Assembly (NCBI GenBank): GCA_947457105.1
Contig: CANGUP010000004.1
Coordinates: 1-49,021, forward strand
Direction: 5' to 3'
DNA from: Flavobacteriaceae bacterium
GTDB lineage: Bacteria > Bacteroidota > Bacteroidia > Flavobacteriales > Flavobacteriaceae
Length of the DNA stretch: 49,021 nt
Part shown: positions 1 through 49,021 of the stretch, one piece after another
Numbering within the stretch: position 1 is the first letter of the stretch
How the letters are laid out: every line of letters begins with the position of its first letter
Translations under genes and position numbers: made by a program
The notes under the pieces: model-generated
Told to the model about the DNA's origin: nothing
What the model saw: only the letters and a program-made list of their open reading frames with translations
The model's database searches: none

Positions 1-366
1 AAACACGATATCAAACTTTTTATCTTTATCTAAAATATCACCTGTTTTTAGCGCTTCAAAAAAAGCATCACTCGTTAATTGAAAGTCTACAGGATTAGCT
101 TCGAATTCAACTCCTGGGTCAACACTATATTTAATTTTTGCCTGTATTTTATTGAAATTATGATCAGGATTTCTAACACCTATTTCAAGATAATTTAAAT
201 CTTCTTTATCTAAAAATTGAATTATATGATTGATAATTTCAGTTCTAGAAGGTTTTTTTTCTATTTCTAGACGGCTTTTTTCTTTTGCATCAACCAATAC
301 TGGATCATTTAATAAGCGTTCACCCCAATAATATCGATTCTTAATTTTCTTATATAAGTGTCTCAT
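1..366 (-). CDS. Class I SAM-dependent methyltransferase-like protein, partial (C-terminus beyond the left edge)
   Basis: Not in the ORF track because it lacks a stop in the window. Reverse complement from CAT at 364-366 reads MRHLYKKIKNRYYWGERLLNDP...NYLEIGVRNPDHNFNKI...SVDPGV...KKFDIVF, open to base 1; LEIGVR resembles SAM motif I. Confidence 0.6.
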   Translation of the reverse strand, partial: MRHLYKKIKNRYYWGERLLNDPVLVDAKEKSRLEIEKKPSRTEIINHIIQFLDKEDLNYLEIGVRNPDHNFNKIQAKIKYSVDPGVEFEANPVDFQLTSDAFFEALKTGDILDKDKKFDIVF

Positions 367-385
367 TTTGCTTAATTTTTGAAAT

Positions 386-1525
386 TTAATCCTTCTTAAA
401 AGAAGAATACAATTCTTTAACTTTCATTTTATTAAATTCGAAACTTAATCTTTGTTCTGCTAAAATAGTATTTTTATCATTAGCACTTTTAAGTAATTCA
501 AAATCATTTAAAGCCTTTACAATTAAATTAGTAATAGCTGCAATATCATGAGGATTTTCAATTAAAAATCCGTTTTCATTATTCGAAATAATTTCAGCAG
601 AAACACCGCCAGGATTAGACTGAATTGGAAAAGCTCCCATTACGATGGCTTCCAAAAGCGTATTGGACATTCCATCTGAAATACTGTTTCCTATGGCTAT
701 GATAGATTTTCCCATGAATTCCAAAACTTGTTGGTGACTTAATGCATGTCTATCAAAAACTTCAAAAGGTAATTTTTTATCAGTAACGTAATTGAGTACC
801 TCATTGTGAGCGCCATAAATTACTACTTTATAATTTTCAATTGATGATAAAATACTTTCAAGAGCTTTTACTACTGGCAAAGCCCTCCCAAATAAATGTT
901 GATACCCTTTTACGAGTATAACTTTCCTTTCTGAAATAGGAAGTTTTATATCATTCAATTTTTCTAAATTAAAGCCAGTACCACCCGGAATTACACCCAA
1001 ATGTTTCCCAATAAAACCTAATTTTACTGCTAAATGATAATCTCTATAGCAATCGGTGTGAATAAAATTTACTCTTTTTAAAACGTTTCTTATTTTGGCA
1101 AGATGACTATCATCGTTTTGATAATAGAATAAATCACTTCCCCAACAAGAATAAATCCATTTTATTGACGAATATTTATTCATTGTTTTTAAAATTGGAT
1201 AGCTACAACTTTGCATCTCAAAACTATGAATTACATCGGGTTGAATCTCTAAAATAATTTTTTCAAGAGCTTGATTAGCTGTAACCTCAACCCACGAATT
1301 CCAATTATCATATACATTGGGGAATTTTTTTCTTAAAAAATGTTCTCCTTTTAAATAGGGTAATTTTCTATTTTTCCAATTGGTAAATTGTTGTACCGAA
1401 TCTATAGTTTGCAGTTTACCCTTTTCTAAAACATCAAACCAAAACAATTCGTGTTCAGAATCTTTAAGATTCTCAACCCAACGAATTAAGTGAACTGAAG
1501 GCATTGATATGAATAGGATTTTCAT
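386..1525 (-). CDS. Glycosyltransferase family 4-like
   Basis: MKILFISMPSVHLIRWVENL; C-terminal SDGMSNTLLEAIVMGAFPIQSNPGGVSAEII...NGFLIENP typical of GT-B/GT4. Confidence 0.8.
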   Translation of the reverse strand: MKILFISMPSVHLIRWVENLKDSEHELFWFDVLEKGKLQTIDSVQQFTNWKNRKLPYLKGEHFLRKKFPNVYDNWNSWVEVTANQALEKIILEIQPDVIHSFEMQSCSYPILKTMNKYSSIKWIYSCWGSDLFYYQNDDSHLAKIRNVLKRVNFIHTDCYRDYHLAVKLGFIGKHLGVIPGGTGFNLEKLNDIKLPISERKVILVKGYQHLFGRALPVVKALESILSSIENYKVVIYGAHNEVLNYVTDKKLPFEVFDRHALSHQQVLEFMGKSIIAIGNSISDGMSNTLLEAIVMGAFPIQSNPGGVSAEIISNNENGFLIENPHDIAAITNLIVKALNDFELLKSANDKNTILAEQRLSFEFNKMKVKELYSSFKKD

Positions 1526-1605
1526 TTGTACTTTTATAAAAGCGATTTTCTATCTGAAGTTAAAAAAAATAAAATAAATGTTTTCTAAAAAATAATAACT
1601 CTTAA

Positions 1606-2607
1606 TCAAAGTCTGTTTATTTTAAACCAAAAACTTTTTTTAATAATCAGAAAAATATCAACAAAACTAAACGTTGAAAGAATTATTAAAAAAACCTTTA
1701 TATTAAAACCATTTATTTCAAAATAATTTTTAACAAAATTGACTTTAGCTTTTTGCAACCATCTATTGAATTTGTGTTGTTTATAAACTTTAAGTTGGTT
1801 GTTATTCTCCTTTATTTTTTTAAATAATTTTGCAACATTAAAAAACTCATCAATTGATTCGGTCTTTTTATTTTTGAAAGCTTTTTTATAAATTTCTAAT
1901 TCTATTATTTCATTACTTAACAATTCTTGAAACATTCTTAATTGAGCAATGTACATTGCTTCAATTTGAATATTGCTTTTATAGTTTGAAACTTGATTAT
2001 TATGCACTCTATAATTTAGAAGAACATCATCAATATTCGTTACTTTTCCCAAAAAAACTATTTTGGTCCACAAATCATAATCTTCTGCTGGTTCAAAATC
2101 TTTATTGTATTTTACTCTATTAAAAATATCTTTCCTAATCATTACCGTAGGATGAAAAAAAGCATTGGAAAAACATAACTTCACTTTTATATCTTCATGT
2201 TTTACTGGATGTCTTTTAACTTCATTTGTACCTATCACTTGAATTGCTGTGCCGCATAAAATTAAATCTTTATCTACTTCAAATGCCTCAAGCTGCTTTT
2301 CAAATCGTGTTGGCAAACTAATATCATCACCATCCATTCTGGCAATATATTTACCATTTGCAATACCTATACCATAATTTAAACTTTCTGTATAACCTGT
2401 ATTTCTTTCTTTTGTTATAACTTTTATCCTATTATCGTTGTATGAATTTATAATGTTTATTGTACTGTCTGTTGAACAATCATCAATAATTAAAAACTCA
2501 AAATCGGTAAATGTTTGTCCTAGTATACTTTCAATAGCCTCAGCAACATATAATTCGCAATTATATGTTGGCATTATGACTGTAATTTTAGGATTATTCA
2601 ATTTCAA
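1606..2607 (-). CDS. Glycosyltransferase family 2
   Basis: ITVIMPTYNCELYVAEAIESILGQTFTDFEFLIIDDCSTDST...GKYIARMDGDDIS (GT-A with DxD-like motif). Confidence 0.9.
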   Translation of the reverse strand: MKLNNPKITVIMPTYNCELYVAEAIESILGQTFTDFEFLIIDDCSTDSTINIINSYNDNRIKVITKERNTGYTESLNYGIGIANGKYIARMDGDDISLPTRFEKQLEAFEVDKDLILCGTAIQVIGTNEVKRHPVKHEDIKVKLCFSNAFFHPTVMIRKDIFNRVKYNKDFEPAEDYDLWTKIVFLGKVTNIDDVLLNYRVHNNQVSNYKSNIQIEAMYIAQLRMFQELLSNEIIELEIYKKAFKNKKTESIDEFFNVAKLFKKIKENNNQLKVYKQHKFNRWLQKAKVNFVKNYFEINGFNIKVFLIILSTFSFVDIFLIIKKSFWFKINRL

Positions 2608-3406
2608 ATGTGAAGTTTTTATTTATTCCAATTGTCAATTCTCCAGAATTAAACAATAAAAAATTATTTTCAACTAAAATATTTTCTATTGAATTTCTAA
2701 TATTAAATTCGTCATGAATTTCTAAAGCAACAATCTGTGTAATTTTGAGATATGATAAATCGTTCTCCATATTAAAGATAAATCTTTCTGCTCCTTCAAT
2801 ATCAATTTTTAATAATGAGATGTATTTTAGCCCATTATCTTTGATTATCTCTGATACAGATATTCCTATTACAGCTCCAGTAACATCACTTTTAGTTGTT
2901 ATAGACCAATCTTTTTTATCTCTAAAATTACGTTCAACTGAATAGCGCATATTTTCCTTTTCACTTAATGCTCTCTCATACAATTTTACATTACTATTTT
3001 GAATATTTCTCTCACACATTTTAAAATTATCGAAGGATGGCTCAATTGAAAAAATTTTATAATCTAAAAGAGAATTAGCAAAAAAAAGTGTTGTTAAACC
3101 AATATTTGCACCCGCATCGATAACAATTTTTTGGTTTGAAAACTCCGTATTTAATCTAAACAAATCAAGAATTATTTGATATTCTTTAAAATTGAAAATT
3201 TGTTTAAATACATCGTAATCACTATAATTATAATCTCTTAAAAAAAGTTGATTTCCATCTGTTAGTTTAACTTTATACACATCACCATCCTTGATATAGT
3301 TTGCAATTAAGTTATTTTGATTTAAATTAAGTTCAAAAGCCTCTGTTCTGCTGTATTTTTTTGGAAAAAGAATTCTAAAAATTTTTCGAAGTTTTTTCAA
3401 TTTCAT
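2594..3406 (-). CDS. FkbM family methyltransferase
   Basis: IVIDAGANIGLTTLFFANS...IEPSFDNFKMCERNI...SLLKIDIEGAERFIF. Confidence 0.85.
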   Translation of the reverse strand: MKLKKLRKIFRILFPKKYSRTEAFELNLNQNNLIANYIKDGDVYKVKLTDGNQLFLRDYNYSDYDVFKQIFNFKEYQIILDLFRLNTEFSNQKIVIDAGANIGLTTLFFANSLLDYKIFSIEPSFDNFKMCERNIQNSNVKLYERALSEKENMRYSVERNFRDKKDWSITTKSDVTGAVIGISVSEIIKDNGLKYISLLKIDIEGAERFIFNMENDLSYLKITQIVALEIHDEFNIRNSIENILVENNFLLFNSGELTIGINKNFTFEIE

Positions 3407-3459
3407 ATATGCAAAATTTATTTTTTAACAGTCATATACCTATTTGCCTACAGGCAAGT

Positions 3460-3569
3460 GGTATCGCCTTTTTATTTGTTGGGGTTTATCTCACAATTGC
3501 ATTATTTTTCATCGGAGTTCGATAATTTTATAATTACTTGCGCAAAAAAGTTGCTAATGGCGATTTCAT
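3460..3569. repeat. Intergenic element copy 1 (GGTATCGCC ... CTTGCGCAA ... GGCGATTTCAT)
   Basis: Shares both ends and order of internal motifs with 21684-21743; ends contain complementary ATCGCC/GGCGAT. Confidence 0.6.
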
Positions 3570-3579
3570 AAGAAAGAAT

Positions 3580-4107
3580 TTATAGTCTATTTTTTATTAA
3601 TTTGGCAGGAATACCTCCCACAATAGTGTAGGGTTCAACAGTTTTATTTACAACAGCACCAGCTGCAACAATAGCTCCTTTTCCAATAGTTACTCCATCT
3701 AAAATTCTGCACCCTGAACCAATCCAAACATCATCTTCAATTATTATACCTTTCATTGTTAAACCTTGCACATTGATAGGCTTATTTATATCTGTATAAA
3801 TATGATTTGCAGGGATAATTAGTGTGTGACCAGCAATTAAAACATTATTTCCGATAGTTAGATTTCCATGCCCATATAAAATTGTATATGGATTAATTGA
3901 ACATTTGTTACCTATTATAATATTACCACCATAGGTCATCAAAATGACACCATGTAATAACTCTGACTTTGCACCAATCGTTATGGTCCCTCCATATTCT
4001 GTATTTAAAACAACATTAGGATAAATTTTAACTGAAGGATTTATAAATAACGTTTTTATACTTCTTTGCGTTATTTTTTTTATCCATTTTTTTAACTTTC
4101 TAACCAT
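3580..4107 (-). CDS. Left-handed beta-helix (hexapeptide) acyltransferase
   Basis: Hexapeptide repeats; [51 protein letters not shown]. Confidence 0.85.
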
Positions 4108-5315
4108 TTACAATCAATTTTGATATCGCCAATATTTCCAGAATATATTTTATAATCATTATCAAGATCTTCAATTTGAAAGAAACAAATATCATTCAAA
4201 TAATCATAAACTACTTCACCGAATGAAGCAACATCTATACTATACGATCCTTTTAATAATAATCCAGAAGGTATTTCACAAATTAAACTACTAGTTGATT
4301 TTTCAATTTTATGAACCGTTGTAAAAATTTTTGTCTTACTGTAATTTAAAAGCGCAATTCCTGCATTACAATTTTCAATTGGGTTGTTAAATTTAATTTC
4401 AATTTTTATGGGTTGTTTGTGATCAATAAATACTTTTTCATCAAGTATTTCAACCGAAACAATTCCATTCATTTTATTTGATTCTTTATTAATGAAATAT
4501 TTAGAGTTTGTATTTATTGAAGAATGATTAAGATAAAAATCAACTAAATCATTAACTTTTCCTGAATATTTTAATAAACCATTTTCTAACAAAATACCAG
4601 AATTACACAAACTTTTTATAGCTGCCATATTATGACTCACAAACAAAACGGTTCGTCCTTCACCTTTAGAAATGTCGCCCATTTTACCAAGGCACCTCTT
4701 CTGAAACTCGGCATCTCCAACCGCTAAAACCTCATCAACAATTAGGATTTCACTTTCTAAATGCGCAGCTACAGCAAAAGCCAATCGAACATACATTCCA
4801 GAAGAATAACGTTTTACTGGTGTGTCTACATACCTGTCGACTCCAGAAAAATCGATAATTTCATCTAATTTTCTAGTAATTTCTTTTTTGCGCATGCCAA
4901 GAATTGCTCCGTTAAGGTAGATGTTTTCTCTTCCTGATAGTTCGGGATGAAAACCTGTACCAACTTCTAGCAAACTGGAAATTCTTCCTTTTACTTTAAT
5001 TTGTCCTGTAGTAGGACTTGTGACTCTTGAAAGAAGTTTTAGTAAAGTACTTTTTCCAGCGCCATTTTTTCCGATGATTCCAATAGCTTCGCCCTGATTA
5101 ACCTCAAAGTTGATGTCTTTTAATGACCAAACAATATCGCTTGTTCCTTTTACACTTCGATCATTAGTTTCACCAATTTTAAGAAACGGATCTTCTTTAC
5201 CTAAAATTTTTGTTTGCCAAAAACGATCAATATCTTTAGACAATGTACCTGAACCTATCTGACCGATTTGGTAGGCTTTAGATAAATTATCAACTTTTAT
5301 TATTGTATCTGCCAT
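4092..5315 (-). CDS. Polysaccharide ABC transporter ATP-binding protein, Wzt-like, with C-terminal substrate-binding-type domain (copy 1)
   Basis: Walker [10 protein letters not shown], signature [12 protein letters not shown], Walker [14 protein letters not shown]; extended C-terminal beta domain. TAATG overlap with the upstream permease. Confidence 0.92.
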
Positions 5316-6184
5316 TATATTGTATCAACGAAATTTTTCTCGGTTTTGTTAAAAATGATAATTCCTAAGAATAAAATTATTAGTGTAACTACAATAGAAT
5401 ACCCTATACTCCCTAAAGTAAACTCACCTTTTCCTAAAAAAGCATATCGAAAAGCTTCTATTATTCCAGTCATTGGGTTTAGCTCAACTATAGTACTGTA
5501 ACCTTTTTCTTTAGCGTAACTTAATGGATAAATTACAGTTGTTGCATACATTAACAACTGAACACCAAAAGTCACTAAAAATGTTAAATCCCTATATTTT
5601 GTTGTCATTGCGGTAATTATTAATCCCAATCCTAAACCCAGAAGAGCCATTAAAATCACTAATAGAGGGAAGAGAAAAATTCCAGAAGTTACTTCAAAGC
5701 TTGTTCCTTGAATTGGAAAAAAGTAAAAATAAACCATCATACAAATCATAAGTAATAACTGCACTCCAAAACGCACCAAATTACTTACAACAATACTTAT
5801 TGGCATTATCAATCTTGGAAAATATACTTTTCCAAAAATATTGGCATTATCCCTAAATACAGTACTGGTTTTGGTTAAACAATCAGAAAAATAATTCCAT
5901 GAGGTGATTCCAGTTAAGTAAAATAGAAATTTTGGCAAACCATCTGTACTAATTCCTGCTAAGTTCCCAAAAACGAAGGAAAATACAATTGTTGTAAATA
6001 TAGGTTGAATAAAAAACCATAATGGCCCAAGAATAGTTTGTTTATAGAAGCTTACAAAATCTCTTCTTACAAACATGGCTAGTAAGTCTCTGTACCTCCA
6101 CAAATCACTGAAATTCAAATCGAAGAGAGAGGAATGTCCTTTTATTATTAAATCCCAATTTTGTGATTCCTGATTATCTTTCAT
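5315..6184 (-). CDS. Polysaccharide ABC transporter permease, Wzm-like (copy 1)
   Basis: DLLAMFVRRDFVSFYKQTILGPLWFFIQP...FGKVYFPRLIMPIS...ELNPMTGIIEAFRYAFLG typical of ABC-2 Wzm/RfbA permeases. Confidence 0.92.
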   Translation of the reverse strand: MKDNQESQNWDLIIKGHSSLFDLNFSDLWRYRDLLAMFVRRDFVSFYKQTILGPLWFFIQPIFTTIVFSFVFGNLAGISTDGLPKFLFYLTGITSWNYFSDCLTKTSTVFRDNANIFGKVYFPRLIMPISIVVSNLVRFGVQLLLMICMMVYFYFFPIQGTSFEVTSGIFLFPLLVILMALLGLGLGLIITAMTTKYRDLTFLVTFGVQLLMYATTVIYPLSYAKEKGYSTIVELNPMTGIIEAFRYAFLGKGEFTLGSIGYSIVVTLIILFLGIIIFNKTEKNFVDTI

Positions 6185-6241
6185 TTATTTCTTTGGAAAA
6201 TTTATATCGAAATTAACTTATTTATCCTCAATTTTAAAAAA

Positions 6242-6249
6242 CAAATATA
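6242..6249 (-). promoter_or_regulatory. Candidate Bacteroidetes -7 element (TATATTTG) upstream of wzm-like copy 1
   Basis: CAAATATA on plus, about 58 nt upstream of the permease start; nearest TTG is about 24 nt further upstream. Confidence 0.35.
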
Positions 6250-6297
6250 GTAATTTAACATAATTATATTGAGCAATTCTGTTGTTTTAATTAATAT

Positions 6298-7065
6298 TTG
6301 TTACTTTGTAAAAAAATAGCTAATACTTTGTTTTTCTTTAAAAAAAATAGCCCATTCCTAAAAGACATAATCCCTAATGATTATACGGATATTCATTCGC
6401 ATTTATTGCCTGCAATAGATGATGGATCAAAAGATATTGAAGATACTTTGACATTGATAAACGAATTAAAAAAGTTAGGATTCTGTAATTTTATTACAAC
6501 ACCTCATGTAATGGAACATGTTTGGGAAAATTCCAAAACTAAAATTGAAAAAACTCTTGTAACAACATTAAGTCACCTAAAAGACAATATTATTGACAAT
6601 CCGTTTAAAGCTGCTGCAGAATATATGCTTGACGATAAGTTTAGAAAGTTATTTCAAGAAGAAACATTATTGACACTTAAAGAAAATTTTGTCTTAGTAG
6701 AAATGTCATACATTAACGCTCCATTACAATTGTATAACATTATATTTGATTTGCAAGTAGCTGGATACAAACCAGTTTTAGCGCATCCTGAACGATACAA
6801 TTTTTACCACAACAACCTCCAAGAATATAAAAAATTAAAACATGCAGGTTGTATGTTTCAAATCAATTTATTGTCAACCGTTGGCTATTATGGTCCGATG
6901 GTAGCAAAAACTGCAGATTATTTATTAAAAGAAAATTTAATAGACTTTGTAGGTTCTGATGTACATCACATGAAACATGTAGATTCATTTCATAAAAAAA
7001 TTGTTTTGAAAAACCTTGAACCTTTAAAGGAAGCTTTTCAAAACAATGTTTTATTTAAACCTTGA
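6298..7065 (+). CDS. CpsB/CapC (YwqE-like) PHP-type tyrosine-protein phosphatase; start codon uncertain
   Basis: DIHSHLLPAIDDGSKD...FITTPHVM...VLAHPERY...DFVGSDVHH. Track start is TTG at 6298; an in-frame TTG at 6328 giving (M)FFFKKNSPFLKD is another candidate. Confidence 0.88.
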   Translation: MLLCKKIANTLFFFKKNSPFLKDIIPNDYTDIHSHLLPAIDDGSKDIEDTLTLINELKKLGFCNFITTPHVMEHVWENSKTKIEKTLVTTLSHLKDNIIDNPFKAAAEYMLDDKFRKLFQEETLLTLKENFVLVEMSYINAPLQLYNIIFDLQVAGYKPVLAHPERYNFYHNNLQEYKKLKHAGCMFQINLLSTVGYYGPMVAKTADYLLKENLIDFVGSDVHHMKHVDSFHKKIVLKNLEPLKEAFQNNVLFKP

Positions 7066-7071
7066 TAAAAT

Positions 7072-9480
7072 TTATTTATTTTTAGCGAATAATGCTTTTA
7101 TTTTTTGAATAAACGTTAATTCTTTTTCTTCAACCCCATAGCCATAACCATAGCCATAACCATAGCCGTAACCATAACCATAACCATAACCATAACCGTA
7201 ACCGTAACCGTAAGTTTTCTTAACTTCAGTATCATTTAAAACAATTGACATGTTAGGCAACTTATTCTCTTTATATAATGTTTCAGCAAATTTAAGCATT
7301 CGCTTATCAAGATAATTGGCACGCATTACATAAATAAAAGCATCAGCATTTTTAGCAATCAATAAAGTATCTGTTACCACACTCACTGGAGCTGTATCGA
7401 CAACTATATAATCATATTGCTTTTTAAGTTCATCAAATAAAGTGGTAAGCTTATCATTCATCAATAACTCTACAGGATTTGGCGGAATAACACCAGATGG
7501 CAAGGCATTAAAATTATCAAAATCTTTTACTTTAACAATGTATTCCTTGATGTCTTCGTTTGGTTTTTTCAAGTAGTTTGTAATACCTTTAGCTGGTAGA
7601 ACAATATATTGATCCAGTTTAGGATTTCTAATATCTAAACCAATTATTAATACTTTTTTCCCTGACAAAGCAATAGTAGTCGCTAAATTAATGGCACAAA
7701 ATGTTTTTCCTTCTTTAGGCAAAGATGATGTTACAAATATAGTTTTACAAGCATTTTCAGGAACATGTGCAAGCATAAACTCTAAATTGGTTCTAATGAT
7801 TCTAATCGCTTCTGCAGAACTAGACCTACTATTAGATTGAATAATTACTTCATTAGTCTCAGATTTTGGCAAATCACCCAAGAAAGGAATAGAAACTTTA
7901 CCTTCAATATCTTGTCGGTACTTAATTTTAGTATCAAAGAAATTAATTAAAAATAATACTCCAAACGGAAGTAATAATCCTAAAATAATCGCGCCAAGAT
8001 AAAACATCGATTTCTTAAGTGAAATTGGTCCTGTTAGATAAGCATTGTCAATAACTTTAGCTTTGGCAGAAGTAACCGCTAATGATATTTCTGTTTCTTC
8101 TCGTTTTTGTAAAAGGTATAAATACAAAGATTGCTTTATATTTTGCTGCCTAGCGATTTCATTATAATTTCGTTCATTGGTAGGAACCTGATACACTTTT
8201 CCATTATAAAGGGAACGTTGTTTTAATAAATCTCTTTTTTGTATAGCTAAATCATTCTTTTTACTTAATAAACTTTGAATGATATTTTCTCTTAACTCCG
8301 AAATCCTCAAATCAATATTTTTAACTTTTGGATTGGATTCAGTGGCACTTTTGGATAACCTTCTTTTATCTAAAACAAGATCATTGTATTCTGTAATATA
8401 ATTAGAAGAAGTTTCTGTAGCTGATACTACATTTGTAGGGAATAATTCGTCTTTGTTTGTTTTTCTAATTTCATCTAATAGAAAATCTCTTACTTTTAAA
8501 TCTGTTTCAATAGCCAGAATCGATTTATTGTAATCAACTGCACCTCCAATACTCAATCCAGCATCTGACTCTAAACTAACTAATCCTTTGTCTTTTTTAA
8601 ACTGTTCGGCTTGCCCTTCCACACCACCTAATTCTTTGGTAATGATGTCTAATCGGTTGTTGATAAATTCTTTGGTAAACTCTGCAACTTGATTTCTATC
8701 CCTTACAGCATCTTCATTATATTGTTCTACCAATGCATTTAAAAAATCAACACTTCTTTTAGGTATTTGATCTGTTATACCTAAATTAATAACATTGGTT
8801 TTCTCAACTGAAAATACCGTCAACCTACCTCTAAAACCATTAGCTCTTTCTTCTAAGGTTGATTTCACAACAGTGATATCAACAATATTCTCAGGCATTG
8901 GATACGAATTTAACTTAACAATAAAACTCCCTAATTTAGAAGGCACTTTTTGACCAAAACTATAGCGCTTCGAATTCTTCTTTTCAACATTCAGTACTTC
9001 AAATTGTTCATTTGAAATAACTCTAATTATGAAGCTTAACGAATTCTCATTATAATCCTCTTTTTTGTCAGTGAAAATAACTTTTATTGGTGAATCATTA
9101 TAAAGTTCATTAAAAACAACTGTTCCTTCACTGAAATAAGAGATATCTAAATCCATTTTTTTAACAACATCCTGAGATAATTGTCTAGATTTTAAAATAA
9201 AAATCTCATTGTCAACATTATTCTTTCCTGAGAAAATATTCAAATCACTAAAAGCGGAGAACTCACTAGTACCCCCTTTTTTTTCGTCTTTTATCAAAAT
9301 GGAAGAAGCAGCTCCATATTCCACAACATAATATCTTAAATAAACAAAAGTGATAGTTAGAAGTACTAAAACACACATTACAAACCACTTCCAATGCTGA
9401 AGATAATTAAAGATTTGTTCCTTTAAAGTAACTTCATTTTGTGCTTCTGAATTCGATTTTTGAGACAATAAATTTAGCAT
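7072..9480 (-). CDS. Wzc-like polysaccharide co-polymerase / BY-type tyrosine kinase
   Basis: N-terminal Wzz-like domain; Walker A-type FVTSSLPKEGKTFCAINLA; DYIVVDTAPVSVVTDTLL; Tyr-rich C-terminal tail. Confidence 0.93.
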   Translation of the reverse strand: MLNLLSQKSNSEAQNEVTLKEQIFNYLQHWKWFVMCVLVLLTITFVYLRYYVVEYGAASSILIKDEKKGGTSEFSAFSDLNIFSGKNNVDNEIFILKSRQLSQDVVKKMDLDISYFSEGTVVFNELYNDSPIKVIFTDKKEDYNENSLSFIIRVISNEQFEVLNVEKKNSKRYSFGQKVPSKLGSFIVKLNSYPMPENIVDITVVKSTLEERANGFRGRLTVFSVEKTNVINLGITDQIPKRSVDFLNALVEQYNEDAVRDRNQVAEFTKEFINNRLDIITKELGGVEGQAEQFKKDKGLVSLESDAGLSIGGAVDYNKSILAIETDLKVRDFLLDEIRKTNKDELFPTNVVSATETSSNYITEYNDLVLDKRRLSKSATESNPKVKNIDLRISELRENIIQSLLSKKNDLAIQKRDLLKQRSLYNGKVYQVPTNERNYNEIARQQNIKQSLYLYLLQKREETEISLAVTSAKAKVIDNAYLTGPISLKKSMFYLGAIILGLLLPFGVLFLINFFDTKIKYRQDIEGKVSIPFLGDLPKSETNEVIIQSNSRSSSAEAIRIIRTNLEFMLAHVPENACKTIFVTSSLPKEGKTFCAINLATTIALSGKKVLIIGLDIRNPKLDQYIVLPAKGITNYLKKPNEDIKEYIVKVKDFDNFNALPSGVIPPNPVELLMNDKLTTLFDELKKQYDYIVVDTAPVSVVTDTLLIAKNADAFIYVMRANYLDKRMLKFAETLYKENKLPNMSIVLNDTEVKKTYGYGYGYGYGYGYGYGYGYGYGYGYGVEEKELTFIQKIKALFAKNK
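7135..7212 (-). repeat. In-frame hexanucleotide repeat encoding (Tyr-Gly)13 in the Wzc-like kinase tail
   Basis: Plus strand reads ccc ata gcc ata acc ata ... acc gta acc gta: 26 codons alternating Gly and Tyr, 13 pairs counted. Confidence 0.95.
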
Positions 9481-9485
9481 AATTA

Positions 9486-10193
9486 TTATTTAGTTACTAA
9501 TAAAGTAACAGTTAACAATAAACTAAAAATTGAGGCATATATAGGTAAATTTGGCAATGCTGATGCATCAATTTTAGCTTTCCTTTGTTCTACATAGACC
9601 AAATCATTTTGATCCATATAATAAAATGGTGAATTTACAAAATCTGCTTTGGTGATGTCAACTCTATTGAAGGTTTTTAATCCTTGAATATCTCTTACAA
9701 TCAATATATTATATCTTTTTGCAAAAACTGTTAAATCTCCAGAAGCACCTAGAGCATCAAATAGAGTTACTCTATGATTATTAAATGACCTCACTCCTGG
9801 TTGAAGCACATCGCCCAAAACTGTAACTTTAAAATTTAATATCTTAATATTTATAACTGGATTTATAAGATGTACAGCCAATTTTTGCTTTAGCATGCTT
9901 TTTAACTCTTTTATAGAATAACCTGAAACTTGTATATCACCAATAACAGGAAAATCTATTTTACCTTCATTATCTACCAAATAACTAGGTAAATTAAAAG
10001 GTGAAGCAGCCTCAACCTCTTGTGTAGTTACTGTAATAGACAACAAATCGTCATTTTGAATTATTGGGTCATAATTGGTAGATATATTGCTAAAGTCTTG
10101 TGAACCCTGAAGATAAACATACTTTTTTTTAGAAATACAAGAAGAAAAAAGAAACAGAAAAAGTATTGATATATAAAAGAAATAGTTTTTCAT
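9486..10193 (-). CDS. Wza-like outer-membrane polysaccharide export lipoprotein
   Basis: Lipobox-like FLFSSC; YDPIIQNDDLLSITV...YLVDNEGKIDFPVIGDIQVSGYSIKELK; VLGDVLQPGVRSF (SLBB-type). Confidence 0.9.
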   Translation of the reverse strand: MKNYFFYISILFLFLFSSCISKKKYVYLQGSQDFSNISTNYDPIIQNDDLLSITVTTQEVEAASPFNLPSYLVDNEGKIDFPVIGDIQVSGYSIKELKSMLKQKLAVHLINPVINIKILNFKVTVLGDVLQPGVRSFNNHRVTLFDALGASGDLTVFAKRYNILIVRDIQGLKTFNRVDITKADFVNSPFYYMDQNDLVYVEQRKAKIDASALPNLPIYASIFSLLLTVTLLVTK

Positions 10194-10219
10194 TCGAAAG
10201 AAATATAATTAATTGGTGA

Positions 10220-10227
10220 CAAATATA
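10220..10227 (-). promoter_or_regulatory. Candidate Bacteroidetes -7 element (TATATTTG) upstream of the wza/wzc-like pair
   Basis: Plus CAAATATA is the reverse complement of TATATTTG, matching TAnnTTTG; no strong -33 element at about 19 nt. Confidence 0.4.
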
Positions 10228-10281
10228 TTAAAAAACCATTCAATTTACATTCTATTTGGTATAAACATAAGGGTCTTTAAC

Positions 10282-12249
10282 TTATATATCTAAAGTTTGG
10301 AATACAGAATTAATGCTTTTATACTCTGGAACTATATTTTTCATTTTTGCAGCTATCATGTCTGAGTTGCCTCCAAAAGAAATGCTTATCAACTCTTCTA
10401 CTTGTTGACTAACAATTTCAAAATCATCGCAAACCTCAACCGCAATAGTTATCTTTTCATGATGCGTTGTTAAATTTTGTGCAGAATTATTCAATAATTC
10501 TTCATACAGTTTTTCACCTGGTCGTAACCCAACAACTTTTATTTTAATCTCTTTATCGGGTTGGTATCCTGCCAAACGAATCATTTTTTTAGCTAAATCA
10601 ATAATTTTAACTGGTTTGCCCATATCAAAAATATAAATTTCGCCTCCATTACCCATTGAACATGCTTCCAATACAAGCTGACAAGCTTCTGGAATAGTCA
10701 TAAAATAACGTATGATTTCAGGATGTGTTATAGTAATTGGACCTCCTTCTTGGATTTGTTTTGTAAACAATGGAACTACAGAGCCATTCGAACCCAATAC
10801 ATTTCCGAATCTAGTAGTAATAAATTTAGTGTAACAATCTGAATTGTTTTTTATATGTTTAAAATGTATCGATTGCACATACATTTCAGCAATTCGCTTG
10901 CTAGCTCCCATTATACTGCTTGGATTTACCGCTTTATCTGTAGAAATCATTACAAAACGCTCTACATGATATTTATTAGACAAATCAGTAACATTTTTTG
11001 TTCCCAAAACATTGGTAAAAATGGCTTGTGAGGGATTTTCTTCCATCATTGGAACGTGTTTATAAGCAGCGGCATGATAAACTACATCGGGTTGATAAGT
11101 TATAAACAATCTTTCTAAAATTGCATAATCCCTAACATCGGCAATGACATTAACCACCTCAACTGACAAACCTAACCCTAAAATCTCTAACGATAAAGAA
11201 TGAAGTGGTGTTTCTGCTTGATCCAACAATATAATTTTCTTCGGATTAAAATGAAGTACTTGTCTTACAATTTCACTACCGATAGAACCTGCTGCTCCAG
11301 TAACCAAAATTGATTTTCCTTTAAGTTTAGAAGAAATGCTATCGGTATTTAAAACGATTGGTTTTCGTTCTAATAAGTCTTGAATTTCAAAGTTCTTAAT
11401 GTTTTTGGAAATTTCTTTTTCATCATACCAATCAGAAACTACAGGAAGGGTATATACTTTAAATCTATATTCTATACATTCATCCACTATTGTTAAACGT
11501 TCTTCTTTGGTCAGACTTTTATCAGCAATAATTAATGCTTCAACTTTTTTGGAACGCATCAAAACAGGAATATTTTTCTTTATTTGAAAAATAGGAAGAT
11601 CTAATATCCTTTTTGTCGAATTCTGATTATTTTTATCAATAAAACCAACAAGTTTAAACCTTCCAGGTGTCTCAGCTTTCAATGCAGAAGCTACGGCAGA
11701 GGCATTAGCATCTGAACCATAAATAATAGCTACCATTCTTTTTTCTGAACTGGCTTCTTTGAAGAGTAATTCAAAAGCTTGCTTAACAAGCATTCGAAAA
11801 ACAAACAAAAAACTAAAAGATAAAACAGCATTGATAAAAGCACCAGTAGTTAAATACAGTTTTGGTTTATCTAATATTAAAACAAAAAAGTTAAATAAAA
11901 TCAGCACTACAAATGTAGAAAACTGAGAAAAAAACAATTTTAAGGCATCAATGTAAGAAGAGTGTCTAATAATTCCAGAATAAGTTCTGTAAATCCAAAA
12001 GAAAAAGATGTTAACAAAAAGGTATAAAGCGGTTCCAATAGAGAGATGTTCTTTAGGAATGTAATTTAACTTAAGCCCTTGAAAAAGAAAATAAGTAACA
12101 ACCCCTGATAAAAAAACAATAAAAACATCAATCAACAGTATAACCCATCGAGGTAAATAACTCAAGTTTTTAAGGCTAAATCCAAAATTAATCTCGGAAA
12201 AAGTCTTAAAAAAGTCAGTAAAAAAATTTCTCAAGATATTGTTTTTCAA
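10282..12249 (-). CDS. Membrane nucleotide-sugar 4,6-dehydratase/epimerase, CapD/PglF family
   Basis: N-terminal TM segments; GKSILVTGAAGSIGSEIVRQVL...VYHAAAYKHVPMMEENP...STDKAVNPSSIMGASKRIAE; GLRPGEKLYEELL. Confidence 0.92.
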   Translation of the reverse strand: MKNNILRNFFTDFFKTFSEINFGFSLKNLSYLPRWVILLIDVFIVFLSGVVTYFLFQGLKLNYIPKEHLSIGTALYLFVNIFFFWIYRTYSGIIRHSSYIDALKLFFSQFSTFVVLILFNFFVLILDKPKLYLTTGAFINAVLSFSFLFVFRMLVKQAFELLFKEASSEKRMVAIIYGSDANASAVASALKAETPGRFKLVGFIDKNNQNSTKRILDLPIFQIKKNIPVLMRSKKVEALIIADKSLTKEERLTIVDECIEYRFKVYTLPVVSDWYDEKEISKNIKNFEIQDLLERKPIVLNTDSISSKLKGKSILVTGAAGSIGSEIVRQVLHFNPKKIILLDQAETPLHSLSLEILGLGLSVEVVNVIADVRDYAILERLFITYQPDVVYHAAAYKHVPMMEENPSQAIFTNVLGTKNVTDLSNKYHVERFVMISTDKAVNPSSIMGASKRIAEMYVQSIHFKHIKNNSDCYTKFITTRFGNVLGSNGSVVPLFTKQIQEGGPITITHPEIIRYFMTIPEACQLVLEACSMGNGGEIYIFDMGKPVKIIDLAKKMIRLAGYQPDKEIKIKVVGLRPGEKLYEELLNNSAQNLTTHHEKITIAVEVCDDFEIVSQQVEELISISFGGNSDMIAAKMKNIVPEYKSINSVFQTLDI

Positions 12250-12305
12250 TGATTACTTCTTTTTAATAATGGTAAAAATAAGAAAAAAAAGTTCTTAAAA
12301 AAATC

Positions 12306-13439
12306 TTAAAAAATATTTATAACATTTTTTATGCGTTTTTTTTCCTCTTCTGTCAAATTAGAACCCGAAGGAAGACAAAGACCTGTATCAAACAAATTTT
12401 CTGAAACAGTTCCTCCATAATAGGGCGCATCCTTAAAAACAGATTGTAAATGCATGGGCTTCCATAAAGGACGACTTTCAATGTTCTCAGTTTCTAATAA
12501 AAGTCTTAAATCTTCTCTTGATTTACCTCCATTTAATGAAGAATTTACAGAAATAGCAGACAACCAATGATTAGAATAATAATTTTCATTCGGCTCAGAA
12601 AAAACTGTAATTGCAGTATTTTCTTTAAAAATATTCTTATAAAAATCATGCATTGCTCTTCGTTTAGCAACGTGAACATCTAAAATTTCCATTTGACCTC
12701 TACCTATTCCGGCACATATATTACTCATTCTATAATTATACCCAATTTCACTATGCTGATAATGTGGTGCATTGTCTCTTGCTTGAGTAGCTAAAAAAAT
12801 AGCTTTATTTTTCAAGTCACTATTCTTGGTAACTATTGCTCCTCCTCCTGAGGTAGTAATTATCTTATTTCCATTGAACGACAAGACACTAATATCGCCA
12901 AAAGTGCCACATTTTTGTCCATTATAAGTACTCCCTAAAGCCTCTGCACTGTCCTCAAGAATCGGAATTTCATATTTATTGGCTATACTACGCACCTCAT
13001 CAATCTTATAAGGCATTCCATACAAATGAACAGCAATAATAGCTTTTGGTTTTTTGCCTTTAGAAATTCTATCCTTTATGGCAGTTTCCAAGGCGTTGGG
13101 ACATAAATTCCACGTATCAAGCTCACTATCAATAAAAATTGGTGTGGCGCCTTGATAGACTATCGGATTTGCTGAAGCTGAAAAAGTCATACTCTGACAA
13201 ATAACTTCATCTCCTGCTTTTACGTCAAGTAAAATCAAACCTAAATGAAGTGCAGCAGTACCAGAGCTTAAGGCACCAACAAAGGCATTATTTCCTATAT
13301 AATTTTCTAAATCTTGTTCAAAACCAGCTACATTAGGTCCCAATGGAGCAACCCAATTGCTATCAAAAGCTTCATGTATATACTTTAGTTCTGAACCACC
13401 CATGTGAGGTGAGGAAAGCCATATTTTGGATTTATTCAT
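12306..13439 (-). CDS. DegT/DnrJ/EryC1 PLP-dependent aminotransferase, PglE/LegC-like
   Basis: IWLSSPHMGGSELKYIHEAFDSNWVAPLGPNV...SGTAALHLGLIL...EDSAEALGSTYNGQKCGTFGDISVLSFNGNKIITTSGGG (PLP Lys). Confidence 0.92.
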   Translation of the reverse strand: MNKSKIWLSSPHMGGSELKYIHEAFDSNWVAPLGPNVAGFEQDLENYIGNNAFVGALSSGTAALHLGLILLDVKAGDEVICQSMTFSASANPIVYQGATPIFIDSELDTWNLCPNALETAIKDRISKGKKPKAIIAVHLYGMPYKIDEVRSIANKYEIPILEDSAEALGSTYNGQKCGTFGDISVLSFNGNKIITTSGGGAIVTKNSDLKNKAIFLATQARDNAPHYQHSEIGYNYRMSNICAGIGRGQMEILDVHVAKRRAMHDFYKNIFKENTAITVFSEPNENYYSNHWLSAISVNSSLNGGKSREDLRLLLETENIESRPLWKPMHLQSVFKDAPYYGGTVSENLFDTGLCLPSGSNLTEEEKKRIKNVINIF

Positions 13440-14082
13440 GATTATGAAACTTTATAGGTTTAGCAGGTATTCCAACTGCTGTACAATAATCTGGTAAACT
13501 TTTTGAAACTACGGCTCCGGCGCCAATAATAGTTCCTATTCCTATAGTTAGTTGATTTATAATTTTTGCACCGGTGCCAACATAAACTTTCTCCTGAATA
13601 TGCACTTCTCCTGAAATATTAACTGAAGGCATAAAGGATGAAAAATCATCAATAATTGTGTCATGACCAATAGTACAGTTTAGATTGATTGTTACAAAAC
13701 TTCCAATCACGATATTACAAGTGATTATGGTCCCGCCACAAATAATACAACCTTTAGAAATTGCTACCTCATCTTCTGAAATTTGAACTGATGGATGAAT
13801 TAGCGTAGGAAAGTTTATTTTATCACTAGACAATTTAGCTATAATCTTACTTTTAGTAGTAGGCTCTCCAATGCCTAAAAGAACAGAAATTGGCTCAGAA
13901 CTGGAATTCAAATCATGAAGATTTCCTAAAACAGGAAAATTATTTATCATAGTACCTTTTTCAATGCCATCATCATAATATCCGATAAAATTATAGATTT
14001 TCTCAACCTTATTTACTGCATCTATTATGGTTTTTACTTCACGTCCAAAACCTCCGGCTCCTATAATTACAATATTTTGCAT
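13432..14082 (-). CDS. PglD/NeuD-like sugar O/N-acyltransferase
   Basis: VIIGAGGFGREVKTIIDAV N-terminal domain followed by hexapeptide repeats; IGHDTIIDDFSSFMPSVNISGEV. Confidence 0.88.
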   Translation of the reverse strand: MQNIVIIGAGGFGREVKTIIDAVNKVEKIYNFIGYYDDGIEKGTMINNFPVLGNLHDLNSSSEPISVLLGIGEPTTKSKIIAKLSSDKINFPTLIHPSVQISEDEVAISKGCIICGGTIITCNIVIGSFVTINLNCTIGHDTIIDDFSSFMPSVNISGEVHIQEKVYVGTGAKIINQLTIGIGTIIGAGAVVSKSLPDYCTAVGIPAKPIKFHNHE

Positions 14083-14100
14083 ATCAGTTTATTATATTAT

Positions 14101-14703
14101 TCAACTCCCTTGAAAAGGCTCTATTGTTGTAGAATCAGCAGCATTTATTCCATCACTTTTTATTACTTTCTGAACGGTTTTAAATAAAATTTTCAGGTCT
14201 AATAAAAAGGAAATATGATCTACATACCAAACATCTAATTCAAATTTTTTATCCCACGAAATAGCATTTCTTCCGTTAACTTGTGCCCAACCTGTAATAC
14301 CTGGCTTTACTTCGTGCCTCCTGTTTTGAAAATCACTATACAAATGTAGGTAAGTGGTTAGTAATGGTCTGGGACCTACTATACTCATATCGCCAATAAC
14401 AACATTTAATAATTGTGGAATTTCATCTAAGGATGTTTTTCTAACAAAACTTCCTACTTTGGTCAACCGATCTGAATCTGGAAGTAAATTACCTTCAGCA
14501 TCTTTTCTATCATTCATTGTTTTAAACTTGATGATTTTGAAAATCTTTCCTCCTTTACCCGGACGCAATTGAAAGAAAAATGGCTTACCATCGTTTGCAA
14601 AAAATAGAAATACTGTTACTACAAGAAAAATTGGAAACAACAATATCAATCCAATCAAAGCAGAGATGACATCAAAAAAAGGTTTACAAAGTTCTCTATA
14701 CAT
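14101..14703 (-). CDS. Initiating sugar phosphotransferase, PglC-like (bacterial sugar transferase)
   Basis: KPFFDVISALIGLILLFPIF...FKTMNDRKDAEGNLLPDSDRLTKVGSFVRKTSLDEIPQLLNVVIGDMSIVGPRPLLTTYL...RHEVKPGITGWAQVNGRN. Confidence 0.93.
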   Translation of the reverse strand: MYRELCKPFFDVISALIGLILLFPIFLVVTVFLFFANDGKPFFFQLRPGKGGKIFKIIKFKTMNDRKDAEGNLLPDSDRLTKVGSFVRKTSLDEIPQLLNVVIGDMSIVGPRPLLTTYLHLYSDFQNRRHEVKPGITGWAQVNGRNAISWDKKFELDVWYVDHISFLLDLKILFKTVQKVIKSDGINAADSTTIEPFQGS

Positions 14704-15847
14704 TGTTTTCTAATCTTTTGTATTCTTGAAGTAAGTTATTCCAAACAAGTTCTTGTTGAAACTGCGAAACTATGTTGAATCTTGATTTTGATTGCAATTT
14801 TTGAAACAAATCTTTGTCATAAAATAGCAGTTGCATCGCGTCAAAAATAGCAATTTCATTTTTAACTGGTATAATAATCCCCGTTTCATTTGGAATAATT
14901 ATCTCATTACTACCACAAATATCAGTTACTATACAGGGCAAATTCATGGCTCCTGCTTGCAAAACAACATTGGGAAAACCTTCTCTATGACTCGGAAAAA
15001 CAAAAACATTTGAAATAGCTAAATAAGGCCTTACATCCTCTTGAAAACCTACACTAATTATCGATTTATTTGATGATATCAAATCTAATATTTCACTATT
15101 TAAGGGATCTAATTCATTTTCGAAAGGACCAACCAAAAGCAATTTACAATTTGAATTGTGTTTAGACAAATTAGTAAAAGCAGCAACCAACTCATTAATT
15201 CCTTTATCAGATACTAATCTTCCAACGAAAACAAAAACAAAGTCTGTAGAAATAATATGTAATTGTTGTTTTAAGTTTTCTAGTTCAACTAAAGAAACTT
15301 CATTGGGATTAAAAAAATCTAAATCAATTCCATTTACATTTCCATTAGCAATTACTTTCAAAGGTTTTTTTGTAACATTGAAAGCTAATAAATCTTTTTT
15401 TACACCTTCACCTTCTGGAATTATATGGGTTGCAAAACGACATAAAACTTTATCTAAAAACAACAATAAATGATGCAAAAACCCTTTTTTATAAGGAAAA
15501 ACCAATCCTGTAAAAGTGTGAATTCTAATAGGCACACCTGCGAAAAACCCAGCTATCATTGTGAGTAATCCTGCTTTAGGAGTTATAGAATGAACTATTA
15601 GTGGTTTTTCTTTTCTTAAAACTTTATACAATTTTAATAATGAAATAAAATCTTTGAAAGGCGAAATCTGTCTCTGAATAGACAATGGAATCGTTCGAAC
15701 TCCTTCTCTACTAGCAACGTTATCCAAATGTGCATCTTGCCCAGAAACAGCAACAACTTCATAATACTCTTTCAAAAAAGTCAATTGACCTTTAAGTAAG
15801 ACGTCTAATGAAATAGAAACGGTGGCTGTTCTTATTATTTTTTTCAA
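14696..15847 (-). CDS. Glycosyltransferase family 4, PglA-like
   Basis: HSITPKAGLLTMIAGFFAGVPIRIHTFTGLVFP...FVGRLVSDKGINELVAAF...REGFPNVVLQAGAMNLPCIVTDICGSNEII. Confidence 0.88.
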   Translation of the reverse strand: MKKIIRTATVSISLDVLLKGQLTFLKEYYEVVAVSGQDAHLDNVASREGVRTIPLSIQRQISPFKDFISLLKLYKVLRKEKPLIVHSITPKAGLLTMIAGFFAGVPIRIHTFTGLVFPYKKGFLHHLLLFLDKVLCRFATHIIPEGEGVKKDLLAFNVTKKPLKVIANGNVNGIDLDFFNPNEVSLVELENLKQQLHIISTDFVFVFVGRLVSDKGINELVAAFTNLSKHNSNCKLLLVGPFENELDPLNSEILDLISSNKSIISVGFQEDVRPYLAISNVFVFPSHREGFPNVVLQAGAMNLPCIVTDICGSNEIIIPNETGIIIPVKNEIAIFDAMQLLFYDKDLFQKLQSKSRFNIVSQFQQELVWNNLLQEYKRLENNV

Positions 15848-15852
15848 AACAA

Positions 15853-16725
15853 TTATTTTCTGGTTTTAAATCGAATTAATAAATACAAAGCTACTCCAAA
15901 TGGAACTGCCAGTAAAGTTAACAATTTCTCTGAAGAGTCTTTTAAAAAGTTACTACGTTTTAAAATAATACAACTCGATATGTAATGTATTGCTTCTATG
16001 AATTTTCTTTTGGTAGATTTAGAATAGCGCATCGTCGTTATCCTATTGTATATAAATCCCTTTGGGTATTTCATATATTGATAAAACATCGTATTACTCG
16101 AACCTGTTGGCTGGTAATCAACAATAACTAATACCTCATTTAAGGTAGCCATTTGATAGTCTTTATCTACAAATAGATATTTTGTACCTAACCCAACATA
16201 ACGTTCTCCTTCAAAAATTGGATATTCAGGGTATTTAGTGATAATTTCAGTTCGGTAAACCAATTTTTTATCACCTGTTCCACCATTATTGTAGAAATCC
16301 TCTAAAGTAGTAAACTCAGTAGTAAATTTGGATCCCAAAATCACACCTGATTCTAAAGCATCTAAACCAATAAGTCCAGCATACTTTTTTTGATCAATAG
16401 TTTCCCATTTTGATAAAATCAAGGCAACGCCATTCAAAGGTATGTAATCGTCAGAATCTATACAAGTATTCAAAGTAGCTTTTATAGCTCTATAAGCCGT
16501 GTTATGAGCGCCATGCATTCCTTGATTTTCTTGGTAGATATAGTTTATTGGAATCTTATTCTCCTTAATCCAACTTGATACTAGCGCTTTTGTATCGTCA
16601 GTGGAACCATCGTCAACAACCAACCAATCAAAATCTTGACAAGTTTGATTACACAAACTTTCATAAAGTCTGGGAAGTAAATGAGCTCTATTAAAAGCTG
16701 GTGTGAAAATGGTTAACTTCTTCAT
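15853..16725 (-). CDS. Glycosyltransferase family 2
   Basis: LTIFTPAFNRAHLLPRLYESL...WLVVDDGSTDDTKALV...NTCIDSDDYIP. Confidence 0.88.
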   Translation of the reverse strand: MKKLTIFTPAFNRAHLLPRLYESLCNQTCQDFDWLVVDDGSTDDTKALVSSWIKENKIPINYIYQENQGMHGAHNTAYRAIKATLNTCIDSDDYIPLNGVALILSKWETIDQKKYAGLIGLDALESGVILGSKFTTEFTTLEDFYNNGGTGDKKLVYRTEIITKYPEYPIFEGERYVGLGTKYLFVDKDYQMATLNEVLVIVDYQPTGSSNTMFYQYMKYPKGFIYNRITTMRYSKSTKRKFIEAIHYISSCIILKRSNFLKDSSEKLLTLLAVPFGVALYLLIRFKTRK

Positions 16726-17837
16726 GAATGTTGTTGCAATAGTTGTAAATATTTTTCTTGTAGAAGGATAACATTTTTGTTAATATCATATCCTTTATAA
16801 ATGACAACTTGAGAAACATCTTTCTTAATAAAATCATTTTGAGAATGAATAGTTTGCGCCCATACTAATGCTGATTCCTTTAGAGAAATAACTTTTACAT
16901 TATCATTTACAATTATTGCTTCCTTAGGTACACCATCAGAAATATAACATTTTACACCACTTGCTTGTGCTTCAACCAAAGAAACTGGCAATCCTTCAAA
17001 CAAAGAAGGAAACAAAAACACATCCATTGCTTGAAGCAATTCGTTTACATCACTTCGTAATCCGAGAAAAATTACATTTTTTTCAAGTTGTAAACCAGCA
17101 ATTTTTTTTTTCATAGATTCCATTAACTGACCATTACCAACCAAAAAAAGTTTTCTATTTAAATTCAATTTCACCAATTCAGCGAAAACTTCAATAAGAA
17201 ATTCATGATTTTTTTGTTCGTTAAAGCGACCTACATGAATAAAATTTTGTGTGGTAGATGCTTCTAATTGTTTTCTTATCTGAAGACTTTTGACTTCATC
17301 ATAAGCAAACATTTTAGTATCAACAGCATTAGTCATTGTAAAGGCTTTACTAGCATTTTTTTTACCAAAAAGCCATACAGCGGCATCATAGCCACAACTA
17401 AAATAGGTATTTATGTAACGCATCATTCGCTTTTTATAATAATATCTAAAAGGCGATTTCAAATTCCAACCATCTGTGGCATTGTGACCGTGAGCAATAA
17501 TTACTGGAGTATTTCTTTTTTGTGCTTCTTGATAAATATAAATTCCCAATTCTGAACAATTTCCATGAATTATTGGATAAGTATGTTGGTCAAAAAATAA
17601 GGCAATCTGTTTTTTATACTCTTTAATCTTCAGCGGATTAAAAGGTGGCAATCTATATATTTTCCCTCCCAAAGCAATAATCTCATCTTCATAAGCACCT
17701 GGCTCTTCACGATGAACAATAAAATCAAACTGAAATTTAGATCTATCGAAATTTCGGTAGTAGTTCATCACGTTGGTTTCTGCTCCACCGCGATTGAGTA
17801 TGGTAAAAAGTTGTAAAATTCTAATTGGAAGTTCCAT
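16722..17837 (-). CDS. Glycosyltransferase family 4 (EpsF-like)
   Basis: RILQLFTILNRGGAETNVMNYYR...FIHVGRFNEQKNHEFLIEVF...PSLFEGLPVSLVEAQASGVKCYISDGVP. Confidence 0.88.
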   Translation of the reverse strand: MELPIRILQLFTILNRGGAETNVMNYYRNFDRSKFQFDFIVHREEPGAYEDEIIALGGKIYRLPPFNPLKIKEYKKQIALFFDQHTYPIIHGNCSELGIYIYQEAQKRNTPVIIAHGHNATDGWNLKSPFRYYYKKRMMRYINTYFSCGYDAAVWLFGKKNASKAFTMTNAVDTKMFAYDEVKSLQIRKQLEASTTQNFIHVGRFNEQKNHEFLIEVFAELVKLNLNRKLFLVGNGQLMESMKKKIAGLQLEKNVIFLGLRSDVNELLQAMDVFLFPSLFEGLPVSLVEAQASGVKCYISDGVPKEAIIVNDNVKVISLKESALVWAQTIHSQNDFIKKDVSQVVIYKGYDINKNVILLQEKYLQLLQQHS

Positions 17838-17844
17838 TTTGAAA

Positions 17845-18900
17845 TTACTTTTTAATTATTTTTTTAATCGCTAGTAACAATAATAGTAAAGGAACTGTTA
17901 ATTTATATTTAGAAAAAAAGAAAAATAATTTCCAATGAATAGGAAAATAGCACAATTCCAAATTTCTAAAGGCTACTTTATGATGTCTAGAATTAAGAAC
18001 CGTTTTCATGTTCTTACATTTTGTAAAAAAAGAAGCTTTGTTAAAAGATTCATTCAAACCCAACCCAATAAGACTAAGACATATTCTATTGTTGAAAGCT
18101 TCTAGATAGTCGGTTCCTTTATTATGCTTTTTTAATTGTTCCGAAAGCAAATCGAACATATGATTGGTCTTGTCTAATAAACTATTTTTGTAATTTGAAG
18201 TAATAGACTCTGAATTAAACTTTCTATAGTTATACATTGGCACATCCAAAATGTAAACCGATTTTGACTGGTTGAGATACTCCCAAGTAAAAAAACCATC
18301 TTCCCAAGCTCCTATTTCACTAAGATTTTTAGCTTGAATTTTGTTTTCTTTAATGATAGCCGATTTATATAGTTTACCCCAAGCCGTAACTAAAGTTTCT
18401 AAATGACTTGGGTCTGAAAGTTCTTCTTTAATAGGACCTGTAATTCTTCTTTGCATAAAAGCAGCTTCATATTTTCCATTTAAACCAAAAACTCTAGCTA
18501 CTTGTGTAGTTGGATATTCTTTGTAAAAAGAAAAGCAAACCAAATCTACTTCATCAATTTTAGAAAATGCAGTTTCTATGGCATGCAATTCCATCCAATC
18601 ATCACTATCAACAAACATTAAATAAGCACCTTTTGCATTTTCGACACCTGTATTTCTTGCTCCAGCTAATCCTTTATTTGCTTGAGAAATAACAACGATT
18701 CTAGAATCTAATTGTTCATAAACTTCACATATCTTTAGACTATCATCCGTTGAACCATCATTTACAAGAATAATTTCTAGGTTTTTAAAGGTTTGATTAA
18801 TTATACTATCCAAACATTGCTTCAAGTATTTTGAAACATTATAAACAGGAATAATAACACTAATCAATGGACTCATTTTTAATTTATAATTTATATACAA
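17845..18900 (-). CDS. Glycosyltransferase family 2
   Basis: ISVIIPVYNVSKYLKQCLDSIINQTFKNLEIILVNDGSTDDS...YLMFVDSDDWME. Confidence 0.9.
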   Translation of the reverse strand: MYINYKLKMSPLISVIIPVYNVSKYLKQCLDSIINQTFKNLEIILVNDGSTDDSLKICEVYEQLDSRIVVISQANKGLAGARNTGVENAKGAYLMFVDSDDWMELHAIETAFSKIDEVDLVCFSFYKEYPTTQVARVFGLNGKYEAAFMQRRITGPIKEELSDPSHLETLVTAWGKLYKSAIIKENKIQAKNLSEIGAWEDGFFTWEYLNQSKSVYILDVPMYNYRKFNSESITSNYKNSLLDKTNHMFDLLSEQLKKHNKGTDYLEAFNNRICLSLIGLGLNESFNKASFFTKCKNMKTVLNSRHHKVAFRNLELCYFPIHWKLFFFFSKYKLTVPLLLLLLAIKKIIKK

Positions 18901-19981
18901 ATACGTTCATTATATAAGTAAAAGCAAAATAAGCTAAAATAATTCGCACTACAACTTGATGTTGATTTTCAAAAAATTTATGTTTTATAAGAGGATAAAT
19001 AATAACAACACCCAACATAAACCATGACAAATAAGCCAAACGGTTGGAATAGTTAGCTCTAATTACCAATATCCAAAAAGCATTGCAAAACAAGTAAATA
19101 TTTAATAATTGTAAATACATTTTGTCTTGATACTTTCTCCTAAATATATAATACCATCCTGCAAATACTCCTGAAGCACTATATAAAAGAAAATCCCAAC
19201 GAAAACCTACATTCAATTCTACTCCTTCTGCTGCTTGATCAAACTGTCCAAAATACCCTTCTACTGCTTTTTCTTCAACAATTCCAATAGTCATGAAGAA
19301 ATTTATAAAAAAACCACCTAAAGCCAAAGATAAAGGAATACAGGCTAGCCAAAAATAAAAATAAGCTTTTGAATTGTTGTAAACTAAAGTTGCTATATAT
19401 GCAAATAATGGCAACAACATCGATTTATGTACAAAAGTACTAGCAAACAATATTGTTAGAATCACAAAGTTTTTTTCTTTAGACAATCCGTACAAAAAAA
19501 GACTTGTGGCTATACCATTTCGCAGTCCATTGGTACCATAAGTCCAAAAAGAAAAAGAAATTACAAGCATAAAGAAACCATAAAACCAGTAGTCTTTAAA
19601 GAACTTTTTACAAGCTAGATACAAAGGAACTAAATACAAAATGGTACATAGAAAGAAAAACACAGAAGAACTGGCTACTTGAGCTATACCAAATTTAAAA
19701 TATTCGAAAAATAAATCTTTTTCAATCTTTAATGGTGCTCCTGAAACATACGTTTGAAATTGTCTATCATAAATTACCATATCTCCAAATCGATAATTCA
19801 GTGGACGCAAACCAATATAAAATAATAAAATAACAAAAATGATAAAACCCAGAACGTTTTTAGTATTCAAATTTTGAGACGACTCTAATTTTGTAAAACC
19901 TTGAGCCAATACAAACAAGGTCATTAACAATAAAAATTGATAATACAAGTTAGTGTAATATTCTGCAGGTATTAGATTCAT
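18884..19981 (-). CDS. EpsG-family / Wzy-like polysaccharide polymerase candidate
   Basis: Polytopic protein; ILLFYIGLRPLNYRFGDMVIY...LFFEYFKFG...RNGIATSLFLYGL...ASTFVHKSMLLPLFAY (EpsG-like). Confidence 0.75.
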   Translation of the reverse strand: MNLIPAEYYTNLYYQFLLLMTLFVLAQGFTKLESSQNLNTKNVLGFIIFVILLFYIGLRPLNYRFGDMVIYDRQFQTYVSGAPLKIEKDLFFEYFKFGIAQVASSSVFFFLCTILYLVPLYLACKKFFKDYWFYGFFMLVISFSFWTYGTNGLRNGIATSLFLYGLSKEKNFVILTILFASTFVHKSMLLPLFAYIATLVYNNSKAYFYFWLACIPLSLALGGFFINFFMTIGIVEEKAVEGYFGQFDQAAEGVELNVGFRWDFLLYSASGVFAGWYYIFRRKYQDKMYLQLLNIYLFCNAFWILVIRANYSNRLAYLSWFMLGVVIIYPLIKHKFFENQHQVVVRIILAYFAFTYIMNVFVYKL

Positions 19982-20547
19982 TAACTATTTTTTTTGACTA
20001 TTCTTGCAGGATTTCCTACAGCAACTCCATTTACTGGAACATCTTTAACAACCACAGCTCCTGCACCAATTATGGCATTATCACCAATGGTTACACCTCC
20101 AATTACAATACATCCGGCGTGCAACTTTACATTATTTCCAATGATTGGTTTTTTACCCTCTTTTTCACCCAAAGTAACTAGATGATTTACATAAACATTT
20201 TCTCCAATAGAAGCAGCGTTAAGTATTGTTGCATATGGATGAGCTAATTGCAATCCGGCTCCTATTTTAGTGTGTGTATCGATTATAAATGAGTCTTGTT
20301 TGGGATAGAAAATTCGTAATATTTTCGAGAAAATCCCTTGTGTTCTGAAGTAAAACAAAGTTCTATAATACTTACTCAATAGTAACTCTTTAGTTAAATC
20401 ATAACATTGATTAATAACTCCTTGCTTTGTTGTAGTTCTAGCATACAAATCTCGAACAATAACCTCTTTATTACTAGATAACAAAAACAATATTCCATGC
20501 GGAATAAAAAATAATTGACCAATAAATAAAATTAGTGTTCTCATCAT
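19981..20547 (-). CDS. Serine acetyltransferase-like hexapeptide acyltransferase
   Basis: IDTHTKIGAGLQLAHPYATILNAASIGENVYVNHLVTLGE...PIIGNNVKLHAGCIVIGGVTIGDNAIIGAGAVVVKDVP. Confidence 0.8.
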   Translation of the reverse strand: MMRTLILFIGQLFFIPHGILFLLSSNKEVIVRDLYARTTTKQGVINQCYDLTKELLLSKYYRTLFYFRTQGIFSKILRIFYPKQDSFIIDTHTKIGAGLQLAHPYATILNAASIGENVYVNHLVTLGEKEGKKPIIGNNVKLHAGCIVIGGVTIGDNAIIGAGAVVVKDVPVNGVAVGNPARIVKKNS

Positions 20548-21650
20548 GATTTAGCAAATATAATAGTATTCCATAGATTCATCACTTTTGAAAGAATATA
20601 ATTCGATGCATTATGTTTTGTATTGTTTCCTAAAGTATCCAAAAGTAGAGTATCATTAGAGAGTTCCTCTAGTCGATTTACAAAAGTATTTTGGTCTTCA
20701 ACTGGTATTAAAAAACCATCTTTTGCTTCGTGAATAATGTTTCTTGGTCCAGTAGGGCAATCAAAAGAAATTACAGGAACACCTACAGCATTAGCTTCTA
20801 AAATAACCATAGGAAAACATTCTTGAATAGAGGTCATTAATAAAATCCTTGCGCTTTGTAAAACCTTTAAAACTTCATTAGTTTGTCCTTTGAATATTAT
20901 TGTTGATTGCAATTGCTTATCTTGAACTAAATTAAATATTTTTTGATAATATTCATTCCCAATAGAACCATATAAATGCAATTCCCACTTTGGATGATTC
21001 TTGCAAAACTGTTCCCAAATTGCTACCATACTTTCTAATTGCTTTACTGGAGCAAATCTAACAATAGCTATGGCTACAAGTGGTCTTTGAGATAAAGCAA
21101 TTAAAGGTTCGTTTAACTCCTCCTCAATTGGATTTGGAATTACAACCGTGTTATTTGAATAATAAAAGCTTTGCTCTTCTTTACTCAAAACTACTAAATA
21201 ATCATATTTTGACTCAATAAAAATGAGTAGTCTATTTTTAATTCCTTGTCTAGTATCATAAAACTTAGTGTAATGAAACTCCTTTATTATTTTAGACTTT
21301 TTGGTTATCAAAAAAGGCAAAACATAAGTCATTGGAATATGCGACGCAACCAATATAAAATCGGGCTTTTTCTTAATTATAAATTGTTGAAGTCTAACAA
21401 TATTTTTAAGTAATTTTAAAACGCTCGTTAAACTAAAATAACTCTTTTTTCTATCAAAATCTATAGCCAAATCTTGAAATATAACCTCTTTATTTAATTT
21501 ATAAACTAAAGGCTTCCCTCCTTGTTCGGTGCTTAAAATAGTAACTTCATAGCCAAAAACAGTGCTCCAATAATTAGCTTTTATAGCAACCAATTTTTCA
21601 ATTCCACCATGAGAATGCATTTGATCGACTAGGATAACTATTTTTTTCAT
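20544..21650 (-). CDS. Glycosyltransferase family 4
   Basis: KKIVILVDQMHSHGGIEKLVAIKANYW...MTSIQECFPMVILEANAVGVPVISFDCPTGPRNII. Confidence 0.88.
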   Translation of the reverse strand: MKKIVILVDQMHSHGGIEKLVAIKANYWSTVFGYEVTILSTEQGGKPLVYKLNKEVIFQDLAIDFDRKKSYFSLTSVLKLLKNIVRLQQFIIKKKPDFILVASHIPMTYVLPFLITKKSKIIKEFHYTKFYDTRQGIKNRLLIFIESKYDYLVVLSKEEQSFYYSNNTVVIPNPIEEELNEPLIALSQRPLVAIAIVRFAPVKQLESMVAIWEQFCKNHPKWELHLYGSIGNEYYQKIFNLVQDKQLQSTIIFKGQTNEVLKVLQSARILLMTSIQECFPMVILEANAVGVPVISFDCPTGPRNIIHEAKDGFLIPVEDQNTFVNRLEELSNDTLLLDTLGNNTKHNASNYILSKVMNLWNTIIFAKS

Positions 21651-21683
21651 ATGTTTAAATATTATTTTTAAGAGGTAACATAT

Positions 21684-21743
21684 GGTATCGCTTTTTAATA
21701 ATAGGTGTTTGCTTGTGCAAAATTATTTTTAGTAGCGATTTCA
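21684..21743. repeat. Intergenic element copy 2 (GGTATCGCT ... CTTGTGCAA ... AGCGATTTCA)
   Basis: Homologous to 3460-3569; complementary ATCGCT/AGCGAT ends; terminal TCA is the stop codon of the 21741-22835 GT gene. Confidence 0.6.
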
Positions 21744-22835
21744 TGATGTCAACGATTTAAAAAGTGCATCCCATTGATTGCAAATTGTTTCAGGTAAAAA
21801 TCGCTTTACATTGACTTTTGCATTGTTTCCCATCTTAGTTCTCAAACCATCATTTTCGATTAGCAACAATAACTTTTGAGCCAATAATGTTATATCACCA
21901 TTAGAAACTAAAAAACCGTCTTCACCATCAGCAATAATATCGCTAGGACCATATGGACAATCAAACGACAAACATGGAACTCCACATGCCATAGCCTCAA
22001 TTAACACCATTCCGAAACCTTCATAACGAGATGACATTATATATATAGAAGATTCTAAATATTTGACTTCTATATTTTTTACTGGATCAAAAAATTGGAC
22101 ATTGGAAGAAATCCCCAAAGAACTAGCTTGAGCTTCTAAACCTTCTGATGGCTCTTTCTTTCCGTAAATTTCTAATTGCCAATCTGGCTGTTGAGCAACC
22201 ACTTTTTGCCATGCTTGCAATAATAAATCATAACCTTTCTGATGACTTTGTTTACCTACCGCAATAACTTTTTTAGCAGTTAGAGTAGCAGAGGCTTCTG
22301 GATAAAAAGACAACGGATTAGAAATAACTTCTAAATTTTGTAAAGGCCATTCTTTTCTATTTTCGTTAGTAAGCACAACGAATTTATCGTATTTTTTTGC
22401 TAAAACATTCATCAAAAAGAATTGAAACTTTGTGGCAGTTCTTTTTAAAAATCCTGCATTTTTTCCAATCGAAATGGTTTTGGAAACATGACGTTCATAA
22501 ACCATTTTGGCTTTTGACTTAATCAATAAAGGAAGAAAAAAAGCTTTCAATCCATCATCGCAAACCAAAATCACATCAGGTTTTACTTGAGAAACCACCT
22601 TTTTTAACCCAGAAATATAACTTTTTATATACGATACTGGATTTCCTGAAACTGAAATACTTTGCAAATTTATTTTAGGACTAAAGTCATAAAACAAATT
22701 GAGATGCGAATCATTCAAACAAACAATATGAACTTCATAACCCATCTTTTCAGCCAAATAACTTGCCTTGATAGATAGAACACGTTCCAATCCACCTGAG
22801 CCATTTAAACCGTTTGTGATGTATAATAGTTTCAT
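21741..22835 (-). CDS. Glycosyltransferase family 4 (paralog of the adjacent 20544-21650 gene)
   Basis: KLLYITNGLNGSGGLERVLSIKASYLAEKMGYEV...MSSRYEGFGMVLIEAMACGVPCLSFDCPYGPSDII. Confidence 0.9.
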   Translation of the reverse strand: MKLLYITNGLNGSGGLERVLSIKASYLAEKMGYEVHIVCLNDSHLNLFYDFSPKINLQSISVSGNPVSYIKSYISGLKKVVSQVKPDVILVCDDGLKAFFLPLLIKSKAKMVYERHVSKTISIGKNAGFLKRTATKFQFFLMNVLAKKYDKFVVLTNENRKEWPLQNLEVISNPLSFYPEASATLTAKKVIAVGKQSHQKGYDLLLQAWQKVVAQQPDWQLEIYGKKEPSEGLEAQASSLGISSNVQFFDPVKNIEVKYLESSIYIMSSRYEGFGMVLIEAMACGVPCLSFDCPYGPSDIIADGEDGFLVSNGDITLLAQKLLLLIENDGLRTKMGNNAKVNVKRFLPETICNQWDALFKSLTS

Positions 22836-22838
22836 GAA

Positions 22839-24002
22839 TTATGTATGGAAAATCGTTCTTAAACAAAATCCTTGTGTAAATGGTAAAATATCAAAGTGTT
22901 GCGAATGCACTCCAATAGTTTTAGTATCGCCTTGTGAAAAATCTACAACACCATCTCTTCGAGTTACTTGTTTTAAATAATTTAGAGCTTTAACTTTGGC
23001 TTGTTCACTTTCAGTAGCAATCGTTGAAATAGCTTTAGCTTTGGCAAAAAACCACGCTAAAGTGGCTGTAGTCGAGGAATCAAATTGAGATTGTCTATTC
23101 GTTATCAACCAATTCCAACTGCCATTATCATTTTGAAAAGAGAGTGCCATTTTCCCAAAAGCAATGACCATTTGAGTTACTTCTTCCTTTTCTGGATGAG
23201 ATTCTGGTAATTCACTCCAAGCATCAATTAATCCAATGGCATACCAACCTAAACCTCGTCCCCAACCGAATAATCCGACTGGTAAATTTGTTTTAATATT
23301 GTATGTATGACATGGTATAAAATGAGACGCTAACATTCCGTGAGCATTAAAAACACGTATTTGATTAATTCCTAAAGCAACCGCCTCTGGTTGATTAAAT
23401 AGTAAACCATAACGTACTAAAAATGGAGAAATGAAACCAATAGTATCTACATAACGATAATCTGAAGTATGCTTTCTATAGGCAATTGTACCATCAGTTC
23501 CTTTCAAATTTAAAATCATTTCGTACAAAAAATCGAAAGATGGTTTATAGTTTGCAAAATCAAAATTATCTAATTTCAATAAAGCATAACCTAAAATTAC
23601 TGAATCAACTTCTGCAGGTTTTACAATCCAATGACCTTGAGAAGTTAACTTTGATGACACAAAAGAAGCAATAGAAGCATTTACAGCAGCATCATTTGTT
23701 GCTTTTTGAGATTCATTCAATCCTAATAACAAAGCAGCTTCTTGCCAACTTTGAATAGCATTTCGCTTATAATTTCCTCTGAAAATATCAATGATTATTA
23801 ATCTATTATTATCTGTGACTTTAATTGTAGGTGTTTTTTTTAACCACTTTAGAGAGATGGTTTTTACTTTTTCTTTCCAAAGCATTTCGTTTGAAAGACT
23901 TCCAATTTTAATTCTACTTTGCCAAGTATTCAATTGCGGATACAAATCAACAACAAGAACGAATAAAATTGAAACTACCAATATAATTAGTACGTAAACC
24001 AT
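22839..24002 (-). CDS. Glycoside hydrolase family 88/105-like protein (unsaturated glycuronyl hydrolase-like) with N-terminal TM segment
   Basis: N-terminal MVYVLIILVVSILFVLVVDL anchor; RYVDTIGFISPFLVRYG, GLFGWGRGLGWYAIGLIDAW, FQNDNGSWNW, DSSTTATLAWFFAKA resemble GH88/GH105. Confidence 0.75.
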   Translation of the reverse strand: MVYVLIILVVSILFVLVVDLYPQLNTWQSRIKIGSLSNEMLWKEKVKTISLKWLKKTPTIKVTDNNRLIIIDIFRGNYKRNAIQSWQEAALLLGLNESQKATNDAAVNASIASFVSSKLTSQGHWIVKPAEVDSVILGYALLKLDNFDFANYKPSFDFLYEMILNLKGTDGTIAYRKHTSDYRYVDTIGFISPFLVRYGLLFNQPEAVALGINQIRVFNAHGMLASHFIPCHTYNIKTNLPVGLFGWGRGLGWYAIGLIDAWSELPESHPEKEEVTQMVIAFGKMALSFQNDNGSWNWLITNRQSQFDSSTTATLAWFFAKAKAISTIATESEQAKVKALNYLKQVTRRDGVVDFSQGDTKTIGVHSQHFDILPFTQGFCLRTIFHT

Positions 24003-24008
24003 ATATTT

Positions 24009-24569
24009 TTATTTAACAAATCCTACAGAGTTTTCCATCTTTTCTATCATTTCATGCTTCATAGTATCAGAAATTGAAAATTCTAAAGTGTATTCTTCTC
24101 CAAATTTTGGTGCACCCTCGAAAGTTGATTTCAATTTAGTTTCATATTCGGCAATCGTGCAAATAACTCTTGCTGGATTTCCTGCTACAACAACATTTGG
24201 AGGAACCGATTTAGATACAATACTTCCTGCTCCAACTATGGAATTATGACCAATAGTTACACCTGGCATTATAAAAGCTCTAGCACCAATAAAACAATTA
24301 TTTCCTATTTTAATTTTACCGATTCTGGTATAATTCAAACTTCGTTTTGTGCTTGTATCGTGTGCTAACAAGTAAACTTGAGGCGCAAATACAACATCAT
24401 CTCCAATTTCAATAAGCCACGAATGAGCATAATCAATGATACAACCTTGTAAACCATAACAATTTTTTCCAACCTTCATTCCTGCTTTTAAATTTGCTTC
24501 TAAGGTGAGTTGTTCTGATGATATTCCTATTAATTTGTAATATATCTTCTGGAAAATTCTTTGAATCAT
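24009..24569 (-). CDS. Hexapeptide acyltransferase (WcaF/maltose O-acetyltransferase-like)
   Basis: IGKIKIGNNCFIGARAFIMPGVTIGHNSIVGAGSIVSKSVPPNVVVAGNPARVI. Confidence 0.85.
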   Translation of the reverse strand: MIQRIFQKIYYKLIGISSEQLTLEANLKAGMKVGKNCYGLQGCIIDYAHSWLIEIGDDVVFAPQVYLLAHDTSTKRSLNYTRIGKIKIGNNCFIGARAFIMPGVTIGHNSIVGAGSIVSKSVPPNVVVAGNPARVICTIAEYETKLKSTFEGAPKFGEEYTLEFSISDTMKHEMIEKMENSVGFVK

Positions 24570-24570
24570 A

Positions 24571-25482
24571 CTATTTTACAATTAGTGGTTTCATTTTTAA
24601 ATAGGAATAATAACCTCTCGGAAACAAAATTAAATATAAACATTTAGCTTTAAAGGTAGGAAGTTTATCAAAATAACTAGTTTCACTCAACAAAGAGTTA
24701 ATTACTAAATGAATAAAACTCCACAAATAATCCTTAGGATATCTTGAAAAAGAATACGTTTGATTAGCTATCAATTGAAAATAAGAAAAAGCTAATGATT
24801 TGACATACCACAGTTTATATGAACTATCTGTCAGTCCTTCTTCTAAATATTCTTTGAATTGAATTACTTTATTTTGAGCTAAAACATTATATTTTTTAGA
24901 CATTTCATGCCATACAACTGCTTCAAATACAAATCGAATTCCTTCTGCTTCTGGAAATGGATATTCCTTCATCACACTTGTTTTGAAAGCAACTGATTTA
25001 TCACCTCTTAGATGATATTTCAAATAATAATCAGAAAAAGACAATTGCCATTCGTCTTCCAAAAAAGCATCGCCAACACGTTGACCATTTGTGAATTCTG
25101 ACAAACCAATTAGTCCACAAACTTTTGAATTATCCTTTATTTTTTGCCAACCACTATCTATTAATTCTAAAGCATTATTAGATAAAAAATCATCACTATC
25201 AATAATACAAAAGAAGTCACCCTGCGCTTTTTGAACGCCTAAGTTAATAGCTGTATGTTTGCCGCCATTGGGTTTGTAATAATAAGAAATCGGGATTTTC
25301 TGTTCTTCAATAAAAGTATCCACAACTGCTTTAGTGCCATCAGTACTGCCATCATCAACAATAAGCCACTCAAAAGCAGTGGTGTTTTGTTGCAACAAAC
25401 TCTGATACAATCGAGGTAATAAAGAACCTCTATTGAAGCAAGGAGTAAATATAGTGATGTTAAATTCCTTAGACATCTTCAA
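24571..25482 (-). CDS. Glycosyltransferase family 2
   Basis: ITIFTPCFNRGSLLPRLYQSL...WLIVDDGSTDGTKAVV...DFFCIIDSDDFLS. Confidence 0.9.
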   Translation of the reverse strand: MKMSKEFNITIFTPCFNRGSLLPRLYQSLLQQNTTAFEWLIVDDGSTDGTKAVVDTFIEEQKIPISYYYKPNGGKHTAINLGVQKAQGDFFCIIDSDDFLSNNALELIDSGWQKIKDNSKVCGLIGLSEFTNGQRVGDAFLEDEWQLSFSDYYLKYHLRGDKSVAFKTSVMKEYPFPEAEGIRFVFEAVVWHEMSKKYNVLAQNKVIQFKEYLEEGLTDSSYKLWYVKSLAFSYFQLIANQTYSFSRYPKDYLWSFIHLVINSLLSETSYFDKLPTFKAKCLYLILFPRGYYSYLKMKPLIVK

Positions 25483-26671
25483 GCAATTGGTAAAATTTGG
25501 TTACTTCATTTTCTGTACCAAAGGTAGTATTTTTCAATTGTATAGTCACAATTTCTCGAAGTGTACTATCATTTATAAAAAGAGCCAACTTTTCAGCAAT
25601 AGACTCCGCATTCATTGCGGCTATTAATCCCGTAACGCCATCAACTATTTGGTCTTTAGCCGAACTAAAATCAGTAATAACTATTGGCTTATGCAAAAGT
25701 TTAGCTTCTTCTAAAGAGATGGATTTTCCTTCATAAAACGAAGGCAACAAAAAAGCCGATGCTTTGCTGATATAAGCATAAGGATTGCTCTTCAAGCCAA
25801 GAAAAAATAAATGAGAAGCTATTCCATAACGTTGTGCTTCAAGCAACAAATTCTCTTTTTGATTCCCCTCACCAATAAGATACCAGCGAACAGCATAGCC
25901 TTGCTCAACCAAAATCTTAAGCGCTTCTAATCCCATAAAAAGCCCTTTTTCGTGTGCAATTCGTCCAACAAAAACAATATTAAAGAACCCAGATTCAAAG
26001 TCAAATTCAATAGGCTCTTTACTTAAATCTTTTAATACTTTAGAAGAAATAACATTTTCTATAGTGACAATCTTCAATTTAAATTGCGGTTGCTGTAGTT
26101 GCAATCGCTCGGTCAATCCTTCGGAAACGGTAACAATATGATCTAATTGTTCAAAATAGTACTGCTCATGCTGAAAATCCAATTGCAATTTCTCTAAATC
26201 AGTGTGAATCCAACCAATTTTAGTTTTGGCTTTAACTTTATCTACACAAAAATAAATTGGATTTTTTTCTTGAAAACCAACTGCAATATCATATTCTTTG
26301 TCAAGCGGTGATAATCCTTTGACATAATACTTCCAAAAATACTGTTCAACAGCAACACCACTTTGATGCTTTTTAGACAATAAATACAAGTGCAAGCGCA
26401 ACCAGATGGCTTTAAAATTAAAATTTTTTACGGCTTTCAACAAAGCACTTGTCGTGCTCGAATACAAATAAGGAACAATCTTCTGTTCCCGTAAAATGTG
26501 TACTTCTTTAGGTAAATTTTCAAAAAAAACGCCTTCGTGCTTGAACACAAAAAGATCTACAGCATACTTGCTATAATCAATAGTTTGCAACAGGGAAACC
26601 AACGCTTTTTCAGCACCGCCACAATTCAGATTATTGATAATAAAAAGGAGATTTTTTTTATTTTCAGCCAT
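25469..26671 (-). CDS. Glycosyltransferase family 4
   Basis: NLLFIINNLNCGGAEKALVSLLQTIDY...FVGRIAHEKGLFMGLEALKIL...PSFYEGKSISLEEAKLLHKPIVITDFSSAKDQI. Confidence 0.9.
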   Translation of the reverse strand: MAENKKNLLFIINNLNCGGAEKALVSLLQTIDYSKYAVDLFVFKHEGVFFENLPKEVHILREQKIVPYLYSSTTSALLKAVKNFNFKAIWLRLHLYLLSKKHQSGVAVEQYFWKYYVKGLSPLDKEYDIAVGFQEKNPIYFCVDKVKAKTKIGWIHTDLEKLQLDFQHEQYYFEQLDHIVTVSEGLTERLQLQQPQFKLKIVTIENVISSKVLKDLSKEPIEFDFESGFFNIVFVGRIAHEKGLFMGLEALKILVEQGYAVRWYLIGEGNQKENLLLEAQRYGIASHLFFLGLKSNPYAYISKASAFLLPSFYEGKSISLEEAKLLHKPIVITDFSSAKDQIVDGVTGLIAAMNAESIAEKLALFINDSTLREIVTIQLKNTTFGTENEVTKFYQLLEDV

Positions 26672-27848
26672 TTATTATTTTATAAAATTTATCTATTTCA
26701 TCTTCTGAACCTAAAGATTCTTTAGATAAATGTAAAGATAATTCATTTTGTAAACTCTCATTTTGCAATAAACTTGTTAAAGCATCTGCCAAACTATTGG
26801 CATCCATCTCACAAATAATTCCATTTTTTAAATGGTTAATTTGGTCTTTTGCTGTGGTAAAATTGGTAACCACAATCGGTTTATGCAAGAGCTTTGCTTC
26901 ATCCAATGCAATTGATTTTCCTTCATATCTTGAAGGTTGTACAAAAATTGTGGTTTGCTTTATATACGGATAGGGATTCTCTTTAATACCCAACAAAACA
27001 ACATGCTGTTCTAAACCATGCTTAGTAATAACTTGTTCTAAAACTGTACGCTCTGCTCCTTCACCAATGATGTACCAAACAAAATTTAAACCTTGCTTTT
27101 TCAGCAATGCAGCTGCTTCAACTGCTATGTCAAATCCTTTTTGTGGGTGCAATCGACCTATTGATAATAAACTTGGTTTTGTAGTATCAATAGTTACTGA
27201 TTCTTCTGCCATTTGATGAATTAATTTGGCAGAAACTATATTGTATAACAATTGTACTTTATCTTTTTGGGTTGGGAAAACCTCTTTTAAAACCATCACA
27301 CATTGTTCAGATACCGTGGCGATAGTATTCAACTTTTCAAAATAAGGCAAATCGAAAGAAGCGTCTAAATCCAATTTCATATAATCGTTGTGAATAAAAC
27401 CAATTTTCTTATTTGCTTTTACGCAATCAACAACAAAATAAATAGATGATTTTTCTAAAAAACCAATGGCTGCATCATAAACTTTTGAGGACGTCACAAT
27501 CGATTGTTTCAAATGCTTCCATGAATATTGTTCCGCTTTACCTTTATTTTTGATTATATTAGATTTAAAAGTATACAGTAGTCTTGAAAAAGCCAAACCT
27601 AATTTTCCTTGTTTTAAAAAACTAACAATAGCGAAAGACAATCTAGAAGTAAATGTTTTATAATCGTCGTTAAGATAAAGTAGCTTAACATTTTTTGGCA
27701 ATTGCTTTAAGAAGATTCCTTTTGGCGCAAACAATACCAAATCTACATCATACTGTTCATAGTTGATACAGTTCAATAAAGTCACCAAACTCTTTTCACC
27801 GCCACCGGCTTCAAGACTTGGAAGTACAAAAAGTAATTGTTGCTTCAT
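26664..27848 (-). CDS. Glycosyltransferase family 4 (tandem paralog of 25469-26671)
   Basis: QLLFVLPSLEAGGGEKSLVTLLNCINY...LSIGRLHPQKGFDIAVEAAALL...PSRYEGKSIALDEAKLLHKPIVVTNFTTAKDQI. Confidence 0.9.
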   Translation of the reverse strand: MKQQLLFVLPSLEAGGGEKSLVTLLNCINYEQYDVDLVLFAPKGIFLKQLPKNVKLLYLNDDYKTFTSRLSFAIVSFLKQGKLGLAFSRLLYTFKSNIIKNKGKAEQYSWKHLKQSIVTSSKVYDAAIGFLEKSSIYFVVDCVKANKKIGFIHNDYMKLDLDASFDLPYFEKLNTIATVSEQCVMVLKEVFPTQKDKVQLLYNIVSAKLIHQMAEESVTIDTTKPSLLSIGRLHPQKGFDIAVEAAALLKKQGLNFVWYIIGEGAERTVLEQVITKHGLEQHVVLLGIKENPYPYIKQTTIFVQPSRYEGKSIALDEAKLLHKPIVVTNFTTAKDQINHLKNGIICEMDANSLADALTSLLQNESLQNELSLHLSKESLGSEDEIDKFYKIING

Positions 27849-29005
27849 TAAGTTAATTCAAATAAATGTGTTACCGCTTTCTTAGCATTTTCTTTAATAG
27901 TAGGAATGTTATTAGCTAAAGTTTGAATTAGCTGTTGTTCCTCTGATACCATTTCATCAAAAGCTGTTATTAATTTTTTACTATCTGAAATTTCATTGAT
28001 ACTTAAAACTAATTTTTCTTCACCAAAAATATCTTTAGCTATACCTTTAGATTTTACGCTATAACCCAAAACTAAAGTCGGAATTAAAGAAGAGTAAGCT
28101 GCAATAGTAGCATGTGTTCTGGCACCAATAAAGAAACGCATTTTAGCAATTAATCCTTTATATTCAATAGCATTTAAGTTATTTGGTAAAAGTAAAACAC
28201 GTTTAGTAGTTTTAAAATCATTATAGAATTGTTGCAATACTTCATGGTCGTCATTTCCGGGAACCATAACATGAGGCGTTAAAGCTATAGTCATAGAAGT
28301 AGTGCCAAGAATGTGTTGAATCAATTCATAGGCTGCTTTTTTAGAAGCTTCATTAAGTTGCCATACTAAAGGACTAAAATTGAATCCGATAGTATTACCT
28401 TCTTGCCAACCCTCTGGTAAAGGTACCTCTTCTTTCTGCATGGTAAAAGCTCCATCGGCAACCAATTTTACATTTGCTACGCCTTTATCTTTTAAAACAG
28501 TGTAGGTTAAACTCTCTCTAGCCAATACTAAATCCATCGATTTTAAATCGGCTATTTTAAGTTCTGATAAATCTTCATCTCCTATGGATGCGCCCCAAAG
28601 TACCAAGTTCTTTCCTGCTTTTTTTATCAATCGATCTACTTCATAAATCCAAGGTTGCTCACCATAGCAATAGTTATCGCCACCAATGGAAAGAAAAACA
28701 TCATGTTCTGGAATTAAATCAATGATTTTTTTAAACTTATATCTTTGATAATAGGTCTCATCATTTTGAAATTTAATCTTTAATGCTGAAATGAAACCAG
28801 GAATAGAATATTTTGAAATTTCATTCTGCGGAGTAGCATACAAAGTATCAATAAGCGGTATTTCTTTATCGGTTTCAGCATCAAATGAAGCTACATTTAC
28901 AATAGCATTCGGATTTTTAGCTTTAATTAAATCAACTGCTGTTCTTAGTATAGCCTCACATCCTCTATTCAAACTTCCTCCATGAAAAAACAATAATATC
29001 TTCAT
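27848..29005 (-). CDS. Polysaccharide pyruvyl transferase family protein
   Basis: KILLFFHGGSLNRGCEAILRTAVDLI...FLSIGGDNYCYGEQPWIYEVDRLIKKAGKNLVLWGASIGDED...MDLVLARESLTYTVLKDKGV...FIGARTHATIAAYSSLIPTLVLGYSVKSKGIA. Confidence 0.9.
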   Translation of the reverse strand: MKILLFFHGGSLNRGCEAILRTAVDLIKAKNPNAIVNVASFDAETDKEIPLIDTLYATPQNEISKYSIPGFISALKIKFQNDETYYQRYKFKKIIDLIPEHDVFLSIGGDNYCYGEQPWIYEVDRLIKKAGKNLVLWGASIGDEDLSELKIADLKSMDLVLARESLTYTVLKDKGVANVKLVADGAFTMQKEEVPLPEGWQEGNTIGFNFSPLVWQLNEASKKAAYELIQHILGTTSMTIALTPHVMVPGNDDHEVLQQFYNDFKTTKRVLLLPNNLNAIEYKGLIAKMRFFIGARTHATIAAYSSLIPTLVLGYSVKSKGIAKDIFGEEKLVLSINEISDSKKLITAFDEMVSEEQQLIQTLANNIPTIKENAKKAVTHLFELT

Positions 29006-29008
29006 AAT

Positions 29009-30037
29009 TTATTTTCTATTTCTGTAATTACTATAGCGTATAACCCAAGAAATTAAAAAAACTAACTTGTATTTTATTCCAAATAAAATTACTTTTTCAT
29101 AGTTAGATTTCTGAGTAAATATAGTAGTTAAATAGTTATCTATTATTTTTGTTGTTACTGGTTCTTTTACAATTCTGAGAATCGCATCATCAACCTGATT
29201 TTTTGTAAAATTACACTCTATTGCATGACATAGATGACACAAAGAGATAATTTTAGTAATATACTTTTCCGCTTTTAAAAATTCAATTGTTTGAGTGTTT
29301 AAAAATTCATTTTCCAAATTGGAATAATCGTGCTTACTTTCTTGAATAATTCGTTCAAAATATTTAGTAAATTCAAACTTTCTTGTAGCACTATTAAGTG
29401 CCTCAACATAGTGATATCCAATATAATTTATAAAGCATACTTTTTTCGATTTTGAAAAAAAGTTACTATTAAACAAACCATCTTCACCAAGAGCAACACC
29501 TACAGGAAATTGAATAGAAAATTCATCAATAACTTTTCTTTTATATAATTTCGTACAACTAGAATTTATACTTTCATTACTTATTAAAAAAGGAATAACT
29601 TCTTTCTTTATATAAGTTTCACCTAATACTACATCCGTTTGAAAAGGATGTTTAGACGTTATGCTGTAACCGTCTTGCACAGAACTATAATGGCAAACTA
29701 CGACATCCAAATTTCCTTTGGAAGCAGAATACAATTTTTCAAAATAGTCTTTTTCTATAAAATCATCGGCATCAACAAAACCTATATAATCACCACTTGC
29801 AATTTTTAAACCAACATTTCTTGCCTCACTAACACCCTTATTTTCTTGAGATACTAATTTTACTCGAATATCTTTTTCTAGATAGTGTTCTAAAATTGAC
29901 AAGCTAGAATCGTTTGAGCCATCGTTTATAAAAATAAACTCACATGACGTTAAAGTTTGCATTAGCAACGAATCTATACACCGCTCCAAATATTGGGCGG
30001 CATTATAAACCGGGATAATTACAGAAACCTTCACCAT
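29009..30037 (-). CDS. Glycosyltransferase family 2
   Basis: VSVIIPVYNAAQYLERCIDSLLMQTLTSCEFIFINDGSNDSS...YIGFVDADDFIE. Confidence 0.9.
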   Translation of the reverse strand: MVKVSVIIPVYNAAQYLERCIDSLLMQTLTSCEFIFINDGSNDSSLSILEHYLEKDIRVKLVSQENKGVSEARNVGLKIASGDYIGFVDADDFIEKDYFEKLYSASKGNLDVVVCHYSSVQDGYSITSKHPFQTDVVLGETYIKKEVIPFLISNESINSSCTKLYKRKVIDEFSIQFPVGVALGEDGLFNSNFFSKSKKVCFINYIGYHYVEALNSATRKFEFTKYFERIIQESKHDYSNLENEFLNTQTIEFLKAEKYITKIISLCHLCHAIECNFTKNQVDDAILRIVKEPVTTKIIDNYLTTIFTQKSNYEKVILFGIKYKLVFLISWVIRYSNYRNRK

Positions 30038-30042
30038 TAGGT

Positions 30043-31035
30043 CTATTTTTTAAATTTCTTTTTAATGTTATGTGCAATCACATACACCTTATGTTTGTAC
30101 TCTAAATAAGTTTGATAACTTGAAAACATAAAGAAACTACCATTCAAAAATTTGTAATTTTCAGAAAGTGAATCAATAATATAACCCAAATCCAAACTCT
30201 TCATAACCGATTGAATCTCTACAAACCTCTTCTCATTCATTTCTGGAAGAATACTTAAATCTACTATTCGTGTCATAAAAATGGTAATCACAGCATCAAA
30301 ATACTTTTTCTGTAATGCTGTTGGATTAGGATATACCTCATCTTTAAATGCTTTAATATTCTTTATCCCTTTTATGTAACCAAAATAACAACGTTCGTTG
30401 CGTCCTTGCTTACTTATAGAATTTAACCTGTAAGTGTATTTGTAATAAGGAATTGAAATGTAAGAACAACGCAAAGCTCTTGATTGTGACAAGGCATTAA
30501 AAACGGTCTCTGTTCCCAGAAGAATTTCTTTATCAAAAATAAATCCTTGAGTTAATGATCTTCTATACAAAGTTGCCGGAAAAGTTCTTCTTGGATGCTC
30601 AAAACCAGGTAAAATGATAGCGTCTTCACCTACTGCAGGTAATTCTTCTATAAAATTTCCGTTTTCATCATATTGTGTCATTCTTAGGTAAAGAATGTCT
30701 AGGTTTTCGCTTTCTGCCTTTTTCATGATAGCTCCCAAACTAAAGTGTTCTATGGCATCGTCTGAATCTAAAAACGTTAAATAAGTTCCACGAGCGCACT
30801 CCAACCCTCTATTTCTTGCCTCCGAATCTCCTGCATTTTTCTGGTCGATTACAACTAAATTCTTATACTTTTTTTCATAATCTCTTAGAATAGATAAACA
30901 AGAATCAGTTGAGCCATCATTGATAGCAATTAACTCATAATCATCTTCGGATAAATCTTGATGAAACACACTATCCAAGCAGCGCAATAAATAGCTCTCG
31001 GTGTTGTAAATAGGTAAAACGATACTAAGTTTCAT
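30043..31035 (-). CDS. Glycosyltransferase family 2
   Basis: LSIVLPIYNTESYLLRCLDSVFHQDLSEDDYELIAINDGSTDSC...YLTFLDSDDAIE. Confidence 0.9.
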   Translation of the reverse strand: MKLSIVLPIYNTESYLLRCLDSVFHQDLSEDDYELIAINDGSTDSCLSILRDYEKKYKNLVVIDQKNAGDSEARNRGLECARGTYLTFLDSDDAIEHFSLGAIMKKAESENLDILYLRMTQYDENGNFIEELPAVGEDAIILPGFEHPRRTFPATLYRRSLTQGFIFDKEILLGTETVFNALSQSRALRCSYISIPYYKYTYRLNSISKQGRNERCYFGYIKGIKNIKAFKDEVYPNPTALQKKYFDAVITIFMTRIVDLSILPEMNEKRFVEIQSVMKSLDLGYIIDSLSENYKFLNGSFFMFSSYQTYLEYKHKVYVIAHNIKKKFKK

Positions 31036-31055
31036 AGATATATTTTAAAAAAATC

Positions 31056-32024
31056 TTATTTAACAAGAGTCAAATAACTACAGTAAAAATAAGTTCCTAA
31101 ATTATACAATTGCTTTTGAAACCAAATTGCCTTTGATTGTTTAAAATCATCTTTTGTAACTACAACTTGGGGTAAATTCTTTTTTAATTCTTTAATTAAT
31201 TTTAGTTTCAAAGCAAAAGAGACATGACTTTTACAATATTTTTCTGCTGTAGCAGTAATATAATTATAGTAAGCTTTTTTTCTTGTCACAAGATAATCAC
31301 GATCTAAATTTTGAAAGTTAGAAAGGTGATCTATTATAAAAAACAAAGAGTTGATTCTTTTAAGTATCACATCATAACTCAAAGTTCTCATATTACTTTC
31401 GGGAAGAATACGGTAATGATATAATACATCTGGAATTTTTTGAATTTTTTGTGCAACATTCAAACTCTGATAATTAAAGTAGTCATCTTCATGAAAAATC
31501 GATTCAACAAAGGTAATGCCATTCGCTTTTAAAAAAGTGGATTTAAAAACTCGTAGCCAAGGACTAGTAAAAAAATACTTAGTGGTGGCTAAAAATTCAT
31601 TGGGCGAACAAGTAGAAATAGTTTCATAATGATTCCATTCCGAATCAGAGATAACACCATCAATCGAGTTCTGAAAACAAAAAGCAAACAGGTCAACATC
31701 CGATTGAGCGAGATGACTTCGCAACACTTTAAAGGAATCTTTTGCCAACCAATCATCACTGTCTACAAACCAAATGTAATCTCCTGTAGCTCTTTTTAAA
31801 CCTGCATTACGTGCCGCCGATTGTCCCGAATTGGCTTGATTGATTAATGTAAAATATTCATAACTGGCAATATATTCCTCACAAATAGACTCTGAATCAT
31901 CAGTAGAGCCGTCATTAATCAAAAAAACCTCTATCAAAGTATCGTCTTGATTTACAATACTATTCAAACATTCCCTCAAATAGGGTGCAACATTATAAAC
32001 CGGAATAATTATGGAAATTTTCAT
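31056..32024 (-). CDS. Glycosyltransferase family 2
   Basis: ISIIIPVYNVAPYLRECLNSIVNQDDTLIEVFLINDGSTDDS...YIWFVDSDDWLA. Confidence 0.9.
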   Translation of the reverse strand: MKISIIIPVYNVAPYLRECLNSIVNQDDTLIEVFLINDGSTDDSESICEEYIASYEYFTLINQANSGQSAARNAGLKRATGDYIWFVDSDDWLAKDSFKVLRSHLAQSDVDLFAFCFQNSIDGVISDSEWNHYETISTCSPNEFLATTKYFFTSPWLRVFKSTFLKANGITFVESIFHEDDYFNYQSLNVAQKIQKIPDVLYHYRILPESNMRTLSYDVILKRINSLFFIIDHLSNFQNLDRDYLVTRKKAYYNYITATAEKYCKSHVSFALKLKLIKELKKNLPQVVVTKDDFKQSKAIWFQKQLYNLGTYFYCSYLTLVK

Positions 32025-32063
32025 TTTTAATTTTTTAAAAACACGAAGCTTTTTGATTTTTAA

Positions 32064-32978
32064 TTAAATACCAATTTTTGCGATGATACTATTTTCATAA
32101 ATTGTTTTATCAGGCTCGGGTATTTCATAATCTTGTGCATCTCTAGTTTCACTAACATACCTTCCTTTTATAGGCATTACGCGTTCCGCTTTCATCAACA
32201 TCCACATGTATTCAACATCAATATGACCCACATCAAGAGCGTGATATCCTAATTTAGTCAAATCATAACTCAATACGGACGCTGTTGGTCCTAAAGCAAT
32301 CATAATAACCTTATCTTTTCCATGTGCAATAGCAGCTTCCAAAATAGCATCATAAGAATTAAACGCATTCTTAGACGGACATAATATTCGTTTGATATCA
32401 GAGGCATTATCAAACAAATCATTGCCAACACCCATTCTAGACAATTCACCTTCAATAAACAGTAACTCTTTTTTGTCCCATAATTTTTTTAATAATTTGG
32501 CAACTCGGTAAGAAACTGTTTTATCTTCCTGACCGAGATAAAATCGAGTCAAAGCTGCATTACCATAGATTTTCTTTTTATTGAAATAAGAAAACAATTC
32601 TTTACCGTTTTTATTGATGTAAGCATACCAAAAATATTTAATATGCATCTTTTCGCCTTCCATAGAGTAAAAAGTCCTTGGAATAGCTACTATCAAATTA
32701 TCTAAATTAGATTGTAAAACTTCTTGTAAACGTTTAGACAATAACTCGTTTTGAATTTGAAAAATAGGGTTTCCTTTTCCCATCATTATACTTAACTCAC
32801 CATCGCCATAACGCGCAATACTTCTTTTGGTAGCCACCAAATCCTTGATAGTTTCTTCCATAGTTTGAACTCTGATAGTTGGCAAAAAGATTCTTTTATC
32901 AAGAGTTCTCAAATACCAAAAATAAAATTCTAACTTCTTGTTTTTAAGTAATAGCTTTTTAAGTATTGATGCTATCAT
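32064..32978 (-). CDS. GT-D fold (DUF1792-like) glycosyltransferase
   Basis: TKRSIARYGDGELSIMMGKGNPIFQIQNELLSKRLQEVL...VIMIALGPTASVLSYDLTKLGYHALDVGHIDVEYMWML resembles the GT-D/DUF1792 family. Confidence 0.78.
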   Translation of the reverse strand: MIASILKKLLLKNKKLEFYFWYLRTLDKRIFLPTIRVQTMEETIKDLVATKRSIARYGDGELSIMMGKGNPIFQIQNELLSKRLQEVLQSNLDNLIVAIPRTFYSMEGEKMHIKYFWYAYINKNGKELFSYFNKKKIYGNAALTRFYLGQEDKTVSYRVAKLLKKLWDKKELLFIEGELSRMGVGNDLFDNASDIKRILCPSKNAFNSYDAILEAAIAHGKDKVIMIALGPTASVLSYDLTKLGYHALDVGHIDVEYMWMLMKAERVMPIKGRYVSETRDAQDYEIPEPDKTIYENSIIAKIGI

Positions 32979-32998
32979 AATTTATTTTACTTACTAAA

Positions 32999-34147
32999 TT
33001 ATTTACCATTGAACTTAACTTTAACTTTTTTAATAACTTCAAGATATTTGTGTCCCCATTTGGCATCGGGTTCTAGATAGTTACCTTCTGCCCACTCGTT
33101 CCATGATTTTATAAAAACAATCTGTTGCTCTGGCTTATTATCTTTTACATGGTTGCAAGCTTCTGTTAAATGCTCACTCCACAACTCTGGCGTAGAGTTA
33201 TTTAGCACTAATCCCTTGTTGGCAGAACGTGGCGTATTATCCCAATCATTTACTACACAAGGAAAATAATCGTAAGATTTTTTTTCTTTTGGTAGCAAAT
33301 ACTTAATTGCCTCTTTGTAATCAACAATCAAGGGTTTGGTGCGTTCTTCAAAATTCAAATTAAGCTTTTCTTCACTTATAAAAATCTTCTTTAATCGCTT
33401 CATCAGTAATTCTGTACGAGTAAACTTTTGATACAATGGCGCTGTTATATAGCGCAAACTAGTAAACTCAGATACGCCAGCTGCGCCATCAAAACCATTA
33501 GCAATAGGATCCCAATTTTCTGGACAAATAGTTGCCAAAAGATACAAATCGCCTAAACCGGCTTCTTTAGCACAAGTTCTAAAAGTAGTAACGAACAATT
33601 CAATATCGTCAATTAGATAAGGCGCATAAACACTAAATAAACATTTGCCATCAATTTTTATATAGCGTTCATCTTTAAAAGCTTCGAGCAAATAATTAAA
33701 ATGGTCAATATAATCTTGTTTTCCTGGATAGAGTTGCTCTAGTAACGTTTCTTTAGAATTACCACCAAACCAAATCCCTTTCCAACTCTCATTAGCCCAA
33801 CAAACAGAAAAAGGAAAATTTGGTGACTTAAACTTTATCACTTCTTGTAATGGTCGCTCTAAAATCATTCTACCATTACCAAACCAATAATGATAATAGC
33901 AAAAGCCATCAACACCATATTCTTTTGCCAATTGGGCTTGTTGTTCTCTAACTTCTGGAACGCGTAAATCATAATAACTTAAATCAGCAGGAAGTCGCGG
34001 TTGGTAATGACCTTCAAACAAAGGTTTTGCTTTAGCAACATTAGTCCATTCTGTAAATCCTTTGCCCCACCACTTATCATTCTCAGGAGTTGGATAATAT
34101 TGTGGTAAATAGTAAGCTAGAAATCGTATGTCTCTTTCTGAACTCAT
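32999..34147 (-). CDS. WbsX / glycoside hydrolase 99-like domain protein
   Basis: IRFLAYYLPQYYPTPENDKWWGKGFTEWTNVAKAKPLFEGHYQPRLPADLSYYDLRVPEVREQQAQLAKEYGVDGFCYYHYWF...IKSWNEWAEGNYLEPDAKWGHKYLE. Confidence 0.9.
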   Translation of the reverse strand: MSSERDIRFLAYYLPQYYPTPENDKWWGKGFTEWTNVAKAKPLFEGHYQPRLPADLSYYDLRVPEVREQQAQLAKEYGVDGFCYYHYWFGNGRMILERPLQEVIKFKSPNFPFSVCWANESWKGIWFGGNSKETLLEQLYPGKQDYIDHFNYLLEAFKDERYIKIDGKCLFSVYAPYLIDDIELFVTTFRTCAKEAGLGDLYLLATICPENWDPIANGFDGAAGVSEFTSLRYITAPLYQKFTRTELLMKRLKKIFISEEKLNLNFEERTKPLIVDYKEAIKYLLPKEKKSYDYFPCVVNDWDNTPRSANKGLVLNNSTPELWSEHLTEACNHVKDNKPEQQIVFIKSWNEWAEGNYLEPDAKWGHKYLEVIKKVKVKFNGK

Positions 34148-35019
34148 TTTTTAAATAATTTATTTTTTAAAACAAAAAATATAGGTGGAATAAATAGCTT
34201 AACATAGCTTTTAAAATTAAAAAAGGTTGAATTATCTACTCCTTTTATCCTATTAAGTTTTTGTTCAGATAATAATTGAAATGGTTTATTATTTTGTCTT
34301 TCAAAAAATTTGATGTTATTCTCACATGCTGCTATAAAACCTTGCTTCATTTTTTCATCATCAGCACACATAGACTCATTGTGAATTCTATAACTTACTA
34401 AAGCAATTTTAAGATTATGTATTTTTCTGGAAAAATAAAAAAATTCTATCCAAAAACACCAATCTTCATGATTAGGTAAATCTTCATTAAACTTGATTGC
34501 ATTTTTTTCTAAAATTTCTCTTTTTAACAAAACACAATGGCATGGTATACTAAATCCTGTTTCCCAATGATAAATCAATGTATCCATAAAATAGTCTTCG
34601 TTGGCAAAAGGCGTAACATATCGAGATCTATTAAAAGATTTAGTGGCGTGGTCAAATGGAAAATAGTCAGAAATTACGACATCTATTTCGTCATTGAAGC
34701 AGTTTATTTGATATTCAAATTTAAATTCATTCAATAAGTCGTCCGAATCTAAAAACTGTATATAATCACCTTTTGCAATCTTTAATCCAGCATTTCTTGC
34801 CGAACTCAATCCGCCGTTTTCTTTCTTTAAGTAAATAAATCTTTGGTCTTTTTCGCACCACTCTAGTGCTACTTCTTCAGTATGATCTGGTGATCCATCA
34901 TTCACAATAATACATTCCCAATTAGTGTAGGTTTGATCCAACACCGATTGCAATGTTTCGGGTAGAAACTGTGCTTGATTGTAACAAGGAACGATAATAG
35001 ATATCTTTGAATGCATCAT
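34144..35019 (-). CDS. Glycosyltransferase family 2
   Basis: ISIIVPCYNQAQFLPETLQSVLDQTYTNWECIIVNDGSPDHT...YIQFLDSDDLLN. Confidence 0.9.
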   Translation of the reverse strand: MMHSKISIIVPCYNQAQFLPETLQSVLDQTYTNWECIIVNDGSPDHTEEVALEWCEKDQRFIYLKKENGGLSSARNAGLKIAKGDYIQFLDSDDLLNEFKFEYQINCFNDEIDVVISDYFPFDHATKSFNRSRYVTPFANEDYFMDTLIYHWETGFSIPCHCVLLKREILEKNAIKFNEDLPNHEDWCFWIEFFYFSRKIHNLKIALVSYRIHNESMCADDEKMKQGFIAACENNIKFFERQNNKPFQLLSEQKLNRIKGVDNSTFFNFKSYVKLFIPPIFFVLKNKLFKK

Positions 35020-35028
35020 AAAACTTCT

Positions 35029-35946
35029 CTAGCTAGGAAAATTAAGTAAAAAAAAAGACTTGATTTTAAATTGATAATCTAAAAGTAAATTACCTCGCTT
35101 TAAATCGAAGAATAACAAACCAAAATAATGAAAATACTTGTTTAAATAACTTTTATTATCAACACATCTTTTCATTCTTTGAATGTAAAACCTTCTTTTA
35201 AACATTATAAAATCATGATAGTCACTTACTGCAACAGTTTTGTTTTTCAACCTTCTTTCAAAAGCATCTTCTTTCGCTACAATTTGCCAATATTGTGCTT
35301 TATATAAATTAGTATTGGCTGAAATACTATTAGAATTAATGCGATAATAGTAAAGAAAATCATTTAAAAATAAATGAGCTCCTGTTTCTTCTAATTTGTA
35401 ATATAAATCTTGGTCAACGGCTCTTTTAAACTTAGAATCAATTCCACTAGTTTTTAAATAACTACTCCTTCTAAAACTGCAAAAATGCGTTATCGCTCCT
35501 TTGCCATAAGTTAAATAAGAAGTCCCATTGGGTAATGCTTCGCCATGAGTACCATCGCCAGTTTTGTTCAAAAACAAATCAGTATGGTAATATTTAGAAG
35601 AAACCAAAGAAACCGATGGATGAAGCTTAAAAGCGGTAACCATTTTCTCTAAGGCAGTTATCTCAATAGCATCATCAGGATCTACAAAACTACACAATTC
35701 TCCTGTTGCTAATTCAACACAACGTCTCTTTGTATAACCACAACCTCTATTTTTATTGTTATGGAACAATTTAAAACGCGCGTCATTTTCTGTTAATTGT
35801 TTGATAATTTCAATTGAATCATCAGTAGAGGCATCATCAACAATTATAACTTCAAAATCCTGGTAGCTTTGATTCATAATACTAGCATAACAGTCCTTAA
35901 AAAAAGAACCATTGTTATAGTTGGCTATGAGGATTGAAAAAAGCAT
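35029..35946 (-). CDS. Glycosyltransferase family 2
   Basis: LFSILIANYNNGSFFKDCYASIMNQSYQDFEVIIVDDASTDDS...LCSFVDPDDAIE. Confidence 0.88.
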   Translation of the reverse strand: MLFSILIANYNNGSFFKDCYASIMNQSYQDFEVIIVDDASTDDSIEIIKQLTENDARFKLFHNNKNRGCGYTKRRCVELATGELCSFVDPDDAIEITALEKMVTAFKLHPSVSLVSSKYYHTDLFLNKTGDGTHGEALPNGTSYLTYGKGAITHFCSFRRSSYLKTSGIDSKFKRAVDQDLYYKLEETGAHLFLNDFLYYYRINSNSISANTNLYKAQYWQIVAKEDAFERRLKNKTVAVSDYHDFIMFKRRFYIQRMKRCVDNKSYLNKYFHYFGLLFFDLKRGNLLLDYQFKIKSFFLLNFPS

Positions 35947-35948
35947 TG

Positions 35949-37181
35949 TTATTTATTTTTATTAATTATCAGCTCGTTTACTATTTTTAATAGATTTAAA
36001 ACTTTATCATTTACAGCTTTCTTTGAGTATTCATTATTTAATACCATTCTATTTATATCTAGTTCTTGATTAGTAATATTTTCAGATAATTGAAATTCAT
36101 TCATTGTATCAATATCGAAAATTTTCATTCCTAAATTTGAAAAGTATTTTAAAACTGGGCTTTTACTATTTAAAAATAGTTTTGCTCCCAAATGCCCCAT
36201 TGATACAATATTTCCAACTCCTTGTTGCCTAACATGGTTAAAAATTGCAAAACCACAACTAGAAAGAATTTCGTTATATTTATCTAATGACATAAAATCC
36301 AGAAGAGGTACAAAACTATCACCAAATATTTCTTTGCCACTATCGATAACCTTCTCTTTATATTCAGCTGTTCCACCATAACTTAATGGCACAAATAATT
36401 TTCTATCTTTAAAATTAAAATTTCTTAATTTATCAAAAACGTCTAAATGATTATTTGAAGGATCTGCAGAGTTTCCTAATAAAATATTACTTTTATTTAA
36501 AACGTTATCAATATCATTACCCTTTAATAAATCTTCTAATGTTCCATAGCTAAAAGTACCTAATTTTGCTTGTAATTTTAATTTTTTAATAAATACATAC
36601 TCATCTTTAATAACTGGTATTACAATATCAATTTTTTCAGCTGCTTTATAAAAAATGTTATAAAAATTACTTTTCAAAATATTAGATATCTTATTAGGCA
36701 GCCATATCGCTTTTTTGTTAGTTTTATCAAATAACCAAAAAGAAAAGGAATTATTTATTAATTGAATTTTTAAGGATGGCTTTTTTAAATTAAGTGCCTG
36801 AATAGTCTTTTTTTCATAAAGCTTATCATTAAACAATTGCCAGTTACCATATAAATCATAACCCCAAATTAACCATACTTTTACAATTTTTTCTGGTAGT
36901 AGCAAAACCATTTTTTGCTTATAAAAATCTAAAGCATGCAAAAAAACAACTTGACTTTTTTTATTTTTTAATTCTTGAATAAAATCTGAATAATCTTTAT
37001 CCAAAGTTAACTTTAAACGTTTTACTATACCTGACTTTACATAATTAAAATCATTCTCATCATTTTTAATAACATAATATTCAGATTCGTTAGGATGTGA
37101 ATATTCCATTATAGAAATTGCTGCATCTACAAATTTATCATCATTAAAAATATGTATGATTTTAGTACTCATTTTATTCAT
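35949..37181 (-). CDS. TDP-N-acetylfucosamine:lipid II N-acetylfucosaminyltransferase-like (WecF/Fuc4NAc transferase family)
   Basis: VKVWLIWGYDLYGNW...LLGNSADPSNNHLDVFDKLRNF...LFVPLSYGGTAEYKEKVI...FVPLLDFMSLDKYNEILSSCGFAIFNHVRQQGVGNIVSMGHLGAKLFL. Confidence 0.82.
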   Translation of the reverse strand: MNKMSTKIIHIFNDDKFVDAAISIMEYSHPNESEYYVIKNDENDFNYVKSGIVKRLKLTLDKDYSDFIQELKNKKSQVVFLHALDFYKQKMVLLLPEKIVKVWLIWGYDLYGNWQLFNDKLYEKKTIQALNLKKPSLKIQLINNSFSFWLFDKTNKKAIWLPNKISNILKSNFYNIFYKAAEKIDIVIPVIKDEYVFIKKLKLQAKLGTFSYGTLEDLLKGNDIDNVLNKSNILLGNSADPSNNHLDVFDKLRNFNFKDRKLFVPLSYGGTAEYKEKVIDSGKEIFGDSFVPLLDFMSLDKYNEILSSCGFAIFNHVRQQGVGNIVSMGHLGAKLFLNSKSPVLKYFSNLGMKIFDIDTMNEFQLSENITNQELDINRMVLNNEYSKKAVNDKVLNLLKIVNELIINKNK

Positions 37182-37827
37182 TAAAACTTAAAGGCTGTAA
37201 TTCTCTCTTAATTACAGCAGGAATACCTATTACTAATGAATTATCAGGTATGTCTTTTGTAACAACAGAACAAGCACCTACAATTACATTTTTGCCAATT
37301 GTAACTTTTGGTAAAACAGTAGAATTGGTTCCTAATACGGAATAATCTCCAATTGAACAATTTCCAGAAATATTTACACCAGGAGATAACTCAACAAACT
37401 TACCAATTTTGGTATCATGACCTATTGTACAATTTAGGTTAACCAAAACTCCTTTACCAATTGTAATATCATTTGTCATTACTGTTCCTGTCATAATATT
37501 AGAACCCTCATCCACAAAATTTCCAAAATGTCCAATTGATGCTTTTGGACTTATTGTTGATTCAAATTTACCTCCTATTTTTGTAAATTTATCATACAAT
37601 TTCTTTCTTAAAATTGGGTTTCCAATACCAATTGTAAACTTAGCGTCTGTTTCTTTAAAAAAGGTTTGAGCTTGTTCAATACTTTTTAAAACTGGAAACT
37701 TATTGTAGAGTACATCATCAATATCTTCATTAACATCATCATAAAAAACTAAATTTTCTAGTTGATTTAATTGATGTAAAACTTCTAATACTTCTTTAGC
37801 AAATCCTTTGGCTCCAACTATTAGCAT
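37174..37827 (-). CDS. PglD/NeuD-like sugar acyltransferase (second copy in locus)
   Basis: LIVGAKGFAKEVLEVLHQL...FPVLKSIEQA; hexapeptide repeats; VLVNLNCTIGHDTKIGKFVELSPGVNISGNCSIGDY. Confidence 0.87.
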   Translation of the reverse strand: MLIVGAKGFAKEVLEVLHQLNQLENLVFYDDVNEDIDDVLYNKFPVLKSIEQAQTFFKETDAKFTIGIGNPILRKKLYDKFTKIGGKFESTISPKASIGHFGNFVDEGSNIMTGTVMTNDITIGKGVLVNLNCTIGHDTKIGKFVELSPGVNISGNCSIGDYSVLGTNSTVLPKVTIGKNVIVGACSVVTKDIPDNSLVIGIPAVIKRELQPLSFNE

Positions 37828-38897
37828 AATGTTTTATTTATAATTGAAATTATTTTTTTTACATCTTCAAGTGATATATCTGCATACAATGGTAAACACA
37901 AAACTCTGGAGGCGATACTTTCTGAAATAGGCATTAAAGCACCATTTACATAATTTATAGTATTTAAAGAAGGATAAAAATACCTTCTTGGGAAAATATC
38001 TTGTTCGTTTAAAGCTTTTTGAACTTGCAACAACGATCCTTCATTTTCTATAACTACAGGATAATAGCTGTAATTCCATTGTGTTTTTTCTCTTATTTTT
38101 ATGGTTTTTAATTTAGAAAAATCTAAATTTGTTTGATAACAATCAACTACTTCTTTTCTACCTTTCAATATAAATTCCATGTGAGGCAAAACGGCTAAAC
38201 CCATAGCACCACTCAACTCTGATATTTTACCATTGATCCCTAAGCCGTGAAAATCTAATAGTCCATTATGTCCGAAATTATGACTGTAAAACATTTTATG
38301 AAGCAACGATTCATCTTTACAAAACAAAGCGCCACCTTCACCAGTGTGAAATAATTTGGTTGCGTGAAAACTGCAAGTACTTACATCACCAAAGTCAAAA
38401 ATAGATTTGTTATTATAAGTTACACCAAAAGCATGCGCTGCATCGTAAATTACTTTTAAGTTATATTTCGCTGCAATAGCTTCAATAGCCTCAAGGTTGC
38501 ATGGATTTCCGAATACGTGAGTAGCTAAAATACAAGTAGTTTTTGGAGTTATAGCGGCTTCAATTTTAGTTTCATCAATAGTAAGATATTCTGGATGAAT
38601 ATCTACAAAAACTGGGGTACAATTTTCCCAAACAATAGAAGCTGTTGTAGCAACATAACTAAAAGGTGTTGTAATAATTTCACCTTTATTGCCTAAAATT
38701 TTCAGAGCAATTTGTATAGGAATGGTTCCATTATTCATTACCAATATGTTAGAAACAGAAAGATACTCTTTTAGTTTTTCTTCTAATTCTAAAACTAATG
38801 CTCCTCGATTAGTAAGCCATTGATTATCCCAAATACGTTGTAAATGATTTTGGTAATCTTCTATCGGTGGAAAAAATGTTTTAGTGACGTTTATCAT
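37821..38897 (-). CDS. DegT/DnrJ/EryC1 aminotransferase (nucleotide 4-keto-6-deoxysugar aminotransferase-like)
   Basis: VTKTFFPPIEDYQNHLQRIWDNQWLTNRGALVLELEEKL...VMNNGTIPIQIALKIL...IYDAAHAFGVTYNNKSIFDFGDVSTCSFHATKLFHTGEGGAL. Confidence 0.9.
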   Translation of the reverse strand: MINVTKTFFPPIEDYQNHLQRIWDNQWLTNRGALVLELEEKLKEYLSVSNILVMNNGTIPIQIALKILGNKGEIITTPFSYVATTASIVWENCTPVFVDIHPEYLTIDETKIEAAITPKTTCILATHVFGNPCNLEAIEAIAAKYNLKVIYDAAHAFGVTYNNKSIFDFGDVSTCSFHATKLFHTGEGGALFCKDESLLHKMFYSHNFGHNGLLDFHGLGINGKISELSGAMGLAVLPHMEFILKGRKEVVDCYQTNLDFSKLKTIKIREKTQWNYSYYPVVIENEGSLLQVQKALNEQDIFPRRYFYPSLNTINYVNGALMPISESIASRVLCLPLYADISLEDVKKIISIINKTLC

Positions 38898-38910
38898 TTT
38901 AGTTATTTTT

Positions 38911-40191
38911 TTAAAAAAAATTAGCTTTCATCAAAGAAGAATGTCCTAATCTTATTTTCTTTTCAGGATTAAAAAAATTAGATTCTAAAATAGTCAAAGT
39001 AAGTGCATTTTGTAGTACATCGCAAAAATCTTCAGGCGCTGTAGATTTGTGAGAAATCTGATAATTAAAACTATAATTTTGAGGTCTTAAATTAACTTCT
39101 GGAATTTCTAATACAAATTTATTGTCTGCTATATTATCAAAATTATGTATCATTTCATCAGAAACCCAACCCACAATTCTATTTTCATATGTATCAGAGA
39201 AATTACATGCTACAATCATGTATTTTATATCAATGTTTTTCTCTTTTTCAAAGTAAAACTCAATTTTTAACATATCACCACTAAAAATCTCTGAAACAAC
39301 TTTATTGTTTTTATCTTTTAGTATTATGTCAGTAATCTTAATTTTTTCATTTCCAACTTTATCGGTTCTTGACAAAATTGGAACTCCTATTTGACCGTTT
39401 GTGTCGTTTAAGTAGGTTTCTATTGTTTGGTCAATTATGCCTTGAAAGTTTAAGGTTCCGTTTTTTAAATAAATTCCCGAATTACACAATGCTTTCACTG
39501 CTGCTAAATTATGACTTACAAATAAAACTGTTCTTCCTTCACCTTTACTTACATCGCCCATTTTTCCTAAACACTTTTTCTGAAACTCGGCATCACCAAC
39601 TGCTAATACTTCATCGACGATAAGTATTTCGCTTTCTAAATGAGCTGCCACTGCAAAGGCTAATCTAACATACATCCCAGAGGAATACCTTTTTACAGGT
39701 GTATCTATATATCTTTCAACTCCTGAAAAGGCTACAATTTCATCAAACTTTCTTGTAATTTCTGCTCGACGCATTCCTAGAATTGCTCCATTAAGATAAA
39801 TATTTTCTCTTCCTGTCATTTCTGGGTTAAATCCTGTACCTACTTCCAACAAAGAAGCAACTCTTCCGTTAACTTTAAAACTTCCTGTGGTTGGTTTTGT
39901 TACTTTACTTAAAAGTTTTAACAAGGTACTTTTACCTGCACCATTTCTTCCAATAATACCAACAGCATCTCCTTGTTGAATCTCAAAATTGATGTCTTTT
40001 AAAGACCAAACATATTTACTTCCACCAATTGATGTTCTATCATTAGTATCACCTATTTTTAGATATGGATTTTCTTTACCTCGAAGTTTATGCCAAAATC
40101 GATTTAAATCATGGGTAATTGTTCCTGTTCCAACTTCTCCCAATCTATATTGCTTCGATATATTTTCTGCAATTATTGCTAATTCTTTCAT
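38911..40191 (-). CDS. Polysaccharide ABC transporter ATP-binding protein, Wzt-like (copy 2)
   Basis: [72 protein letters not shown] very similar to 4092-5315 but the C-terminal domain diverges. Confidence 0.93.
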   Translation of the reverse strand: MKELAIIAENISKQYRLGEVGTGTITHDLNRFWHKLRGKENPYLKIGDTNDRTSIGGSKYVWSLKDINFEIQQGDAVGIIGRNGAGKSTLLKLLSKVTKPTTGSFKVNGRVASLLEVGTGFNPEMTGRENIYLNGAILGMRRAEITRKFDEIVAFSGVERYIDTPVKRYSSGMYVRLAFAVAAHLESEILIVDEVLAVGDAEFQKKCLGKMGDVSKGEGRTVLFVSHNLAAVKALCNSGIYLKNGTLNFQGIIDQTIETYLNDTNGQIGVPILSRTDKVGNEKIKITDIILKDKNNKVVSEIFSGDMLKIEFYFEKEKNIDIKYMIVACNFSDTYENRIVGWVSDEMIHNFDNIADNKFVLEIPEVNLRPQNYSFNYQISHKSTAPEDFCDVLQNALTLTILESNFFNPEKKIRLGHSSLMKANFF

Positions 40192-40196
40192 AATAA

Positions 40197-41048
40197 TTAA
40201 ATAGAGTCCATAAATCCTTTTTCTACTTTATTGAAAGTGATAACACCTACAAAAAGTAAAATTATAACAAACAAAGATGTAAAAATTAAACTACTTGGCT
40301 CAAAATGTCCAGAACCCAAATATCCATATCTAAAACATTCAAAAATTCCAGTTAAGGGATTCGCATTGACTATCCACCTGTATTGTTCTGGCATAGCCGA
40401 TATAGGATAAACTACTGGAGTAGCATACATATACAATTGGATTCCAAAAGCTAACAAAAAACTTAGATCTTTATATTTGGTAGTCATCGATGAAAATATC
40501 ATTCCTAATCCTAAAGCAAATCCAGCCATTAATAAAACTAAAAAAGGCGTCATTAAAACCCATAGATTGGGCTGTATCGTTTTATCGATAAACGTATAGT
40601 AAAGTACAACAGCAATAAACAATAAAAACTGAACTCCAAATTTTAATAAACCTGAAAAAACAATTGATAATGGCATAATCAACCTCGGAAAATACACTTT
40701 ACCAAAAATAGAGGCATTGCTTTGAAATACAGAAGAGGTTTTTACAAGAGAATCGGAAAAGTAATTCCAAATAGTAATTCCTGCTAAATAAAACGCAATT
40801 TGCGGAAGTCCATCGGTAGAAAGTCGAGCAACTTGACCAAATAAAACTACGTATATTAATGAAGTTAAAATAGGTTGCACAAAAAACCATATAGGTCCCA
40901 AAATAGTTTGCTTGTAAAAAGTGATAAAATCTCTTTTCAAAAGCATTAGCAATAAATCGCGATAATGCCAAAGTTCTTTAAAATTTACAGAAAACAATGA
41001 AGAATCTGCTTTAATCTCTTCGGTCCACAATTGTTTATTAGTATTCAT
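40197..41048 (-). CDS. Polysaccharide ABC transporter permease, Wzm-like (copy 2)
   Basis: DLLLMLLKRDFITFYKQTILGPIWFFVQPILTS...FGKVYFPRLIMPLSIV...NANPLTGIFECFRYGYLG. Confidence 0.93.
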   Translation of the reverse strand: MNTNKQLWTEEIKADSSLFSVNFKELWHYRDLLLMLLKRDFITFYKQTILGPIWFFVQPILTSLIYVVLFGQVARLSTDGLPQIAFYLAGITIWNYFSDSLVKTSSVFQSNASIFGKVYFPRLIMPLSIVFSGLLKFGVQFLLFIAVVLYYTFIDKTIQPNLWVLMTPFLVLLMAGFALGLGMIFSSMTTKYKDLSFLLAFGIQLYMYATPVVYPISAMPEQYRWIVNANPLTGIFECFRYGYLGSGHFEPSSLIFTSLFVIILLFVGVITFNKVEKGFMDSI

Positions 41049-41061
41049 AAATTAAATAAAA

Positions 41062-41574
41062 TTAGCATTCAAAATTCTCGTAAATAATTAAGCCACTTTC
41101 TGAAGGAAAATCTTGCAAAGTGAAGACCACTTTACGTTTTATTTCATCTTCAATTTTCATAGCCAATTGATCAATATAATCAGCATTCAATTGTTTACCA
41201 ACAATCAAAACCTCAATAACACCCGAATCGATACCATTAGCATAATCTCCTAACACAACAATTTGGTGTACTTTTCCCATTCGCTCTAAAATCATGTCAA
41301 TAATAGCATCCAAACCTAAATGTTTGTATACTATTTGTTGCAATGTATTAAATAAGGGATGTTTTATGTTTGCCTTGTATGAAACCCTATTCTGAGCCGC
41401 TTTCTTCTCTAAATAGCCAGCTTCAGAAAGGTTGTTTAATTCCTTTCTAATGGCATTTGTAGATTCATTCATCTCTTCTGCCAAGCCACGTAAATGACCA
41501 TTATTAGCAGTATTGATAAAAAACTTTACCAAGATACGAATACGTGTTTTAGAAGTAATAAGAGTTTCTAACAT
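41062..41574 (-). CDS. Winged-helix (ArsR-like) regulator with C-terminal degenerate MNT/nucleotidyltransferase-like region
   Basis: HLRGLAEEMNESTNAIRKELNNLSEAGYLEKKAAQNRVSYKANIKHPLFNTLQ (wHTH) followed by IVVLGDYANGIDSGVIEVLIVGKQL, resembling MNT GSxxxG...DxD but degenerate. Confidence 0.75.
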   Translation of the reverse strand: MLETLITSKTRIRILVKFFINTANNGHLRGLAEEMNESTNAIRKELNNLSEAGYLEKKAAQNRVSYKANIKHPLFNTLQQIVYKHLGLDAIIDMILERMGKVHQIVVLGDYANGIDSGVIEVLIVGKQLNADYIDQLAMKIEDEIKRKVVFTLQDFPSESGLIIYENFEC

Positions 41575-41593
41575 AGTCAGTTACATTAATAAC

Positions 41594-41610
41594 GAGTAAC
41601 AAAAGTACTC
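41594..41610. promoter_or_regulatory. Candidate operator: GAGTA-N7-TACTC dyad overlapping the -7 element
   Basis: Plus strand GAGTAacaaaagTACTC, perfect 5-bp arms over the TACTTTTG box. Confidence 0.4.
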
Positions 41611-41630
41611 ATTTATTTGAAATCACCAAA
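41600..41630 (-). promoter_or_regulatory. Bacteroidetes-type promoter (-33 TTTG, 19-nt spacer, -7 TACTTTTG) upstream of the wHTH gene
   Basis: Minus strand: TTTG (41630-41627), 19 nt, TACTTTTG (41607-41600); matches TTTG/TAnnTTTG with 19-nt spacing; start codon at 41574. Confidence 0.65.
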
Positions 41631-41826
41631 TTAATTAATTGTAAATAACCAAATTTTACAAATAAGCAATGAGAGAGAAGATTTAAGTTATAAGTGATTT
41701 TTTATAAGCTATAAGTGTACAATCAAAAATTAATTGTTTTGCAAAAGCATTCTCCTACTCTGGAGGAGCGTCCGAAGGACGAGGTGACTTTTAAACTACT
41801 AAACAAAAAGCAGATTGCAGATGACA

Positions 41827-41847
41827 GAACACTGAACACTGAACACT
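41827..41847. repeat. Tandem heptamer (GAACACT)x3 in intergenic spacer
   Basis: gaacactgaacactgaacact; another GAACACT lies at 41964-41970. Confidence 0.9.
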
Positions 41848-41862
41848 GAGCCTGTCGAAGTG

Positions 41863-41892
41863 AAAAAGCCCTTCCGTTTCCGAAAGAGCTTT
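41863..41892 (-). terminator. Rho-independent-type terminator for the adhesin gene
   Basis: Minus strand AAAGCTCTTTCG-GAAA-CGGAAGGGCTTT then TT: uninterrupted 12-bp stem with two G-U pairs and a GAAA tetraloop, T-run TTTTT; about 77 nt past the stop. Confidence 0.8.
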
Positions 41893-41935
41893 CTCTAATT
41901 ATTTCGAGTCCTAAGGACGAGTTAACCTAATAACT

Positions 41936-41970
41936 GAAATCTCAAATCCCAAATCTCAAATCTGAACACT
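41936..41970. repeat. Degenerate heptamer array GAAATCT-CAAATCC-CAAATCT-CAAATCT-GAACACT abutting the adhesin stop codon
   Basis: Five contiguous 7-mers read directly; the last overlaps the TAG stop (41969-41971, minus). Confidence 0.85.
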
Positions 41971-44900
41971 AATTAACCACTTTCTTAGTAGCCTTAAACC
42001 CATCAATAGTAGTAACTTGAACTAATAACACTTGATTCGTTGTCCCTACATTGATTTTAGTTTCTGAAGCATTGATGTTGGTTTTTGTAACCAATACTCT
42101 ACCTCTAATATCGTAGATAGTTACTTCTTTCATTGTAGTTCCAGAAGTTCTTACCACTACATCATTTTGTTGTTTGATAACATTGATGCTGTTTGATGTA
42201 AAGTTGTTATCCTCTATATCTAAAGCTGTTTGGTAAACCAATTCAAAACGATTTGCAAATGTTCCTGCTGCCGATGTGAAGGTGTAAGGCGAACTCAAGT
42301 TATGGTAAGAACCATCTTGATTGTCTTTAATGTAAATAGCTTGTGCACCACCTGTGAACAATCCGTCAACATGATTTATTGCAAAAGTATAGTTTCCTGC
42401 AGTTGTAACTTTATAGTTCAACGGAACTACATCGCTTGCTTGGAATGGCGTTGGACGACCTTGAATAACATATTCTGTACTTCCAATAATCATGTTTAAA
42501 GCCACTGGTCCATCGTTAAAATATTTACTATCGTATGCGTCAGCTCCAGAAGTAGCATTAGTGAAATACCCAACAACTGCCTGAGAATAAGCTCCTCCAG
42601 TTCCTGTTAAGTTCAACCAAACACGGTGTGCTTCATTGGTTGGCGTAGCACTTGTAGTAGTTTTAAAGAATTGATTAGCATTATTAGCAATACGTTGACC
42701 ATTATTAAATTCTAATGACGTTGCGCCATCTTTTGCCTCAACAAAGAAACCTTGTCCTGTTTGAATTACTCCATTTGGTGAATTAGTATTTGCTTCTCCA
42801 TTATCTCCAAAAGTTGCCGATGCGGTGTTCCAAGTACAATACGATGGACTTGCCGCATTGTTTGTTTTTCTCCAGAAGTATAAGGTTGACTCAATATTAG
42901 CAGAATTATCGGTTGCAAACTGCGCGATATCAATTGGTGACGGATAAGGATTACCAACAGCATTAAACTGTTGTGTTGCACTTACATTAACCAAAGTAAT
43001 AGTTTTTGTTCCATTGTTTGGAACTCCTGTAAAGCTACCGTTCCAAACAACTGGTGCTGTTGGGTGATTGTAAGGTAAACGAATTAAGTATCCTTTTCCT
43101 GTTGCAAATAATACGTTAGAAGTATCCGTTCCGTTTACTCCAGCGCCATTCAATCCTGTAATATTCAATCCGATTGAACTATTGTTATATAAGTTTGATG
43201 ACGTATCATATACATAAAAACGATTAGCAAACGTGAAAGGTGAAAACGCATACAATCCTTGACCTGTAACCGGTGAAGACCATAAGGTATAATCTAAACG
43301 AATTAATGGATTGGTTTGACGTTTCACTATAATGTTTCCTGTATTAACAGCAGATGCGTTAGATTGTAATAAATTAGCATTATTGTTTAAAGTAAAACTA
43401 CCAGATGCTACCGCTATAGCTCCATTTAAATTTACATTAATTCCAGATGTAACACTCACAATAGCATTATTAGAAACTGAAATACTACAAGCATCAAAGT
43501 CAGCTCCTATGGTGTAATTTCCTGTAAAGCTAACCGCTTTTGTACTTGTTGGTGTACCATTACTCCATGAAGTTCCATCCCAAGTAGTTGACTCTATAAT
43601 TACTATAGAAGAACCAGATAAAGTAGCTGAACAAGTTCCATCTGTTACAGAAATTAAATTCAAGGTTTGAGTAGCTGTAGCTGCTGATACTGTAACCGTA
43701 GCAGAACCACTTGTTAAAGTAGCTGTTGCATTAGAACCTCCATTTAAATTATAAGTAACTACAGCTCCAGAAGTACCTGCTAAGGTGAAAGTAATATTAC
43801 TTCCTGAACAAACAACTGGACCATTATTGCCAGAAATACTAGCAGTTGGTAGTGGGTTGACAGTAATTACTACTGCATTTGATGTTGCAGGTGAACCTGT
43901 TAAACAAGGTGTCGCATTCGAAGTCATTTCAACTGTAACTACATCATTATTTGCTAAAGTTGTAGAGGTGAATGTTGAAGCTGTCTCACCTAAAACTGTC
44001 TCACCATTTACAGACCATTGATAAGTTGGAGTTGAACCGCCATTAGTTGGTGTAGCTGTAAAAGTTACACTTGCTCCAGAGCATATTGTTGTTGTTCCTG
44101 TTGCTATACTTACGCTCGCTGGTATACTCGGAATCACCGTAATTGTCATTGTAGCGCTACTAGCACATTGCCCAATTGTTGGGGTAAAGGTGTAAGTAGT
44201 AGTAACTAAATTAGTAACTGCAGGCGACCAAGTACCAATAATTCCATCAACAGAAGTGGTTGGTAAGTCAGCCAAAGGAGCTCCTGAACAAATCGCAGGT
44301 ACTTGTGTAAATGTTGGAGCAGCAGGTTGTGTTCCTGTTACATCCCATGAACAAGAAGTTGTATTGAAGTTAGCTGTTTGCCAACAAGCCAATCCTGTTG
44401 GAGCAGCTGGTTGTGTTCCTGTTACATCCCATAAACAAGTAGTGGTATTTAAGTTTGCCGTTTGCCAACAAGCCAATCCTGTTGGAGCAGCTGGTTGTGT
44501 TACTGTTATAGTAAATGAAGTTGTTGTAGCGGTATTTGTTCCGTCGGTCCCGCTTAAAGTAACCGTGGTAACTCCTTTATTAAAAGAAAGTACCCCACTA
44601 CTTGTCCCATCGGATATTCCTAGTACAGTTCCCGTTGAAGCTCCTGAAAGAGTATACCCCCAGGTAGCTCCAGAACAATTGTCATTTATAGGATCCGCAA
44701 TGGTATAGTTAGCCGCACAAGTGCCAGAAATCACATCTATGGATTGGTTATTCGGACTAGTTAAAGTTGGCACTGCATTATCAATTACAGTTACGGTAAA
44801 GGAGCAAGATCCCGTGTTCCCGACGCTATCGGTAACCGTCCAAGTCACCGTAGTTAAGCCCTTGTTGAAGACCACACCAGCAAGTGTATTGCTTCCAGTT

Positions 44901-47900
44901 CCTGAAGTTGCACCAGCGAGTGTGTAATTAGTTGCAGTTACTCCGCAGTTGTCAATACTTCCCGAAGGGTCAAATTCTGCGCCCACGGTGGTGTAATTAC
45001 AAGCAAGTGCTTGGGTATTTCGGATGGGATCAGAAACAGTAACTTCTGCACCGAGATTGCTCAATGTGCCTTGGTTCGTCCAGGTATTCGTATTAAAGTT
45101 AAAAGATGCGGTTTGGCGACCGCTGCCAACAATCGACCACTTCTTGTTAGCCGGACCATTTGCAGACTGATTTATAACAAGCCAATATGTAGTTCCTGCT
45201 ACCAAATCGTAATTTGAGCTGAAGTTATTAATATTAACAAAGTTGCTTGTATTTGTTGCTGCACTATTAATTGGGAAATCAGACCAGTTAACTGTCTTCA
45301 AGGAAGCAAGAAGTGCCGTAGGAATAGCTCCGCTACCACTCCACAACTGCACATCGAATGTAGTGCTCCCTCCAGTTGAAGCATTCGATCTGTAGAGGTT
45401 AAGCTTGATGTTCGACACAGACCCGTTGGCGTTGGCAGTAAATTGCTGAGCCCAACGAGAGATGTTGGCAAAGGACTTATCACTAGCGGCAGTTCCTCCG
45501 CCGGGTGCGAGGTTATTGTAAACATTCACCTGCGCACCATTAAATGTGGAAGATACCGTTGGATTCTGGATATCGTTAACCGTTACGGTAAAAGTACATG
45601 AAGTACTACCACATGAATTAGTAGCTGTAGCGGTAACTGTTGTTGTTCCAACAGGAAAACTTGTTCCTGAGTTTTGAGAATAGATAACTGTTGGAGCAGG
45701 TGAACCTGTTACAGTAGCTGCAACAAAATTTACTATTGCACTGCATTCCCCAAAAGCAGTATTGACAGATACATTAGCAGGGCAACTAATTGTTGGTGCT
45801 GTATTAATTGTCAAGTTTAAAGTAGCCGTATTACAGCCCGTTTCAAAAATAGTTCCTGATTGGGCAGTAGTATAGACTTGTCCATTGGCTGGCCAAAAAT
45901 AGCTTTGACCAGAACAAATAGAAGTAGTTACACTTCCTGCAGTAGTATTTAGATTTACCGTTACCGTAGAAGAACCAGTTATTGTATCTGGACAAACTCC
46001 ATTAGTTATAGAAACTAAATTTAATGTTTGGTTAGTAGTAGCTCCTGTTACAGTAACGGTAGCCGTTCCGCTTGTTAAAGTAACTGTAGAATTTGCTCCT
46101 CCATTTAAGTTATAAGTAACCACAGCTCCTGAAGTACCTGTTAAGGTAAAAGTTGCATCAACTCCCGAACATATTGGACCATTATTTGATGAAATACTTG
46201 CCGTAGCCAATGGGTTAACTGTTAAAACACCACTATTATTTGTTGTTCCATTCCAGAAACCTCCACCACCAGCATTATAACCTCCATACTGCCAATCGCA
46301 AGTACCTTGCTTGTAACGGAACGCATAATAAAAAGTTCCAGATGAAGGTGGAGAAAGTGTATATAAATATTCGTCGTTATTTCCTGTAACAGCAGGATTA
46401 TGAGAAGCTGTAAACCAGTTGCTCCAAGTTGAAGGATTTGAATTTGTGCCACTATAACCAAATTCAACCGTAATTCCGGCACCTTGTCCAGCACCATTAG
46501 TTACCCCAGACTCAAAAACTTGTCCATAAGCCGTAAAACTAGCTCCTTCGCAAACCGTTTGTGAACCTGGAAATTGTAAATTAGTGTAATCAATAGCACT
46601 AGAAATCGTTAAAATACCTGTTTGAGTAACAACCGTAGCACATCCATTACCTGTTGTAGTAACAGTATAATTAAACACACCGCCTGCTGAAGGTATGCCG
46701 CTGATAGTAAATACACCAGTATTTAAGGTACCAGACATTCCTGCTGGCAATCCTGTAACCCCAGCTCCAGTAGCACCACCACCCACAGCATAGGTTATAG
46801 CTGTTGGAAGTACTGTATTTTGACAGAACGATTGTACATTAGTACCTAATCCACTAGTTAAACTAATTGTATGAGCAGCATTTGTGTTAACTGTTAAAAC
46901 ACCGTTTACATTAGTAGTTCCGTTCCAGAAACCTCCTCCTGAACCACTGTAACCACCATATTGCCAATCACAAGCACCTGATTTATATCTAAAAGTATAA
47001 TAGTAAACACCATTCAAAGAAGGTGTGAAATTATAAACATATTCGTCGTTATTACCCACATCAGAACCATAACCTGTAGTAAACCAGTTTGTCCAAGTAG
47101 CTGGATTGGTATTAGCAGTATCGTATCCAAACTCAACTGTAATTCCTGAACCTGCTCCTGCACCCGGTGTTACACCTGCTTGAAAAACTTGTCCATAAAC
47201 CGTATAAGTACCACCTTGACAAATCGTTCCCGAAGGAGGAAATTGAAGATTAGCATATCCTACTAGATTCGACACTTGCATAGTGATACCTGCTGAAGTT
47301 ACTGGCGAACCAGCTACACAATTAGCATTTGAAGTCATAACTACTGTTACTACATTCCCATTTGCTAAAGTTGACGTTGTAAAAGTCGAAGCAGTTTCAC
47401 CAGAAATATCACTTCCATTTACACGCCACTGATAAGTTGGTGTTGTTCCTCCATTAGTTGGAGTTGCTGTAAATGTTACACTAGTTCCTGAGCAAATTGC
47501 TCCAGAAGGAACAGCCGCAATACTTACACTAGCCGCAACACTCGGAGTTACGGTAATGGTAACAACTGCAGAAGTAGCCGATGCACATGCACCACTAGTG
47601 ACTACAGCTCTAAAATAAGTTGTAGTTGTTAAATTTCCTATTGTTGCTCCAGCTAAAGTTGCCGCAGTTTCTCCAGAAATATCTGTAAAAGTTATATTAT
47701 CTGGTGAAGATTGCCATTTAATTGTTCCTGTATTTCCTATTAATGAAATATCAGTTGGCTGTGTGTTTTCACAAATTGTTTGATCTGCTGAGACAGTTCC
47801 TGCAACTGACGCCGGAACTAAAGTTACTACAACACTACCTGTCATAGCCAGTGTTAAATTACATGTTCCATTAGTATTAGAAGCCTCTACTGTATAAGTA

Positions 47901-49021
47901 CCAGCTACTAATTGATTTCCAAAAGATATTGCGCTACCTGTTCCTGTAACTGGAGAACCAGTATTAGTACCTCCAATTTTTAACTGATAACTAACACCAA
48001 CTTGCGAATTAGCCAAACCAACCGCAACACCTGTAGTCGCACATCCATTTCCACCACCAGTAACGGAGTAAGCAACTGGTTCAACACATGTTACATTTCC
48101 TCTAAAATTAAAATCATTCAAACTTCCTGTTCCTCCTGTATTAGTTGCATTATAACCATATATTCTAAAAGTAATAGTTGATGAAATATCATTAAATGCA
48201 ACGCCAGATAATGAAAGAGTTTCATTATTTGAGATATTAGTAGCTGTGTTAGAATAAACCCCTAAATCAGTCGAAAAACCATCTAAACTTGAACGTACCG
48301 AAAAGTTTGATGGACCAGAACCAGATCTTTGATTTGTAAAATTAAAATCTTCAAAGTTAATACTATATCCTAAGTTTGGAGTTAATGATAATTCTATATA
48401 ATCATTAGCATCAATTGAGGTAGATAATGTCCAGTTTGTATTTGTATATCTATCATTTCCTGTTGCCCCTGAAATTCCTGAACCCCTAATCACGCCACTT
48501 ACAGTAATATTTGTATCAAAAGTTTGTCCTGTTGTATATGGACTCGTATTACCCGGAGATGAACCAGTAATTGGATTAGCAAAAATACTTACCGGCGCTA
48601 AAGTCACAACAATTGTTCCACTTGTATCTGGTGTTAAAACTCCAGAAGTTGTTGTTAAAGTATAAGAACCAACTGCATCAAATTGTGCAGCATTAAAAGT
48701 AGCTACACCTGCAACAGCTGCTACAGTTACAGTTCCTCCTAAGTTTCCTGGTCCTGATGCTTTAGCGATAGTTACGTTAGCTGTATACCCTGTATCTACT
48801 GAGTTATCTGGTCTTCTTGCTTCAACTGTGAATGAAGTTAAGTTAGTGCTAACATTTCCTGTTGCTGGTACTCCAATAAAAGTTAAATGATCGGCACCTG
48901 CAACCACATTAAATGCAGCGCTTATTCCAGCTGTCAATGGATCACCAGATGTTTGAGTTGCGGTAACTGTTGATCCTGTCCCTGCACTTGCTAAAGTCAC
49001 ACCAGAAACAACAATCGAGTT
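41969..49021 (-). CDS. Giant multidomain surface adhesin (Ig-like/PKD-like/HYR domains) with T9SS type A C-terminal sorting domain; partial, 5' end beyond the right edge
   Basis: The frame stays open to base 49021 (NSIVVSGV precedes the track's GTG 'M'). C-terminus SINVIKQQNDVVVRTSGTTMKEVTIYDIRGRVLVTKTNINASETKINVGTTNQVLLVQVTTIDGFKATKKVVN is T9SS sorting-signal-like; many Thr/Ser-rich Ig-like repeats. Confidence 0.9.
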   Translation of the reverse strand, partial: NSIVVSGVTLASAGTGSTVTATQTSGDPLTAGISAAFNVVAGADHLTFIGVPATGNVSTNLTSFTVEARRPDNSVDTGYTANVTIAKASGPGNLGGTVTVAAVAGVATFNAAQFDAVGSYTLTTTSGVLTPDTSGTIVVTLAPVSIFANPITGSSPGNTSPYTTGQTFDTNITVSGVIRGSGISGATGNDRYTNTNWTLSTSIDANDYIELSLTPNLGYSINFEDFNFTNQRSGSGPSNFSVRSSLDGFSTDLGVYSNTATNISNNETLSLSGVAFNDISSTITFRIYGYNATNTGGTGSLNDFNFRGNVTCVEPVAYSVTGGGNGCATTGVAVGLANSQVGVSYQLKIGGTNTGSPVTGTGSAISFGNQLVAGTYTVEASNTNGTCNLTLAMTGSVVVTLVPASVAGTVSADQTICENTQPTDISLIGNTGTIKWQSSPDNITFTDISGETAATLAGATIGNLTTTTYFRAVVTSGACASATSAVVTITVTPSVAASVSIAAVPSGAICSGTSVTFTATPTNGGTTPTYQWRVNGSDISGETASTFTTSTLANGNVVTVVMTSNANCVAGSPVTSAGITMQVSNLVGYANLQFPPSGTICQGGTYTVYGQVFQAGVTPGAGAGSGITVEFGYDTANTNPATWTNWFTTGYGSDVGNNDEYVYNFTPSLNGVYYYTFRYKSGACDWQYGGYSGSGGGFWNGTTNVNGVLTVNTNAAHTISLTSGLGTNVQSFCQNTVLPTAITYAVGGGATGAGVTGLPAGMSGTLNTGVFTISGIPSAGGVFNYTVTTTGNGCATVVTQTGILTISSAIDYTNLQFPGSQTVCEGASFTAYGQVFESGVTNGAGQGAGITVEFGYSGTNSNPSTWSNWFTASHNPAVTGNNDEYLYTLSPPSSGTFYYAFRYKQGTCDWQYGGYNAGGGGFWNGTTNNSGVLTVNPLATASISSNNGPICSGVDATFTLTGTSGAVVTYNLNGGANSTVTLTSGTATVTVTGATTNQTLNLVSITNGVCPDTITGSSTVTVNLNTTAGSVTTSICSGQSYFWPANGQVYTTAQSGTIFETGCNTATLNLTINTAPTISCPANVSVNTAFGECSAIVNFVAATVTGSPAPTVIYSQNSGTSFPVGTTTVTATATNSCGSTSCTFTVTVNDIQNPTVSSTFNGAQVNVYNNLAPGGGTAASDKSFANISRWAQQFTANANGSVSNIKLNLYRSNASTGGSTTFDVQLWSGSGAIPTALLASLKTVNWSDFPINSAATNTSNFVNINNFSSNYDLVAGTTYWLVINQSANGPANKKWSIVGSGRQTASFNFNTNTWTNQGTLSNLGAEVTVSDPIRNTQALACNYTTVGAEFDPSGSIDNCGVTATNYTLAGATSGTGSNTLAGVVFNKGLTTVTWTVTDSVGNTGSCSFTVTVIDNAVPTLTSPNNQSIDVISGTCAANYTIADPINDNCSGATWGYTLSGASTGTVLGISDGTSSGVLSFNKGVTTVTLSGTDGTNTATTTSFTITVTQPAAPTGLACWQTANLNTTTCLWDVTGTQPAAPTGLACWQTANFNTTSCSWDVTGTQPAAPTFTQVPAICSGAPLADLPTTSVDGIIGTWSPAVTNLVTTTYTFTPTIGQCASSATMTITVIPSIPASVSIATGTTTICSGASVTFTATPTNGGSTPTYQWSVNGETVLGETASTFTSTTLANNDVVTVEMTSNATPCLTGSPATSNAVVITVNPLPTASISGNNGPVVCSGSNITFTLAGTSGAVVTYNLNGGSNATATLTSGSATVTVSAATATQTLNLISVTDGTCSATLSGSSIVIIESTTWDGTSWSNGTPTSTKAVSFTGNYTIGADFDACSISVSNNAIVSVTSGINVNLNGAIAVASGSFTLNNNANLLQSNASAVNTGNIIVKRQTNPLIRLDYTLWSSPVTGQGLYAFSPFTFANRFYVYDTSSNLYNNSSIGLNITGLNGAGVNGTDTSNVLFATGKGYLIRLPYNHPTAPVVWNGSFTGVPNNGTKTITLVNVSATQQFNAVGNPYPSPIDIAQFATDNSANIESTLYFWRKTNNAASPSYCTWNTASATFGDNGEANTNSPNGVIQTGQGFFVEAKDGATSLEFNNGQRIANNANQFFKTTTSATPTNEAHRVWLNLTGTGGAYSQAVVGYFTNATSGADAYDSKYFNDGPVALNMIIGSTEYVIQGRPTPFQASDVVPLNYKVTTAGNYTFAINHVDGLFTGGAQAIYIKDNQDGSYHNLSSPYTFTSAAGTFANRFELVYQTALDIEDNNFTSNSINVIKQQNDVVVRTSGTTMKEVTIYDIRGRVLVTKTNINASETKINVGTTNQVLLVQVTTIDGFKATKKVVN
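44313..44504 (-). repeat. 84-nt tandem repeat encoding 28-aa units (AAPTGLACWQTANxNTTxCxWDVTGTQP), two full copies plus partial
   Basis: Units at 44313-44396 and 44397-44480 plus a partial start at 44481; protein shows PAAPTGLACWQTANLNTTTCLWDVTGTQ then PAAPTGLACWQTANFNTTSCSWDVTGTQ. Confidence 0.9.
46215..46590 (-). repeat. ~125-aa adhesin domain, copy A
   Basis: YTNLQFPGSQTVCEGASFTAYGQVFESGVTNGAGQGAGITVEFGY...CDWQYGGYNAGGGGFWNGTTNNSGVLTVN. Confidence 0.85.
46885..47260 (-). repeat. ~125-aa adhesin domain, copy B
   Basis: YANLQFPPSGTICQGGTYTVYGQVFQAGVTPGAGAGSGITVEFGY...CDWQYGGYSGSGGGFWNGTTNVNGVLTVN. Confidence 0.85.

Follow-up and report, generated by a model that had tools for sequence, protein, structure and literature searches.

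The stretch of DNA analysed here, all 49,021 nucleotides of which are called the window, carries on its minus strand a wzc gene for an 802-residue protein (Table 1). The Pfam profiles GNVR and AAA_31 matched this protein above their cut-offs and Wzz and CbiA just under theirs (Wzz at 24.4 bits, cut-off 25.5), and the NCBIfam model TIGR01007 scored 145.5 bits (cut-off 108). A Wzz-like periplasmic part with a GNVR region is fused to the kinase, and the match to full-length Wzc falls in two stretches. The closest relatives in the PDB are E. coli Wzc, S. aureus CapAB, Etk, BceF and VpsO. In an AlphaFold model of residues 515–802 (pLDDT 84, pTM 0.80) the kinase core is ordered, the disorder corresponds to the tyrosine array described below and residues 790–800 form a short helix of moderate confidence; the best Foldseek matches of the model were Wzc 7nhr, 3la6 and CapAB, with a probability of 1.00. 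Assignment to the Wzc-type BY-kinases, and with it the reading of the array as a kinase tail, is well supported by these profile matches and the predicted fold.

Table 1. Features of the wzc region, in window coordinates
Feature	Position	Strand	Basis
CpsB/CapC (PHP-class) tyrosine phosphatase gene	6298..7065	+	PF19567 (9e-43); Cps4B model matched below cut-off
wzc, 802-aa PCP-2a polysaccharide co-polymerase with BY-kinase domain	7072..9480	-	Pfam, TIGR01007, PDB sequence and fold matches
C-terminal extension VEEKELTFIQKIKALFAKNK, predicted helix at residues 790–800 (7081–7113)	7075..7134	-	translation, model
(Tyr-Gly)13 array, imperfect hexamer repeat (TAY GGN)13	7135..7212	-	translation, TRF; predicted disordered, pLDDT about 30
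Walker B, YIVVDTAP, D695	7387..7410	-	D181 invariant in alignment A3
Walker A' variant, GLDIR (GxDxR instead of DxDxR)	7627..7653	-	alignment
Walker A, SLPKEGKTF, K592	7699..7725	-	E-G-K invariant in alignment A3
EX2RX2R oligomerisation motif, EAIRIIR	7792..7812	-	E43, R46 and R49 invariant in alignment A3
wza-type outer-membrane export protein gene (Poly_export/SLBB)	9486..10193	-	profile matches
EpsG-family protein, candidate Wzy-type polymerase of the cluster	18884..19981	-	PF14897; polymerase role inferred

The phosphatase gene is convergent with wzc and ends 6 bp from the wzc stop codon. Of 142 homologous loci, 91 had this arrangement, and in no case did the phosphatase lie on the same strand as wzc. 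Glycosyltransferases and sugar-modifying enzymes are further neighbours, and Rfam gave no match between window positions 6000 and 10600. Two Wzm/Wzt-type ABC transporter pairs (4092–6184 and 38911–41048) flank the Wzc/Wza/EpsG-family cluster, so that one locus holds two export routes. At the far end of the window, a 2343-residue protein (41969–49000) has a type IX secretion sorting domain (NF033708); its gene contains an 84-bp tandem repeat (44312–44508), and heptamer repeats of GAACACT and AAATCTC lie just past its stop (41827–41963).

Near the end of wzc, 13 uninterrupted Tyr-Gly codon pairs, exactly 78 bp, encode residues 757–782, and the translated protein ends as NDTEVKKT(YG)13 followed by the extension VEEKELTFIQKIKALFAKNK. 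The initial annotation had placed a (Tyr-Gly)13 tail here on a Wzc-like tyrosine kinase, at the C-terminal cluster of tyrosines that such kinases autophosphorylate in regulating polymer export. The perfect peptide, its coordinates (TRF: period 6, 13.0 copies, 88% matches) and the class of kinase (TIGR01007 above cut-off; Foldseek matches to Wzc and CapB) were all borne out. The array does occupy the place of the phosphorylated Tyr cluster, but it is not the very end of the protein, being followed by a 20-residue basic and aromatic segment. In homologues this segment contains W or F in 145 of 149 cases and is net positive in 148 of 149. The Walker A' motif is GxDxR in most homologues and ExDxR in some, with the second Asp kept, and the DxDxR form was found in none of the Bacteroidota kinases compared, Hoylesella included. 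As judged from these alignments, the post-array segment and the GxDxR/ExDxR motif distinguish the kinases of this phylum from E. coli Wzc.

The peptide is perfectly repeated, whereas the DNA beneath it is codon-scrambled. The third bases of the Tyr and Gly codons run, unit by unit, CT CT CT TT TT TT TT CC TT TC TT TC TG. Relative to the modal unit TATGGT, the array departs at eight third bases and nowhere else, so that its 26 codons hold no non-synonymous difference. The longest pure tract is four TATGGT hexamers (24 bp). Elsewhere in the source genome, a run of at least 4 YG units was found only in a second Wzc paralogue, with five units. The genome has two further Wzc paralogues in all (contigs C82 and C16), and the tail of the one on C82 reads (YG)5 and then AYSNGYHEEEE. 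For what is likely to be a self-phosphorylation tail, 13 Tyr-Gly pairs make an unusually long run.

Homologues of the kinase were present in 96 of 101 sampled genomes of the genus, the named relatives being mostly Flavobacterium. Their arrays range from 2 to 14 YG pairs, and arrays of at least 9 units occurred in 54 of 400 genus genomes; among the sequences compared, YG arrays are nothing out of the ordinary for this kinase family. Across about 150 homologue tails, the spacing from one Tyr to the next was two residues in 864 of 959 steps (90%). Some homologues have tails with YxxY steps (GYGYGGYGYGG) or with just 2–4 Tyr. Degenerate tails, including a group of the type YGYGYGYKYSYGYSYGYNYGYGYGY, keep the Tyr in phase while the intervening residue drifts among G, S, K, N, A, T and Q, and in one pair of such tails the Tyr number was unchanged (13 in both) at a dS of 1.2. 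With Tyr held in phase and its partner residue variable, the unit under conservation looks like YxY rather than a DNA repeat. Some public records bearing Flavobacteriales-like wzc contigs are titled Bifidobacterium breve (L130), Klebsiella pneumoniae (L164) or Chryseobacterium gleum (L174). The kinase tail of L130 is that of a genome of the window's own genus (G021), and L130 and L164 are probably mislabelled bins.

Changes of array length were compared in genome collections holding one genome per species. The nearest relative (dS 0.34; core nucleotide identity 92%) has 9 units against 13 in the window, and the next relatives have 10, 8 and 5. All changes between species were of whole, in-frame units. 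Among 33 independent nearest pairs, length had changed in 9 of 10 pairs with long arrays (mean above 6 units) and in 6 of 23 with short arrays (p = 0.0015). One clade has exactly 4 units and a neighbouring one up to 13, and within the 4-unit group that number was retained in several species pairs whose dS was close to 1 or higher. Assuming about 2 × 10⁻¹⁰ mutations per site per generation, we estimate that the change between 9 and 13 units at dS 0.34 requires roughly one event per 10⁸–10⁹ generations, far below the rates of phase variation. The length of the array clearly differs from species to species.

The spread from 2 to 14 Tyr, the coexistence of the 4-unit and the up-to-13-unit clades and the finding that no individual Tyr is essential in E. 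coli (PMC8285477) would all fit neutral drift of a low-complexity tail, in which, beyond a few YG pairs, any number is tolerated and length carries no meaning. This is unlikely, however, given eight silent and no replacement changes in the window array, the retention of Tyr phase in tails that have otherwise drifted, and the constancy of four units in several pairs at high dS.

If single hexamers slip in and out, adjacent units should match more often than they would if the array were shuffled. The opposite was observed. Identical adjacent hexamers numbered 108 against 132 expected in 82 arrays (55 below expectation, 19 above) and 184 against 234 in 129 arrays, the arrays in these tests and the next partly sharing ancestry and a few entering twice via different records. 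With neighbour-codon context preserved, 177 ± 10 were expected in 123 non-pure arrays and 130 were found. Neighbour-codon context as the source of the alternating hexamers was thus rejected, and it showed no association either (p = 0.17 and 0.70). The share of GGC among Gly codons was 31% in the arrays and 18% for Gly before Tyr elsewhere. At distances of 12 and 18 bp hexamers were identical more often than expected, with weaker support than the depletion at lag 1: the ratios of observed to expected identity at lags of one, two and three units were 0.71 (bootstrap 0.59–0.82), 1.24 and 1.21, and when the last unit was dropped the lag-1 depletion survived while the excess at lags 2 and 3 lost the support of the sign test.

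In the few settings simulated, copying of single units gave lag-1 ratios above 1, copying of blocks of two and three units gave 0.81–0.93, and block copying with a mild bias against identical neighbours gave 0.64. Block copying of 2–3 units without selection therefore comes close to the observed 0.71, which in these simulations is matched better when a bias against identity is added; we do not claim selection as proven, and part of the anti-repetitive codon pattern may be due to block copying alone.

The array in the window is uneven. Its 5' half holds runs of three and four identical units and its 3' half alternates, and it belongs to the minority of arrays with identical neighbours above expectation, having more of them than the average array. 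Given these runs, one or more recent single-unit gains in the 5' half are possible. Pure hexamer arrays of TATGGT, TATGGA, TATGGG or TATGGC, 9–13 copies long, were found in five other species (L015, L094, L091, G319 and G002), and it is these, rather than the array in the window, that are candidates for slippage. They raise the prospect of Tyr number as an evolvable ratchet dial with two DNA states, in which pure arrays would slip within a population and codon-scrambled arrays, which are the majority and to a large extent include the window's, would be locked by synonymous choice; we hold this to be doubtful.

The initial annotation had gone further, proposing that a slippage-prone 6-bp repeat, every gain or loss of a unit being in frame, could make Tyr number, and hence polymer length, vary among the cells of a single clone. 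The in-frame part agrees with all the changes seen between species. Nearly all sister species with long arrays differ, the window has four units more than its nearest relative, and the 5' runs and the pure arrays elsewhere point the same way. The slippage-prone part is not supported by the DNA: the window lacks the long uninterrupted short-unit tract of a slippage contingency locus, its purest tract being only four hexamers, the neighbour statistics have the sign opposite to single-unit slippage, and the event rate estimated above is too low. With codons mostly mixed in this array, a fast-slipping dial is unlikely here. What stands of the proposed rheostat is slow, in-frame change between species; as a mechanism acting within a clone we judge it quite unlikely.

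The array is probably the autophosphorylated tail of a Wzc-type BY-kinase, in the form of an uninterrupted YxY track, with a number of steps that evolves by in-frame gain and loss. In E. coli Wzc the tail enters the adjacent active site with the Tyr at i-2 in a pocket, phosphorylation proceeds from C to N, and the fourth phosphate is followed by disassembly (PMC11986026); the extent of phosphorylation matters, not any particular Tyr (PMC8285477). By analogy, we infer that the present tail is phosphorylated, in that order and with an effect of step number, as follows. Each tail would thread into the active site of the adjacent kinase within an octamer. A Tyr lies at i-2 of every acceptor in the window except the first, and would serve as both clamp and next substrate; because (YG)n supplies this clamp throughout, we read the array as an extended ratchet track. 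Phosphorylation would walk from C to N, in as many as 13 steps, until the ring comes apart under its charge; the tail would be reset by the CpsB-type phosphatase encoded beside wzc. A larger number of steps would mean slower disassembly and longer bouts of polymerisation. Between species, the number would change mostly by blocks of 2–3 YG units. As synonymous mixing prevents a pure microsatellite, it should be nearly fixed within a clone. In the pairwise alignment a Met stands opposite E675, the pocket residue of E. coli Wzc, and the published means of telling Tyr from pTyr is therefore not conserved in place; the kinase may work like the Wzc ratchet, and we do not count it a proven member. 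Because a helix follows the tail, threading also cannot proceed exactly as it would from a free C-terminus like that of E. coli Wzc. The absence of the first Asp from Walker A', the homologues with YxxY steps or few Tyr and the surplus of identical neighbours in the window's array likewise speak against this reading. Phosphorylation-tuned, condensate-like clustering of octamers by a sticky tail would suit the Tyr/Gly-rich composition, the predicted disorder and 13 Tyr on each of eight chains, but is most improbable, being superfluous for explaining the data, indifferent to strict YxY spacing and at odds with the bare 4-unit tail that is enough in many species.

The number of steps before the Wzc ring disassembles is thought to set polymer output and has so far been studied mainly through mutants of the E. 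coli tail. The Flavobacterium relatives provide natural alleles in which kinases otherwise alike have 2–14 nearly ideal YxY steps, and this makes the relation of step number to polymer length directly testable. A perfect peptide repeat in anti-repetitive DNA also offers a clean case of a repeat length that is evolvable and yet apparently stable.

Among the 15 best literature matches listed, none combined GYGYGYGY with a tyrosine kinase or exopolysaccharide. Morona is said to have described in 2003 a (YGX)4 repeat domain in S. pneumoniae CpsD together with the CpsB phosphatase. As cited in later papers, that system shares with ours tandem Tyr-Gly phosphoacceptor repeats and a PHP-class phosphatase (PMC4574921, PMC4340800), but its YGX period is three with four repeats and its activator CpsC is separate, whereas the window has period two and 13 repeats. 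P. gingivalis Ptk1, a BY-kinase of the same phylum with a C-terminal Tyr-rich cluster, has demonstrated autophosphorylation (PMC4082711). Akkermansia Amuc_1413 is alike in the repeat-driven variation of a Wzc-like gene, but there a phase-variable G9 tract acts as a frameshift on/off switch (PMC13055324), whereas the repeat here is in frame and forms the acceptor tail. Synonymous codons that interrupt repeats are also known from repeat-avoiding codon choice, which those studies treat for nucleotide repeats genome-wide (PMC1378130, PMC2430213) and which here concerns a single array, on the scale of hexamers, within one gene family. With E. coli Wzc (PMC11986026, PMC8285477) the window kinase shares the PCP-2a BY-kinase architecture, a C-terminal Tyr cluster, YxY spacing and an opposing phosphatase. 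It differs in the Met at E675, in the C-terminal helix after the tail and in its phosphatase, which is encoded by a neighbouring PHP-class gene rather than being an LMW-PTP; and whereas the E. coli tail is a short mixed Tyr cluster, that of the window is a perfect YG track of 13 Tyr.
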